NCBI GenBank assembly: GCA_015056575.1
Contig: SVGA01000008.1
Coordinates: 102,412 to 166,411, forward strand
Origin: Butyrivibrio sp.
Lineage (GTDB): Bacteria > Bacillota > Clostridia > Lachnospirales > Lachnospiraceae
Reading direction: 5' to 3'
Length of the DNA stretch: 64,000 nucleotides
The translations under genes and the position numbers were made by a program. This document shows positions 1 to 64,000 of the stretch, in pieces. The first letter of the stretch is position 1. Every line of letters starts with the position of its first letter. Under the pieces are notes generated by a model. It was not told the DNA's origin, ran no database searches, and saw nothing but the letters and a program-made list of their open reading frames with translations.

Positions 1-1158
1 ATGAAGGCTTCCATTAAGAAAGTAAACGGAGTTCTCGGAATTGAAGTTCCCGAAGATGAGATAAAGAGAATCCTTACAAACTTAAGCTTTGAGCCTGTTA
101 TTAACGGAGATGAGCTTACCATCAAAATCCCTGCATATCGTGAGGATATGGAAGATTATCCCGATATCGCAGAAGAGCTTATCCGTATGTACGGTTATGA
201 CCATGTTGAAGCTACATTCCTTAAGGATTGCAGCGTTACAGTGGGAGGAAGAAACTTAAGACAGAAGACAGAGCTTCGTATCAAGAGAGCTCTTTGTGCT
301 CAGGGTGCATATGAGTGCATGCATTATTCATTCTTCTCACCCAGTGACCTTGATCTTCTTGGATTTGCAGAGGATGCGCCCGAGAGAAATGCCATCAGGA
401 TCCTTAATCCTATAAATGAGGACCTGTCTCTTATGAGAACCACACTTGCGGCACAGATGATCCACGCCATTGCAAGAAACCAGAAGAAGGGAACTCTTGA
501 GGGAAGACTGTTTGAACTTGGAAACAGATTCGTTCCCAAGTCACTTCCTCTTACCGAATACCCCGAGGAGAAAGCTACTCTTTGCATCGGTATCTTTGGC
601 GAAGGAGAGGACATCTTCACATTAAAGGGCCTTGCACAGAATGTTGCGGATTCACTGCATGTATGCTTTAAGTATGAAACTTCCGAGAAGACATATCTGC
701 ACCCTTACAGAACTGCAAAGATCCTGTGCGAGGGTGAAGAGGTCGGATATCTTGGACAGATCACCTATGAGATCCAGGATGAGACCGATATGAGAATTCC
801 TGCTTATATCTGCGAGATAGATCTTTCCGTTCTTGAGAAGTGGTATGACAGGACTCCTGTATTTACTCCGCTTTCAAAGTTTGCTGTTGTTAAGCGTGAC
901 CTTGCTCTTATCATGGATAAGACAGTTACCTGTGGAGAGGTTGAGGAGGCAATCTACGGTTCCTGCAAGTATGTGACCGATGTTAAGCTCTTTGACGTAT
1001 ACGAGGGACTTCCTATTCCTCCCACCAAGAAGAGCATGGCCTTCACAATAACCTTCACTCCAAAGGATGAAGAGCTTACTGACGAGATGATAAACGGATT
1101 TGTGGATAAGATGCTTAGAAAGCTCTCATTCACAATGGGAATCGAAATCCGCAGCTGA
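1..1158 (+). CDS. pheT: Phenylalanyl-tRNA synthetase beta subunit, C-terminal part (5'-truncated by window edge)
   Basis: Translation resembles the B5, catalytic-like and anticodon-binding regions of PheT (IRMYGYDHVEAT; PLSKFAVVKRDLALIMDKTV; FDVYEGLPIPPTKKSMAFTITF). The length of 385 aa is about half of a typical PheT. Confidence 0.9.
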   Translation: MKASIKKVNGVLGIEVPEDEIKRILTNLSFEPVINGDELTIKIPAYREDMEDYPDIAEELIRMYGYDHVEATFLKDCSVTVGGRNLRQKTELRIKRALCAQGAYECMHYSFFSPSDLDLLGFAEDAPERNAIRILNPINEDLSLMRTTLAAQMIHAIARNQKKGTLEGRLFELGNRFVPKSLPLTEYPEEKATLCIGIFGEGEDIFTLKGLAQNVADSLHVCFKYETSEKTYLHPYRTAKILCEGEEVGYLGQITYEIQDETDMRIPAYICEIDLSVLEKWYDRTPVFTPLSKFAVVKRDLALIMDKTVTCGEVEEAIYGSCKYVTDVKLFDVYEGLPIPPTKKSMAFTITFTPKDEELTDEMINGFVDKMLRKLSFTMGIEIRS

Positions 1159-1191
1159 TAAGATGATTTGATTGAAACCGCAGCAGGTGTT

Positions 1192-1227
1192 AAAATAGTC
1201 ATTGCTCATGTTAGCAATGACTATTTT
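1192..1227 (+). terminator. Perfect 15-bp stem / 6-nt loop hairpin after pheT
   Basis: AAAATAGTCATTGCT (1192-1206) catgtt AGCAATGACTATTTT (1213-1227), followed by T/A-rich sequence. Confidence 0.75.
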
Positions 1228-1246
1228 TAATTCGAAAGGAGTTTTT

Positions 1247-2746
1247 ATGAATAGAATAAACGCATGGACAACCTACAATCAGGCTCAGCTTAAGGCAGTA
1301 GATAAGTTTGCCGATCAGTACAAGGTATTCCTTGATAATTCCAAGACTGAGAGAGAAGCCATCGATACCATCGTCAATGAGATTGAGGCTGCAGGCTACA
1401 GAGAGCTGAACACTTTGATCGGCGGAAAGACCAAGCTCAAAAAGGGCGATAAGGTTTACTCCGTATGGATGAACAAATCAATTGCAATGTTCCTGATCGG
1501 TTCCGATCCAATGGAAGCAGGAATGAATATCCTTGGGGCACACATTGATTCACCCAGACTGGACGTTAAGCAGAATCCTCTTTATGAGGACAGCAGCATT
1601 GCCTATCTTGATACGCATTACTACGGCGGTATCAAGAAGTATCAGTATGTTGCAATGCCTCTGGCTATTCACGGCGTTATCGTTAAGACCGACGGGACTA
1701 CTGTTCAGCTGAACGTAGGTGAGGATGAGGATGATCCTGTATTCTTCGTATCAGATCTTCTTATCCACCTGGCTCAGGAGCAGATGGCCAAGAAGGCTTC
1801 CAATGTTATTGAGGGTGAAGCCCTTGATCTTATTGTAGGTAACAGACCCTTCGTAATCGAGAAGGATGAGAAGGAAAAGGCAGAAAAAAAGAACACCAGG
1901 CTCTCAGCAGGAGAGAAGTATGCGATCGATGCAGAGAAGGCAGAGAAGGAGGAAAACGGCAAGGTTTCGGGAGCTGTTAAGCGCGGAATCCTGGCAATCC
2001 TTCACGACCTCTACGGAATCAAAGAGGAGGACTTCATCTCAGCCGAGCTTGAGATCGTTCCTGCAGGAAAGGCAAGAGATGCAGGCTTTGACAGATCAAT
2101 GATCCTTGGCTACGGACATGATGACAGAGTATGCGCTTATCCTTCAATGAGAGCAATTCTTGATGTGAAGAATGTTAAGAGAACTTCCTGCTGCATTCTT
2201 GTAGATAAAGAGGAGATCGGTTCTGTAGGTGCAACAGGTATGCAGTCAAGATTCTTTGAGAATGCGGTTGCAGAGCTTATGAACCTGACCGTGGAAGGCT
2301 ACAGTGATCTGGCTCTTAGAAGATGCCTTGCAAATTCCTGCATGCTTTCATCCGATGTTAACGCAGGCTTTGATCCCAGCTATGCATCCTGCTTTGAGAA
2401 GAAGAACGCATCTTACCTCGGAGGCGGACTTGTATTCAGCAAGTTCACAGGATCCCGCGGCAAGTCAGGCTCTAACGATGCCAACGCTGAGTTCATTGCG
2501 GAGATCAGAAAGGCTTATGAGAAGGATAAGATCGTTTATCAGACAGCCGAGCTTGGCAAGGTTGATGTTGGCGGCGGTGGAACCATTGCTTATATCCTTG
2601 CTCTTTATGGCATGAACGTTATAGATGCAGGTGTGGCCGTTCTTAACATGCATGCACCCTGGGAAGCTATCAGCAAGGCAGACCTTTACGAAGCATACAG
2701 AGGATATGTATCCTTCCTGCAGAATATTGATTTTAGAAACCAGTAA
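1247..2746 (+). CDS. M18 family aminopeptidase
   Basis: [28 protein letters not shown] and [15 protein letters not shown] motifs. The ATG at 1247 follows an AAAGGAG ribosome-binding site; the longer ORF start at 1202 lies inside the terminator hairpin. Confidence 0.9.
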
Positions 2747-2766
2747 TTTTTAGAAAGAAATATCAG

Positions 2767-3828
2767 ATGAGTGAAAATACAGAAATAGGTTTAAGTACGG
2801 CAGACTACTTTTTTGACCTGCCAAAGGAGCTTATCGCTCAGGATCCCCTTGAAAGGAGAGACGAGTGCAGGCTTCTTACCATGGACAAGACCACAGGACG
2901 CGTTGAGCATCACATCTTCAGCGAGATAATAAACTACCTGGAGCCCGGTGATTGTCTTGTTCTGAATAATACCAGAGTTATTCCCGCAAGACTCCTGGGC
3001 TTTAAAGAGGGCACGGGAGCTGCGGTGGAGATCCTGCTCCTTAAGAGGAAGGAAGCGGATCTTTGGGAGTGTCTGGTAAAACCCGGCAAGAAACTCCGAC
3101 CCGGAGCAAGGGTAAGCTTCGGCGATGGAATACTTACTGCGGAAGTGATGGATATTGTGGATGAGGGAAACCGCCTTGTGAGATTCTTCTATGAGGGAAT
3201 CTGGGAGGAGGTTCTGGACAGACTGGGTGAGATGCCACTGCCTCCCTACATCACCCACAAGCTTCAGGACAAGAACATGTATCAGACCGTCTATGCCAAA
3301 TACGACGGCTCTGCAGCTGCGCCCACAGCGGGACTTCACTTTACAAACGACCTTCTTAAGAAGATAGAGGAGAAGGGAGTTGACCTTGCCTATGTTACCC
3401 TGCATGTTGGCCTTGGTACCTTCAGACCCGTTAAGGTTACAAATGTCAAAGAGCATCACATGCACTCCGAGTGGTATCAGGTGACACAGGAAGCCGCAGA
3501 CAAGATCAACAGGGCAAAAGAGACAGGTCACAGAGTCATCTGCGTCGGTACAACCAGCTGCAGGACCATTGAAAGCGCTGCGGATGAGAAGGGATACCTT
3601 ACCGCCTGCAGCGATGATACATCGATCTTTATTTACCCGGGATACAGGTTTAAGGTGACGGACTGTCTTATCACTAATTTCCATCTTCCCGAGTCAACGC
3701 TGGTCATGCTGGTGTCGGCTCTTGCAGGCAGAGAGCATGTCCTTAATGCTTATGAAGAGGCAATCCGTGAAAAGTACAGATTCTTTTCCTTCGGTGATGC
3801 CTGCTTTTTCTACGATGAAAAGAAGTGA
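2767..3828 (+). CDS. queA: S-adenosylmethionine:tRNA ribosyltransferase-isomerase
   Basis: [44 protein letters not shown] and [13 protein letters not shown] are typical QueA motifs. Confidence 0.95.
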
Positions 3829-3907
3829 AAATTAGATTTTACCATAGCATCGTGATACAATGGTTAAGTAGGAAGCGTTACTAACCAATCTTAAACGGGG
3901 GTGCATT

Positions 3908-4264
3908 ATGGAAGATAAGAGAAAACACAAAAGGCTCCAGCTCACCGGCGAGATCATTCTCAAACAGCTGGGAGGATCAGGTGAGGCGACATCAGCGCAG
4001 ATCGAGATCCATGACTGTTCCAGAGACGGTCTGGGATTTAAAACGGATGCTCAGCTCACTATCGGTAACAACTATGAGGCAAACTTAACGCTTTGGACCA
4101 AGGAAACTCTTCATGTATTTATACAGATCGTAAGAGCATCCAAGGAGGGCAACGATTTTCATTATGGGGGAATTTTCATCGGAATGCCCGACACGGACAA
4201 GATGAGAATAGAGGTCTATGAGACCGTAGAAGATCAATTGAAAGAACAGGAAAACAATAAATGA
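3908..4264 (+). CDS. PilZ domain protein
   Basis: [15 protein letters not shown] followed by [12 protein letters not shown] resembles the RxxxR ... (D/N)xSxxG c-di-GMP binding motif. Its end overlaps the next gene by ATGA. Confidence 0.8.
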
Positions 4265-5445
4265 AAATAGCAGTAGTAGGTACGGGGTATGTGGGACTTT
4301 CAAATTCAGTTCTTTTGTCCCAGTACAATGATGTGGTGGCTGTAGATGTTATACCCGAGAAGGTGGACATGGTCAACAAACGCAGATCACCCATTGTTGA
4401 CAAAGAGCTGGAGGAGTATTTAAAGAAGGACTCTTTGAGACTGGAAGCGACCCTTGATGCCTCGTACGCTTATGAAGGAGCGGATTTTGTCATTGTTTCC
4501 ACTCCTACCAATTATGATGAGAAGCTGAACTACTTTGATACTTCATCGGTGGTAAGCGTTGTGGATCAGGTAAGGAAAGAGAACCCTGATGCATATATCA
4601 TCATCAAGTCAACAATACCGGTAGGCTATACAGAGGAACTTTCACAGACCTACAATACAGATCACATAATGTTTTCACCGGAGTTTTTGAGGGAGGGACA
4701 TGCCCTTTATGACAATCTCTACCCTTCAAGGATCATCGTGGGCTATGACATTGCAAGTGCGGAAGCTGAGGAGAGAGCACATCTTTTTGCAGATCTTCTT
4801 AAGCAGGGCGCGGTCAAGGAGAATATCGATGTTCTGTTTATGAATACAACAGAGGCTGAGTCGGTTAAGCTCTTTGCCAATACCTATCTGGCTCTTCGAG
4901 TATCATTCTTTAACGAGCTTGATACCTATGCAGAGGTGAGAGGCCTTAACACCAGGAACATCATTGATGGTGTGTGTCTCGATCCCAGGATCGGTGATTT
5001 CTACAACAATCCTTCATTTGGTTACGGCGGCTATTGCCTTCCCAAGGATACCAAGCAGCTTCTGGCCAATTACGAGGATGTGCCCAATAACCTGATCACT
5101 GCCATCGTTGATGCCAACAGGACCAGGAAGGACTTCATTGCCGACAGGATCTGGGCTCTTCATCCCAAGAAGGTGGGAGTTTACAGACTCACCATGAAGG
5201 CCGGTTCCGACAACTTCAGGCAGTCTGCTATCCAGGGTATCATGAAGAGGATCAAGTCAAGAGGAATAGAGTGCGTGGTTTACGAGCCAACACTTGATGC
5301 GGAAGACTTCTTTAACTCCAGGGTGGAGAGAAACCTTGAAACCTTCAAGAAGGAATGTGACTTCATCATCGCAAACCGCCTTACGCCTGAACTTATGGAT
5401 GTGGTGGATAAGGTATATACAAGGGATCTGTTTGGTAACGAATAA
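4261..5445 (+). CDS. ugd: UDP-glucose 6-dehydrogenase / nucleotide sugar dehydrogenase
   Basis: [21 protein letters not shown] Rossmann start; [52 protein letters not shown] active-site cysteine motif. Confidence 0.93.
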
Positions 5446-5454
5446 GGCAGGATT

Positions 5455-6435
5455 ATGAAGGACATAATGACAGACCGGGATATTATTTCAATCAGTAATG
5501 CAATGATAAACCTCTACCGGGTAATAGTCCTGGTAGAGGATACAAGCTCTTTTTGCCATGTTTATGAATGGGAAAAAGAGCTTTCTTATTTGGCGGTAAA
5601 TGACGGCGACCCATTTTCCGTACTTTGCGACAACATCTACAGAAACATACATCCCGAGGACAGGGAAGAGTTTCAGATACTGTCAGATCAGAACAGGATT
5701 CATGAAGTTCTTTCAAAGCAGCTCCATATCTATGGGGAGTGCAGGATAAGACATGAGGACGGTAATTATTACTGGTATGGGATCACCATCTGTAACGCCA
5801 TGGTCAGGGAGAGCACAAAGGGGCAGGAATATCTTTTCCTGATACAGGACATACATGAGAGCAAATCCAGAGAGGTAAGTGAAAATGCCCAGCTGCTCAA
5901 GAGCCTTTGCAAGCTGGAGAATGAGTATAATACGCTGTTTGAGGAAAATATGACGGATTCTCTTACGGGCTGCTATAACCGAAAGGGCTTTAAGTACTAT
6001 GAAACCTTTGCTCTGGAAGAGGCTAAAAAGGCAGATAAGAAGTTATTTGTCTGTGTAATTGACCTCAACGGACTCAAGAATTTGAATGACACCTACGGGC
6101 ATGAAGCAGGGGACACAGGAATCAGAACGGTTGCGGATGCGCTTAGAGCGTCTGTGCCGGAGGGAGCCAGGATCATAAGGACAGGCGGTGATGAACTGCT
6201 GGTGTTCGCTGCCCTGGGAAGTGACAGCAGCGAACCGGAAGAGATGGGCAAGCGACTTGAGGAGTATCTGGATAATTACAACAAAACCCATAACAATCCA
6301 TTTAGGGTATCTGCCAGCTACGGCTATGTATTTGAAGACATTGATGAGAATGTTGACAGTCTTGAGAAATACATTCAGACAGCAGATGGAAAGATGTATG
6401 AGATGAAGGAGAAGACCGATCCGTATAAGCGGTAA
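5455..6435 (+). CDS. Diguanylate cyclase with N-terminal PAS-like region (GGDEL variant)
   Basis: DSLTGCYNRKGF, DLNGLKNLNDTYGHEAGD and RTGGDELLVFA. Confidence 0.87.
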   Translation: MKDIMTDRDIISISNAMINLYRVIVLVEDTSSFCHVYEWEKELSYLAVNDGDPFSVLCDNIYRNIHPEDREEFQILSDQNRIHEVLSKQLHIYGECRIRHEDGNYYWYGITICNAMVRESTKGQEYLFLIQDIHESKSREVSENAQLLKSLCKLENEYNTLFEENMTDSLTGCYNRKGFKYYETFALEEAKKADKKLFVCVIDLNGLKNLNDTYGHEAGDTGIRTVADALRASVPEGARIIRTGGDELLVFAALGSDSSEPEEMGKRLEEYLDNYNKTHNNPFRVSASYGYVFEDIDENVDSLEKYIQTADGKMYEMKEKTDPYKR

Positions 6436-6477
6436 AGGAGGTGTTTTCATTAAACAATATCGTATCACCGGAATATA

Positions 6478-6518
6478 AAAATAAATGCCTTCCCCGGTCA
6501 GGGGAAGGCATTTATTTT
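6478..6518. terminator. Bidirectional intrinsic terminator between convergent genes
   Basis: 18-bp stem AAAATAAATGCCTTCCCC / ggtca / GGGGAAGGCATTTATTTT with A and T tracts on either side. Confidence 0.92.
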
Positions 6519-7846
6519 CATAATAATCCCTGCAGATCTCTAAAGAATGTGGGATAGGAAATCCCAACGCACTCATCACCGATGATCCTTGTGGTGCCTT
6601 CTGCGGCCAGAGAAGCAATGGCGAAACTCATGGCAAGGCGATGGTCGTCATGGGAGTTAATGTCTGCGCCCTTAAGGGGCTTTCCTCCACGGATGATCAT
6701 TCCGTCATCTGTAGCCTCGATATCACATCCCATTGCCTTAAGTCCGTCTACGACAGTATCGATGCGGTTGGACTCTTTGATCTTAAGCTCCGCTGCATCT
6801 TTTATTATGGTCTCGCAGTCCATGGTGGCTGAGAGAACGGCAATAACAGGAAGCTCGTCAATCATAGTGGGGATATCTTTTCCCCCTATAACAAACTGAT
6901 GGTTCTCATTGCCGTGAAGCTCTGAATGTCTTACAAGGATGTCTGCCTTGGGCTCCGAGGTCTCATCCAGATTTTCCAGGGTGATATCCGCACCCATCTG
7001 CTTGAGGACGGAGAGGATTCCGGCTCTTGTTTTATTGATGCCGACATTCCTTATGAGGATTTCGGAACCGGGTACTATAAGAGCTGCTGCGATAAAGTAA
7101 GCAGCAGATGAGATATCTCCCGGAACATTTATCTTGCGGCCGGTAAGGGGCATTCCCGGATGAAGGATAGCCACGGCGCTTCCGTCCGGTGCGATTTCAT
7201 TGTGAATATCAGCGCCAAAGGAAGAGAGCATTATCTCTGTGTGGTTTCTTGAAAGCGCGGGCTCATAGACCATGCAGTCCCCCTCGGCATAGAGGCCGGC
7301 CAGCATGATGCAGGATTTAACCTGGGCGGAAGCCACAGGATTCTTGTAGGTTATTCCGTGAAGAGTCCTGCCGCCCTTGAAACTAAGGGGTGCGCAGTCA
7401 TTGCCCATTACGGAAGTCACATCCGCTCCCATACTGGTAAGTGGAGTGATGATCCTTTTCATGGGCCTTTTTTCTATGGATCTGTCTCCGGTGATCATGC
7501 TGTCAAAGGGCTGGGCAGCAAGGATGCCGGACATAAGTCTTGTGGTGGTGCCGCTGTTCCCTGTATAAAGAGTGGTTGTGGGAGCGCAGAAGCTGTGAAG
7601 TCCCTTGCCGTGCACGGTGATCGTGGGGACTCCGTTAGTGGGGCGAACCGCATGGTCGATATAGACGCCAAGCTTCCTGAAGCAGTCTATGGTGGAAAGG
7701 CAGTCCGCACTGTTCAAAAAGCCTGTTACTTCGGTGGTGCCTTCGGCCAGGGCGCCAAACATGATGCTTCTGTGGGAGATGGATTTATCTCCCGGTACAA
7801 AAATGTCCCCCTTAAGCGGGTGGGTTGCTTTTTCCAAAGCAATCAT
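6518..7846 (-). CDS. aroA: 3-phosphoshikimate 1-carboxyvinyltransferase (EPSP synthase)
   Basis: GDKSISHRSIMFGALAEG, LYTGNSGTTTRLMSGIL and KESNRIDTVVDGLKAMG. The ATG at 7846 has GGAGGG upstream (MIALEKATH start). Confidence 0.95.
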   Translation of the reverse strand: MIALEKATHPLKGDIFVPGDKSISHRSIMFGALAEGTTEVTGFLNSADCLSTIDCFRKLGVYIDHAVRPTNGVPTITVHGKGLHSFCAPTTTLYTGNSGTTTRLMSGILAAQPFDSMITGDRSIEKRPMKRIITPLTSMGADVTSVMGNDCAPLSFKGGRTLHGITYKNPVASAQVKSCIMLAGLYAEGDCMVYEPALSRNHTEIMLSSFGADIHNEIAPDGSAVAILHPGMPLTGRKINVPGDISSAAYFIAAALIVPGSEILIRNVGINKTRAGILSVLKQMGADITLENLDETSEPKADILVRHSELHGNENHQFVIGGKDIPTMIDELPVIAVLSATMDCETIIKDAAELKIKESNRIDTVVDGLKAMGCDIEATDDGMIIRGGKPLKGADINSHDDHRLAMSFAIASLAAEGTTRIIGDECVGISYPTFFRDLQGLL

Positions 7847-7869
7847 ACAAAACCCTCCGATCTGAAATC

Positions 7870-8973
7870 TCAAGTATTTCTTGAGTAGCAGTTGTATCCG
7901 TTATTTGTAAGAATATCCCGGGCTTTATCAAGGCCCTGTCTGTCGTGAAACTCTATCCTCAAGGTTCCCCGTTCATATTCCCTGTTGTGTACGATTCCGA
8001 TGTTCTTGATATTAATATTGTTATCAGACAAAAGAACCGCCACTTTAGCCAGGTTACCGGGCTTGTCATCGATATCTACCCGAATATCGAAAACTGTCTT
8101 TAAAGGCCCTCCGGCCATATCGGAAAAGCTCTCTCTGTACTGCCGTGCCATGGTAAAGAAATCCAGTATCTTATCTTCATCATGTTCATCGATGGCCAAT
8201 TTGATCTCGAAAAGAGAATCGATATATTTACCGAGAAGCTCTGAGATATTGTATGCGTTGGTGTTACAGATCTGATTCCACATAACGGGAGAAGAGGAAG
8301 AAATCCTTGTGATATCCTTGAAGCCTCCTGCCGCAATGGTCTTCATCAGCTGCTGTGGATCGTCGTTGTCATGAACAAGGTTGACCAGGGAAGCTGAGAT
8401 CACGTGAGGAACATGGCTGATAGCTGCCGTGATATAGTCGTGCTGCTGATAAGGGATTATAAGGGGAATGGCCCCCATACTCTTTACCAGCTCTTCGTAG
8501 TCCTTGAGACGCTCGTCTTCGGTGTCCTTGGTCTTGGTAATGATATAGTAGGCATTCTCAAGGAGCTTCGCCTTTGAATTGCCAAAACCTATGCGCTCGG
8601 TTCCTGCCATGGGGTGACCGCCGATGAACTGACGGGTGAGCCCCAGCTCTTTTACCAGCTCATGGATCCCTGTCTTGACACTGCCGATATCCGTGACGGT
8701 GGTGCGGGGATCAAGGAATGGTACAAGCATCTTAAGATTCTCGTTGTTTATCTCAACCGGTGCGCAAAGGAAAATATAGTCGCATTCGGTAAACTCAGGC
8801 CCGATGGAATAGAGGGGGACGTCAATTATATTCTCGGCAAAAGCCGTGTCCACAGTCTCCTTGTGGGGTGTATATGCGATGATCTTAGAATCCGGGGAAA
8901 AGAGCCTGATAGCGCGGGCAATGGATCCTCCGATGAGTCCAAGACCAACAAAACCAAAGGTTTTAGAGTCCAT
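7870..8973 (-). CDS. tyrA: Prephenate dehydrogenase with C-terminal ACT-like domain
   Basis: FGFVGLGLIGGSIARAI, TDIGSVKTGI, GGHPMAGTE; C-terminal VDIDDKPGNLAKVAVLLSDNNINIKNIGI resembles an ACT domain. Confidence 0.9.
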   Translation of the reverse strand: MDSKTFGFVGLGLIGGSIARAIRLFSPDSKIIAYTPHKETVDTAFAENIIDVPLYSIGPEFTECDYIFLCAPVEINNENLKMLVPFLDPRTTVTDIGSVKTGIHELVKELGLTRQFIGGHPMAGTERIGFGNSKAKLLENAYYIITKTKDTEDERLKDYEELVKSMGAIPLIIPYQQHDYITAAISHVPHVISASLVNLVHDNDDPQQLMKTIAAGGFKDITRISSSSPVMWNQICNTNAYNISELLGKYIDSLFEIKLAIDEHDEDKILDFFTMARQYRESFSDMAGGPLKTVFDIRVDIDDKPGNLAKVAVLLSDNNINIKNIGIVHNREYERGTLRIEFHDRQGLDKARDILTNNGYNCYSRNT

Positions 8974-9206
8974 TATTGAAAAAATCTCCCTGTTTAAAGT
9001 AACGTCTTAAGCACCACTATATCACTTTAATGTACGAAAATCAACGCTTTGAGTGGGAAATTTAACCACAATTATACTTGTGCAAAACGTACGATATTAC
9101 TTGTTTTAGGACTATTTTTTTAGTAAAATGGTTATATGATTTTCTTGGGGAGCTGTAACATATCTTATACATAATTCCCAAATACATCCAAACTGGAGGA
9201 CTAGAT

Positions 9207-11297
9207 ATGAACGTTTACACGACAGACAAGATCAGAAACGTAGTACTGTTGGGGCATGGCGGCGCAGGAAAGACCACTCTTGCCGAAGCTATGGCATACC
9301 TTGCAGGGATCACATCCCGTATGGGAAAAGTTGAGGATGGCAACACTCTGAGCGATTTCGATAAGGAAGAGCAGAAGAGAGGCATTTCCATCAGCACATC
9401 AACTATTCCTCTTGAGTGGGACGGACATAAGATCAACCTACTGGATACTCCCGGCTTCTTTGATTTTGTCGGTGAGGTAGAAGAGGCTATCAGCGTAGCC
9501 GATGCAGCTATCATTGTTGTTTCGGGTAAGGCAGGGATCGAAGTTGGAACAGAGAGAGCATGGGATCTTTGCGAGAAGTATAAGATTCCCCGTATGTTCT
9601 TTGTTTCCGATATGGATATAGATGATGTTTCTTACAGACAGGTTGTTCAGGATCTGACAGATAAATACGGCAAAAAGATGGCTCCTTTCAATCTTCCTAT
9701 CCGTGAGAACGGGAAGTTTGTCGGATATGTAAATATTATCCAGGAGAAGGGCTTCAGATGGGAAGGCAAGGAGGTTGTTGAGTGCCCTGTTCCCGAGTAC
9801 AACGAAGCTAACCTCAAGCTCTTTAGAGATACTCTTATTGAGACTGTTGCCGAGACCTCAGAGGAGTTCATGGACAGATACTTTGGCGGTGATACATTCT
9901 CAGAGGCTGAGATCAGAGCAGCTGCCCGCAGCAACGTTTGCGACTGCTCCATCGTTCCTATCGAGATGGGATCAAGCACATTGTGCCAGGGTATATACAC
10001 TCTGCTTGATGATATCGTTAAGTACATGCCCAGCCCCGAGAACCGCAAGATGGCCGGCATTAACACCAACACCAACGAAGTATTCGAAGCTGACTTTGAC
10101 TTCAGTAAGCCCAAGACTGCTTTCGTATTCAAGACCATGATCGATCCCTTCATCGGTAAGTACTCACTTATCAAGGTTCGTTCAGGTGTCCTTAAGCCCG
10201 ACGATCAGATGTACGTTGCAGGCAAGGATCAGGATGTTAAGATCGGCAAGCTCTATGTTCTTCAGGGCAACAAGGCTACTGAGGTTCCCGAGCTTCACGC
10301 AGGTGATCTTGGTGCTCTCCAGAAGGTTGATATCGCAACAGGTGATACACTTTCAACCAAGGCCAATCCTATTACCTATGCTAAGATGGATATTTCCAAG
10401 CCTTACACTTACATGAGATATCATGCACAGAACAAGGCTGATATCGATAAGATCGCTCAGTCGCTGGCTAAGCTTTCAGCTGAGGATCAGACCCTTAAGG
10501 CAGTTAACGACGCAGAGAACCGTCAGACCCTGCTCTATGGTATGGGCGACATGCATCTTGAAGTTGTTCAGAGTAAGCTCAAGAATATCTACAAGGTTGA
10601 CATCGACCTCACTAAACCTAAGGTTGCTTTCAGAGAGACTATCCGCAAGAACTCTGATGTTGAGTACAAGTACAAGAAGCAGACCGGCGGACACGGACAG
10701 TACGGACACGTTAAGATGCGTTTCGAGCCTTCAGGCGATCCTTTAACACCTTATGTATTCGATCAGGAAGTTGTAGGCGGAGCAGTTCCCAAGAACTTCT
10801 TCCCTGCCGTTGAGAAGGGTATCAATGAGTCGGTTCAGAGAGGACCTCTGGCAGCTTACCCTGTAGTAGGCGTTAAGGCAACTCTTTACGACGGATCGTA
10901 TCACCCTGTAGATTCTTCCGAGATGGCCTTCAAGGTTGCTGCATCGGGAGCCTTCAAGAAGGGCTTCATGGAAGCAGGCCCCGTTCTTCTTGAACCCATC
11001 GTATCCCTTAAGGTTACCGTTCCGGATAGCTTTACCGGTGACGTAATGGGTGACCTCAATAAGAGAAGAGGCCGCGTTCTTGGAATGAATCCTTCCCTTA
11101 CGGGCAAGCAGGTCATCGAGGCTGAGGTTCCCATGATGGAACTCTTCGGATACTGCACACAGCTTCGCTCCATGACAGGAGGAAGCGGCGACTTCGAGTA
11201 TGAATTCGCAAGATATGAGCAGGCTCCTTCAGATGTTCAGGCCAAGGAAGTTGCAGACAGAGCCGACAAGGTTGCTGCAGCAAACTCAGAAGAGTAA
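9207..11297 (+). CDS. Elongation factor G-like GTPase (EF-G paralogue class)
   Basis: VVLLGHGGAGKTTLAEAM P-loop, LLDTPGFFDFVGEV and EF-G domains IV/V (TGGHGQYGHVKMRFEP; SMTGGSGDFEYEFARYEQAP). P-loop and switch I differ from canonical FusA. Confidence 0.88.
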   Translation: MNVYTTDKIRNVVLLGHGGAGKTTLAEAMAYLAGITSRMGKVEDGNTLSDFDKEEQKRGISISTSTIPLEWDGHKINLLDTPGFFDFVGEVEEAISVADAAIIVVSGKAGIEVGTERAWDLCEKYKIPRMFFVSDMDIDDVSYRQVVQDLTDKYGKKMAPFNLPIRENGKFVGYVNIIQEKGFRWEGKEVVECPVPEYNEANLKLFRDTLIETVAETSEEFMDRYFGGDTFSEAEIRAAARSNVCDCSIVPIEMGSSTLCQGIYTLLDDIVKYMPSPENRKMAGINTNTNEVFEADFDFSKPKTAFVFKTMIDPFIGKYSLIKVRSGVLKPDDQMYVAGKDQDVKIGKLYVLQGNKATEVPELHAGDLGALQKVDIATGDTLSTKANPITYAKMDISKPYTYMRYHAQNKADIDKIAQSLAKLSAEDQTLKAVNDAENRQTLLYGMGDMHLEVVQSKLKNIYKVDIDLTKPKVAFRETIRKNSDVEYKYKKQTGGHGQYGHVKMRFEPSGDPLTPYVFDQEVVGGAVPKNFFPAVEKGINESVQRGPLAAYPVVGVKATLYDGSYHPVDSSEMAFKVAASGAFKKGFMEAGPVLLEPIVSLKVTVPDSFTGDVMGDLNKRRGRVLGMNPSLTGKQVIEAEVPMMELFGYCTQLRSMTGGSGDFEYEFARYEQAPSDVQAKEVADRADKVAAANSEE

Positions 11298-11314
11298 TAT
11301 ATATACGTTTTTTC

Positions 11315-11348
11315 AAACTCCTCCGGAGCCTATCCGGGGGAGTTTTTT
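11315..11348 (+). terminator. Intrinsic terminator after EF-G-like gene
   Basis: AAACTCCTCCGG agcctat CCGGGGGAGTTTTTT. Confidence 0.88.
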
Positions 11349-11428
11349 AATGGGATAGTGTTGGAAAAATCAGCAAAATTTATAGTGTTTTTATGATTAA
11401 ATATACGTTTTTATGATAACATTATGAT

Positions 11429-13372
11429 ATGCAGGGACAGATGATATTAAACTATAACTACATAGGGGAAGCGGCAAGTCTTCTTATAAGCTGCATTCTT
11501 ATGTTTGTCATGCTTTATACAAGGCCCAAAAAGACCTATGTATACAAGTTTGTTTTTGTTGGAACCATCTGGTCCATCGCAGCCAGTATCCTGGAGATCA
11601 TAATAATCATCATCGCCAACAGGCCGGAGACTTTATATAACAGCAGAGTTTTTCCGGTACTTCTTTTAGTTTATCTAATGGTTTATAATGGGGTACTTTA
11701 CTATATCTTTTCCTATGTGAATATGATGTCCATGGCAAGGCGCAAGCAGCGCAAGGAATTTCTGATAATGTACGCCGTTTTGTCCGCGATCTATATCACT
11801 GTGCTTATCATTCGCATGGTATCAGGCAGTCTCTATAAGGTTTATCTGGAATACATTGATATATTCGGATTTGTGAGATTCTATTGTATAGCCGGGATCA
11901 TTTGCGCCGCAGTATGCTTCTATGCCACCGTTACCAACAAACATCATATTTCGAGGGTTATCTGGCATACAGTATGTATCTTTGTCCCCGTTGAGATCAT
12001 AGTTTTGCTGATGCAGCTATGGGCTGCAAAGTCCTACCATGCCATATTTGCCGGAATAACTCATTCGGCGATACTGCTTCTTGCTTTTCTTTTATTCCAC
12101 AATATTCCCTATGATGAAGAATCCGGATGCGAGAGCCAAAATGCGCTGGATGAATTTATAAAAGCAGTTATAGGGAAAAGAGCTTTCTACCTGGTATTTA
12201 CTGAGTTTAAACTTCCTTCCGTCGAGAACTTCATAAGTGAAGGTGATATTCAGATCATAGGCATAAATGCCTGTCGTTCCATAGAGGCCATCAGCAATAA
12301 GGTCAGACTGTTCAGGATCTCGGAGGACAAATTTGTAAATATTATAGATGTTTCCGACGAGAAAGCGGCCCTTGGCATGGCCAATCAGATCAGGGGTGTC
12401 TTTGACAGGGTTAAAACCGAACTTAAGCTTCCTTTCAACTACGTGATCATAACAGGAAGGGTTGATAAGCAGCTGAAGGATCCCTTTAAAATAAGACAGT
12501 TTTATGAATATCTTTCGGGCAAATTTGACGATAAGAACAACAGCTATTACTATGTGGCTGAAAAGGAAGACTACGATAATTTTGCAGATATATATGAGAT
12601 AACCTATTCCCTTAAGGATATAAGGAACAGGATGGATTATAACGATGAAAGAGTTGTTGTATATGCACAGCCCATCTACAGTGTGGATACCGATTCCTTC
12701 AGAGTAGCTGAAGCTCTTATGAGACTTAAGATAGGAGATAAGATCTATTCTCCGGATAAATTCATTCCAATAGCCGAAAAAAGCGGATGCATACATGCAC
12801 TGAGCTGTATAATGCTTGATAAGATATGCAGAGTTGTACAGGATCTGGAAAAATACTACGAATTTGACGCTATCTCCATTAACATATCCTCCAAGGAGCT
12901 GTCCAGCCGTGAGATGGACACCGATTTCCTGGATATAATCGACAAGTATGAGTTCGACGTTTCCAAGATAAGGATGGAGATAACGGAGTCTGCCATGTTT
13001 GAAGATCACAGCGCTGCAGTTGATAACATGGCAATCCTAGACAGAGCCGGAATCCAGTTGTACCTTGATGATTTCGGAACCGGTTATTCATCCTTTGAGA
13101 GAGTTATGGACTGTCCCGTTAAGACAATTAAGTTTGATAAGACTCTGCTGTACAAATCTCTTGATGATGACAGGATGGATGACATTCTTTCCTACATGAT
13201 AGAAGTTTTCAAGAAGAATGGATTTGTCACACTGGTGGAAGGTGTAGAGGATGAGCAGCAGAATAAGTATTCTATGGACAGAGGATTTGACTACATTCAG
13301 GGTTATCACTACGCTAAGCCGGAACCTATCGAGGAACTGAAGAAATATTTTACAAGAAAGAGTAACTTTTAA
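11429..13372 (+). CDS. Membrane-anchored EAL-domain c-di-GMP phosphodiesterase with degenerate GGDEF
   Basis: Several N-terminal hydrophobic segments; degenerate GGDEF (RISEDKFVNI); apparently complete EAL catalytic set: EALMRL, INISSKEL, MEITES, LDDFGTGYSSF, IKFDK, VEGVED, IQGYHYAKP. Confidence 0.9.
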   Translation: MQGQMILNYNYIGEAASLLISCILMFVMLYTRPKKTYVYKFVFVGTIWSIAASILEIIIIIIANRPETLYNSRVFPVLLLVYLMVYNGVLYYIFSYVNMMSMARRKQRKEFLIMYAVLSAIYITVLIIRMVSGSLYKVYLEYIDIFGFVRFYCIAGIICAAVCFYATVTNKHHISRVIWHTVCIFVPVEIIVLLMQLWAAKSYHAIFAGITHSAILLLAFLLFHNIPYDEESGCESQNALDEFIKAVIGKRAFYLVFTEFKLPSVENFISEGDIQIIGINACRSIEAISNKVRLFRISEDKFVNIIDVSDEKAALGMANQIRGVFDRVKTELKLPFNYVIITGRVDKQLKDPFKIRQFYEYLSGKFDDKNNSYYYVAEKEDYDNFADIYEITYSLKDIRNRMDYNDERVVVYAQPIYSVDTDSFRVAEALMRLKIGDKIYSPDKFIPIAEKSGCIHALSCIMLDKICRVVQDLEKYYEFDAISINISSKELSSREMDTDFLDIIDKYEFDVSKIRMEITESAMFEDHSAAVDNMAILDRAGIQLYLDDFGTGYSSFERVMDCPVKTIKFDKTLLYKSLDDDRMDDILSYMIEVFKKNGFVTLVEGVEDEQQNKYSMDRGFDYIQGYHYAKPEPIEELKKYFTRKSNF

Positions 13373-13390
13373 AATAGTCATGTAATGATC

Positions 13391-13430
13391 GCGGTCGGCT
13401 TTTCAAAATCGAAGGGCTGGCCGCTTTTTT
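13391..13430 (+). terminator. Probable intrinsic terminator after EAL gene
   Basis: gcggtcggcttttcaaaatcgaagggctggccgctttttt: GC-rich imperfect stem with T-run. Confidence 0.65.
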
Positions 13431-13455
13431 ATGCAAAGTCAGTAAATATGCCGCC

Positions 13456-13484
13456 TTGACACTTACGGTATGATTGTATACAAT
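13456..13484 (+). promoter_or_regulatory. Promoter TTGACA-N17-TACAAT with ATTGTATACAAT palindrome overlapping -10
   Basis: TTGACA at 13456-13461, TACAAT at 13479-13484, perfect 12-bp palindrome at 13473-13484, upstream of the citrate synthase-like/GntR/icd cluster. Confidence 0.75.
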
Positions 13485-13510
13485 TATGCAAGGAATACAA
13501 TTTCTATGAG

Positions 13511-14956
13511 GTGAGGTTGGTCATGAGCGAGTCAAGTACATTCCAAAATCGTCCGGTGACGATGAACGACAAGAATAATCTTCTTCAGATAGAAGAGCAT
13601 ATGTATATTCTTGACGATGTAGAGAAGCCGAACGTATTCAGAAACATGTTCCCCTACGAGGAAGTTCCCAAGATTCCGTTTAACGACAGGATCGTTCCCC
13701 ATAATATGCCCAAGGAAATATGGATCACCGATACAACTTTCCGTGACGGACAGCAGTCCAGGGCCCCTTATACCACCAAGCAGATAGTTGATATTTACGA
13801 TATGCTGCATAAGCTTGGCGGCCCCAACGGCATGATAAGACAGAGTGAGTTTTTCCTGTACAGTAAGAGTGACAGGGATGCTGTCTATAAGTGTATGGAG
13901 AGGGGCTATGAATTCCCCGAGGTCACCAGTTGGATCAGGGCAAGTGAAGAAGACTTCAAGCTGGTAAAAGAGATCGGAATGAAAGAAACGGGTATTCTGG
14001 TCAGCTGCTCAGACTACCACATTTTCCTTAAACTTAAGATGACAAGGCGTCAGGCCCTTGAACACTATCTTTCAATTATAAGGGCATGTCTTGAAGAGGG
14101 TATCAGCCCAAGGTGCCATCTTGAGGATATAACAAGAGCCGATATCTACGGCTTCGTTGTTCCATTCTGCGTGGAACTTATGAAGCTCAAGGATGAATAT
14201 AAGATACCTATCAAGGTAAGAGCCTGTGATACCATGGGATACGGAGTAAACTTCTCAGGTGCCGTTATTCCCAGAAGTGTACAGGGCATTATCTATGCCA
14301 TCAACACCAATGCCGGTGTACCCAGCGAGCTTATTGAGTGGCACGGACATAACGACTTCTACAAGGCGGTTACAAATTCCACAACAGCCTGGCTGTACGG
14401 ATGCTGCTCTGTTAATACATCACTTTTCGGAATCGGTGAGAGAACGGGTAATACACCTCTTGAAGCTATGGTGTTTGAGTACGCCCAGCTCAAAGGGCAT
14501 CTTAACGGAATGGACACCAAGGTTATCACAGAGCTTGCTGAGTACTATGAGAAGGAGGTAGGCTTTACGGTACCTGCCAATACACCTTTTGTGGGTAAAA
14601 ACTTCAATGTAACAAGAGCAGGGATCCACGCCGACGGACTTCTTAAGAATGAGGAGATATACAATATCTTCGATACAGAGAAATTCCTGGGAAGGCCTCC
14701 CGTAAGCGCAGTTTCTAATACATCAGGCCTTGCGGGCATAGCGCATTGGATCAATATCCACTACAAGCTTAAGGATGAGCATGCTCTTACAAAGCAGTCT
14801 CCTCTGGTTACAAAGATCAAGGAGTGGGTTGATGCTGAATATGCAGGCGGCAGAGTAACCGTCATGACTGACAAGGAGCTTGTGAGGGAGATAGAAAAAG
14901 TCGGAAACGAGCTTGGCATCAGGGTACAGGAAGGAGAGGTCATTACTGTAAAATGA
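13511..14956 (+). CDS. DRE-TIM metallolyase superfamily synthase; probable Re-citrate synthase (isopropylmalate/homocitrate synthase-like)
   Basis: ITDTTFRDGQQSRAPYT, EWHGHNDFYKAVTN and TRAGIHADGL are HMGL-like synthase motifs. Linkage to icd favours Re-citrate synthase over LeuA. The true start may be the internal ATG of MSESSTF. Confidence 0.75.
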   Translation: MRLVMSESSTFQNRPVTMNDKNNLLQIEEHMYILDDVEKPNVFRNMFPYEEVPKIPFNDRIVPHNMPKEIWITDTTFRDGQQSRAPYTTKQIVDIYDMLHKLGGPNGMIRQSEFFLYSKSDRDAVYKCMERGYEFPEVTSWIRASEEDFKLVKEIGMKETGILVSCSDYHIFLKLKMTRRQALEHYLSIIRACLEEGISPRCHLEDITRADIYGFVVPFCVELMKLKDEYKIPIKVRACDTMGYGVNFSGAVIPRSVQGIIYAINTNAGVPSELIEWHGHNDFYKAVTNSTTAWLYGCCSVNTSLFGIGERTGNTPLEAMVFEYAQLKGHLNGMDTKVITELAEYYEKEVGFTVPANTPFVGKNFNVTRAGIHADGLLKNEEIYNIFDTEKFLGRPPVSAVSNTSGLAGIAHWINIHYKLKDEHALTKQSPLVTKIKEWVDAEYAGGRVTVMTDKELVREIEKVGNELGIRVQEGEVITVK

Positions 14957-14967
14957 CCGTATAAAAA

Positions 14968-15648
14968 ATGGAAAACAGAGATTTAAAGCAGGAAGTAACC
15001 GATAAATATTCCTTAAGAGGCAGAGTGTTCCACAGGATCCGAGAGGATATCCTCAACGGTAAATACAAGGATCACGAAGAACTCAAGGAGGTTGCCATCG
15101 GCCAGGAACTGGGGGTATCCAGAACTCCCGTCAGAGAGGCTTTCAGACAACTGGAGCTGGAGGGACTTATTCAGATCATTCCCAACAGGGGAGCCTATGT
15201 CACCGGCATCAAAGTCAAGGATATAGAGGATATCTATATGATCAGATCCAAGCTGGAAGGCCTTTGCGCCAGATGGGCCTGTGAGCACATTACAAAGGAG
15301 CAGCTTGAGGAGATGGAGGAGAACATATATCTTGCCGAATTCCACGCTGCAAGGGGCCACATGGAGCAGATGGCTGAACTGGATAACCGATTCCATACTA
15401 TTCTCTATGAGTCATGTAATTCCAAGATGCTTGAGCATCTTCTAAAGGACTATCATCAGTATGTGTGGAGAGTGAGGCAGAAGACTCTTTCCAGCAGCAG
15501 AGGTGCTGTTTCCAACGTTGAGCATAAGTACATCATGGAAGCGATCAAGGAGAAAAACCCCGATAAGGCGGAAGAACTGGCTAACCAGCATATGATCAAC
15601 GCTTTCGATAATATGGTGGATAACGGACTGCTTGAGATGTTTGATTAA
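14968..15648 (+). CDS. GntR family transcriptional regulator (FCD/FadR-type)
   Basis: N-terminal winged helix (LGVSRTPVREAFRQLELEGLIQIIPNRGAYV) plus alpha-helical FCD-like C-terminus (DIYMIRSKLEGLCARWA; DNRFHTILYE). Confidence 0.9.
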   Translation: MENRDLKQEVTDKYSLRGRVFHRIREDILNGKYKDHEELKEVAIGQELGVSRTPVREAFRQLELEGLIQIIPNRGAYVTGIKVKDIEDIYMIRSKLEGLCARWACEHITKEQLEEMEENIYLAEFHAARGHMEQMAELDNRFHTILYESCNSKMLEHLLKDYHQYVWRVRQKTLSSSRGAVSNVEHKYIMEAIKEKNPDKAEELANQHMINAFDNMVDNGLLEMFD

Positions 15649-15687
15649 AATGGTTCTTTTATCATAATATACGGAGAGGAATGACCT

Positions 15688-16893
15688 ATGAGCAAGATTC
15701 AGATGACAACCCCAATTGTTGAGATGGACGGGGACGAGATGACAAGAGTACTGTGGCAGATGATCAAGGATAAGCTGATCCTGCCTTATATTGATCTTAA
15801 GAGTGAGTATTATGACCTCGGCCTTAAGAAAAGAGACGAGACCGATGATCAGATAACCGTGGACAGTGCCAATGCCACCCTGAAATACGGGGTTGCCGTT
15901 AAATGTGCCACCATTACTCCCAACAATGAGCGCGTTGAGGAGTACGGACTCAAGAAGATGTGGAAGAGCCCCAACGGCACCATCAGAGCCATTCTTGACG
16001 GAACCGTGTTCAGGACTCCCATTATGGTAAAGGGAATAGAACCCAATGTAAGAACCTGGACAAGTCCCATAACACTTGCAAGACATGCCTATGGTGATGT
16101 ATATAAGAACGTAGAGATCAGAGTTCCCGGTCCCGGTAAGGCAGAGCTTCTTTTTACAGGCGAGGACGGGACTGAGATCAGAAAGACCATCCACGAGTTC
16201 GACGAGCCCGGGATTATCCAGGGAGTACACAATAAGGATTCATCCATAAAGAGCTTTGCAAGAGCCTGCTTTAAGTATGCTCTTTCCGAGAAAAAAGAAC
16301 TGTGGCTGGGAACCAAGGATACCATCAGCAAGACCTACGACAGAAGATTCCGGGAGATCTTTGATGAAGTCTTTGAGGCAGAGTTTAAGGAGGAGTTTGA
16401 GAAGGCAGGAATCACATACTTCTACACTCTTATTGACGATGCCGTAGCCAGAGTAATGAAGTCCAAGGGCGGCTTCATCTGGGCCTGTAAAAATTATGAT
16501 GGCGATGTTATGAGCGATATGGTATCATCAGCTTTTGGATCACTTGCCATGATGACTTCCGTTCTCGTTTCTCCCACAGGAGTATATGAGTACGAGGCAG
16601 CTCACGGTACAGTGCAGAGACACTATTACAAGTATCTGAAGGGAGAGCCTACATCCACCAATCCTGTGGCAACGATATTTGCATGGACAGGAGCCTTAAG
16701 AAAGAGAGGCGAGCTGGATGGAATTTTGGAACTTTGCGACTGGGCGGATAAAATGGAGAGAGCAACCCTTTCTGTTATCGAATCCGGACGCATGACGGGA
16801 GACCTGGCTCTTATAACTTCACTTCCAAATCCTAAGAAGCTTGGAAGCGAAGAGTTTTTGGATGCGATCGCAGAAGAATTTGGAGCATGTTAA
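15688..16893 (+). CDS. icd: NADP-dependent isocitrate dehydrogenase
   Basis: [84 protein letters not shown]. Confidence 0.95.
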
Positions 16894-18861
16894 ATGATTC
16901 TTTCGATTCACGGAGTAACTAAAAGCTTTGATGGAAAGGACATCCTAAGGGATGCCTCTTTTCATGTGGAAAATAATGAAAAGGTAGCTGTTGTGGGCAT
17001 TAACGGAGCGGGTAAAACCACGCTTCTAAAGCTCATTATAGGAGAACTTACCGCGGATGAGGGCGAGATCACATTTTCCAAGGATGTCACCTTCGGATAC
17101 CTTGCCCAGAATCAGAATATAGACAGCGGCAACACGATCTACGAGGAGCTTAAAGAGGTCAAAAAAGATGTGATAGACCTTGAGGAGAGCATCAGAGCCG
17201 CAGAAGAGGATATGAAACACCTTCAGGGGGAAGCTCTTGAACAGCTCCTCAACAGATACACCGCCATGAGCGAAGAGTTCAAGCACAAGGAAGGCTATGC
17301 CTGGAAGAGCCAGGTGCTGGGAGTTGCCAGAGGTCTTGGCTTTGCCGATGAGGAACTTGATAAAAGTATTGCAACTTTATCCGGTGGCCAGAAAACCCGT
17401 GTGGCACTGGGGAAGCTTCTTTTGCAGAATCCTGATCTTATCATCCTTGACGAGCCCACAAACCATCTTGATATGAGTGCCATAAGATGGCTTGAAAATT
17501 ATCTCCTTAACTATAAGGGTGCGGTGATGATCGTATCCCACGACAGATATTTCCTGGACAAGATCACCGACAAGGTCATTGAGGTGGAGAACTGCAGAGT
17601 ATCATCCTTTACAGGCAATTACAGTGCCTATGCCGTTAAGAAGGAGCAGAAGCGCGCCATAGAGTGGAATGCCTATATCAAGCAGCAGGCTGAGATCAAG
17701 CACCAGGAGGAGGTCATTGCCAAGCTTAAATCCTTTAACAGGGAGAAATCCATAAAGAGGGCTGAGAGCCGCGAAAAGATGCTGGATAAGATTGAGGTCC
17801 TGGATAAACCCATGGATGTCAACGACAGCATGAAGATCACTTTAAAACCCATCTGTGAGAGCGGCAATGACGTACTTACCGTAGAGGGACTTGCAAAGTC
17901 CTTTGGAAGTGAAAAGCTCTTTTCCGGCCTTGGATTTGAGATCAAAAAAGGTGAGCACGTGGCCATTATTGGCGATAACGGAACCGGGAAAACAACACTC
18001 CTTAAGATAATTAACAGAGCCGAGAGAATGGATGAAGGTACAATTACCCTTGGTGCTAAGGTTCAGATTGGTTATTACGATCAGGAGCACCATGTTCTCC
18101 ACGATGAGAAGACTCTTTTCCAGGAGATTTCTGACGCTTATCCAACTCTTAACAATACTGAGATCCGCAACACCCTTGCGGCATTTCTTTTCACCGGAGA
18201 GGACGTATTTAAGCGCATCGGCGACCTTTCGGGAGGAGAGAAGGGAAGGGTAAGTCTTGCGAAGCTCATGCTCTCGGATGCGAACTTCCTCATCCTTGAT
18301 GAGCCTACAAACCATCTGGATATCACCAGCAAAGAGATACTGGAGAGTGCCATCGCAGGTTATGAGGGCACTGTTCTGTATGTGAGTCATGACCGTTACT
18401 TTATCAATAAGACTGCCACAAGGATACTGGACCTTACAGGGGGCCAGCTGGTTAACTATATCGGCAACTATGACTACTACATGGAGCATGTGGACGAGAG
18501 GATGCAAAGGCTCCTTGGAGGGGCAGATGCCGAAACTGCAAGCGGAAGGACCACCGGCACAAGGATAGGTACTGTAGCAGGTACATCATCTTCTGATAAG
18601 AATTCTGACGGTGCTCTTGACTGGAAGGCCCAGAAGGAAGCCCAGGCCAAAAAGAGAAAGCAGGAAGCTGCTCTTAAGAAGTGCGAAGAGGAGATTGCAA
18701 AGCTTGAAGAAAGAGATTCCCAAATTACCCTGGAACTTTCTGACCCTTCGGTAGGAACAGATCTTGCAAAGCTTAGAAAGCTCACCGATGAGCAAAACGA
18801 GATCGGAGAAAGACTGTCAGAGTTATATGATCAGTGGGAATCATTGTCTGAAGATGGGTGA
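16894..18861 (+). CDS. ABC-F family ATPase
   Basis: Two ABC cassettes ([88 protein letters not shown]), a charged linker and no transmembrane domain. Confidence 0.92.
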   Translation: MILSIHGVTKSFDGKDILRDASFHVENNEKVAVVGINGAGKTTLLKLIIGELTADEGEITFSKDVTFGYLAQNQNIDSGNTIYEELKEVKKDVIDLEESIRAAEEDMKHLQGEALEQLLNRYTAMSEEFKHKEGYAWKSQVLGVARGLGFADEELDKSIATLSGGQKTRVALGKLLLQNPDLIILDEPTNHLDMSAIRWLENYLLNYKGAVMIVSHDRYFLDKITDKVIEVENCRVSSFTGNYSAYAVKKEQKRAIEWNAYIKQQAEIKHQEEVIAKLKSFNREKSIKRAESREKMLDKIEVLDKPMDVNDSMKITLKPICESGNDVLTVEGLAKSFGSEKLFSGLGFEIKKGEHVAIIGDNGTGKTTLLKIINRAERMDEGTITLGAKVQIGYYDQEHHVLHDEKTLFQEISDAYPTLNNTEIRNTLAAFLFTGEDVFKRIGDLSGGEKGRVSLAKLMLSDANFLILDEPTNHLDITSKEILESAIAGYEGTVLYVSHDRYFINKTATRILDLTGGQLVNYIGNYDYYMEHVDERMQRLLGGADAETASGRTTGTRIGTVAGTSSSDKNSDGALDWKAQKEAQAKKRKQEAALKKCEEEIAKLEERDSQITLELSDPSVGTDLAKLRKLTDEQNEIGERLSELYDQWESLSEDG

Positions 18862-18945
18862 TGTCCTGTAATAGAAGTTGACCAATTCAGACTGTAAAGC
18901 TATAATGAATTGGATTCGAATTGTAATTTCTGCGAGGATATTGCT

Positions 18946-19578
18946 TTGAACAGTTTATATATACCATTTCTGTGGGAGCTTCTGTTTGTTCTTGCCACAA
19001 TAGTCTTTCCCAAGGATACATTTTATCTTTTTTTTGTATTCTATCTGGGACTTCTGTACTATTTTTACTTTTTTTACAAACAGTTCTCATTCCGCAAGCT
19101 CTATAAGAATCTGGGAAGAATAGTGACCTTCTGGATACCCGTACTGCTGACCTTTGCGGGTATGTATCTGGCCAATTATATCAGGCTGCATCTTTTCCCT
19201 GAGATATTTGACATTACCAAGGACGGAACGGTCTCTATTATCTACCACAATGATCTTTTTCCAACACTTTTATATGCGCTGATGATGATCGTTCTTAAGC
19301 CTGTGGCTGAAGAACTGTTTTTCAGGAAGGCAATGATCAAGTTCGGAAGCAGGAAGAAGGTATTTGCCTTCACTCTCCTGAGTCTTATTTTGTGTGCGCT
19401 TTCAAGAGCTCACGGACTTCTTGGGATAGCAGAGTGGATGCTTATGGCACTGCCTGTTACCATTGCCTATGTTGCCACCAGAAATATCTATATTTCCCTT
19501 ATGGCTCATGTTCTTTTTGAATTCTTTGACAATATCTATTCAGTTGTGTATACTATCGTGAGGATATTCAATAGATAA
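18946..19578 (+). CDS. CPBP family intramembrane metalloprotease
   Basis: Multiple TM segments with the EELFFRK (EExxxR) motif and a C-terminal HVLFEFFDN motif. TTG start at 18946 with GAGGA upstream is preferred. Confidence 0.75.
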   Translation: MNSLYIPFLWELLFVLATIVFPKDTFYLFFVFYLGLLYYFYFFYKQFSFRKLYKNLGRIVTFWIPVLLTFAGMYLANYIRLHLFPEIFDITKDGTVSIIYHNDLFPTLLYALMMIVLKPVAEELFFRKAMIKFGSRKKVFAFTLLSLILCALSRAHGLLGIAEWMLMALPVTIAYVATRNIYISLMAHVLFEFFDNIYSVVYTIVRIFNR

Positions 19579-19770
19579 ACTTTTTTAAAATCGGTTGATT
19601 TTTTTTATTTATTGATGTATTTTTTCTATATACGCAAGTTTTTTGTTATGTTCTTTAAACACACGCATTTATGATGCAGTCGTTTTTAATCCCAGGAGAT
19701 TTTTTATTCAAGACATAATAAGCAACACAAAACCGGCGCCGGGGACTGTTTGGCGCAGAATGGAGTAAAT

Positions 19771-21252
19771 TTGAGAGAGAAGTACGAGACACTAAAACTT
19801 AACGACCTCAGAGACATTGCCAAGAAACGTGGCATTAAGGGTGCTACATCCATGAAGAAGGCAGAGATCATCGATCTTATGTGTGAGCTGGATGAGAAGG
19901 AAGCCAGGGAAAAAGAGGCTGCCAAGGATAACGCCAAGCCCGCAAAGAAGAGAGAGAATGCTGAGGAGAAGCCGGCTAAGCCTGCGGGAAGGAAAAAGAA
20001 GATCGTTGTTACCACGGGTAATGCAGCGCCTGCCCCTGCCCCAGACGAGGAGAAGCATGAGAAGGCTCCTGTGGAGGAGAAAAAGGCTGCTCCTGCAGTA
20101 AAAGAAGAGGCTGAGGAAGAAGATTTTGACGGCGATATTGCTTCAGGTATCCTTGAAGTAATGCAGGACGGATACGGATTCATCAGGTGCGAGAATTATC
20201 TTCCCGGAGAGAACGACGTTTACGTTGCTCCAAGCCTTATAAGAAGATTTAATTTAAAGACCGGAGATATCCTTAAGGGATATTCAAGAGCCAAGAAGGA
20301 AACAGATAAGTTTGCAGCACTTGCCAAGCTTGATTCCGTTAACGGCTTCAGGCCCGAGGTCGCAGCCGGAAGATGGGATTTCGAGAAGATGACGCCCGTA
20401 TTCCCGGACAGCAAGATTGTTCTTGAACAGCCCGGATGCTCGGTTGCCATGAGGATCATGGACCTTATGTGTCCCATAGGAAAGGGACAGAGAGGTATGA
20501 TCGTATCCCCGCCCAAGGCCGGTAAGACAACACTTCTTAAGGAAGTGGCCAAGTCAATTCTTAAGAACAGCAAAGACATTCATCTTATTATTCTTCTTAT
20601 TGATGAGAGACCTGAGGAAGTTACTGATATCAAGGAGTCCATTGAGGGACCCAATGCAGAGGTTATCTATTCAACCTTCGATGAGCTTCCCGAGCATCAT
20701 AAGAGAGTTGCCGAGATGGTAATAGAAAGAGCTAAAAGACTTGTAGAGCACGGCAAGGACGTATGTATCCTCCTTGATTCCATCACAAGACTTACCAGAG
20801 CTTATAACCTGGTAGTTCCTCCTTCAGGAAGAACACTTTCAGGCGGTCTTGATCCTGCCGCTCTTCATATGCCCAAGAGATTCTTTGGTGCAGCCAGAAA
20901 CATGAGAGAGGGCGGAAGCCTTACGATCCTGGCTACAGCACTTATTGAGACAGGCTCCAAGATGGACGATGTTATCTACGAGGAATTCAAGGGAACAGGT
21001 AACATGGAAATGGTTCTCGACAGAAAGCTTCAGGAAAAGAGAATCTTCCCTGCCATCAATATTCCCAAGTCCAGTACCAGAAGAGAGGATCTGCTGCTTA
21101 ATTCAGAGGAGCTTACTGCAATTAACAGTCTTAGAAAGGGCTTTAACAGCATGAAGGCTGACGATGCGGTAGATCAGTGCATCAACCTCTTTTCCAAGAC
21201 CCGTAATAATGTGGAATTTGTCCGCATGGTTGAGAAACAGATAAGATTCTGA
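19771..21252 (+). CDS. rho: Transcription termination factor Rho
   Basis: [25 protein letters not shown]-terminal domain, [36 protein letters not shown] and [14 protein letters not shown] at 19771 has GGAG upstream. Confidence 0.95.
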
Positions 21253-21271
21253 TATAACCCCAAAAGGGGAT

Positions 21272-21330
21272 AAAAAGGGACGGGGCAGGTGATCCGTGAA
21301 TGCGGAACACCGGCCTCGTCCTTTAAGTTT
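21272..21330. terminator. Long imperfect GC-rich hairpin between rho and the convergent PilZ gene
   Basis: aaagggacggggcaggtgatccgtgaatgcggaacaccggcctcgtccttt folds into an extended stem with small bulges. Confidence 0.75.
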
Positions 21331-21342
21331 CTGCTCTTTTTA

Positions 21343-22191
21343 TCATACATCTCTAAGATCAAGAAGATTAGCTATTTCCCTGGCCTGTTTGGCCATTTTC
21401 TCGTCTCTTTTCTGTTCCCGAAGAGTTTTGCCCGAAGATGAAGCTGAAGGAGTGATAGTGATGGTAGTGGGCTTTTCCGGGATCAGATCCTTGGCAAGAT
21501 CTTCCTCTACCTCCATGATCTGCTGCTCCTGTGGAATATCGGGATTGAGTGAGGTCTCAGGAGCTTTATCCAGCTCGGTCGCAGCCTTCTTCTTGGAAGA
21601 CAAAAGACCTATGAGATCCACATTTAAGTTTGAAATACTGCAACCAACCGCGTCCTTGCCCTGTACTTCAAATTTGCGGACAACCATGGTGGTTATCTCA
21701 TAGTTATGTAAAGTTGCTCCGTATCTGAACATTACATTGAGAGTATCCCCAACCTTGACATTGGTGCCGCGCTCCAAAACAAGAGAGATGCCTCTCATGG
21801 AAATGTCATGGACCAGACAGTTCTTAAGATCCTGGTTATTGCCGTTTATGGACATAAGTCCCAGCTTCTCGATATAGAAGCGTTCTGCCTTTCTGGTGTT
21901 CTCCGGTACAAGCTTGGATGAACTTCGGATCAGGTGAAAATTACCATAACGGGTCTTGACCGGGGTGATGGTGGTGGACATGAACTTATAGACTCTGCCG
22001 TCACGCTTGTTTCGGATCTCAACGTTGGAAGGCTCAAGGAACTGCATGTATTTGCCAAAATACTCCATGGGTTTGACTAAAAGACCGGCTGATACACCGA
22101 AAATAGCCTCGGTAAGAAGAACGATACCGTGGTCATTGATCGAAGCATGGATTTTGACTTCCGAGCCGTTAGAAATATCGTTGATATTCAT
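21343..22191 (-). CDS. PilZ domain protein (YcgR-like two-domain arrangement)
   Basis: RKAERFYIEKLG then HDISMRGISLVLERG resembles the RxxxR...DxSxxG motif; N-terminal region resembles a YcgR-N-type beta domain; C-terminal low-complexity tail. Confidence 0.75.
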   Translation of the reverse strand: MNINDISNGSEVKIHASINDHGIVLLTEAIFGVSAGLLVKPMEYFGKYMQFLEPSNVEIRNKRDGRVYKFMSTTITPVKTRYGNFHLIRSSSKLVPENTRKAERFYIEKLGLMSINGNNQDLKNCLVHDISMRGISLVLERGTNVKVGDTLNVMFRYGATLHNYEITTMVVRKFEVQGKDAVGCSISNLNVDLIGLLSSKKKAATELDKAPETSLNPDIPQEQQIMEVEEDLAKDLIPEKPTTITITPSASSSGKTLREQKRDEKMAKQAREIANLLDLRDV

Positions 22192-22278
22192 AAGATTTAT
22201 CCCCCGTTACATGACTCTAAGATTATGATATACTACAAAATAGAAAAAATCCAGATAATATCTGGTGGGAGAATACCT

Positions 22279-22977
22279 ATGATCAAAGATAATATTGAAT
22301 TTGTTGAGGAGAACATATTGAATGCCTGCAGGAAGGCAGGCAGGGAGCGGTCTGAAGTGACTTTGATAGCCGTCAGCAAGACCAAGCCCGTAAGTGATAT
22401 AAGACAGGCAATGGACTGCGGAATAAGGACCTTCGGGGAGAACAAGGTCCAGGAGATAAGGGACAAAACCGAGGAGATCACGGAACCTGTTAACTGGCAT
22501 ATGATCGGACACCTTCAGGCCAACAAGGTGAAGTATCTTCCCGGAAGAGTGTGTATGATCCACTCGGTGGACAACAGGAAACTGGCAGATGAGATAGAAA
22601 AGCAGTTTGCCAAGGCCGATACCGTAATAGATGTTCTTATAGAGGTTAACATGGCCGGAGAGGACAGTAAGTTCGGCCTTACTCCTGAGGAAACGCCTGA
22701 TTTTGTAAAAGAGATAAGTTCGCTCCCCCACCTGAATATCAGGGGGCTTATGACCATTGCGCCTTACACGGAAGATGCAGAGAGCAACAGGATCTTTTTC
22801 AAGGGGCTTAGGGAACTGAAAAACAAAATAAACAGTATGGATATTCCGGGAGTTAACATGGATACTCTTTCCATGGGAATGACAGGGGACTATCAGGTGG
22901 CAATAGAAGAGGGAGCTACTTTTGTAAGAGTAGGAACCGGTATATTCGGAGAGAGGGATTATTCAAAGACGGTGTAG
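22279..22977 (+). CDS. YggS family pyridoxal-phosphate homeostasis protein
   Basis: TLIAVSKTKPVSDIRQAMDCGIRTFGENKVQE, NWHMIGHLQANKVK, LSMGMTGDYQVAIEEGATFVRVGTGIFG. ATG at 22279 follows GGTGGGAG. Confidence 0.93.
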   Translation: MIKDNIEFVEENILNACRKAGRERSEVTLIAVSKTKPVSDIRQAMDCGIRTFGENKVQEIRDKTEEITEPVNWHMIGHLQANKVKYLPGRVCMIHSVDNRKLADEIEKQFAKADTVIDVLIEVNMAGEDSKFGLTPEETPDFVKEISSLPHLNIRGLMTIAPYTEDAESNRIFFKGLRELKNKINSMDIPGVNMDTLSMGMTGDYQVAIEEGATFVRVGTGIFGERDYSKTV

Positions 22978-23083
22978 AGTTCCAAAATCTTAAATAAATA
23001 TAAACGAATTTACACTAAAAAAGCCGGAGAGTATAATTATTTTATACTGTTTGGCTTATCTGTTTTTTACGGGAAGGGGATTC

Positions 23084-23356
23084 ATGTTAAAAACAGTACC
23101 CTTATCTAAAAATTTATCATTGGATCAGCTGAATCACCTGATTGACACCGGGCATGTGTTCGTAACGCCCTTTGGGCTTAACAGGACCTGTTATATTGTG
23201 GTAAACCATAAGCCCTTTATGGTCATCGCCACTGACGTTTCCATCAGAGGGGTACAGCTTTCCGGTTCGTGGTATACCTGGGAAGAAGTGGAAGCTATGG
23301 GTGGTGTTTATGATTCTGAATTTGAAGCTCTAAAGGCCATAGCCGGCGGAGCCTGA
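23084..23356 (+). CDS. Conserved small hypothetical protein
   Basis: 90-aa ORF with AAGGGG ribosome-binding site just upstream of the GGDEF gene. Confidence 0.65.
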   Translation: MLKTVPLSKNLSLDQLNHLIDTGHVFVTPFGLNRTCYIVVNHKPFMVIATDVSIRGVQLSGSWYTWEEVEAMGGVYDSEFEALKAIAGGA

Positions 23357-23388
23357 CATACAGTTATTCATTTGGAGGTTTTTTTACT

Positions 23389-24540
23389 TTGAACTATGCT
23401 TTTTATTATATTCTGGCACATATAGCCTGTATCTGTCTTCTGTGCATCATCATTCTGAAGATCAGAAAGAGTATCAACAAGGAACTGTCCCTTGTTTGCC
23501 TTGGGAATCTTGTTGTGATCCTGATGCTTTACTATGTTGCTGAAATATTCTGGGCGCTGGTGGACAGCAATACCATTGAGGCCACCCGGACGATGCTGTA
23601 TCTGTCGAATATATTCACGTATATTTTTATAACTCTTGCTGCGTACTACTGGTTCGTGGTGTCTGAGGCGATCCAGCGTGACAAGTATATTGAAAATATC
23701 ACCACCAGGCGTCTTTTCGGAATGCCGGTGCTTGTTTCTGCAATACTGTGCATTACAGCATTCAGGACAGGTCTTGTTTTTTACGTGGATGATAACAACG
23801 TTCTTAACGGCGGAAGATTCTACGTGATACTGGTCATCGTGCCCTTCGGATACCTTATTGCGGCATCCGTCAAGGCTTTTCACAGATATCTCAATAAGGA
23901 CCGCTATGCAGACAGGGAAATCTATTTCATGATAGGAATTTTCCCGATCGCTCCGATCACACTTGGAATTTTGCAGGCTATGTACTGGAGAGTCCCGTTT
24001 TTATGCTACGGTGCCACAGCGGCTGTTTTGTATGTATACATGACCTATATGGAAAACCTTGTCTCCATAGATCCGCTTACCCAGACCAATAATAGGAATC
24101 AGATGTACAAGTACCTGATCGCCAAGATGAAACATGAGGAACCGGGTATGTCTCTTTTTCTCATTATGGTGGATATCAACGGATTGAGGGTAATTAACGA
24201 TACCTATGGCCACGCCGAAGGCGACAGAGCACTGAACAGAGTTTCCAATGCGATCAAGGAAGCATGCCAGGGAACCCGCAGCAGGATGTTTGTATCCAGA
24301 TACGGTGGAGATGAGTTTGTTATTGTTGCGGAAATGGGATACAGAGCAGAGGCAGCCTGGCTTGTGGATCAGATCAGGACCAATCTGAAAAGAGCTACCG
24401 AAGTTGACGGAGCTTCTTATGATATCACGGTCAGTGTTGGCATTTCCCAGTATGATTATCAGGCACCTGTTTCCATACAGGCCTTTATCACCAGAGCGGA
24501 TTCGGATCTTTATCAGAACAAAAAACTCAATGTCGGTTAA
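23389..24540 (+). CDS. Membrane-anchored diguanylate cyclase
   Basis: Multiple N-terminal TM segments; DPLTQTNNRNQMYKYL, DINGLRVINDTYGHAEGD and RYGGDEFVIV. Confidence 0.88.
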   Translation: MNYAFYYILAHIACICLLCIIILKIRKSINKELSLVCLGNLVVILMLYYVAEIFWALVDSNTIEATRTMLYLSNIFTYIFITLAAYYWFVVSEAIQRDKYIENITTRRLFGMPVLVSAILCITAFRTGLVFYVDDNNVLNGGRFYVILVIVPFGYLIAASVKAFHRYLNKDRYADREIYFMIGIFPIAPITLGILQAMYWRVPFLCYGATAAVLYVYMTYMENLVSIDPLTQTNNRNQMYKYLIAKMKHEEPGMSLFLIMVDINGLRVINDTYGHAEGDRALNRVSNAIKEACQGTRSRMFVSRYGGDEFVIVAEMGYRAEAAWLVDQIRTNLKRATEVDGASYDITVSVGISQYDYQAPVSIQAFITRADSDLYQNKKLNVG

Positions 24541-24552
24541 AACATTGAGTTT
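24521..24552. terminator. Hairpin overlapping the stop codons of two convergent genes
   Basis: aaaaactcaatgt (24521-24533) ... acattgagttt (24542-24552). Confidence 0.75.
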
Positions 24553-24629
24553 ATGGCGCTGATCAGAAGACCAGCCAGTATAAATGCAGCCAGAATGGCT
24601 ATTGCATATATCAGTTTCATCCTTGCCAT
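24537..24629 (-). CDS. 30-aa single-span membrane microprotein MARMKLIYAIAILAAFILAGLLISAINSMF
   Basis: Minus-strand ATG at 24629 preceded by AAAGGAGGA with 5-nt spacing; one hydrophobic helix with an N-terminal basic flank. Confidence 0.65.
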   Translation of the reverse strand: MARMKLIYAIAILAAFILAGLLISAINSMF

Positions 24630-24663
24630 GCCGCTCCTCCTTTGGTTGCGCGAGCTAAACTGT

Positions 24664-24681
24664 GATATACTATAGTATATC
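24664..24681. promoter_or_regulatory. 18-bp perfect palindrome in divergent promoter region
   Basis: GATATACTATAGTATATC equals its own reverse complement and contains a TATACT hexamer on each strand. Confidence 0.6.
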
Positions 24682-24728
24682 CGTATTTTATCAATTAGCA
24701 AGCGGAGCAGTATCAGGGGGATAAGTGT

Positions 24729-27428
24729 ATGCAGATATATGTGTCCGGTAATGTTGCAAGAAGCGGTGACGGCTCGGTGGAGCATCCTTTCAGAACCATT
24801 CAGGAAGCAGCGGATGTGGCGAAGGCAGGTGACACTGTCTTTGTTGGCCCGGGAGTCTACAGAGAGTGGGTAAAGCCCACAAGTTCGGGAACTGAGAAGG
24901 ACAGGATAACCTTCATCAGTACGGAAAAGGGCGAGGCTGTTATTACAGGTGCAGAGCGCCTTGACATGTGGGAAGCCTTCGAGAATGTATGGCGTGTCCG
25001 CATTCCGGGAAGCTTTTTCGGAAACTACAATCCTTATATAGATACAGTTCACGGAGACTGGTTTTCTTCCAAGTCTCCCAATCCCCATACAGGAGAAATC
25101 TATCTGGACGGCAAGTCAATGTACGAGGTCTTTGACCTCTCTCTTTGCATGCATCCGGAAAAGGACAAGAGGTCCTGGGATCCTGATTTTTCCACCTATG
25201 TCTGGTATACTGCCGAGGAAGATGGCAATACCATTATTTATGCTAATTTCCAGGGCAAAAATCCCAATGAGGAGAACGTGGAGCTCTCTGTAAGAAAGGC
25301 ATGCTTTATGCCTGAGAAAACAGGTGTGGACTACATTACTCTTTGCGGATTTACCATAAGATGTGCCGCCACCCAGTGGGCACCTCCCACGGCTTATCAG
25401 GAGGGCATGGTGGGCCCCAACTGGGCTAAAGGATGGATAATAGAGGACTGTAACATCTATGAATCCAAGTGCTGCGGAATCTCACTTGGCAAGTACTATC
25501 AGAAGGGCAGCAACAACAAGTGGACCACAAGCTGGGTGAAGATCGGTTCACAGACCGAGAGGGACTGCGTATGCCAGGCTGTGAACGAGGGATGGGACAA
25601 AGAGACCATCGGTTCTCACATTGTGAGACGCTGCGACATTCACGACTGCGGCCAGACCGGAATTGTGGGCCATATGGGATGCGTCTTTTCCCTGATCGAG
25701 GATAACCATATCCATCATATCAACAACAAGCATAATCTCGCCGGAGCCGAGATCGGAGGCATCAAGCTTCATGCCGCCATCGATACCATCATCAGGCGAA
25801 ACCATATAGATCACTGTACAAGAGGTATCTGGCTGGACTGGCAGGCGCAGGGAACCAGGGTAACTCAGAATTTCATGCACGACAACGTTCCTCCGGAAGG
25901 GACCATCATAGACGACGGACTTTCTCTTGGCGAGGATATCTTTGTTGAAGTTTCCCACGGGCCTACACTTATCGATCACAATCTGCTTCTTTCGGATATT
26001 TCCGCAAGGATCAGCACTCAGGGCATTGCCTTTGTGCACAATCTCATCCACGGCTCTTTTACCTATGTGGGAAGAGGCACGGATGATGGAAGCAAGAAGA
26101 TACCCACCAGCAGATTTACCCCCTATCATGTTCCCCACTCCACTAAAATTGCGGGATTCATGACAATACAGCACGGAGATGCGAGATTCTACAACAACAT
26201 TTTCGTTCAAAAGCCTGTAAGACAGGATCTTCTGGATTACTGTGTTTCACAGGGGACGGATACACTTCAGCTTAATAACTTCATCTGCGGAACCTGCGTT
26301 TATTCCGGGTATCCCACGGCTGCGGAGTATTTTGCTGGCTTTAGCAAAGAGAAATGTTATAAATACGGCTCCAGTGACGTTTACTATGACCACATGCCGG
26401 TTTATACCGGCGGAAATGCCTTCTTTAACGGAGCAAGGCCATGTGAGAGCGAAGTGGCCGCACACCTTGACAAGACCCATAAGATCAGCATTTACGTGGA
26501 CTTTGAGGATGGAAGATATACGCTTCATACAAACCTCTACGAATACCTTCCCAGGGACTATACAATCCCTGTTAATTCAGATGTCCTTGGTGTGGCTTTT
26601 GAGCCGGAGCAGAGATTTGAAAATCCCGATGGCAGTGCCATTATGTTTGATGTGGACTATTTTGGAAGACGACGGGGCAGATTCCCTGTAGCAGGGCCTT
26701 TTGAGGAATGCGATACCGACAGGTTCACTGTTCAGTCGGAGGGCTTTGGAACCTACAAGCTCGGACACAGAGATAAGGGACGTATTACAAAGAAGGCTGA
26801 CATTCCGCCCAAGGACCCGGAGGATCCGAACTTCATTCTTAAGGAATTTGAACAGGCCATGGAGGACGAGGCAGCCGGAACGGAAGAGGTCCATGAGGAA
26901 AAAGAGGATGTACCTGAGCCTGAAGACATTGTGACCAGGGTAAATGCCAATATTCTTCTTACAGGGTGCGATGCTGTCGGTATATCTTTTCCCTTTGAGG
27001 GGAGCCTGTTCAGGGTAAGAGATATGTACGTCAAGGGCAATGAGGTGTGGCTCTATGACGGCGTCAACGACAAGCTGGTAGAGCTTGACTGCGAATACGG
27101 TATCTATCATTCCCTAAAGAAGTGGTCGGTAGGCGCCATGCAGTCATTGGATGTTTCCGATGATCCAAACTGCGAGGGCTTCGTGCGGACCGCCGGTACT
27201 CTTCTTTGCATTTTAAGTAAGAGCATGACCCAGGATCCCGCCGATACCTGTCAGGCTATTCAGGACAAGGTAAACTCCGGCATAGAGCCTAAGGGAATCA
27301 AGATGAGGTTCACCCCAAGATATCTTAAGTTCATCAGAAACAAAAAGTTCATCTCCCTTGAGGACGTGGTATTTCGCATGAGCAGGGGCAGCATGGATAT
27401 AGTCACGGAGCGGCTCGAAAAGCTCTGA
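24729..27428 (+). CDS. Right-handed beta-helix glycoside hydrolase, GH120-like beta-xylosidase with C-terminal extension
   Basis: GDGSVEHPFRTIQEAADVAKAGDTVFVGPGVYREWVKP, GPNWAKGWIIEDCNIYESKCCGISLGK, GIKLHAAIDTIIRRNHIDHCTRGIWLDWQAQGTRV and DIFVEVSHGPTLIDHNLL strongly resemble the GH120 xylosidase family. No signal peptide. Confidence 0.82.
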   Translation: MQIYVSGNVARSGDGSVEHPFRTIQEAADVAKAGDTVFVGPGVYREWVKPTSSGTEKDRITFISTEKGEAVITGAERLDMWEAFENVWRVRIPGSFFGNYNPYIDTVHGDWFSSKSPNPHTGEIYLDGKSMYEVFDLSLCMHPEKDKRSWDPDFSTYVWYTAEEDGNTIIYANFQGKNPNEENVELSVRKACFMPEKTGVDYITLCGFTIRCAATQWAPPTAYQEGMVGPNWAKGWIIEDCNIYESKCCGISLGKYYQKGSNNKWTTSWVKIGSQTERDCVCQAVNEGWDKETIGSHIVRRCDIHDCGQTGIVGHMGCVFSLIEDNHIHHINNKHNLAGAEIGGIKLHAAIDTIIRRNHIDHCTRGIWLDWQAQGTRVTQNFMHDNVPPEGTIIDDGLSLGEDIFVEVSHGPTLIDHNLLLSDISARISTQGIAFVHNLIHGSFTYVGRGTDDGSKKIPTSRFTPYHVPHSTKIAGFMTIQHGDARFYNNIFVQKPVRQDLLDYCVSQGTDTLQLNNFICGTCVYSGYPTAAEYFAGFSKEKCYKYGSSDVYYDHMPVYTGGNAFFNGARPCESEVAAHLDKTHKISIYVDFEDGRYTLHTNLYEYLPRDYTIPVNSDVLGVAFEPEQRFENPDGSAIMFDVDYFGRRRGRFPVAGPFEECDTDRFTVQSEGFGTYKLGHRDKGRITKKADIPPKDPEDPNFILKEFEQAMEDEAAGTEEVHEEKEDVPEPEDIVTRVNANILLTGCDAVGISFPFEGSLFRVRDMYVKGNEVWLYDGVNDKLVELDCEYGIYHSLKKWSVGAMQSLDVSDDPNCEGFVRTAGTLLCILSKSMTQDPADTCQAIQDKVNSGIEPKGIKMRFTPRYLKFIRNKKFISLEDVVFRMSRGSMDIVTERLEKL

Positions 27429-27457
27429 TAAATAATAAATGACAAGGATCATATGTA

Positions 27458-28780
27458 ATGGCAACTAATAAAAAAGCTAACTGGTATGAGCTGGATAATG
27501 CAGCTAAAATAGTCCCTTCCACCGCAAGGGGAGCCAATACCAGAGTGTTCAGGCTGTGCTGCGAGCTCAAGGAGGAGGTGGATTGTGAAATCCTTCAGGA
27601 GGCGCTGGACCATACCATTGAGGAATTCCCTTTCTTCAACTGCGTGCTCCACAGAGGCATATTCTGGTACTATCTGGAAGACAGTAATTTATGGCCCGTG
27701 GTGGAAGAGGAGAATACTCCGGCCTGCCTTCCTCTTTATATTCCCGGGAAAAAGAATCTGCTGTACCGGGTAAACTATTTTGGACGAAGGATAAATCTTG
27801 AGATGTTCCACGTGCTGGCAGACGGCACCGGTGCCTTTATGTTTTTTAAGAGCATCATTATAAGATACCTTCAGATCAAGCATGATCTGAGCGAAGATAT
27901 AAAGCCCATAGACGAGTTCTCGGTGGAGGAGAAGAACGTTGATGCCTTCAGTGACAATTACAGCAGGCAGAGGGGGCTTAAGCAGCTCAATGAAATGAAG
28001 TCTCAAAGGGCTTATCAGGTTACGGGAGAGGTGGATGATAACCTGCTTCCCCATCTCCTTGAGGCCACGGTATCAAGTCAGAAGTTTCTTGATCTTGCTC
28101 ATCAGTATGATACAACTGTGGGAGTTTTGTGTGTTGCCCTGTATATCAAGGCTGTGATCCAGGGCATGAACCGGGGACAGAAAAAGCGCCACATCGTGGT
28201 ATCTGTTCCTGTTAACCTGCGACAGTTCTTTTCCAGCGGAACCGCAAGGAATTTCTTTGGGGTCATCAATATCGACTATGACCCGGAGGACTATGATGGT
28301 GACTTAAAGAGCATTATAGAGCCGGTGGATATGGACTTTAAGGACAAGCTGGCTGAGGACAACATCGAGAAGACAATGAATTCCTATTCGGCACTGGAAC
28401 ACAATTTTGCCATTAAGATGGTTCCCCTGCCCATTAAGGACTTTGTCATCGGAAGGTTTGACAGAGCGGCAAAGAGGGGAGTCACAACCTCCATGTCGAA
28501 TCTTGGAAGGATCAAGATGCCCGCAGAGGTTGAAGAGTATATCGACAGATTCAGTGCTTTTATGACCGCATCTTCGCAGCAGGTGTGCGTATGCTCCTTC
28601 AAAGACAAGATGACTTTCGGTGAGGTGTCGCCCTTTAAGACCCACAAGACCATGCTCAACTTTATAAGGTGCCTTACAGAGGCCGGTATAGAGGTTGAAC
28701 TGGGAACAAACGATTATGATGCAGAGGTTCACAAAGATGCAGATCTGTCCAAAGTGCAAAGTAAAAATAAGAGGAAATAA
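27458..28780 (+). CDS. Condensation-fold / alcohol acetyltransferase-like acyltransferase
   Basis: HVLADGTGAFMFF matches an HxxxDG-type catalytic motif; overall ~440 aa with SVPVNLRQFFSSGTARNFFG and TSMSNLGRIKMP late motifs. Confidence 0.7.
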   Translation: MATNKKANWYELDNAAKIVPSTARGANTRVFRLCCELKEEVDCEILQEALDHTIEEFPFFNCVLHRGIFWYYLEDSNLWPVVEEENTPACLPLYIPGKKNLLYRVNYFGRRINLEMFHVLADGTGAFMFFKSIIIRYLQIKHDLSEDIKPIDEFSVEEKNVDAFSDNYSRQRGLKQLNEMKSQRAYQVTGEVDDNLLPHLLEATVSSQKFLDLAHQYDTTVGVLCVALYIKAVIQGMNRGQKKRHIVVSVPVNLRQFFSSGTARNFFGVINIDYDPEDYDGDLKSIIEPVDMDFKDKLAEDNIEKTMNSYSALEHNFAIKMVPLPIKDFVIGRFDRAAKRGVTTSMSNLGRIKMPAEVEEYIDRFSAFMTASSQQVCVCSFKDKMTFGEVSPFKTHKTMLNFIRCLTEAGIEVELGTNDYDAEVHKDADLSKVQSKNKRK

Positions 28781-29402
28781 AGAGTGCTGCCCCCTTTGTC
28801 AGGGCAAGCTCAAGGAGACTGAAGGGGAGATCGGAGTCTCTTTTCCCATTATAAAGAAAAAACCCATAAGTAACATTACATTCCTGAAGGTGTGTACATT
28901 TATCCTGGTGGCATCGGAGATCATATTTACGGCTCTCAATATCATGACCCATGGGGAGCATTCCTTTATAGGTCCGGTGATGCTGGGACTGTTTGTAGCA
29001 TGGGTCACGGTTATAACCACCATGTATATGAGAAACAACCTTATCAAGGTGATCACCTGGGAAGTGGTGGTGGCCATTGTGGTGGATATCTATATCGATG
29101 TTCATACCGGATTTCACGGATGGAGCGTTGAGTGGATGGTGCCTTCGACCCTGGTGGCGCTGGCTATAGCCACTATTATAATCGCCGCGGCTCTTAAGCT
29201 CAGGCTCGATGAGTATATTCTTTACATAGTGTTTGATCTTGTGATGGCTCTTTTGCAGATAATCTTCATTAAGAACGGAATGAATAACTTCCCCTGGCCG
29301 GCGGCTGTAAGCATAGTGGCTTACCTTATCCTGGTTTCGGCAATGGTGATCTTCAGATTCCGTGATCTTCGAAATGCTTCAGAGAAAATGTTTAACATGT
29401 GA
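28737..29402 (+). CDS. Zinc-ribbon multi-pass membrane protein (DUF6320-like)
   Basis: N-terminal MQICPKCKVKIRGNKECCPLCQGKL (CxxC...CxxC) followed by several TM segments. ATG at 28737 has AGAGG upstream and overlaps the previous CDS out of frame. Confidence 0.72.
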   Translation: MQICPKCKVKIRGNKECCPLCQGKLKETEGEIGVSFPIIKKKPISNITFLKVCTFILVASEIIFTALNIMTHGEHSFIGPVMLGLFVAWVTVITTMYMRNNLIKVITWEVVVAIVVDIYIDVHTGFHGWSVEWMVPSTLVALAIATIIIAAALKLRLDEYILYIVFDLVMALLQIIFIKNGMNNFPWPAAVSIVAYLILVSAMVIFRFRDLRNASEKMFNM

Positions 29403-29415
29403 CCTGACTTAGAAT

Positions 29416-30600
29416 ATGAACATAAAAAACAGACTTAACAGAAAAAATCTAAAAAGCGGGATCGTTTTTGCTTCAAGGGCGGGAGATTATGTGGAAAACC
29501 GCATTGGAAAAGCGATAGAGAATTCCAGGTTTAAGGCAGAGGATCTTCCGGAAAAACCCGAAGAGATGACCTGGTACAGAGTTCCCCTTGAGAGGGGGCT
29601 TTCCGGTGACGGGTCCGAATACTACATATATGTGAAACTGGCTGATCCGAAGAAGCTGTGTATCTTTTTCTCCGGGGGCGGAGTTGCGTGGAATGAATAT
29701 ACTGCGGCTCGTCCTGTCACCGGAGGCAAGGTTGCTTCGAAGCAGCCTAATTTTTATTGGAATAACCTGCGTCCCTTCACCCAGATCATGAATATTAATG
29801 TTGGGATCACCGACATAATCAGCGACAAAAATCCCTTTAAGGACTGGAGCTTTGTGGTGATCACCTACGCCACGGGAGATTTCCACGTGGGCAACAACGA
29901 CTATCCCTTCAAGACAGAAGATGGGGGAGAGGACGTTCTGCATTTTCACGGGTATGTGAATTTTCTCGAGAGTATGAAGGTGTCGAAGGCTCTTTTCCCT
30001 AATCCTGATACACTGCTGATCGCCGGAAATTCAGCCGGAGCCTTTGCAGTGCCTGCTCTTGCAGGGGAAGTGGTGGATGACTATTATCCAAAGGCCAGAA
30101 ATATAACGCTTTTTTCCGACAGCGGACAGCTTCTGTACAAGAACTGGAGGAAGACCGCCAAAAATATCTGGATGGCCAAGGAGAGCATCTGGAAGCCGAT
30201 ACATACGGATAATATAACCTATGACTGGTATAAGGATCTGTACGGGAAGCACGGCGAGAGGTTCAGATATCTGTATTCAAGTTCTGTAAGGGATTATCTC
30301 TTAAGCGCGTATTACAATGATATTGTAAACAAAAAATATGAGACGGATGCGGATGTCCGGGAAGAATATTATCAGCAGCTCAAGGTAATGGTAGACCAGT
30401 TAAAAGAGCTGACTCCGCATTTTGGAATGTTTATGAATGAGTGGAAGCTTCCTATTATCACCATGGGCGGAACTGTCCACACCAGTGTCAGAGAGCCACA
30501 TTTTGCGTTGTTCACCCAGAACGGGATATCAATGGCTGAATGGCTCAAAGACGCTGTTGAAGGCAAGGTCTACGATGTAGGTATGGATCTGATAAGATGA
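29416..30600 (+). CDS. Pectinacetylesterase / Notum-like serine hydrolase, no signal peptide
   Basis: LCIFFSGGGVAWNEYTA oxyanion-type motif, IAGNSAGAFAVPAL nucleophile elbow, late TMGGTVHTSVREPHFALF region with a candidate catalytic His. Confidence 0.7.
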   Translation: MNIKNRLNRKNLKSGIVFASRAGDYVENRIGKAIENSRFKAEDLPEKPEEMTWYRVPLERGLSGDGSEYYIYVKLADPKKLCIFFSGGGVAWNEYTAARPVTGGKVASKQPNFYWNNLRPFTQIMNINVGITDIISDKNPFKDWSFVVITYATGDFHVGNNDYPFKTEDGGEDVLHFHGYVNFLESMKVSKALFPNPDTLLIAGNSAGAFAVPALAGEVVDDYYPKARNITLFSDSGQLLYKNWRKTAKNIWMAKESIWKPIHTDNITYDWYKDLYGKHGERFRYLYSSSVRDYLLSAYYNDIVNKKYETDADVREEYYQQLKVMVDQLKELTPHFGMFMNEWKLPIITMGGTVHTSVREPHFALFTQNGISMAEWLKDAVEGKVYDVGMDLIR

Positions 30601-30602
30601 TA

Positions 30603-30773
30603 TCAGTCCAGGAAGCACTGTTCTATCTTGGCTTCGTACTCTTCTCTAAGATAATCGGGAATATCGTATTCATCCAGAGCTTCTGATACTGACCAGTGCT
30701 CGTTGATCATTGATCTTAAGATGTTGCGGATAACACGGGAATCCAGAGCTTTGACAGTAGCAATATTTGTCAT
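30603..30773 (-). CDS. Small hypothetical protein (56 aa)
   Basis: ATG at 30773 preceded by GAGGAGGGG; MTNIATVKALDSRVIRNILRSMINEHWSVSEALDEYDIPDYLREEYEAKIEQCFLD. Confidence 0.65.
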   Translation of the reverse strand: MTNIATVKALDSRVIRNILRSMINEHWSVSEALDEYDIPDYLREEYEAKIEQCFLD

Positions 30774-30911
30774 AACAAACCCCTCCTCACTAAATAACAT
30801 ACACGGTTTTAACTACAATATATTGTATTATAAATTTTTTTACATACAAGTATTGACATTTTGTTAGTTCTGTAAGTTGTTGATAAAAAGTATCACTGAG
30901 GATAAAAAATT

Positions 30912-32069
30912 ATGGAAATCACAGTGGTGGCGCTGATCTTATCCATAGCAGGTCTTATTACCTCCCTTCTTTTCGTGGGAGGAGCGGTTTCTTTGGGTTC
31001 TTTGGTGCTTGCAGTGCGCCTTTTCCTAAAGGAGAAATCCATAAAGACAGTAAGGCCCCTGGCAATATCGGTGGTGGGAGTGATACTTCCCATCATTATG
31101 TATGTGAATACCTACGGCTTTCATATACCGGATAGTGACAGAGGTGTCACATTGATCAAACGGGTCATAACCACAAATTACAGGCAATTGGGGCTTATTA
31201 AGGAAGAACCTGAGGGCGCTGCGGCTGAAGTGGGTGACCTTGAAAGTCAATCGGTTAGTGATGGCTCTTTTGCCGGAAATATGGAAGGCGAAGAGATGGT
31301 CTATGTGTCAAATTCCGGAAATGCACTTAAAGAAGAGGAACCGGGACCTGACTATGTAGATGCTGTTGTGGGTGACGGGCTTGAAGAAAATTACGAGGAG
31401 AGCGATACCATCTTTGAAAGTCTTGACAGTATCGATCCAAAAGAGAAGCTTAAAGGCGGTGTCGTGAGCGTTGCCCCCTCGGATGATGATATGCCCTCCT
31501 ACGGGGGAATGCCGCTTGGCGTGTCGCTGATAGCCCAGTACTTCCGCGAGGACGATCACAACTGCAATCCCGTGCTGGTTCTTAGAAACGAAACCGGGGA
31601 TACCTACAGATTTGAGTGCAGGTTTACCGCAAGGGATGCGGAGGGGAATGAAATGGCCTTCTTTGACAAGACGGTGGAGTGCGTACAAAACGGAAGAACT
31701 TTTGTGTTTGAAGGAAGGTTTGACAAGAATGAACTTGAGGGCGGCATCCCTGATTCTTATGAGTTTCTGATCTCAAAACGTGACCCTTATGAGGAAGATA
31801 TGGCGGAGGACGTTAAGGTTTACACCAGAGTTGTGGACAACAGCGCAATACTGACTGCGGATAACTTAAGTGACAAAAAGGTAAAAGTGGACGCCTATGT
31901 TCTTTTCTTCGACGGAAAAGAACTGGTTGACTGTATGTGGATGATACCTCAGAATACAGATGAGGTATGCCTTGATCCCGGGACCATGGCTTCGATAAGG
32001 GGAGATGCCTACTACAGGTTCGACAGGGTGGAGACATTTTATACAGCGTATGAAGCGGTGGGGGAGTGA
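30912..32069 (+). CDS. Membrane-anchored hypothetical protein with N-terminal TM region and extracytoplasmic domain
   Basis: Long ORF; two N-terminal hydrophobic segments (ITVVALILSIAGLITSLLFVGGAVSL; PLAISVVGVILPIIMYV), acidic linker, beta-rich C-terminus. Confidence 0.7.
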   Translation: MEITVVALILSIAGLITSLLFVGGAVSLGSLVLAVRLFLKEKSIKTVRPLAISVVGVILPIIMYVNTYGFHIPDSDRGVTLIKRVITTNYRQLGLIKEEPEGAAAEVGDLESQSVSDGSFAGNMEGEEMVYVSNSGNALKEEEPGPDYVDAVVGDGLEENYEESDTIFESLDSIDPKEKLKGGVVSVAPSDDDMPSYGGMPLGVSLIAQYFREDDHNCNPVLVLRNETGDTYRFECRFTARDAEGNEMAFFDKTVECVQNGRTFVFEGRFDKNELEGGIPDSYEFLISKRDPYEEDMAEDVKVYTRVVDNSAILTADNLSDKKVKVDAYVLFFDGKELVDCMWMIPQNTDEVCLDPGTMASIRGDAYYRFDRVETFYTAYEAVGE

Positions 32070-32109
32070 GGGATTTGATTCAAATCTATAGTGAACAAGT
32101 AATAAAAAG

Positions 32110-32134
32110 GAGCTGTCGCAACAGCTCTTTTTTT
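32110..32134 (+). terminator. Intrinsic terminator upstream of the large surface protein gene
   Basis: GAGCTGT cgca ACAGCTC followed by TTTTTTT. Confidence 0.88.
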
Positions 32135-32218
32135 ACGGTATAGTGTATATTATAATAGTCATAATTCCGTTCATAATTTGTTGTAGAAGGTGTTTCCAAG
32201 AACGGGAAAGGGGGATAA

Positions 32219-35200
32219 ATGAATAAGATGAAATGGAACAAACTGTTGGCACTGTGCCTGAGTATATCCATGATTGCCGGAATGCTTTCGACACCGGTCA
32301 CTTCCTTTGCTGTCAGTGACGATGTACAGCTTGTTGACTCGGCGCAGGCAGAGGTTTCTGTGGAAACAGAGGTTGACGAGGATGCAGCTGTTGAAGAAGT
32401 TTCTTTTGATGCTGAATCAGAGTCGGAGGATGAGGAAAAAGAGACTTATACTTTCACTATAGGGACTGCTAAAATTGATGCTGGCCTTAGTGAAAACACC
32501 TCTGCTGAAGAGATTTCTACAAAGCTGGATGAACTATTTAAACCGGCGCTTGAGGTTAACGGTGTGATTTTCAGAAACGGAGGAACAGATGAAATTGGTT
32601 TCACCACCTCCTATAAATTCGTAATTATACCCAAGTCCGAGGATATTACAGAGGATGATGGGGAATATCTTAAGACTCTTGTTCTTCCTGCAAACAATGA
32701 GGAATATAAGCTTATTGAGGACGATGAGTTTTCAAAGATCCCTGCAGGATCAAGAGTTCTTGTTTATACCAGAGCTCTTACCACTATGGGAAAAGAGTTT
32801 TTCACAGCAAATATAGCATATGTTTCAGAGCCTGAAGTTGTAGAGGAGGAGGCTATGCCGGAGGCTCCAACTGAAGAGCTTTCATCTGATGATGAAGAAG
32901 CTCTTATTTCTGATGCAGAAGATGCAACTGTGGAGTCATCTGAGAGCGATTCAGAGAAAGAGGATGTTGAAGAGAATGGTGAAAACGAAGATATTCCTGA
33001 AGACTCACTTGAAGAAGAGAGTACTCCGGAAGATTCTTTTGAAGACGAGGAGATTTCTGAAGAAGCTATAGATGATGAGGAGCTTGTTGGTGCATTGCCT
33101 GATACCAATGGGTTATTTAATATTGGTTTCTTTGGAAATCTGTTATCATTCAATACACCTTCATATGCAAAAGACCATCTGGTGGAAGTGTATCTGACGG
33201 AAATCAAAGATAATAAGCCAACGAAGAATACCTGGAAAATAGGAGAAAGAACTCTGCTTGATCCATCGGATTATGAAGATAAGGAGAATCCGACTAGGTC
33301 ATTCCTGCTTGCAAATAGTCTGGAGATTGTCAGGGGGACAATTCCTGCCGGCACTTATCGTGTTATTGCAAAATACCATCTAAATGATAGTAATCCGGCA
33401 GAGATATCAAAAGAAACTTCAGTTGATGATATCTACACTCTTAATGTAATCTCTGCCCCTGAAGTAGATGTTTGGCCAGCTGCATCTGCCTCATCCAAAG
33501 GAAAAATAGTTATTACAAAAGACAATATACATTCATATTACAGCAGCGGGACAGTGGTAAAATATGGCGCAGCTTCCGGCAATTCATTAACAAAAGACTC
33601 ATTTGGGAATTTTTATCTGGATGTTATCCCGGGACACTACAGAGTTTCTCTGGATGCTCCGGCAACCAGCGACTTTGACGTTGTTTACTATGAGGCTTCT
33701 GAATGGGCTGATGTATATGTGCCGGTAGAGGAAACGCTTACCAGCCTTACGATTATGAAAAATGGCTACGAAACCACCGAATTCAATTCATATATCGGCT
33801 CAAAGGTTCAGCTTTCGATTAAGTGTAATCCCGAAAGCTTTGAGGATGATGCTTTTGAATGGACAAGTTCAGATCCGTCAGTTGCAGCAATTGACAAAAA
33901 TACTGGAGTTTTGACAGCTAAGAGTGCAGGTGACGCTACCATCACAGCTTATTTAATGTCTGATCATACATATTCACAGTCAGTAGTTTGTCATGTTTTA
34001 GAGACTCCGTTAGCTGCACCGTATAATCCTAAGGCATTCAAGGCTGACAGGACTAAAGTAACGACTAATGTTAATACAAATGAAAAAATAACAATTACAG
34101 GTGATGAAAAGCTCGGTGAAATCGGAGCATCCGTTCGCTTTGTATTTAGTCCGGGTGCCCTTATAAGTACCACGGATACAGGTTTTGATGATGGCAAATA
34201 TGTATTTGATGCCAGTGCCGCAAAGCCCGGTAGCTACACAGTCACTGCATATCTTGTTGGAAAAGACCCTAATCCTGTAAAAGAAAAGTCTGTAACCATC
34301 AATCTGAATGTCAATGGATTCAACAAAGAAAGCGCTTTGGCATTTACGAACGGAAAGAAAATAACCGGTTGGGTGAATGTTGATGCAGCAAGTGCCATAA
34401 CTTCGTATGGCAAGATTGATCTGAACGATGCCATTAATACATACTACATAGACCCTGCTACCAATACATTGGCTACTGATGTTCATCTTGTGGGTAAAAA
34501 ACTCTATCTCTTTAGATCAGGCGGAGAACTTTATAAAGATTCTACCAGAGTTAGCAAATATGCTTGCTCCGATTCCTTGTACATCGGATCAGATTACTGC
34601 GTGAACAGAGATGGTTCGATGTGTACCGGCTGGACTGTTCCGGATAACTACAATGATAAGGAATATTACTATTCTCCTGAGAATGGAGAAAAGGTAACAG
34701 GTTACTGGATCAAAAAAGGAAAAGGCTATACCTATGTAGGGGAAGATGGAATATCAGTTGGAGCAACTGACGGTATCAATACCGTCACTATTTTGGGCGA
34801 GGGTTACAAGTATTGCTTCAAGGGTGGAGTTGTCCAATCCGGTTTTGTATATGAAGATGAAACGGGAAAGCTTTTTGTGCCGGCATCTAAAGCATATAGA
34901 GCATACTACTGCGATCCTGCAGATGGCGGCAAAGTGCAGACAGGATTTTTCATGGTTAAAGGTAAGAAATACTATGCAACTCCTCAAGGAAAGATATTTA
35001 TCAATTGCCAGTTTGATACCACAGAGGGGTCTATCCCATATTTTGCCGATAAGACCGGAGCCATTGTCACAAACAAACTTGTGACTGACAGCTACAGAGC
35101 ACAGTATTATGCGGGGGCAGATGGGGTTCTGGCTAAAGATAAGACTGTGATCGTCAATGGCAAAGAGATATATTTTGGAAACAATCTACAGCCTCAGGCT

Positions 35201-37507
35201 CAGGAGGGAACTGATACAGGACTGAACTATATTATCTATCCCAAGGATGGCACAGTTATGCTGCTAAAACTATATTGCAAGAGTGCAAATCCTGCAAAAC
35301 CTTCAGAAGGATTGGTTTACTATGATACTTTACAATGCACGAATAAAGTAAAGAATTGTTGGATCTGTGCCGGGAGTATTAATAACAAAAAAGGATATAT
35401 TGATAAGAATGGCAGAAAAGTCACGGGATTCCGGAAGATTGACGGAAAGCTGTACTACTTTACCGACGAAGGTGTATATAACGCAAGTTTTACCGGAGTA
35501 CAGCAGATTGGCAGTAAATATGTTTATATAAATGATGATGGGACGGTTTGCAGTACCACGGGATTTAAGAAAACATCGGATTCCAAATTCATTTATATAA
35601 AAGATAAAAACGGTACATTGGCAACGGGTCTGACCACGATAGGAGGAAAGAAGTATGCTTTCTCAGAACAAGGAGAGCTAATGCTGCCTTTAGGCTCTTC
35701 GCATATGATCAGCTTATTGTTTTATTGTAATCGTACGGGTAGTCCCACTGATGAGAAGGATGCGAAGAACTTTTATATCGTGACCGGAAAGATACAGAAA
35801 CTGCCGGATTCAACAGGTGATGTCGTTGTCGGTAAAGATGGTACGCGTTATACCGGTATGTATTCTGAAGGCAGTAAGAAGTATTGCGTTAATTTTGGAG
35901 AGCTGGCTTCTGTAAATAATAAATATGTTATTATTGGCGGAAAAGCATACTATATAGGAAATGAAGGCTTTGCGGTAGGAGGCTGGCATAGGTGCACTAC
36001 CGGTCTGGATTATGATTCATATAAAAGCATGGATTTTGGCGAGGAGGGGCAGTATTTTTACTTTGATCCTAAAACTCTCAATCCTGTTTCTGGATGGAAG
36101 ACTGTTATTGCCCCGGCTACTGATGTAAACGGAAATATTCTGTGTGATGAAAATGTGGTAAGAACCAACAATACCTCTAAAAAACTGTATTTTAATGTAA
36201 ATGATGTACAGGGGCTTCAGAAAGGTGCACTGGTTCGAAACACAGACATTACTATAAAGGGCAAATTGTATCGTCTCGGAGCGGATGGCTCGATTAAAAC
36301 CGGTACAGAAGGTAAAACGTTTGCTGATGAGAGTTCTGTCGCAAAGGATGCCTATGTAAAGAAAGATGGTACCCTTGCTACAGGAAGAACAGCAGTAAAA
36401 ATAAATGGGCAGACCATTTATTACTACTATTCACCAAGAACTCATAAACTGGAGAGAAATGTTCTTAGAAAGACCGGAAGTAAATGGTATTACTACGGCC
36501 AGAATGGTAAGCAGACTACCGGAACGTTCATTGCAGACGCCATACATTCAAACTATAAAGCGGTAGCAGTATTTAACAAGGATGGCAGTATAAGTGGATT
36601 TGTCTATGAAACTCTGGGTGGAAAGGTCAAAAATGAAGTGATATCGTTAGATCCTTCAGGAGAAGAAGAATCAGATTTCTATGTTCTAGGTACCAATGCT
36701 CTTCCGGTTACAGGCTTATACTCAGTTCCGGATTATCTTCAGACAACTTTTGGCGGTTGCAGGAAACTGAACATTTACAGTGACGGTTATCTGGAATATG
36801 TAGAAGGCAGTGCAGGCATTATGAAGATGGAGAAAATAGGCCAGAAGTATTATCTTACAAAAAACGGCGCTATTTTAGTAAATCCTAATGATTCATATAG
36901 CCTGGATGAAATAGATTATAGTTCTCTTCCTGTATCTGATAGAGAAGAGATTGCTCGTCTTGCAGAACTTAGTAAGGGAACATTAAAGGATGCGATAACT
37001 GTCATGCCCAATAAAGATGGCTCTCTTGGAATGAGGGCTCTTAATTGGACAGCATATGGATATACTGTTTATACAAATCGCTATGGATTTGCATATGATA
37101 GCATAGCCCCGTTCTATAAAAAAGGCAGCACATGGTATATGTCCATTGATGCAGCATTTTTCGCACTCATGGCCGGAAATAGTTATTTTGACATCGGAAT
37201 GGAGGATACTGAAGGAGATAATGCGGTAATCAGAATGCATTTTGACAAAACATTTAAGATAACATCAATCACTTATGTGAAGGATGATATTGATACGGGA
37301 GTAGCAGCTAATGGTATCTATATTATTGAAGGCGCTGATCCTGATGGCGATGGAGAAGAGTCCGCTCCATATTATCTTGTGAATTTTAACAAAGGAAAGC
37401 TGGCAACCGGAAAGAAGTCAGTAATTTTATATTATGGAATGCTAAGTTTTATTGCAAACTTTGATTCTGAATTTGGCGTTGCAAATTATCCGAATATGGG
37501 ATCATAA
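32219..37507 (+). CDS. Large secreted/surface protein with acidic N-terminal region, Big_2-like Ig domain and many cell-wall/glucan-binding-type repeats
   Basis: Signal peptide (MNKMKWNKLLALCLSISMIAGMLSTPVTSFA); FEWTSSDPSVAAIDKNTGVLTAKSAGDATITAYL is Big_2-like; repeated TGFRKIDGKLYYFTDEG / TGLTTIGGKKYAFSEQGEL-type repeats. No LPXTG motif at the C-terminus. Confidence 0.85.
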   Translation: MNKMKWNKLLALCLSISMIAGMLSTPVTSFAVSDDVQLVDSAQAEVSVETEVDEDAAVEEVSFDAESESEDEEKETYTFTIGTAKIDAGLSENTSAEEISTKLDELFKPALEVNGVIFRNGGTDEIGFTTSYKFVIIPKSEDITEDDGEYLKTLVLPANNEEYKLIEDDEFSKIPAGSRVLVYTRALTTMGKEFFTANIAYVSEPEVVEEEAMPEAPTEELSSDDEEALISDAEDATVESSESDSEKEDVEENGENEDIPEDSLEEESTPEDSFEDEEISEEAIDDEELVGALPDTNGLFNIGFFGNLLSFNTPSYAKDHLVEVYLTEIKDNKPTKNTWKIGERTLLDPSDYEDKENPTRSFLLANSLEIVRGTIPAGTYRVIAKYHLNDSNPAEISKETSVDDIYTLNVISAPEVDVWPAASASSKGKIVITKDNIHSYYSSGTVVKYGAASGNSLTKDSFGNFYLDVIPGHYRVSLDAPATSDFDVVYYEASEWADVYVPVEETLTSLTIMKNGYETTEFNSYIGSKVQLSIKCNPESFEDDAFEWTSSDPSVAAIDKNTGVLTAKSAGDATITAYLMSDHTYSQSVVCHVLETPLAAPYNPKAFKADRTKVTTNVNTNEKITITGDEKLGEIGASVRFVFSPGALISTTDTGFDDGKYVFDASAAKPGSYTVTAYLVGKDPNPVKEKSVTINLNVNGFNKESALAFTNGKKITGWVNVDAASAITSYGKIDLNDAINTYYIDPATNTLATDVHLVGKKLYLFRSGGELYKDSTRVSKYACSDSLYIGSDYCVNRDGSMCTGWTVPDNYNDKEYYYSPENGEKVTGYWIKKGKGYTYVGEDGISVGATDGINTVTILGEGYKYCFKGGVVQSGFVYEDETGKLFVPASKAYRAYYCDPADGGKVQTGFFMVKGKKYYATPQGKIFINCQFDTTEGSIPYFADKTGAIVTNKLVTDSYRAQYYAGADGVLAKDKTVIVNGKEIYFGNNLQPQAQEGTDTGLNYIIYPKDGTVMLLKLYCKSANPAKPSEGLVYYDTLQCTNKVKNCWICAGSINNKKGYIDKNGRKVTGFRKIDGKLYYFTDEGVYNASFTGVQQIGSKYVYINDDGTVCSTTGFKKTSDSKFIYIKDKNGTLATGLTTIGGKKYAFSEQGELMLPLGSSHMISLLFYCNRTGSPTDEKDAKNFYIVTGKIQKLPDSTGDVVVGKDGTRYTGMYSEGSKKYCVNFGELASVNNKYVIIGGKAYYIGNEGFAVGGWHRCTTGLDYDSYKSMDFGEEGQYFYFDPKTLNPVSGWKTVIAPATDVNGNILCDENVVRTNNTSKKLYFNVNDVQGLQKGALVRNTDITIKGKLYRLGADGSIKTGTEGKTFADESSVAKDAYVKKDGTLATGRTAVKINGQTIYYYYSPRTHKLERNVLRKTGSKWYYYGQNGKQTTGTFIADAIHSNYKAVAVFNKDGSISGFVYETLGGKVKNEVISLDPSGEEESDFYVLGTNALPVTGLYSVPDYLQTTFGGCRKLNIYSDGYLEYVEGSAGIMKMEKIGQKYYLTKNGAILVNPNDSYSLDEIDYSSLPVSDREEIARLAELSKGTLKDAITVMPNKDGSLGMRALNWTAYGYTVYTNRYGFAYDSIAPFYKKGSTWYMSIDAAFFALMAGNSYFDIGMEDTEGDNAVIRMHFDKTFKITSITYVKDDIDTGVAANGIYIIEGADPDGDGEESAPYYLVNFNKGKLATGKKSVILYYGMLSFIANFDSEFGVANYPNMGS

Positions 37508-37527
37508 TACTGAAGCATAGATATAAA

Positions 37528-37563
37528 GGGCTGTCGCGCTGATTCAATTCAGTGAGACAGCCC
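37528..37563 (+). terminator. Hairpin terminator after the large surface protein
   Basis: GGGCTGTC ... GACAGCCC enclosing an inner CTGA/TCAG stem, then cctgatttt. Confidence 0.75.
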
Positions 37564-37661
37564 CTGATTTTGCGAACAAATACAATAACCTGTAACGGCT
37601 TGATATTACTTGGCTCACTATAGTATTATGTGGTAAGCATCACAGGGGAGGACTTGAATGT

Positions 37662-38141
37662 ATGTTACAGAAACTTGAAGAGCGAAGAAAATGGATATGG
37701 GTTTACCTTATATCCGCATTTGTTATTTTCAGTGTGGGACTGCTGGTTCTGGTGGCCCTGGAATCCAACAGACTAAGACACTTTAAGACGGATCTGTTTG
37801 TGCTTTGCATTGAATCGGATGTGTGTGTTGCGGACGGTCCCGACGGAAGAGTGAGGGTCAACGCTGATAACTGGAGAGCACTTTACTCAGTTGTGGAGAA
37901 GATTCACGGAAACCTGTCTCCGGCCAAAAACAGCAATCCTGAGACCGTGAGATTTGAATTTGACTGCCACGGAGAAAACTGGGTGTTTACCGTAAATGAG
38001 ATCAATAAGAGCAAGATGCTATTGGAGCTTACAGGCCCAAGAAACTATGTGGTACATGTGGACAACAAGGGAGCCTTTGATAGCTTTAAGAAGGCGGCAT
38101 CTATTGAGAGCTTCAATGCACCCAACAAGCCCATGCCATAA
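37662..38141 (+). CDS. Hypothetical protein with N-terminal TM anchor
   Basis: 159-aa ORF with one N-terminal hydrophobic segment (WVYLISAFVIFSVGLLVLVAL). Confidence 0.65.
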   Translation: MLQKLEERRKWIWVYLISAFVIFSVGLLVLVALESNRLRHFKTDLFVLCIESDVCVADGPDGRVRVNADNWRALYSVVEKIHGNLSPAKNSNPETVRFEFDCHGENWVFTVNEINKSKMLLELTGPRNYVVHVDNKGAFDSFKKAASIESFNAPNKPMP

Positions 38142-38246
38142 AGCAGTAGAATGATGCGATGAGATAAATGATATTTTGTGGTTGAAATAGACGGCTTACT
38201 GAAGGATAATTAATTTAACATGTAAGGCACATTTTCGGAGGTGAGT

Positions 38247-38561
38247 ATGGCACAGGAAAGAGAAGATCTGATCTATTCACTGGCTCGTTCCATGGGAATG
38301 GGAGAATCCCAGAAGGCAAAGAGTTCTTCCGGCAAGTACAATGCCGAGACCGGAACTATTTATTCCAACGGGCATATGATCTCAAAAGCCGCCATCGAGC
38401 AGGCAAAGGTATATTTTACCGCCCAGTACAGGAAAATGGCCGAGATAGATGACGAGAACACAAGGCAGATGGCTATGCTCTATGAGGTTGCCATGGAAGC
38501 AATAGGGATGATGCTTGAAGGAAGTTCCGGCAACACCGGATCCGGGACGCCCACCGGCTAA
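38247..38561 (+). CDS. Small hypothetical protein
   Basis: ATG at 38247 with GGAGG upstream; about 104 aa, helical, Gly/Ser/Thr-rich tail. Confidence 0.65.
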   Translation: MAQEREDLIYSLARSMGMGESQKAKSSSGKYNAETGTIYSNGHMISKAAIEQAKVYFTAQYRKMAEIDDENTRQMAMLYEVAMEAIGMMLEGSSGNTGSGTPTG

Positions 38562-38636
38562 AATGACAGAAGGTGACACCAAAAGAGCTGACCGTTAGCC
38601 GGTGCCTTAAACAGGGTGTCTATATAAAGATAACAA

Positions 38637-38670
38637 AACCCATCGCAGGATTTCATCAGGCGATGGGTTA
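38637..38670. terminator. Hairpin, possible terminator
   Basis: AACCCATCGC aggatttcatcag GCGATGGGTT. Confidence 0.6.
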
Positions 38671-38739
38671 TTCTATGACTTATTGATAATCGATTCTATG
38701 ACTTATTGATAATCGATTCTATGGCTTTAGGATATTTAA
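38671..38739. repeat. 23-bp tandem repeat: two identical units plus one diverged unit entering the 3' end of the GIY-YIG gene
   Basis: TTCTATGACTTATTGATAATCGA at 38671-38693 and 38694-38716, then TTCTATGGCTTTAGGATATTTAA (38717-38739), then TTCTATAG. Confidence 0.85.
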
Positions 38740-39015
38740 TTCTATAGACTTTGCGGGAAGCGATGTTTCTTTTGCCCCTGCTATCAGAGCTTCTTTCTGG
38801 GCACGGGTCAGTCGCTTTAAGTGCCATTCCCGGCTCATGGCTTCTTCTTTGGTATCATATTCCTCTTTGTATACCATTTTCACGGGAAGCCTTGCTCTGG
38901 TGTATTTGGCACCTTTGCCGGCGTTGTGAGTCTTTATTCTGTTCTCGGGGTTATTGGTGTAGCCGCAGTAGTAGGTTCCGTCGGCACATTCCAGGATATA
39001 GGCGTAGTGTTTCAT
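38719..39015 (-). CDS. GIY-YIG nuclease family protein (YhbQ/UPF0213-like)
   Basis: [49 protein letters not shown]. Confidence 0.93.
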
Positions 39016-39069
39016 GAAACGATTATAGCACGAATGCCTGTGATATAATAAGTTCGGAAGCGGCGCAGA

Positions 39070-39250
39070 AATAATAACACAACTCGTATAGAGGGTGTTT
39101 GGTATTACATTTTGACCTCCTTTACCTGATTTTTGAGGCTTTTTGTAATAACATGAGATGTATATGACGAGTTTGGTATTATTTTTATAATACCAAAATA
39201 CCGATATTCCCTGACATGGTATTATTTTTGGCTTTCAGGCCTCAAAAACG
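39070..39250. repeat. Cluster of nested inverted repeats with a TTTGGTATTAT core
   Basis: Perfect hairpin tttggtattat tttt ataataccaaa (39172-39197); further related copies near 39098 and 39217; outer imperfect pair aataataacacaactcgtata / tatgacgagtttggtattatt. Confidence 0.6.
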
Positions 39251-39361
39251 GAGTTTTCCCCAAGAAACAACAATAACCAAAGCCCTATGCTCAATAATCA
39301 TCCTCAAAAAACCTTAAATAGAAATTCGCAAAGACTAAACATATAAAGAAAGCAGGTATAT

Positions 39362-40030
39362 ATGAACGTTTTCGATATCATAGGCCCTGTTATGATAGGA
39401 CCTTCAAGCTCTCATACGGCAGGTGCGGTGCGCCTTGGGAGAGTTGTGAATAAGCTGGTGGATGATCGCGAGCTTGGCAGAGTTGAGATCACCTTATCAG
39501 GCTCTTTTGCCCGGACTTATAAGGGACATGGAACGGACAGAGCGCTTCTGGCGGGGATCATGGGCTATAAGAGCTACTCCCCGGAGATCAGGGATGCTCT
39601 TGATATTGCGGACAAAAGAGGCATCGGCTACAGCTTTGTCAAAGAGAATATAAAGGGTGCTCATCCCAATACCGCCAGGATCCACTATTTTCTGAAGGAC
39701 GGCACCGACGGCGTTATGCAGGGTGCCAGTATTGGCGGCGGCAACATTATGGTCAACAGCATAAACGGCATGAAGGTTGAGTTCAACGGGGACAACAATA
39801 CCATTCTGGTGATGCATGAGGACAGGCCCGGCGTTATAGCCAGCGTCACCAACATGATGCACTGGGGGTATTCGGACCTGAACATCTCCAATTTCAGACT
39901 TTCCCGGCAGGAGAAGGGCGGAGATGCCATCATGACTATTGAGGTGGATAACCAGCCTCCGGAGAAGCTTGTAGACGATATTCGCGGGATTGAGCATGTT
40001 ACCAATGCAATCCTTATCAGAAGGGTTTAA
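39362..40030 (+). CDS. sdaAB: L-serine dehydratase, iron-sulfur-dependent, beta subunit
   Basis: NVFDIIGPVMIGPSSSHTAGAVRLG; C-terminal ACT-like region HEDRPGVIASVTNMM. Confidence 0.95.
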   Translation: MNVFDIIGPVMIGPSSSHTAGAVRLGRVVNKLVDDRELGRVEITLSGSFARTYKGHGTDRALLAGIMGYKSYSPEIRDALDIADKRGIGYSFVKENIKGAHPNTARIHYFLKDGTDGVMQGASIGGGNIMVNSINGMKVEFNGDNNTILVMHEDRPGVIASVTNMMHWGYSDLNISNFRLSRQEKGGDAIMTIEVDNQPPEKLVDDIRGIEHVTNAILIRRV

Positions 40031-40032
40031 AT

Positions 40033-40920
40033 ATGATCAAATATGACAGCATAAGCCAGCTTGTTGAGAAAGCTGAGCACAGAAATATTAAGATAAGCGA
40101 GCTGGTCCTTGAGGATCAGGCCGCCTCAATGGAGATGACAACGCTGGAGCTGTATGAGAAGATGCAGCTTAATTTTGAGATCATGAGGCAGTCTGTGGTG
40201 GAAGGGCTTAAACCGGATCAGAAGTCAATGTCGGGCCTTACCGGCGGTGAAGGCTACAAAATGAGCGAGTATGCCTGCAGCGGGAATGAGACCCTGTGCG
40301 GAAACCAGATGTCGAAGGCCATAGCCAGAGCCCTTGCTGTGGCAGGATGCAATGCTGCCATGGGCAAGATAGTTGCTGCGCCCACTGCGGGAAGCTGCGG
40401 GATCCTTCCAGGCTGCCTTGTTACTTTATATGAAGACAGAGGCTTTCAGGAAAAAGATATTGTGATGTCAATGTTCACATCGGGAGCCTTCGGTATGGTG
40501 ATCGCAAACAAAGCAAGCCTTGCGGGGGCGGAGGGCGGATGCCAGGCAGAGTGCGGAAGCGCAGCTGCCATGGCCGCGGCTGCCCTTACGGAGCTGATGG
40601 GAGGCACCCCCTCTCAGTGTGCTGATGCCTGCGCTTTTGCCATTGCCAACCAGATGGGACTTGTGTGCGATCCGGTGGGAGGACTGGTGGAGATTCCCTG
40701 CATAAAAAGGAATGTATCGGGGCTGATGATAGCTTTTTCCAGCGCGGACATGGCTCTGGCGGGGATATCTTCCGAAATACCTGCGGATGAGTGTATTGAT
40801 GCCATGAGAGAAGTGGGAGATGCACTGCCCAAAACTCTTAAGGAGACAGCTGCGGGAGGACTTGCCACAACACCTACCGGAAAGAAGTTGAGGGATAAGG
40901 TGTTCAGCGGAGAAGACTGA
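40033..40920 (+). CDS. sdaAA: L-serine dehydratase, iron-sulfur-dependent, alpha subunit
   Basis: AAPTAGSCGILPGCL, GAEGGCQAECGSAAAMAAAAL and CDPVGGLVEIPCIKRN. Confidence 0.95.
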   Translation: MIKYDSISQLVEKAEHRNIKISELVLEDQAASMEMTTLELYEKMQLNFEIMRQSVVEGLKPDQKSMSGLTGGEGYKMSEYACSGNETLCGNQMSKAIARALAVAGCNAAMGKIVAAPTAGSCGILPGCLVTLYEDRGFQEKDIVMSMFTSGAFGMVIANKASLAGAEGGCQAECGSAAAMAAAALTELMGGTPSQCADACAFAIANQMGLVCDPVGGLVEIPCIKRNVSGLMIAFSSADMALAGISSEIPADECIDAMREVGDALPKTLKETAAGGLATTPTGKKLRDKVFSGED

Positions 40921-41229
40921 CTCGTATGCGCACTTTGACTTAACGGAAACTTTCGCACTTTAAAGAGTTTGTGCAAAAATGATATTTTTCATATTATTAT
41001 CTGCCAAAAAGTGTACAAGATTTTTGTTAATAAGTACAAAAAATAAAAATAGTATAAACTTAGCTATTGCATTTTGCACAAAGAGGATTTATCATAAATT
41101 TATCGTAAGAACTGACCCATGGTCGTAATCGCAACAAGATGTGATCAACAAATTGGACAAGGTTTAAACGGTGGACAGAATGTTTAAGTCATCATGCAGG
41201 TTATGCAAAACTAAATTGAGAGCCTTGAG

Positions 41230-41287
41230 AAAAGAGTAAGGGTTAAATGAGGGGGAACCTCATTTTACTTTGTCTGCTCTTTTTTTA
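41230..41287 (+). terminator. Leader terminator immediately upstream of glpP (candidate antitermination target)
   Basis: AAATGAGG gggaa CCTCATTT inner stem, AAAAGAG / CTCTTTT outer stem, T-run to 41287. Confidence 0.75.
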
Positions 41288-41302
41288 TTTGGTTTTATAG
41301 AT

Positions 41303-41884
41303 ATGAAAAATCGTGAATTTATTAACACAATAGAGATTAATCCCATCATTGCGGCTGTAAAAAATGACGAAGGTCTGGACACGGCGCTGACGGAAGATGT
41401 GGAAATAATATTTGTTCTTTACGGGGATATATGTTCTATCCCGGAGATAGTAAAGAAGATAAAGAAGGCCGGCAAGGTCGCCATGGTCCATGTGGACCTG
41501 ATAACAGGTCTTAACAACTCCAAGGATGTATGCCTTGACTTCATTAAGAATAACACCGAGGCAGACGGGATCATAACCACCAAGAGCAATCTTATCCCTC
41601 ATGCCAAGGAGCTTGAACTGAATACGGTACTCAGATATTTTATCCTGGACAGTCTGGCCCTTCAGAATATTGAGAAGCAGGCTAAGAGTCAGGGAGTCAA
41701 GCCGGACATAATTGAGTTTTTGCCCGGAATAGTTCTTCCCAAGATGATCCGCAGGATCAACAAAGTCAGCAGAGTACCGATCATAGCCGGGGGGCTTATT
41801 GCTGACAGGGAAGACGTAATGAACGCTCTGGATGCGGGAGCGTTGGCAATCTCCACAACCAATGAGGACGTCTGGGGATTGTGA
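41303..41884 (+). CDS. glpP: Glycerol uptake operon antiterminator
   Basis: KVAMVHVDLITGLNNSKDVCLDFIKNN, ADGIITTKSNLIPHAKEL, LPGIVLPKMIRRINKVSRVPIIAGGLI. Followed by glpK and glpF. Confidence 0.9.
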   Translation: MKNREFINTIEINPIIAAVKNDEGLDTALTEDVEIIFVLYGDICSIPEIVKKIKKAGKVAMVHVDLITGLNNSKDVCLDFIKNNTEADGIITTKSNLIPHAKELELNTVLRYFILDSLALQNIEKQAKSQGVKPDIIEFLPGIVLPKMIRRINKVSRVPIIAGGLIADREDVMNALDAGALAISTTNEDVWGL

Positions 41885-41950
41885 GCATGAAAATTAAAGC
41901 GACAGGGCTTTAATAATATTTCTTTCACAAGGAAAAGGAGGGTTTTAGTA

Positions 41951-43453
41951 ATGGCAAAATACGTTATGGCGCTCGATGCAGGTACAACCAGTAACAGATG
42001 TATCCTGTTTAACGAGAAGGGTGAAATGTGTTCTGTAGCTCAGAAAGAGTTCACACAGTATTATCCTCAGCCCGGCTGGGTAGAGCATGATGCTAATGAA
42101 ATCTGGCAGACACAGCTTTCAGTTGCTCGTGAGGCTATGAACAAGATTGGGGCTACTTATCAGGACATCGCTGCAATCGGTATCACCAATCAGCGTGAGA
42201 CAACAATTGTTTGGGAGAAGGCTACAGGAAAGCCTGTTTACCACGCAATCGTTTGGCAGTGCCGCAGAACTGCAGACATGAAGCAGGAACTTATCGACAA
42301 GTATCCCGGAATTGATAACTCAGCTTACAACAAGACCGGTCTTGTATTCGATCCTTACTTCTCTGGAACAAAGCTTCGTTGGATCCTTAACAACGTAGAG
42401 GGTGTTCGTGAGAGAGCAGAAAAAGGCGAGCTTTGCTTCGGTACCGTTGATTCATGGCTTATCTTCAAGCTCACAAAGGGCAAAGTACACGCTACAGATT
42501 ATTCAAATGCTTCCAGAACAATGATCTTCAACATCAACACAGTTGATTGGGATGAAGAGCTTTGCAAACAGCTCGAGATTCCTATGTGCATGCTTCCTAA
42601 GGCACTTCCTTCCAGCAGCACAGAGTTTGGCGAGTCCGATCCCGAGTTCTTCGGCGGCCCTATCAAGATCGCAGGCGTAGCAGGCGACCAGCAGGCAGCT
42701 TTGTTCGGACAGACATGCTTCGAGTCAGGTATGGCTAAGAACACATACGGAACAGGATGCTTCATGCTGATGAACATCGGCACAAAGCCTCAGTTCCCTA
42801 ACAACGGACTTCTTACAACAATCGCATGGGGTCTTGACGGCAAGGTTGAGTACGCTCTTGAGGGTTCAATCTTCGTAGCAGGCGCAGCTATCCAGTGGCT
42901 CCGTGATGAGGTTAAGCTGGTTGATACATCACCTGATTCCGAGTACTTCGCAACTCAGGTTCCTGATACAAACGGATGTTACGTAGTTCCTGCTTTCACA
43001 GGACTTGGTGCTCCTTATTGGGATCCTTACGCACGTGGAGCTATCGTAGGCCTTACACGTGGTGTTAACAAGAAACACATCATCCGTGCTACTCTTGAGT
43101 CTCTCGCACTTCAGACACATGATGTTCTGGGCGCTATGGAAGAGGGTTCAGGAATCAAGCTTGCAGCTCTTAAGGTTGACGGTGGTGCATGTAAGAACAA
43201 CTTCCTTATGCAGTTCCAGTCAGATATCATTGATGCTCCCGTACATCGTCCTGTATGTGTTGAGACAACAGCTATGGGTGCTTCTTACCTGGCAGGTCTT
43301 GCAGTTGGCTTCTGGTCAAGCAAGGAAGACGTTATCAAGAACTGGGCTATCGACAGGGAGTTCAAGCCTGATATGAGCGCAGAGGATCGCGAAGCTAAGC
43401 TGAAAGGCTGGAAGAAGGCTGTTAACACAACTCTTGGATGGGCCAAGGACTGA
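41951..43453 (+). CDS. glpK: Glycerol kinase
   Basis: [61 protein letters not shown]. Confidence 0.97.
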
Positions 43454-43513
43454 TACAACTAACATGGTGAGGAATAAAATAACTATAAATTACTCAAAGG
43501 GGGTAAAAATTTT

Positions 43514-44224
43514 ATGAGTGCTTACATTGGCGAGTTTATTGGAACACTGATTCTGGTACTTCTTGGTGACGGCGTTTGCTGTAACGTTAGTCTCGAGAAG
43601 TCAGGCTTCAAGGGTGGCGGAGCTGTTCACATCCTTATCGGCTGGGGTATGGCAGTTATGGTTCCTGCATTCACCTTCGGTGCAATGTCAGGCGCACACT
43701 TCAACCCTGCAGTTACAATCGGTGTAGCTATCAGAGGCGGCATGGATTGGGCACTTGTTCCCGGCTACATCATCGCTCAGATGCTTGGCGGTTTCTGCGG
43801 CGCAGCTATTCTTATGGTTCTCTACGGAGATCATATCAAAGCTACTGCTAATGATGACGTTGTTCGCGGATGCTTCTGCACAGGCCCTTCAATCCCGAAT
43901 CCTGTACTGAACTTCCTTTCTGAGTTCGTAGCTACATTTGTTCTGGTATTCACACTTGCAGCTATCCCTGGAAACGCTGGCGATTCAGCAGTTAGCTGGG
44001 TTCTCGTATACGGCGTAATCGTTGCTTGCGGTGCTTCCTTCGGTGGACTTACAGGATATGCTATGAACGCAGCAAGAGATTCAGCTCCTCGTCTTGCATA
44101 TCAGCTCCTTGCTCCTAACTTCGGCAAGAAGAATGCTAACTGGGGATATGGATGGATTCCGCTTGTAGCTCCTATCTGTGGTGGTGTTGTAGCATCTCTG
44201 CTTTACATGGCTCTTCCTTTCTAA
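43514..44224 (+). CDS. glpF: Aquaglyceroporin / glycerol uptake facilitator (MIP family)
   Basis: GEFIGTLILVLLGDGV, SGAHFNPAVTIG (NPA) and GYAMNAARDSAPRL (NAA variant of the second NPA). Confidence 0.93.
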   Translation: MSAYIGEFIGTLILVLLGDGVCCNVSLEKSGFKGGGAVHILIGWGMAVMVPAFTFGAMSGAHFNPAVTIGVAIRGGMDWALVPGYIIAQMLGGFCGAAILMVLYGDHIKATANDDVVRGCFCTGPSIPNPVLNFLSEFVATFVLVFTLAAIPGNAGDSAVSWVLVYGVIVACGASFGGLTGYAMNAARDSAPRLAYQLLAPNFGKKNANWGYGWIPLVAPICGGVVASLLYMALPF

Positions 44225-44307
44225 GAAGAAGCTAACAGAATAGGATTTGGTGCTTGCACAAAGTCCAAATTGTAAGTATTATAGAATTAACTTGATAATG
44301 AATGGAG

Positions 44308-44364
44308 GGCGAGAGCGAGCATATATCTGTGGAGAACACAGTCTGCTTTCTCTCGCCTTTTCTT
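44308..44364 (+). terminator. Hairpin between glpF and the FAD oxidoreductase gene (possible intra-operon attenuator)
   Basis: GGCGAGAG (44308-44315) pairs with CTCTCGCC (44350-44357), inner ctgtg gaga acacag hairpin, then TTTTCTT. Confidence 0.6.
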
Positions 44365-44393
44365 CGGATTTATCGAAAAAAAGGAGACTACTT

Positions 44394-45845
44394 ATGTTGT
44401 ACGATGTGATCGTGATCGGAGCCGGCGTTACCGGATCCGCAGTCGCAAGAGAGCTCTCACGTTATGAGACCAACGTTTGCGTACTGGAAAAATGCGAGGA
44501 TGTCTGCGAAGGGACATCAAAAGCCAATTCTGCCATCGTTCATGCCGGATTTGACGCAGCTGAAGGCTCTTTAATGGCTAAGCTCAATGTCAGAGGCAAT
44601 GAGATGATGGGTGATCTGGCAAAAGACCTGGATATTCCTTTTAAGAGAAACGGAGCCATGGTCGTATGTATCCACAAGGAGGCCCTTGATGGACTTAATG
44701 ACCTCTATAACAGAGGTATTGCCAACGGTGTTAAGGAACTTAAGATTCTGAACAGAGAGGAAGCTCTTGAGATGGAGCCCAACCTTTCAGAGAATGTCGA
44801 GGGAGCACTCTGGGCTCCTACAAGCGGAATAATCTGTCCTTTCGAACTTAATATTGCCATGGCGGAGAATGCCAATATGAATGGCGTTGACTTCCGCTTT
44901 AATACAGAAGTTGAAGATATTAAAAAAGGCGAAGACGGCAATTGGCATCTGAGAACCAACAACGGTGAGTATGTAGCAAGATACGTTGTAAATGCTGCAG
45001 GTGTATATGCTGATACAATACATAATATGGTAAGTGCCGACAAGATCCACATCACACCTCGTAGAGGAGATTACTGTCTCCTTGATAAGACTGTTGGCGG
45101 ACATGTTAAGCACACGATCTTCCCTCAGCCTACTAACCTTGGTAAGGGTGTTCTCGTATCACCTACAATCCATGGTAACCTTATTGTAGGACCTACAGCT
45201 GTAGATATTGAGAACAAGGAAGGCAACAACACAACAGCAGCAGGTATCGATGATCTTATCGCAAAGGCAGGAGATCATGTTCGTAACCTTCCTATCAGGA
45301 ACGTTATCACATCTTTTGCAGGACTTCGTGCTCATGAGTCACATCATGAGTTCATCATTAAGGAAGTTGCTGATGCGCCTTGCTTTATTGACTGTGCGGG
45401 AATTGAGTCTCCGGGTCTTACATCCAGCCCGGCTATCGGCGAGATGGTCGGCAACATGATGAAGGACATGATGGGACTTAAGGAGAAGGCTAACTGGATT
45501 GGCACACGTAAGGGTGTTAAGAAGACAGAGGGCCTTTCAATTGAAGAGAGAAACGCACTCATCAAAGAGAATCCCGCTTACGGAACCATCATCTGCAGAT
45601 GTGAGTCCATTACAGAGGGAGAGATCCTTGATGCTATTCACAGACCTCTTGGCGCAAGATCCCTTGACGGTGTTAAGAGAAGGACAAGAGCCGGCATGGG
45701 AAGATGCCAGGCGGGATTCTGCTCACCCAGAACTATGGAGATCCTTCACCGCGAGCTGGGTATCCCTTATGAGAAGATCACAAAGAGCGGCGGAAAATCT
45801 AACATTGTCCTTGAGAGAACAAAAGGGGAGGTAAGCGGCTCATGA
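44394..45845 (+). CDS. FAD-dependent glycerol-3-phosphate dehydrogenase-type oxidoreductase
   Basis: YDVIVIGAGVTGSAVARELSRYETNVCVLEK; C-terminal CRCESITEGEILDAIHRPLGARSLDGVKRRTRAGMGRCQAGFC. ATG at 44394 with AAGGAG upstream. Confidence 0.88.
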   Translation: MLYDVIVIGAGVTGSAVARELSRYETNVCVLEKCEDVCEGTSKANSAIVHAGFDAAEGSLMAKLNVRGNEMMGDLAKDLDIPFKRNGAMVVCIHKEALDGLNDLYNRGIANGVKELKILNREEALEMEPNLSENVEGALWAPTSGIICPFELNIAMAENANMNGVDFRFNTEVEDIKKGEDGNWHLRTNNGEYVARYVVNAAGVYADTIHNMVSADKIHITPRRGDYCLLDKTVGGHVKHTIFPQPTNLGKGVLVSPTIHGNLIVGPTAVDIENKEGNNTTAAGIDDLIAKAGDHVRNLPIRNVITSFAGLRAHESHHEFIIKEVADAPCFIDCAGIESPGLTSSPAIGEMVGNMMKDMMGLKEKANWIGTRKGVKKTEGLSIEERNALIKENPAYGTIICRCESITEGEILDAIHRPLGARSLDGVKRRTRAGMGRCQAGFCSPRTMEILHRELGIPYEKITKSGGKSNIVLERTKGEVSGS

Positions 45846-47110
45846 AGACATATGATATCGTAATTGTAGGCGGCGGCCCCGCTGGTCTTGCAGCAGCTGT
45901 AGCTGCAAAAGAGGCCGGAAATGACAGCATTCTTATTCTGGAAAGAGATCATGAGCTTGGCGGAATCCTTAATCAGTGTATTCACAACGGTTTCGGACTT
46001 CATACCTTCAAGGAAGAGCTCACAGGTCCCGAATATGCTTATCGCTTTATCAAGCAGGTTCTCGATCTTGGTATTGAATACAAACTAAATACCATGGTTA
46101 TGGACATTGCGGCTGACAAGACGGTAACGGCCATGAACAGAGAAGACGGCATGTTCCAGATTCCTGCCAAGGCAGTTATCCTTGCAATGGGCTGCAGAGA
46201 AAGACCTCGTGGAGCCCTGAACATTCCGGGATATCGTCCCGCAGGTATCTTTTCTGCCGGTACAGCTCAGAGACTTGTAAACATCGAAGGCTATATGCCC
46301 GGTCGTGAGGTTGTTATCCTCGGATCCGGTGATATCGGACTTATCATGGCAAGAAGAATGACTCTTGAGGGAGCCAAGGTTAAGGTGGTTGCAGAGCTTC
46401 TTCCTTATTCCGGCGGACTTAAGAGAAACATCGTTCAGTGTCTTGACGACTATGGCATTCCGCTTAAGCTCTCACACACTGTAGTAGATATCGAGGGCAA
46501 GGACCATGTATCGGCAGTTACCATTGCTGAGGTTGGTCCCGACAGAAAGCCCATCCCCGGAACAGAAGAGAGATACACCTGTGATACACTTCTTCTTTCC
46601 TGCGGTCTTATCCCCGAGAACGAGCTTTCAAGATCTGCAGGCGTTACCATGAGCCCAATCACATCAGGTCCTGTTGTTAACGAGTCTCTGGAGACCAATA
46701 TCCCGGGCGTATTTGCCTGCGGAAACGTTCTTCATGTGCATGACCTTGTTGACTATGTATCCGAAGAGGCCAAGAGAGCCGGGCAGAATGCTGTTAAGTA
46801 CATTAATGATGGCTGCAAGGACGCGGATAACTCCAATGTGATCGAGCTTGCTGCTACCGACGGAGCAAGATATACAGTTCCCAGCACCATCAATAAGGAC
46901 AGAATGGATGACCTTCTCACTGTAAGATTCAGAGTAGGTGATGTTTACAAGAACTCTTTTGTAAGTGTTTACTTCGATGATGAGAGAGTGATGCACAACG
47001 AGAAGAGAATTCTTGCCCCCGGAGAGATGGAGCAGATCATTCTCCAGAAAAAGAAACTGGACGAATATCCTAATCTTAAAAAGATAACTGTTAAGATAGA
47101 AAAGGAGTGA
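45842..47110 (+). CDS. NAD(P)/FAD-dependent oxidoreductase of the glycerol cluster
   Basis: YDIVIVGGGPAGLAAAVAAKEAG, second dinucleotide fold VVILGSGDIGLIMARRM. Starts in ATGA overlap with the preceding gene. Confidence 0.87.
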   Translation: MKTYDIVIVGGGPAGLAAAVAAKEAGNDSILILERDHELGGILNQCIHNGFGLHTFKEELTGPEYAYRFIKQVLDLGIEYKLNTMVMDIAADKTVTAMNREDGMFQIPAKAVILAMGCRERPRGALNIPGYRPAGIFSAGTAQRLVNIEGYMPGREVVILGSGDIGLIMARRMTLEGAKVKVVAELLPYSGGLKRNIVQCLDDYGIPLKLSHTVVDIEGKDHVSAVTIAEVGPDRKPIPGTEERYTCDTLLLSCGLIPENELSRSAGVTMSPITSGPVVNESLETNIPGVFACGNVLHVHDLVDYVSEEAKRAGQNAVKYINDGCKDADNSNVIELAATDGARYTVPSTINKDRMDDLLTVRFRVGDVYKNSFVSVYFDDERVMHNEKRILAPGEMEQIILQKKKLDEYPNLKKITVKIEKE

Positions 47111-47117
47111 CAAGCTG

Positions 47118-47483
47118 ATGGAAAATAGAGAATTAACATGTATCGGATGTCCCATGGGATGCCTTCTTACAGTTACTCTGGACAACGGAGAGGTTACCGA
47201 GGTAAAGGGTAATACCTGCGCCAAGGGTGACATCTATGCAAGAAAAGAAGTTGTAAATCCCACCAGGATCGTTACCAGCACAGTTAAGATCGTCGGCGGC
47301 GACAAGGAGAGAGTTTCCGTCAAGACAGCAAATGATATCCCCAAGAGCAAGATCTTTGAGGTTATGAAGGATATTGATGCTGCCGTGGTCAACGCACCTG
47401 CTAAGATCGGTGATGTTCTTGTTAAGAATGTAGCCGGTACAGGCGTTGATGTTATTGCCACCAGAAACGTAGACGCAGTCTGA
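47118..47483 (+). CDS. DUF1667 family protein (CxGCPMGC)
   Basis: LTCIGCPMGCLLTVTLDNGEVTEVKGNTCAKGDIYARKE; terminal position in a Clostridia-type glp cluster. Confidence 0.82.
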   Translation: MENRELTCIGCPMGCLLTVTLDNGEVTEVKGNTCAKGDIYARKEVVNPTRIVTSTVKIVGGDKERVSVKTANDIPKSKIFEVMKDIDAAVVNAPAKIGDVLVKNVAGTGVDVIATRNVDAV

Positions 47484-47515
47484 TAGAAAAGGCTTAAGTT
47501 TTTTTGTAAAAGCTG

Positions 47516-47580
47516 TTGCATAATCGTACTTATGGTATTAGAATACAAGGTGTACTAGTTGTGTTAGTACACCTTGTATT
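47516..47580 (+). promoter_or_regulatory. Promoter TTGCAT-N17-TAGAAT with downstream 16-bp-arm perfect inverted repeat (candidate GntR operator)
   Basis: TTGCAT 47516-47521; TAGAAT 47539-47544; AATACAAGGTGTACTA (47542-47557) gttgtgt TAGTACACCTTGTATT (47565-47580). Confidence 0.75.
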
Positions 47581-47613
47581 TTTGTGTAGAGCACTTAGCA
47601 ATTGGAGGCATAC

Positions 47614-48024
47614 ATGAATCTAATCGATTATCAGGACAGCAGACCTATCTACGAACAGATCGTGGAAAATTTCAAAATGCAGATGTACAAAGGAATCTTG
47701 CAGGAGGGGGATCAGATGCCCTCGGTCAGGAGCCTGGCCGTGGAACTTTCCACCAATCCCAATACGGTTCAGAAAGCCTATACGGAGCTTGAACGACAGG
47801 GTTTCATCTACACTGTCAAGGGCAGAGGTAACTTTGTCAAAGGCAACGAACTTCTTGTAGAGGACAAGAAGAACGAACTTATAGCCAGGATTGTAGAGCT
47901 CTTTAAGGAAGCTGATGAGATAGGTCTTTCAATCGACGAACTGGTAGAGGAAATCAGGAGTCGCATTCAGCAGTTTTCCGGCTCGGGAAACCCGGGTGAG
48001 GGCAAGAGGGGAGAAAAGGCATGA
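47614..48024 (+). CDS. GntR family transcriptional regulator, YtrA subfamily
   Basis: DYQDSRPIYEQIVENFKMQMYKGILQEGDQMPSVRSLAVELSTNPNTVQKAYTELERQGFIYTVKGRGNFV; short C-terminus. ATG at 47614 after GGAGG. Confidence 0.92.
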   Translation: MNLIDYQDSRPIYEQIVENFKMQMYKGILQEGDQMPSVRSLAVELSTNPNTVQKAYTELERQGFIYTVKGRGNFVKGNELLVEDKKNELIARIVELFKEADEIGLSIDELVEEIRSRIQQFSGSGNPGEGKRGEKA

Positions 48025-48926
48025 TTGAATTACTGGATCTTGAAAAATCATTTGACGACATTAAAGCTGTCAATCGTGTTTCGCTTAACATCCTTGACGG
48101 CGAAGTATTCGGACTGGTGGGAACCAACGGTGCAGGTAAGAGTACAATTCTAAGGATCATTTCGGGAGTAATAAGGCCGGATGCAGGAATTGTTCTTGTG
48201 GACAAAAGACCTGTCTACGATAATCCCGATGTTAAGAAGGATATATTCTATATTTCCGATGAACAGTATTTCCTTCCCAACAGTACACCGGCTGAAATGG
48301 CCAATTTCTATGAGAATGTGTACAGAAATTTTGATAAGCTCAGATTTCACAAGATGTGCACAGGTTTTGGGCTGGATACAGGAAGAAGAATCAGCACATT
48401 TTCAAAGGGTATGAAGAAGCAGCTGTCAGTTCTTCTCGGCGTGTGCGCGGGAACCAAATATCTTTTGTGCGATGAGACCTTTGACGGACTGGACCCTGTT
48501 ATGAGGCAGGCTGTTAAAAGCATCTTCGCGGCTGAGATGTCAGACAGGGGACTGACACCCATTATTGCATCCCATAACTTAAGAGAACTGGAAGACATCT
48601 GCGACCACATCGGTCTTCTTCATCAGGGCGGAGTAATCCTCTCTGAGGATATAGAGGATATGAAGATCAGAATGCAGAAGGTACAGTGCGTATTCAACAG
48701 CAAGGAAGACGAGGAGAAAGCCCTTGAGGGCCTGAATATCCTTGTTCATGAGACAAGAGGAAGACTTCACACCATCACAATAAGAGGCGAGAGAGAAGAA
48801 GTAGAAGCCGCCTTTAAGCGTGGTAACCCTTTATTCTTCGAGGTTCTTGCACTTACTCTTGAAGAGATCTTTATCAGTGAAACGGAGGTAGTTGGGTATG
48901 ACATCCGCAAATTTGTCCTTGGGTGA
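48021..48926 (+). CDS. ABC transporter ATP-binding protein (YtrB-type)
   Basis: GLVGTNGAGKSTILRIISGVIRPDAG Walker A; FSKGMKKQLSVLLGVCAGTKYLLCDETFDGLD signature and Walker B. Confidence 0.92.
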   Translation: MIELLDLEKSFDDIKAVNRVSLNILDGEVFGLVGTNGAGKSTILRIISGVIRPDAGIVLVDKRPVYDNPDVKKDIFYISDEQYFLPNSTPAEMANFYENVYRNFDKLRFHKMCTGFGLDTGRRISTFSKGMKKQLSVLLGVCAGTKYLLCDETFDGLDPVMRQAVKSIFAAEMSDRGLTPIIASHNLRELEDICDHIGLLHQGGVILSEDIEDMKIRMQKVQCVFNSKEDEEKALEGLNILVHETRGRLHTITIRGEREEVEAAFKRGNPLFFEVLALTLEEIFISETEVVGYDIRKFVLG

Positions 48927-51060
48927 TAAGATTAAAAATCACAGAACGTACATCAACAGAACTCTGTGGACTTATATGATCGCAGTGCCCGTACTTGCAG
49001 CATATATGATCCTGGGAGTTATCATGATGGTGTCAAGATCCATCAATTATGCTGCTGTTTACAATCAGAGTGCAGAGGTCCTCAGAATTGAGAAGCTTAA
49101 GGCGGTAACGAGAATTCTTGGCATGGAACAGCTGGGCTGGATCATCGTCATCGGAATTGCAGTTATGTTTGCGATCCAGAGTTTCTCCTACGTCTTCAGC
49201 CAGAGTCAGATGGACTTCTATTACAGCCAGCCAACCACCAGAAGAGGCAGGATATACAGAAATTACAGAAATTCCATGAGCACCTTCATGATCATGTATG
49301 TGGGGCTCGAAATCATAGCTGTTATCATTGCAGCAGCCATGGGCGCTGTTAACGGCTACTCGCTTTTGATGATGCTTATTGAGACTGTCAGGGTATTTGT
49401 TCTGTTCTTTACTTTTTATAACATAACCTTCCTGGCGGTTATGCTAAGCGGAACACTTCCCATAGCGATAATACTCACGGGATGCTTCACATTTGTATCC
49501 CTGATCATTTCAGGCCTTATTGATTTCTACAAGGAAATTTTCTATGCTACCTACAGTAACCTGGCAGCCACCAATGTTCACCTGGCTCCGTTTTTTGACA
49601 GGGTACATTGCAATAGCCTTATATATCAGTACATTGAAAATAACAGTGATTACTTCGGAATGAGTAATATTAAAGACCTTTTGGGTATCACATTTCCCGA
49701 TGACATGGATATGCTCATTACCGGTATCATTGCCCTTGTATTTGCTGTTATTTTCGCAAGGATTCGTAAGACCGAGTGGACAGGAAAGAGCATTGCGCTC
49801 AGGCCTTTCAGATGGATCGTCAAGATAATCGTGTGCTTCATAGCAGGACTTGGAAGCGGTCTTATCGTATACTTCATATACAACAGCGTATGGAATCAGA
49901 AGCTGTATACAATGATGTGCGTTATCATGCTCCTTGCAACCTTTCTAACGGGATGTATCGTAGAGGTTGTACTTGAAGGCAACATCAGAAGATTCTTCAA
50001 GGGAATTGCTCAGACAGTAATGGCTATGGCTTTTGTACTGCTGACCTTTGTGATAATGAGGGGCGATCTTCTTGGCTATGACAGCTATGTACCTGCAAAG
50101 GACAAGATCGCGAGCTGTGCGATCGTAGACGGAGTATATGATTACAATTTTTATTCCTATTTCCTGAACTATAACGATCTTTCCGATGCTAATATGAAGA
50201 TCACGGATATCGACAGTTTCCTTACCGTTACAAGAGCCGGTATGATTAACAGAAAAGCTGAGTCCAGGCTCGAAGGGGAGGACAGATATGATTCCCTCGG
50301 CTATGGGATGACCGTTTTATACCGATTAAAGAGCGGAAGAGAAGTTTACAGATACATAACTGTTCCTTACAATGATGTAGATGATGCTCTTGCAAAGATC
50401 ATTGACAGTGATGAGTACAAGACCGGACATTTCCCTGTGTTTAATGATGACAACTTAAGAGAAGCGGACGGAACAGGCAATTCTCACGAGCTTAGATTCT
50501 CTGCACTCGGAGAGAGTAAGGACACCAGGAACTTTGATTATTCCGAGTTCAGCGATGCTTTGAGAAAAGACATACTGGAGCATTACAGCTTTGAATATGC
50601 CAAGAACAACTTTGCTATAGGTACCGTTGAATATCACAATGAAGGTAACCGGTATGTGGGTCTGGATATCAATATTTACGACAATTATACCTATACTTTA
50701 GACCTTTTAAAGAAGTATGATATCTATATTGATTACAAACTGGATCTGGCTGATATTAAGGAAATAAGAGTGATGAATTATTATCCCGGCCATGATCTTG
50801 AGACTGAATCGCTAAATGATATTGACGGTGATGTAAGCAGTAAGGAAATGGTTTATACTGATGAAGAGCAAATCGCCAGGATCCTTGAGTCAAGCGTTTG
50901 CGGCGATTATTATAATCAGTGGCAGGACTTTGACGAACTTTACAACGGCCAGTACAATATCGAGATCATAACAAATTCCGGAAGCAGAAATTCGTCACCG
51001 GTATATTACACATTCTATAAGGGAAAGGTTCCTGATTTTGTTAAAGAGGATACAAATTAA
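48898..51060 (+). CDS. Multi-pass ABC exporter permease with large C-terminal soluble region (DUF6449-like)
   Basis: Many TM segments; overlaps the ATPase gene by ~29 nt. GGAGG precedes the ATG at 48898. Confidence 0.8.
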   Translation: MTSANLSLGDKIKNHRTYINRTLWTYMIAVPVLAAYMILGVIMMVSRSINYAAVYNQSAEVLRIEKLKAVTRILGMEQLGWIIVIGIAVMFAIQSFSYVFSQSQMDFYYSQPTTRRGRIYRNYRNSMSTFMIMYVGLEIIAVIIAAAMGAVNGYSLLMMLIETVRVFVLFFTFYNITFLAVMLSGTLPIAIILTGCFTFVSLIISGLIDFYKEIFYATYSNLAATNVHLAPFFDRVHCNSLIYQYIENNSDYFGMSNIKDLLGITFPDDMDMLITGIIALVFAVIFARIRKTEWTGKSIALRPFRWIVKIIVCFIAGLGSGLIVYFIYNSVWNQKLYTMMCVIMLLATFLTGCIVEVVLEGNIRRFFKGIAQTVMAMAFVLLTFVIMRGDLLGYDSYVPAKDKIASCAIVDGVYDYNFYSYFLNYNDLSDANMKITDIDSFLTVTRAGMINRKAESRLEGEDRYDSLGYGMTVLYRLKSGREVYRYITVPYNDVDDALAKIIDSDEYKTGHFPVFNDDNLREADGTGNSHELRFSALGESKDTRNFDYSEFSDALRKDILEHYSFEYAKNNFAIGTVEYHNEGNRYVGLDINIYDNYTYTLDLLKKYDIYIDYKLDLADIKEIRVMNYYPGHDLETESLNDIDGDVSSKEMVYTDEEQIARILESSVCGDYYNQWQDFDELYNGQYNIEIITNSGSRNSSPVYYTFYKGKVPDFVKEDTN

Positions 51061-51940
51061 AACAATTAAAAATCTTTCGGCGAACCAGAGGAAGAGCCTG
51101 TTGACCTGGCTCTTCCTGGCACCGTCCCTTCTGGGTGTGCTTTTGTTTTATGTGGCTCCCTTTTTTGTGGTTATCTACTATTCACTGATCAACAATCCGA
51201 TCCAGAAAAGATTTGTGGGTATTACCAATTTCATAAATGTGTGGAACAATGAAGCATTCAAAATGGCGGGGCGCAACTCCCTCTTATTCTCGTTCATAGC
51301 TGTCCCGCTTGCAGTGCTTCTTTCTCTGTTTCTGGCGGCGGTGATGGAATCAAGGATTCCCGGAAAAAGTTATTTCCGTACCTTCTTTCTAAGTCCCCTG
51401 ATGGTTCCCACGGCATCCATCGTTCTTATCTGGCAGGTCCTGTTTCACTACAACGGTCTGGTAAACAATGTACTTATAAAATTCGGATTTATCAAGATCG
51501 ACTGGCTGAAATCAGATTATGCGCCGGTGGTCATTGTGATACTTTTCCTTTGGAAGAATCTGGGCTATAACATGATCCTTTTCATGGCGGCCTTATCCAG
51601 TATTCCCAAGGACCTTATGGAAGTGGCTGCTTTGGAGCACGCCAACAAATTCCAGATTTTCTGGTATGTAAAACTAAGATTCATGTCATCTACAGTGCTG
51701 TTTGTGACCATAATGTCCGTCATCAACTCCTTTAAAGTATTCAGGGAGGTTTATCTGATGACGGGAGACTATCCCTATAACAGCCTGTATATGCTGCAGC
51801 ATTTCATGAACAATACCTTTGCTTCCCTGGATTATCAGAAGCTTTCCGCTGCAGCCATTATCATGTTTATCGTGGTAACCTTCCTTGTTCTTATTATGTT
51901 CAGGGTTGAGAATTTCTATGGAAAAGATGTAGAGGGGTGA
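51038..51940 (+). CDS. Carbohydrate ABC transporter permease, MalF-like
   Basis: LTWLFLAPSLLGVLLFYVAPFFVVIYYSL; EAA-type loop SIPKDLMEVAALEHANKFQIFWYVKLRFM. Start codon uncertain. Confidence 0.88.
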   Translation: MLKRIQIKTIKNLSANQRKSLLTWLFLAPSLLGVLLFYVAPFFVVIYYSLINNPIQKRFVGITNFINVWNNEAFKMAGRNSLLFSFIAVPLAVLLSLFLAAVMESRIPGKSYFRTFFLSPLMVPTASIVLIWQVLFHYNGLVNNVLIKFGFIKIDWLKSDYAPVVIVILFLWKNLGYNMILFMAALSSIPKDLMEVAALEHANKFQIFWYVKLRFMSSTVLFVTIMSVINSFKVFREVYLMTGDYPYNSLYMLQHFMNNTFASLDYQKLSAAAIIMFIVVTFLVLIMFRVENFYGKDVEG

Positions 51941-51942
51941 GT

Positions 51943-52875
51943 ATGGACATTAGAGCAGGAGATGACATACTCCTCCGAAGAAAAAAGAAAAAGAAAATAA
52001 TAAGCGATACGAAGACTATACTTGTAACAGCTGCAGCGGTGGTATTTGCGGTACTGTTTCTGGCACCCATAATACTTACCTTCACAAATTCCTTTATGTC
52101 TGCTTCGGAGATTTCCGCCAATTACGGAAGCATCTTTGAAAAAACAGACAAGGGAGCCAAGGTTTTTGTATCAAAGACGGTAAACCTAAAGTTCATTCCG
52201 GATATGGTAAGCTTTACCCAGTACTATACGGTACTATTAAAGAGCCCGGAATACCTTCTTAAATTCTGGAACTCGATTGTCTACGTGGTGCCAATAGTTG
52301 TGGTTCAGCTGGTGATAGCGGTGCTTGCGGCCTACGGCTTTTCCAGATATGATGGGAAAATAAAAAGAGCTATCTTTTTTGCATATATCATTATAATGCT
52401 GATGCCTTATCAGGTAACGCTGGTTCCCAACTTCCTTGTTTCAAGGGCCTTAGGCATCTACGATACTGTATGGGCAATCCTGCTTCCCGGATTCTTTTCG
52501 CCTTTTGCGGTATATCTTTTGACAAAATTCATGAAGAGGATTCCCACGGAGGTGGTGGAGGCAGCATCAATAGACGGAGCCAACGAGTGGATGATATTCT
52601 CAAGGATCAACCTGCCTCTTGTAAAAGGCGGAATAGCGTCCATTGCGATCCTTATATTTTTTGACTACTGGAATATGGTAGAGCAGCCGCTGATCCTTTT
52701 GTCGGATTCGGATATGCATCCGCTTTCGGTTTTCCTGTCCAGGATAAACACAGGGGAGATAAGCCTGGCATTTGCAGTAGCTGTAATATATCTGATCCCG
52801 CCGCTTCTTATATTCCTGTACGGCGAGGATTATCTGGTTGAGGGTATCTCATACCAGGGTGGAATTAAAGGTTAA
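51943..52875 (+). CDS. Carbohydrate ABC transporter permease, MalG-like
   Basis: IILTFTNSFMSASEI; EAA loop RIPTEVVEAASIDGANEWMIFSRINLPLVKGGIASIAILIFFDYWN. Confidence 0.9.
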   Translation: MDIRAGDDILLRRKKKKKIISDTKTILVTAAAVVFAVLFLAPIILTFTNSFMSASEISANYGSIFEKTDKGAKVFVSKTVNLKFIPDMVSFTQYYTVLLKSPEYLLKFWNSIVYVVPIVVVQLVIAVLAAYGFSRYDGKIKRAIFFAYIIIMLMPYQVTLVPNFLVSRALGIYDTVWAILLPGFFSPFAVYLLTKFMKRIPTEVVEAASIDGANEWMIFSRINLPLVKGGIASIAILIFFDYWNMVEQPLILLSDSDMHPLSVFLSRINTGEISLAFAVAVIYLIPPLLIFLYGEDYLVEGISYQGGIKG

Positions 52876-52892
52876 TTAAGGGAGAGAGAAAC

Positions 52893-54410
52893 ATGTCGGA
52901 ATTAATGGTTAACGATGAGAACACGCAGGTTGTGGAAAAAGAGTCTTCAGGGGGAGATAAGAAGCCGGCAAACAGGAAGGATATGGTCAAAAACGTGGCT
53001 ATAGGCTTTCTGTCTGTGATGCTTATACTTACTTTCTTTTCCAATACCATCATGAATTATTCACTGCCTCAGGTGGCGACCCAGCAGATCATGGGCGGAT
53101 CCATAAGCCCGCAGATAAGGGGAACGGGTACAGTTGAGGCGGACGATCCTTACAATGTAACCGTAAGCGAGACCAGAAAGATCTCGGCGGTTGCGGTTAA
53201 GGAGGGCACTCACGTGGAAATCGGTGATGTCATCTATTATCTTGAGGACAAAGAATCCACAGAGCTATCAGACGCCAGAGAGAAGCTTGATACCCTGGAG
53301 CTTGCTTATGAGCAGTCTCTTTTCTCCGGCAATGTGCCCAATAATGTTATCACCAATGTGAGGGCCGGCCGCAATACCTCCTACGACACTTATCAGGCAG
53401 AGCTTGCGGATGCCACCAGCAGGTACGACAACGCTCTTAACGAGGACAACGCCGTACAGGCCCAGATAGATTATCTTACAGGTAAAAAGAGCTATGACAC
53501 CGCCGGGATCGGATATGATGCCTTAACTCCGGATTATCAGCTGGCTCTGGGCAATCTTACCGAGGAACAGAGAGCAGAGCTTGAGAAAGACAAGTCTCAG
53601 CTTGGAACCTACGGATCGCAGCAGGGACTTTCCTATGACCAGAAATTGTCTCTTCTCCAGCAGGAAAAGGCCAGGACCGCGGCGGCTTTAAAGGAAGCCG
53701 AGACAGCCAAAGAGAAGCTTCTTACCAGCATAAACACAGAGATTGCTCTCTGTCAGCAAAGAGATAATATAGCCAAGCAAAGAGAGAAGATTGCCAAGCT
53801 TGAAGCAGAGTCTGTGGGAGCATCGATCAAGGCTCCCGTTGCAGGGATCATTTCAAGCCTTTCCAAGGTTGCGGGAGAGTCCACCAATGCAGATGAGACC
53901 CTGGCTGTGATCCAGGTTGACGGCAAGGACATGGCGGTAAGCTTTTCTGTTACAAATGCTCAGGCACAGAAACTTAAAGTCGGAGATCACGCAAGACCTC
54001 AGAATGAGTGGATGTACAGCGAGGATTTCAAAGCAACTCTTACTTCGATAAAGAATGACAAGTCGGATCCTTCCAACAAGAAGCTTCTTACCTTTAAGAT
54101 AGAGAGCACGGAAGTTGCTCCCGGGCAGAAAATAAACCTGGCCATCGGCGAGAGAAGCGTAGATTACGACCTTGTTGTTCCCAACAGTGCAATTAAGACA
54201 GACAGTAACGGTAAGTTTATTCTGGTTGTAACAAGTAAGTCCAGTCCTCTCGGTAACAGATATATGGTTTCGAGAGTGGATGTTACAGTGACGGCGCAGG
54301 ACGACAACTATTCCGCAATTTCAGCCGCAGTTAACGGAGACGAATATGTGGTTACCACATCCACAGCAATGATAAAGGCAGGAGATCAGGTAAGGCTGGC
54401 TAATCAGTAA
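52893..54410 (+). CDS. HlyD/RND-type membrane fusion (periplasmic adaptor) protein
   Basis: N-terminal TM; RGTGTVEADDPYNVTVSETRKISAVAVKEGTHVEIGDVIYYLED lipoyl half, long coiled coil, ASIKAPVAGIISSLSKVAGESTNADETLAVIQ second half. Confidence 0.85.
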   Translation: MSELMVNDENTQVVEKESSGGDKKPANRKDMVKNVAIGFLSVMLILTFFSNTIMNYSLPQVATQQIMGGSISPQIRGTGTVEADDPYNVTVSETRKISAVAVKEGTHVEIGDVIYYLEDKESTELSDAREKLDTLELAYEQSLFSGNVPNNVITNVRAGRNTSYDTYQAELADATSRYDNALNEDNAVQAQIDYLTGKKSYDTAGIGYDALTPDYQLALGNLTEEQRAELEKDKSQLGTYGSQQGLSYDQKLSLLQQEKARTAAALKEAETAKEKLLTSINTEIALCQQRDNIAKQREKIAKLEAESVGASIKAPVAGIISSLSKVAGESTNADETLAVIQVDGKDMAVSFSVTNAQAQKLKVGDHARPQNEWMYSEDFKATLTSIKNDKSDPSNKKLLTFKIESTEVAPGQKINLAIGERSVDYDLVVPNSAIKTDSNGKFILVVTSKSSPLGNRYMVSRVDVTVTAQDDNYSAISAAVNGDEYVVTTSTAMIKAGDQVRLANQ

Positions 54411-55570
54411 TGAAGATAAGTTTTGAACCCAACAAAGAACTAAAAAAATATAAGAAACAGTTTATCCTGGTGGGAATTTGCGCAGTACTCCTTATTGTTG
54501 CGCTGATACTTCAGATGATCTCACTGTCAATTATTGGCAAGCTTCCTGATGAGCTTATGGCGGACAGATGGTCCGGCAACAGGCGAATGGCTCAGATCAG
54601 CCTTTATGTTACGGAAGACAGAGCTGTTGATGAGAATGAGATGAAACGCTTTGATTACCAGCTCAAGAAGAAACTCACCGATGAAGGTGTTTCAGATGAT
54701 GACGATGATATAAGCAATCTTTATACCATGTGCTACAGCGCTCAGGGAACTGTGGATATCAGTTTTGAGAACAGAACTGCAGAGAATGTTGCCGCAATAG
54801 GTGTAGGGGGTGAGTTTTTTCTTTTCCATCCATTTACTCTGGTTTCCGGATCTTACTTCTTTGCGGATGACATCATGAAGGATCATATAGTTGTGGATGA
54901 GGACATGGCCTGGCAGCTGTTCGGATCATCGGATATCATCGGGCAGAGCGTGACCATAGGAGGAGTTCCCCATTACATCTCCGGAGTCATAAAGCGTGAG
55001 GATGGAAGGATGCAGAAGGCGGCAGGTCTTGATAGGAGCTATGTGTATCTGTCCTATGACAGCCTGTCCAAATTCGGAACCATACTCAGCGGAAGGACCG
55101 GTCAGGGACCGGGCGCCGAGGACGGGACCCAGCAGGAAGTCGGCGGAATAAACTGCGTACAGGTAGTTTGTCCCAACCCCGTAGACGGATCTGCTGCGCT
55201 TATTTGCAGGGAGTGTCTTGGAATAGATGACGACGGAGTATCCGTAATTGATAATACAGACAGATTTTCTTTTCTGGCTCTTTTGAAGGTGCTGCGTCAG
55301 ACCGGCACCAGGAGCATGTGGGGCAAAGCCATTTATTACCCCTACTGGGAAAATATAGCAAGAGGCTGGGAGGATTCGCTGGCAGCTCTTTTGCTGGGAA
55401 GAATGATCTGTATCATAGCTGTTGTGCTTATCGCAGCAGTTAATATAGTAAACGCCTACAGAAACAAGAAATGGACAGTAAGAGGCGTGGCAAGATATAT
55501 AGCAGATAAAAAGTATGACTTCGAAGCCAAAAGACGGAAGAAGCTTGATGAAGGAGAGGAGACATTATGA
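54410..55570 (+). CDS. MacB periplasmic-core-like protein with one N-terminal and one C-terminal TM helix
   Basis: FTLVSGSYFFADDIMKDHIVVDEDMAWQLFGSSDIIGQSVTIGGVPHYISGVIKREDG is MacB_PCD-like; only two TM segments visible. Confidence 0.65.
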   Translation: MKISFEPNKELKKYKKQFILVGICAVLLIVALILQMISLSIIGKLPDELMADRWSGNRRMAQISLYVTEDRAVDENEMKRFDYQLKKKLTDEGVSDDDDDISNLYTMCYSAQGTVDISFENRTAENVAAIGVGGEFFLFHPFTLVSGSYFFADDIMKDHIVVDEDMAWQLFGSSDIIGQSVTIGGVPHYISGVIKREDGRMQKAAGLDRSYVYLSYDSLSKFGTILSGRTGQGPGAEDGTQQEVGGINCVQVVCPNPVDGSAALICRECLGIDDDGVSVIDNTDRFSFLALLKVLRQTGTRSMWGKAIYYPYWENIARGWEDSLAALLLGRMICIIAVVLIAAVNIVNAYRNKKWTVRGVARYIADKKYDFEAKRRKKLDEGEETL

Positions 55571-58071
55571 GGAAAAGGAATGGAATATTAAGGAAAGGAA
55601 TAGCGATCGTACTTGAGACAGTTCTTATTGCCGGAACCATTGCGGGCTGCGGTAAGAGCAAGAGCGATGACAACAGTTTTATCGATCAGGCGACCAAAGG
55701 CTCCAAGGACTACGTATTTAAAGCAGAAAAGGTTGAGGGCCTTCCCGAGGCTGATTACAATTCCCTTAGTAAGGTAGGTGACAGGATCTATACTGCAACC
55801 TACGGATATAGCGGATATTTTGACGTATATTCTTTTAATACGGATGGAAGTGATGTGCAGTCACTCAGGTTCGCCCAGAAGGACAATGAGAGCTATGGCA
55901 GCTGGTCCTTCGACCCGGAAGGCAATATGTACTGCATTCAATATGTGTATGACTGGAGCGATATGGAAGACGGAGATGCAATCCTCTATGAAACCGAGGA
56001 CGGAGAAGCTGCTACTGTCGCTGAGCCACAGACAACACAGACTGAGGAGACCACACAGGAAGATGCTCCTGAAGCAGAAGCAGCTGAAGGGACTGAGGCA
56101 GAGACAGAAACAGAGGAGGATGCGGATTCCAAGAAGGTTGCAGATACCGATCCTGAGACTCCCGCTGAAGGTGAGGAACCGGAGGGCAATCTTGCCGAAA
56201 CTGACGGTGACAAGAGATATATCAAGAAATTTGATAAGACAGGTAAAGAGGTATTCAGCATTGACCTTGCTAAATACAATTCTCCCGATGAGGATGATTA
56301 CTATGTATACAGCTTGCTCTATACCAAGGACTACGGGATTCTCATTTCTACAACCCACGGCATTGAAACCGTTGATGAGAACAGCCTTACGATCAATACT
56401 CTTGTTGATATTACCGATAAGTCCAGCGAATTCTATGAGAGAAACATAAACCTGTATGAAGGTGCTAATGGCAAGTACTTTGTTTCCTCATGGGGAGACA
56501 ACGGAATCGAATTCAGAACCTTTGACCCGGCTTCAAAGAAATTCGGTGAGATTTCAAGTGCCTTCAAGAACTATAACGAATACTCATTCTTCCCCGGAGA
56601 AGGTTATGACATCTATGTATCCCAGAATGACGGATTCTACGGATATGATGCGGCTTCTGATACAACTGTTAAGATCCTTGATTACATGGATTCCGACCTT
56701 GGTATCAACTTCTCAACAAGCAGTGCAGTGGCTATAAGCCCCGATGAATTTATAGCAAACATCCCTGATGAGGAATACAACTACACACTTTACAAACTCA
56801 CCAAGATTCCTCCGGAGCAGGTTAAGGACAAAACCGTAATTACCCTTGCGGGAACTTATATCGACTATGATGTAAGAAGAAAGGCAAGCACCTTTAACCA
56901 GGAGAATGATAAGTACAGGATCAAGATCATTGACTATTCATCACTTAATTCCGACGAAGACTGGAATGCCGGCAGAACTCAGATGAATCTTGATATTGTT
57001 TCCGGTAATACTCCTGATATCATGGTCTTTGATTCCCAGGATTCACTTAACTCCTATATTAATAAGGGACTGTTTGCGGATCTTAATCCATTCATCCAGA
57101 ATGACCCTGTTCTTAAGGATGAGAAGTTTGTAGACAACGTTTTGTCTGCGTTCACTGTAAATGGCAAGCTTTATCAGCTCCCCGAGAGTTTCTATATCGA
57201 GAGTGTTGCCACCAAGAGCAAGTACCTTGAGGGCAAGAATAGCCTTACCATCAAGGATTGTACCGATATTATCGACAGAGCGGGAGTTGATTATGCTATG
57301 TCCTTCGGACTTTCCCCGAGGGAGCTGATGCTCACCAACGGACTTGCTTCTTCAGGCAGGAACTATATAGACTGGGAAAAGAAATCCTGCAATTTTGACA
57401 GTGACGAATTCATCGAGTTTTTGGAGTTTGTAAATAAATTCCCGGTGGAGATAAAAGAGAGTTTTTGGGATTCCTACAAGAACACATGCTACAGAGACGG
57501 TACGGCTGTCTTCTCAAACGCCTATATTTACAGCTTCAAGTCCTACAAGAGACTGGAGGCAGGCGAATTCGGCGAGCCTATTACCATGGTTGGCTATCCC
57601 AACAATCTGGGGGTTAACTGCTCAATGATCTGTGCCAACAGCAGATTTACCATCAGTTCTCAGTCCAAGAATGCTGAAGGCGCATGGCAGTTTGTAAGAC
57701 AGTTCTTCCTGCCGGAAGTCCAGGACAAGATTGAGTCTAATTTCCCTATTCTTCAGAGCAGCTTTGATAAGATGGGAGAGAAGTCGATGGAAAGGGACTA
57801 TTACATTGACGAGGATGGCAAGAAGCAGTATGAGGATGACATCTACTACCTTGGAGATACAGAGATAGTAATTGATCCTCTTACACAGGATGAGCTTAAG
57901 AAGGTCAAGGACTTCATCTACAGTGTTGAAAATGTAGCAGATTACAACCTCAGCGTTTATAACATCATTAACGAAGAGGTATCTGCATACTTCAGCGGTC
58001 AGAAGACGGCAAAAGAGGTAGCGCAGATAATCCAGAGCAGAGTATCCATCTACGTTAACGAGAACAGCTGA
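55567..58071 (+). CDS. Large lipoprotein: N-terminal propeller-like region plus extracellular solute-binding domain
   Basis: Lipobox TIAGCGKSKS; repeated sheet-like segments in the first half; VITLAGTYIDYDVRRKASTFNQENDKYRIKIIDYSS...LDIVSGNTPDIMVFDS is typical of family-1 SBPs. Confidence 0.85.
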   Translation: MRKRNGILRKGIAIVLETVLIAGTIAGCGKSKSDDNSFIDQATKGSKDYVFKAEKVEGLPEADYNSLSKVGDRIYTATYGYSGYFDVYSFNTDGSDVQSLRFAQKDNESYGSWSFDPEGNMYCIQYVYDWSDMEDGDAILYETEDGEAATVAEPQTTQTEETTQEDAPEAEAAEGTEAETETEEDADSKKVADTDPETPAEGEEPEGNLAETDGDKRYIKKFDKTGKEVFSIDLAKYNSPDEDDYYVYSLLYTKDYGILISTTHGIETVDENSLTINTLVDITDKSSEFYERNINLYEGANGKYFVSSWGDNGIEFRTFDPASKKFGEISSAFKNYNEYSFFPGEGYDIYVSQNDGFYGYDAASDTTVKILDYMDSDLGINFSTSSAVAISPDEFIANIPDEEYNYTLYKLTKIPPEQVKDKTVITLAGTYIDYDVRRKASTFNQENDKYRIKIIDYSSLNSDEDWNAGRTQMNLDIVSGNTPDIMVFDSQDSLNSYINKGLFADLNPFIQNDPVLKDEKFVDNVLSAFTVNGKLYQLPESFYIESVATKSKYLEGKNSLTIKDCTDIIDRAGVDYAMSFGLSPRELMLTNGLASSGRNYIDWEKKSCNFDSDEFIEFLEFVNKFPVEIKESFWDSYKNTCYRDGTAVFSNAYIYSFKSYKRLEAGEFGEPITMVGYPNNLGVNCSMICANSRFTISSQSKNAEGAWQFVRQFFLPEVQDKIESNFPILQSSFDKMGEKSMERDYYIDEDGKKQYEDDIYYLGDTEIVIDPLTQDELKKVKDFIYSVENVADYNLSVYNIINEEVSAYFSGQKTAKEVAQIIQSRVSIYVNENS

Positions 58072-58103
58072 TGAAATAAGTTATTACACAAAACTAAAAT
58101 AAG

Positions 58104-58148
58104 AGCATGAACCCTCTTTATCGGCCTTGCCGGTAGGGAGGGTTTTGT
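58104..58148 (+). terminator. Intrinsic terminator after the hybrid ABC operon
   Basis: atgaaccctctttatcggccttgccggtagggagggttttgttt. Confidence 0.85.
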
Positions 58149-58152
58149 TTCT

Positions 58153-58230
58153 GTTAACATTGGTTAAAATGTTAACCTAAAAATCGTGGATTTTGTGCAA
58201 TTGACAACATTATGGGGGTAAAAATATAAT
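58153..58230 (+). promoter_or_regulatory. Consensus promoter TTGACA-N18-TATAAT with upstream GTTAACATT palindrome
   Basis: GTTAACATT ggttaa AATGTTAAC (58153-58176); TTGACA 58201-58206; TATAAT 58225-58230. Confidence 0.78.
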
Positions 58231-58339
58231 TACTTTAGTTTTGTTGATGAAATAATCTATCAATAATACTATTGTAACTGTCAATTTGTATGGATGATTC
58301 AAATCCATACCACACAACTATGATTTATTAGGAGGGTAC

Positions 58340-61300
58340 ATGAGAAAGTTAAAGTTGTGGCAAAGGGGGCTGGCATCTGCAGGACTTAGCCTGTCTATTT
58401 TTTTGAGCTCGTTCGGTAACGTTACCGGAGTTATGGCAGCTGAAGTGGCAGATGACACTACTGCAATTGAAACGCAGGAGGAAGAGATCGCATCAGACGA
58501 AAGTGGCGAGGGAAGCGCTAAGGGTGTTGAAAGCCAGGAAAAGACTGATGCTGACAACACCAAAGAAAGTAATGATAAGGTAGAAGAAGAAAAGGAAGAG
58601 GAAGTTGAAAAGGCCGAAAACGATTCCGTAGAAGAGACTGAAAACGATTCCGTAGAAGAGACTGAAAACGATTCCGAAGATGAGGCAGAAGAAGACCTGG
58701 AAGAAGATCTTACTTCTCCTGTTAATGCGAAGGCTGTTACTGTTACTGCAGCAGAAGCAAAGACTCTTTCTACACATAAGGCTTCAAGAGAGCAGAAGGC
58801 AGCTGACAATGCAGCTGTTACAAGAGATAACATACATGACGGTGCAATTCTCCAGGCATTTTGCTGGAGCTTTAATACAATAGCAGAGAACATGGCTGAC
58901 ATAGCCGAAGCAGGATATACAGCTGTTCAGACATCACCGATAAATGAATGTCTTGATACAGATCCGGGCAAGAATCTTCACGGTCCTGACGGAATGTGGT
59001 ATTACCACTATCAGCCCACCGATTGGGTCATCGGAAATTATCAGCTTGGAACCAGAGATGAATTCAAGCACATGTGTGATGTAGCTGATGAGTACGGTGT
59101 CGCAATCATTGTAGATATTCTTCCCAACCACACAACACCTACACTTGGTAAGGTATCACAGGATCTTATCGATGCTGTTGGCGGAACAGAGAACCTCTAT
59201 CACACAACAGGTATGACAGGCGGTGGGTATACAGACAGACTTGAGCTTACCTATTATGAGATGGGAGGACTTCCTGATGTAGATACCGAGAACATCAGCT
59301 TCCAGGAGTATTTCTACGAGTTCTTAAAGGACTGCGTATATCTTGGTGCAGACGGTTTCAGAATGGATACTGCCAAGCACATTTCACTTCCGGATGATCC
59401 TGTTCCCTCATCCTACACAGATACAGACAGAAATACATTCTATCCTCATATGAGGGATGCTCTTAACCAGTATTCAACTGAGGTTGGATCAAAGAGCTAT
59501 GATGAACTGTTTGTGTACGGAGAAGTTCTCCAGGGAACAAATGACAGACTTGCGGGATACCAGGAGTACATCGGCGGAACCACTGCAAGCAACTATGGGT
59601 CAAGTCTTCGTTCAGCTCTTGCCAGCGGCAATCTTTCAGTAAACAAGATCAGCGATTACCAGATCTATGATGAGACAATAAATGGAAGAACATATACTGC
59701 AGATCCCGAGAAGCTTATTACCTGGGTTGAGTCTCATGATAACTACATGAATGATGGTGAGAGCAGCTGGAAGTCCATAAGCGACGATCAGATCATTCTT
59801 GGATGGTCCTTTATCGGAGCAAGAAAAGCAGGAACACCTCTGTTCTTCAGCAGACCCAATAACAGCTCTGTAGACAATCCTTACGGAGACAACCTCATCG
59901 GTGAGGCCGGAAGCGACATCTATAAGGCTCCTGAAGTTAAGGCTGTTAACAATTTCCGCAGACAGATGCTCGATGCTGATGAGTACATCACAAATCCCGG
60001 CGGAAACATTCAGACCGTTATGGTTGAAAGAAAGGGCGAAGATGTACAGGGTGCTGTAATCATCAACAGCTCACTTTCAAGAACAACCATCAATGCAGAG
60101 ACTGTTCTCGAAGATGGAACATATTCCGATATGGTTGAGGGAAGCGATGATATCTTCCTTGTAAAGGACGGAATTATCTATGGAAGCCTTGATGGAAGAT
60201 CTGTAGCAGTTCTTTCCGAGAAGAATGATGGAACAGGTACAGTAGTTTCTTTCTACAATGCAGATAACTGGGACAATGTAACAGCAAGAGTAGACGGAGA
60301 AGCTCTTTCTACAGTAAACGATAATGACGGATGGTACTGGGTAACAGTACTTGATGATGAGTTTGAGATCACATTTGAAAACAGTGACGCAAGCAAGGTT
60401 TCACCTGCATATAAGGTTTCTCCTTCGACAGGAACTTTTGCGGCACTTGGCTCTGATGAGCTTTACTTCTCCAAGAAAGAGGCAGAGGAAGCTATTGGAA
60501 TCTTCACATACCCTGTTTACTTCTTTGGAACTGAAGGCTGGCAGATCGTTAATGCATACGGATGGCTTTCAGACGGAACACAGATCTTTGGCGGATGGCC
60601 CGGAAGTGCTGCAGTAAACGAAGGCGAAGGCTGGTGGCGCGCTGATGTAAAGACCAAGGGTGAACCTGATTCCTTCAACGTAATCTTCAATAACGGTGAC
60701 GGAATACAGACTGTAAATATCGAGGGAATCACTCCGGAGAGCAAAGATATCTATTTTGCAGTAGATGCAGAGAAGTCAAGCGGACAGCTTGTTGTTGACA
60801 GATATACAAGCAAAGAGGATGCAGAGAAGGCTCTTGGTGTATCAGGCAGCTTCACAACAGCATATTTTTATAACACAGAGGGCTGGGAGAAGGTATGCGC
60901 ATACACCTGGGGTGCAGCATCTTTAGGAGAATGGCCCGGAACAGAGATGACTCAAGAGGAAGATGGCTGGTACAAGATTGTTGTTCCCGCCGGTGCAAGC
61001 GAAGATCTCAACATCATCTTCAACAACGGCAATAACGGTAAGCAGACCAATGATATGAAGATCACCAACATGAAGTACAGATTCTTCCTTCATAACGGAC
61101 TGGCTTATCAGCAGTACGGCTCCAAGAAGGACGCTCTTGCAGCAATTGCCGAGGCCGGAGAAGTAACATATACAACTGTTTATTTCTATAACGAGAAAGC
61201 CGAAGAAGAATCCTGGCAGAATGTTGCCCTTTATGTCTACGGTGGAGCAAACGGAGAGTACAACAACCTTATCGGTGGATGGCCCGGAACTACCATGGTT

Positions 61301-61795
61301 CGCGAAGAGGGCACAAACTGGTACAGCGCCGAGGTTCCCACAGCAGCTATTGAGTCAGGTACTCTTACCTACATCTTCAATAACAACGGCGGTGGTGAGC
61401 AGCTTTCAGACAACAAAAATGTAACAGTTGAAAAGAGCTATTTCACAACCAGCAGCACAGATGGCTTTGGAAGCAAAGAAGAAGTTCTTACATTCCTTGG
61501 CATCACAACAGAAGATCCTACAGAACCTACAGATCCTACAAATCCTCAGGATCCTACAGATCCCGGTGAGGTCGAGCCTACAGATCCCACAGAACCTACA
61601 GATCCAGGCGAAGTCGTAGAGCCTGAGGATCCCACAAATCCTACAGATCCTGACGAACCCGATCAGCCTGCAGAGCCCGACAAGCCTTCCTATGATCCTA
61701 CACCTATCATCAACATCATTGTACCTGTTGTTAAGGTGGTTAAGAAGGTTGTTGCAGTGGTTACAAGAATCTTAAGAAGACTGTTCTGGTGGTAA
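58340..61795 (+). CDS. Secreted GH13 alpha-amylase with acidic N-terminal repeats, three CBM26-like modules and Pro/Thr-rich linker
   Basis: Signal peptide; VAIIVDILPNHTT, GADGFRMDTAKHISL, FVYGEVLQG, TWVESHDNYMND GH13 motifs; three repeats of YFYNTEGWEKVCAYTWGAASLGEWPGTEM...NIIFNNGNNGKQT type; DPTEPTDPTNPQDPT linker. Confidence 0.93.
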   Translation: MRKLKLWQRGLASAGLSLSIFLSSFGNVTGVMAAEVADDTTAIETQEEEIASDESGEGSAKGVESQEKTDADNTKESNDKVEEEKEEEVEKAENDSVEETENDSVEETENDSEDEAEEDLEEDLTSPVNAKAVTVTAAEAKTLSTHKASREQKAADNAAVTRDNIHDGAILQAFCWSFNTIAENMADIAEAGYTAVQTSPINECLDTDPGKNLHGPDGMWYYHYQPTDWVIGNYQLGTRDEFKHMCDVADEYGVAIIVDILPNHTTPTLGKVSQDLIDAVGGTENLYHTTGMTGGGYTDRLELTYYEMGGLPDVDTENISFQEYFYEFLKDCVYLGADGFRMDTAKHISLPDDPVPSSYTDTDRNTFYPHMRDALNQYSTEVGSKSYDELFVYGEVLQGTNDRLAGYQEYIGGTTASNYGSSLRSALASGNLSVNKISDYQIYDETINGRTYTADPEKLITWVESHDNYMNDGESSWKSISDDQIILGWSFIGARKAGTPLFFSRPNNSSVDNPYGDNLIGEAGSDIYKAPEVKAVNNFRRQMLDADEYITNPGGNIQTVMVERKGEDVQGAVIINSSLSRTTINAETVLEDGTYSDMVEGSDDIFLVKDGIIYGSLDGRSVAVLSEKNDGTGTVVSFYNADNWDNVTARVDGEALSTVNDNDGWYWVTVLDDEFEITFENSDASKVSPAYKVSPSTGTFAALGSDELYFSKKEAEEAIGIFTYPVYFFGTEGWQIVNAYGWLSDGTQIFGGWPGSAAVNEGEGWWRADVKTKGEPDSFNVIFNNGDGIQTVNIEGITPESKDIYFAVDAEKSSGQLVVDRYTSKEDAEKALGVSGSFTTAYFYNTEGWEKVCAYTWGAASLGEWPGTEMTQEEDGWYKIVVPAGASEDLNIIFNNGNNGKQTNDMKITNMKYRFFLHNGLAYQQYGSKKDALAAIAEAGEVTYTTVYFYNEKAEEESWQNVALYVYGGANGEYNNLIGGWPGTTMVREEGTNWYSAEVPTAAIESGTLTYIFNNNGGGEQLSDNKNVTVEKSYFTTSSTDGFGSKEEVLTFLGITTEDPTEPTDPTNPQDPTDPGEVEPTDPTEPTDPGEVVEPEDPTNPTDPDEPDQPAEPDKPSYDPTPIINIIVPVVKVVKKVVAVVTRILRRLFWW
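58616..58677 (+). repeat. 24-bp tandem repeat in the acidic region of the amylase gene (2.6 copies)
   Basis: GAAAACGATTCCGTAGAAGAGACT at 58616-58639 and 58640-58663, then gaaaacgattccga. Confidence 0.9.
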
Positions 61796-61852
61796 TCAGA
61801 TCACAGATTTATTTAAGATAATGAATCTGTAACAGATAACGGAAAATGAATT

Positions 61853-61896
61853 ATGCCGTCACGAAAAGATTTATCAATTTTCGTGGCGGCATTTTT
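61853..61896 (+). terminator. Intrinsic terminator after amylase gene
   Basis: ATGCCGTCACGAAAA gatttatcaa TTTTCGTGGCGGCAT TTTT. Confidence 0.9.
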
Positions 61897-62049
61897 CTGT
61901 GAATATCCTTTGAAAGCGATGTAAAATATACATATGCAGAAATGCTATTATCTGTTATGGTAAGTTTAATGATGCTTGTGGATAAATTGATCAGTCACGA
62001 TATCTTCAGTAAGAGAAGTAAACTCTTTTGTAAGAACGGAGGATAGATG

Positions 62050-62607
62050 ATGGTTCTTTTTATAGATGCATGTGTAAGAGACGATTCCAGAACCAAGAAG
62101 CTTTCTGAGGCGCTTTTAACCAGGCTGGGCGGAGAAGTAAAAAGAGTTCCCCTTAAAGACATTGCTTTTCAGGTATCCGACCAATCCTTTCTGGAGAAAA
62201 GAGATGAGCTTATCGCTAAAAGACAGTTTGATGATGAGATGTTTGTACTGGCAAGAGATTTTGCACAGGCTGATACAATAGTCATTGCAGCGCCTTACTG
62301 GGACCTTTCCTTTCCTGCGATGTTAAAGCAATATATAGAGAATATAAATGTCCTTGGGATAACCTTTGAATACACTGCAGAGGGCTTCCCCAAAGGGCTT
62401 TGCAGGGCAGGCAAGCTTTACTACGTGATGACTGCAGGCGGCGGATACGTTCCTGAACAATACGGATTTGGTTACATTAAAGAGCTGGCACAGAGCTTCT
62501 ACGGTATCAAGGATGTTAAACTCATAAAGGCAACAGGCCTGGATATTTACAGAGCTGATGAAGAAACTATCATGAAAGAAGCCATGGAAGAAATAGAAAA
62601 GATTTGA
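62050..62607 (+). CDS. NAD(P)H-dependent flavodoxin-fold oxidoreductase
   Basis: MVLFIDACVRDDSRTKKLSEALL; ADTIVIAAPYWDLSFPAMLKQYIENINVLGITFEYTAEGFPKGLC. Confidence 0.88.
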   Translation: MVLFIDACVRDDSRTKKLSEALLTRLGGEVKRVPLKDIAFQVSDQSFLEKRDELIAKRQFDDEMFVLARDFAQADTIVIAAPYWDLSFPAMLKQYIENINVLGITFEYTAEGFPKGLCRAGKLYYVMTAGGGYVPEQYGFGYIKELAQSFYGIKDVKLIKATGLDIYRADEETIMKEAMEEIEKI

Positions 62608-62643
62608 AAAAGAATAAGCAAATCGAGATTAGTGGAGTAGAAC

Positions 62644-63846
62644 ATGGATAAAAAAAGGGCTTTGTCTGGCGCCATAATATTTATAACCCTGATGGGAATC
62701 GTAAGTCTGTTTTCGGACATGACTCATGAAGGCGCCAGAAGCATATTGGGCGAATATCTGAACCTCGCAGGGGCATCCGCTGCAACCATCGGATTTGTGT
62801 CCGGTATAGGAGAATTGTGCGGGTATTCACTAAGGCTCATATCCGGATTTATAGCAGATAAAACGAAGAAATACTGGACATTTGTTATCACAGGCTATGT
62901 AATACAGGCTCTGGCGATTCCTGCACTGGCACTCGTACCTGAACATGGCTGGATTTGGGCCTGCGGTCTTGTGATCCTAGAGCGTATCGGAAAAGCGATA
63001 AAAAAGCCTGCCAAAAACACATTGGTAAGCTTTGCGGCAAGCGAGATCGGAACCGGAAAAGGCTTTGCCTATCAGGAGTTTCTGGATCAGCTTGGCGCGT
63101 TTCTTGGACCGGTACTGCTTTTTGTAACAGCTCTTGTAAAAGGTACAGACGACCTTTTTACAACGTATAGGATCTCTTTTGCGATACTGCTTGTTCCTGC
63201 AATGATCACCATAGCTCTTGTTTTGACAGCAAAGATAAGATACCCTGATCCGGAGATCTTTGAAAAGCAGGAAGATAAACCGGCAAGCTTTGAATTCAGA
63301 AAGTCATTTGTTCTGTTCATGGCGGCCATCTGCTTTTTTGCTTTTGGCTTTGCAGACTTCACCCTGATCACACTTCATTCGGCTAATACCGGAGCATTTA
63401 ATGAATCCATGCTCAGCCTGCTATATGCTGGGGCAATGGCTGTGGATGCCTTTGCTGCACTATTCTTTGGCTGGCTTTATGATAAGGTCGGGCTGAAGGC
63501 TCTGATCATTTCCACACTATGCAGTACATTCTTCTCATATTTTGTTTTTATGACTGGAAATGCCTGGTTGATCGGAGCTGGGATAATTCTGTGGGGGATT
63601 GGAATGGGTGCGCAGGAAAGTATTATGAAAGCAGCTGTCAGCGGAATCGTCCCACGTTCCATGCGAAGCACCGGTTTCGGAATATTTGAGACAGGATTTG
63701 GTATTGCGTGGTTTCTTGGCAGTTGGCTTCTCGGTGCCCTGTATGATTTGAATCCTGTGTATCTTGTCATTGTGTCTGTGGTATCACAGTTTCTGGCGAT
63801 TGCATTTTATGCTTTATGCCTCCGGTGCAATAAGACAGAGTACTAA
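62644..63846 (+). CDS. MFS transporter
   Basis: 12-TM-like ORF; SLFSDMTHEGARSILGEYLNLAGASAATIGFVSGIGELCGYSLRLISGFIADKTKKYW. Confidence 0.9.
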   Translation: MDKKRALSGAIIFITLMGIVSLFSDMTHEGARSILGEYLNLAGASAATIGFVSGIGELCGYSLRLISGFIADKTKKYWTFVITGYVIQALAIPALALVPEHGWIWACGLVILERIGKAIKKPAKNTLVSFAASEIGTGKGFAYQEFLDQLGAFLGPVLLFVTALVKGTDDLFTTYRISFAILLVPAMITIALVLTAKIRYPDPEIFEKQEDKPASFEFRKSFVLFMAAICFFAFGFADFTLITLHSANTGAFNESMLSLLYAGAMAVDAFAALFFGWLYDKVGLKALIISTLCSTFFSYFVFMTGNAWLIGAGIILWGIGMGAQESIMKAAVSGIVPRSMRSTGFGIFETGFGIAWFLGSWLLGALYDLNPVYLVIVSVVSQFLAIAFYALCLRCNKTEY

Positions 63847-63898
63847 CAATTCCAGTTTGTTGGAATGAGCATTATACCGGAAGTTATGATATGTGTGC

Positions 63899-63950
63899 TT
63901 GACACAAATACTCCTATATCGTAATATAAAACTACGATATAGGAGTATTT
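63899..63950 (+). promoter_or_regulatory. Promoter TTGACA-N17-TAATAT enclosed by an 18-bp perfect inverted repeat (candidate operator)
   Basis: TTGACA 63899-63904; TAATAT 63922-63927; AAATACTCCTATATCGTA (63906-63923) atataaaac TACGATATAGGAGTATTT (63933-63950). Confidence 0.82.
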
Positions 63951-63954
63951 AATT

Positions 63955-64000
63955 ATGAAGACAAATGGTGGATTTCTTGTTACAAAAATAAAACAGCTGG
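63955..64000 (+). CDS. 5' end of a probable MarR-family regulator (truncated by window edge)
   Basis: ATG at 63955 translating MKTNGGFLVTKIKQL; AGGAG of the operator arm doubles as ribosome-binding site. Confidence 0.4.
   Translation, partial: MKTNGGFLVTKIKQL

Follow-up and report, generated by a model that had tools for sequence, protein, structure and literature searches.

HlyD/MacA-type adaptors are known as components of exporters. In MacAB-TolC, the β-barrel and membrane-proximal domains of the adaptor are seated on MacB, with the membrane-proximal domains touching Porter and Sabre, and the adaptor hairpins make no contact with MacB (PMC5985334). In a monoderm, Spr0693 forms a hexameric nanotube that is docked on Spr0694-0695 (PMC5768738), and the role of such adaptors in bacteria that lack an outer membrane has been left open by a review. 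Here, we describe a locus of Butyrivibrio sp. that, like MacAB-TolC, YknXYZ, and Spr0693-0694-0695, encodes a MacA-fold adaptor beside a protein with a MacB periplasmic core after TM1. It departs from the MacAB-type pumps in lacking a MacB-type NBD, in having a MacB-like protein with two TMs where those have four (in the clade of this locus), and in being joined to importer permeases and solute-binding proteins (SBPs). The locus also resembles CUT1 importers (MalFGK2 or MsmEFGK-like) in its MalF and MalG permeases with EAA loops, its lipoprotein SBP, and an orphan MsmX-type ATPase in the genome, but it differs from them by the added HlyD adaptor and MacB_PCD protein and by an SBP with an extra N-terminal region of ~400 residues. 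Type VII ABC permeases such as FtsX, BceB, and YtrF likewise carry an extracellular domain of related fold after TM1, but they cross the membrane at least four times and are served by a type VII ATPase of their own. Each part of the locus belongs to a known family and the new element is the combination, for which we found no paper in a literature search that left out most subscription journals.

The window, i.e., the whole stretch of 64,000 nucleotides that was analysed, contains a forward-strand run of MalF-MalG-HlyD-PCD-SBP at 51038-58071 with spacings of -4, +17, -1, and -4 nt. The MalF-type sugar permease (51038..51940, 300 aa; BPD_transp_1 54.6 bits, UgpA-like) has a degenerate EAA loop, EVAALEHANKFQIFWYVKL, and the MalG-type permease (51937..52875, 312 aa; BPD_transp_1 51.8 bits, GlcU/UgpE-like) a canonical one, EAASIDGANEWMIFSRINL; two BPD_transp_1 permeases with EAA loops together with an SBP are a CUT1 feature. 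Downstream of the MalG end at 52875 lie the HlyD/MacA-type adaptor (52893..54410, 505 aa) and the PCD protein (54410..55570, 386 aa), whose genes overlap by 1 nt. An earlier note on this DNA had given the coordinates of both frames exactly. Its placement of the PCD gene directly behind an HlyD-type adaptor, inside a sugar-importer operon, is confirmed by this overlap, by MalF-MalG upstream, and by the SBP lipoprotein downstream. The SBP gene (55567..58071, 834 aa) overlaps the PCD gene by 4 nt and encodes, as read from Pfam and the sequence, a lipobox (IAGC), the extra ~400-residue N-terminal region, and a C-terminal SBP_bac_1 domain. The SBPs of these loci are mostly 740-880 aa long, and their ~400-residue N-terminal region is of unassigned fold; it looks β-propeller-like by eye, and one of 21 members matches PQQ_2.

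The run is followed by a gene for an α-amylase with three CBM26 starch-binding stretches (58340..61795, forward strand, 1151 aa; Alpha-amylase 55.8 bits, CBM26 147.1 bits), and from this co-encoded enzyme we infer maltodextrin as the importer substrate. The amylase contains a proline-rich linker, and its C-terminal segment is hydrophobic with basic and aromatic residues at the end, which points to anchoring at the surface. On the other side, domain matches identify a GntR-type regulator, an ABC ATPase, and a 9-TM DUF6449-containing membrane protein (47602..51060, forward strand). This module lies directly upstream of MalF and overlaps its start in the window and in many same-genus loci; it is not beside MalF in the other genera examined, nor in several same-genus loci, and this patchy occurrence places it outside the conserved unit.

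The claim of the earlier note that the product of 54410..55570 has MacB_PCD-like sequence holds at the level of both sequence and predicted structure. The protein scores 45.7 bits against the MacB_PCD Pfam model (cut-off 27), which is matched by all 18 aligned members, and a profile retrieves MacB chains from the PDB at an E value of 2.8e-10. The top Foldseek matches of the AF2 model (pLDDT 80) are MacB (5gko, 5lil, 3ftj, 5nik) and YknZ (5f9q), with E values of 2e-11 to 6e-10; TM-scores by target length are 0.60-0.66 against the isolated periplasmic domains 3ftj, 5f9q, and 9qgy_M, and ytrEF (9o9x), LolCDE, and HrtBA are also among the matches. The model runs from a TM1 helix (15-43) through a β-α-β unit, a Sabre-like insertion, and a second β-α-β unit to a 40-residue C-terminal helix (312-351) that contains the second TM and is followed by a basic cytoplasmic tail. 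The core (60-281) comprises both Porter and Sabre, a split that is read from the order of the predicted elements.

In MacB, the loop between TM2 and TM3 bears the coupling helix to the NBD. The four-TM core with this loop is absent from the PCD protein according to both hydropathy and the AF2 model, as the earlier note had proposed: hydropathy gives two TM segments, 19-37 and 326-344, and the charge bias fits an N-in/C-in topology. The structure and topology analyses thus yielded neither a four-TM FtsX fold nor dissimilarity to MacB_PCD. Of the 18 aligned members, 17 likewise have two segments, and the last has an extra weak peak beside the C-terminal segment; TM counts throughout are hydropathy counts, to which the AF2 model is added for the window protein. 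By an entropy score that we computed on modest alignments, conservation is 0.65 in the core, 0.68 in a YPYWENxARGxED stretch just outside the second TM, and 0.39 in the cytoplasmic tail, which varies from about 20 to 67 aa; with a tail so poorly conserved, nothing points to a conserved coupling element. The closest named relatives are proteins of Butyrivibrio sp. FCS014 and RUI079 (89-90% identity), and a searched plasmid collection returned weak MacB-like matches only. Two other readings of the family were weighed. Going by the placement of extracellular motifs, the two-TM form may have arisen by loss of the TM2-TM3 hairpin, the C-terminal TM corresponding to TM4, but hhalign of the C-terminal parts shows no homology. 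A 685-aa frame in G704 that looked like an HlyD-PCD fusion is actually a PCD protein with long Ser/Asp/Asn-rich insertions; the 684-aa PCD protein of L171 (7088-9142) has such insertions in its extracellular part.

Is the association of an adaptor and a PCD protein with MalG a peculiarity of this genome? A search of other genomes finds it over many genera. The adaptor gene lies just upstream of the two-TM PCD gene in 40 of 40 loci, and the order MalF-MalG-HlyD-PCD is kept in all 37 two-TM loci with enough contig; both counts include the window, omit one repeated genome, and describe a sample of loci, not a census. The conserved order in other genomes excludes a chance arrangement. The two-TM loci are spread over many genera and belong to several families. 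A protein search through 150 family genomes finds strong relatives in 13 other genomes, and profile searches add more from further families of this class and a single one from a different class. Within the genus of the window the gene is present in 54 of 61 genomes, and in 33 of 35 Butyrivibrio genomes of good quality. A search with MalG in 120 family genomes gives ten matches at 63-100% identity, all of them at PCD loci, before the next at 42% and below. On a MalG tree built by a quick method, the two-TM loci form one group (SH-aLRT 95) that adjoins loci with multi-TM PCD proteins. Pairwise distances among the four proteins correlate at 0.90-0.95 in a mirror-tree comparison without background control, a value that is also compatible with plain operon co-inheritance. 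Judged from sequence, the adaptor and the PCD protein are probably accessory parts of the sugar importer.

The same parts are mostly retained in related importers, whose MalG proteins are 32-51% identical, and the MacB-like protein is then a multi-TM one. Among 30 loci examined from MalG, the profile detects an adaptor directly downstream of MalG in 28; of the other two, one has a rearranged order (L129) and one a short adaptor-like protein. No adaptor accompanies three MalG paralogs that lie in the same loci and are far more distant. Three loci have permuted gene orders with the same genes clustered (L172, L174, and L129, which reads SBP-x-HlyD-PCD-MalF-MalG-MalK), and clustering that is kept despite a shuffled order is a stronger sign of shared function than a fixed order. 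By hydropathy peaks, the gene position of the PCD protein is occupied in related importers by MacB_PCD proteins with more TM segments; the two-TM form is the state of a clade, and the "missing" core was probably lost or replaced by another form. In L122, L123, L128, and L133, a search behind the adaptor yielded no PCD gene, which indicates that not every member of the wider group needs the PCD protein. The loci L117-L136 form a wider Lachnospiraceae importer group (MalG 32-44% identical) with HlyD and mostly multi-TM MacB_PCD-like proteins; the latter show a recurrent extracellular motif near IPxxWSDFxFW, and several of these loci adjoin two-component systems.

Could the pair instead report on the importer? 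MacB homologs of the BceAB type signal with their kinases, and the adaptor and PCD protein might act as a flux or occupancy sensor of the SBP/permease state that signals inward via the GntR-type regulator, encoded upstream in many Butyrivibrio loci, or, in relatives, via the two-component genes that adjoin several of them. However, the type and presence of the regulator vary between loci while MalFG-HlyD-PCD is constant, and the variable C-terminal tail of the PCD protein (0.39, about 20-67 aa) presents no conserved signalling output. We therefore regard a sensor as unlikely and retain the accessory role in import.

The adaptor shows all features of the HlyD/MacA family: a TM, a lipoyl/barrel-sandwich domain, a hairpin, a β domain, and a membrane-proximal domain. 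It scores 42.6 bits with HlyD_3 (cut-off 22.2) and 86.7 bits with RND_mfp, below the 94.9 cut-off of that model. Its AF2 model has one N-terminal TM, lipoyl and β domains, hairpin helices at 164-219 and 224-307, and a membrane-proximal-like C-terminal β region, and matches AcrA, MacA, EmrA, and CusB in Foldseek. Conservation is 0.77 in the TM, where a near-invariant LTFFSNTIMN stretch is located, 0.84 in the juxtamembrane segment, and 0.42 in the hairpin; such values at the membrane would be unexpected for a plain anchor. The hairpin region of full-length adaptors ranges from 122 to 487 residues. In the 789-aa adaptor of L048 (10139-12508), the hairpin region takes up about 487 residues and could extend over tens of nanometres. 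At the other end are mini adaptors of 206-253 aa without a hairpin (L119 8888-9607, L120 7185-7841, L123 7860-8621, and L128 9140-9760, the last recognised by eye and alignment, not by profile), which sit behind MalG and retain both the TM and the membrane-proximal-like C-terminal part.

These data also bear on the idea of a tether to the cell wall, or of an FtsX-like control of wall enzymes, in which the adaptor would bind peptidoglycan and position the importer or the surface amylase with no duct involved. Purified YknX does bind peptidoglycan (PMC5985334), and a hairpin region that varies so widely in length and can be lost entirely would be compatible with such a role. Conservation is, however, highest at the membrane and not in the hairpin, and a domain search found no known wall-binding domain in the adaptor or the PCD protein, so we regard a tether, like a sensor, as unlikely.

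What, then, powers the system? No dedicated MacB/LolD-type ATPase is fused to the PCD protein or consistently adjacent to it in the loci examined. The gene right after PCD in L085 and L086 encodes an ATPase of the UgpC/MalK type (475 and 504 bits with the UgpC model; OB_MalK), and the gene after MalG in L129 an ATPase with OB_MalK and TOBE_2, also of MalK type. ATPases near L180 and L182 have TOBE_2 without OB_MalK, lie beside other genes, and were not counted as importer ATPases. The genome of the window encodes an orphan MsmX-type ATPase elsewhere (G000 C10:45380-46480), flanked by unrelated genes and 59% identical to the L086 ATPase; an unlinked gene is what is expected for a multitask MsmX arrangement (PMC7658222). 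The importer ATPase is thus probably of MalK/MsmX type. The statement in the earlier note that the MacB-type protein occurs without its ATPase is correct for an ATPase of the MacB type, and does not extend to the system, which is probably not ATPase-free. A distinct MacAB-like device for efflux or secretion that only happens to lie in the operon and borrows a MacB- or Ytr-type ATPase in trans is very unlikely: although the folds are those of MacA and MacB, and an ABC ATPase with a DUF6449-containing membrane protein is encoded upstream in the window, the two-TM protein lacks the TM2-TM3 loop, a MacB/LolD-type ATPase gene is not consistently associated, the ATPases directly after the cluster are of MalK type, and the upstream Ytr-like ATPase/permease, missing there in other genera and several same-genus loci, was rejected as a general motor of the PCD protein.

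We propose that MalF-MalG, the adaptor, the two-TM PCD protein, the lipoprotein SBP, and the MsmX/MalK-type ATPase encoded elsewhere would form one sugar-import system and may assemble physically. The PCD protein would be a docking domain of the MacB type, held in the membrane by two stalks, and would lack a motor because it makes no contact with an NBD. On its Porter/Sabre face it may hold the membrane-proximal domains of the adaptor, as MacB holds MacA, and the conserved TM and juxtamembrane stretch of the adaptor could pack against MalFG, the PCD stalks, or both. An adaptor ring with long hairpins might then sit over the mouth of the permease as a collar or short duct, between membrane and wall, which would keep the large SBP and captured maltodextrins released by the amylase near the permease, the PCD protein serving as seat and the adaptor as collar. 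Taken on its own, this collar or duct detail is less likely than not. That a MacA-like ring on a motor-less MacB-type domain is an extracellular duct feeding oligosaccharides to MalFG, in a new class of ATP-driven sugar importer of monoderm Clostridia with an efflux architecture run for import, is conceivable yet rather doubtful, and the hairpin-less adaptors and the loci in which no PCD gene was found indicate that a duct is not the sole function across the wider group. The suggestion of the earlier note that the protein is a scaffold rather than a pump fares well in part: an accessory or scaffold role is the best supported, with an association conserved across many genera, the scaffold proper being a candidate reading beside a sensor or a tether.

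In conclusion, conserved, near-core importer loci that encode both an adaptor and a MacB docking domain would demonstrate the use of an efflux-type architecture for uptake, and a natural motor-less MacB domain would allow docking to be separated from mechanotransmission. Such a system could explain how polysaccharide fragments are handed over from the surface to the transporter in the fibre- and starch-degrading Lachnospiraceae of gut and rumen.
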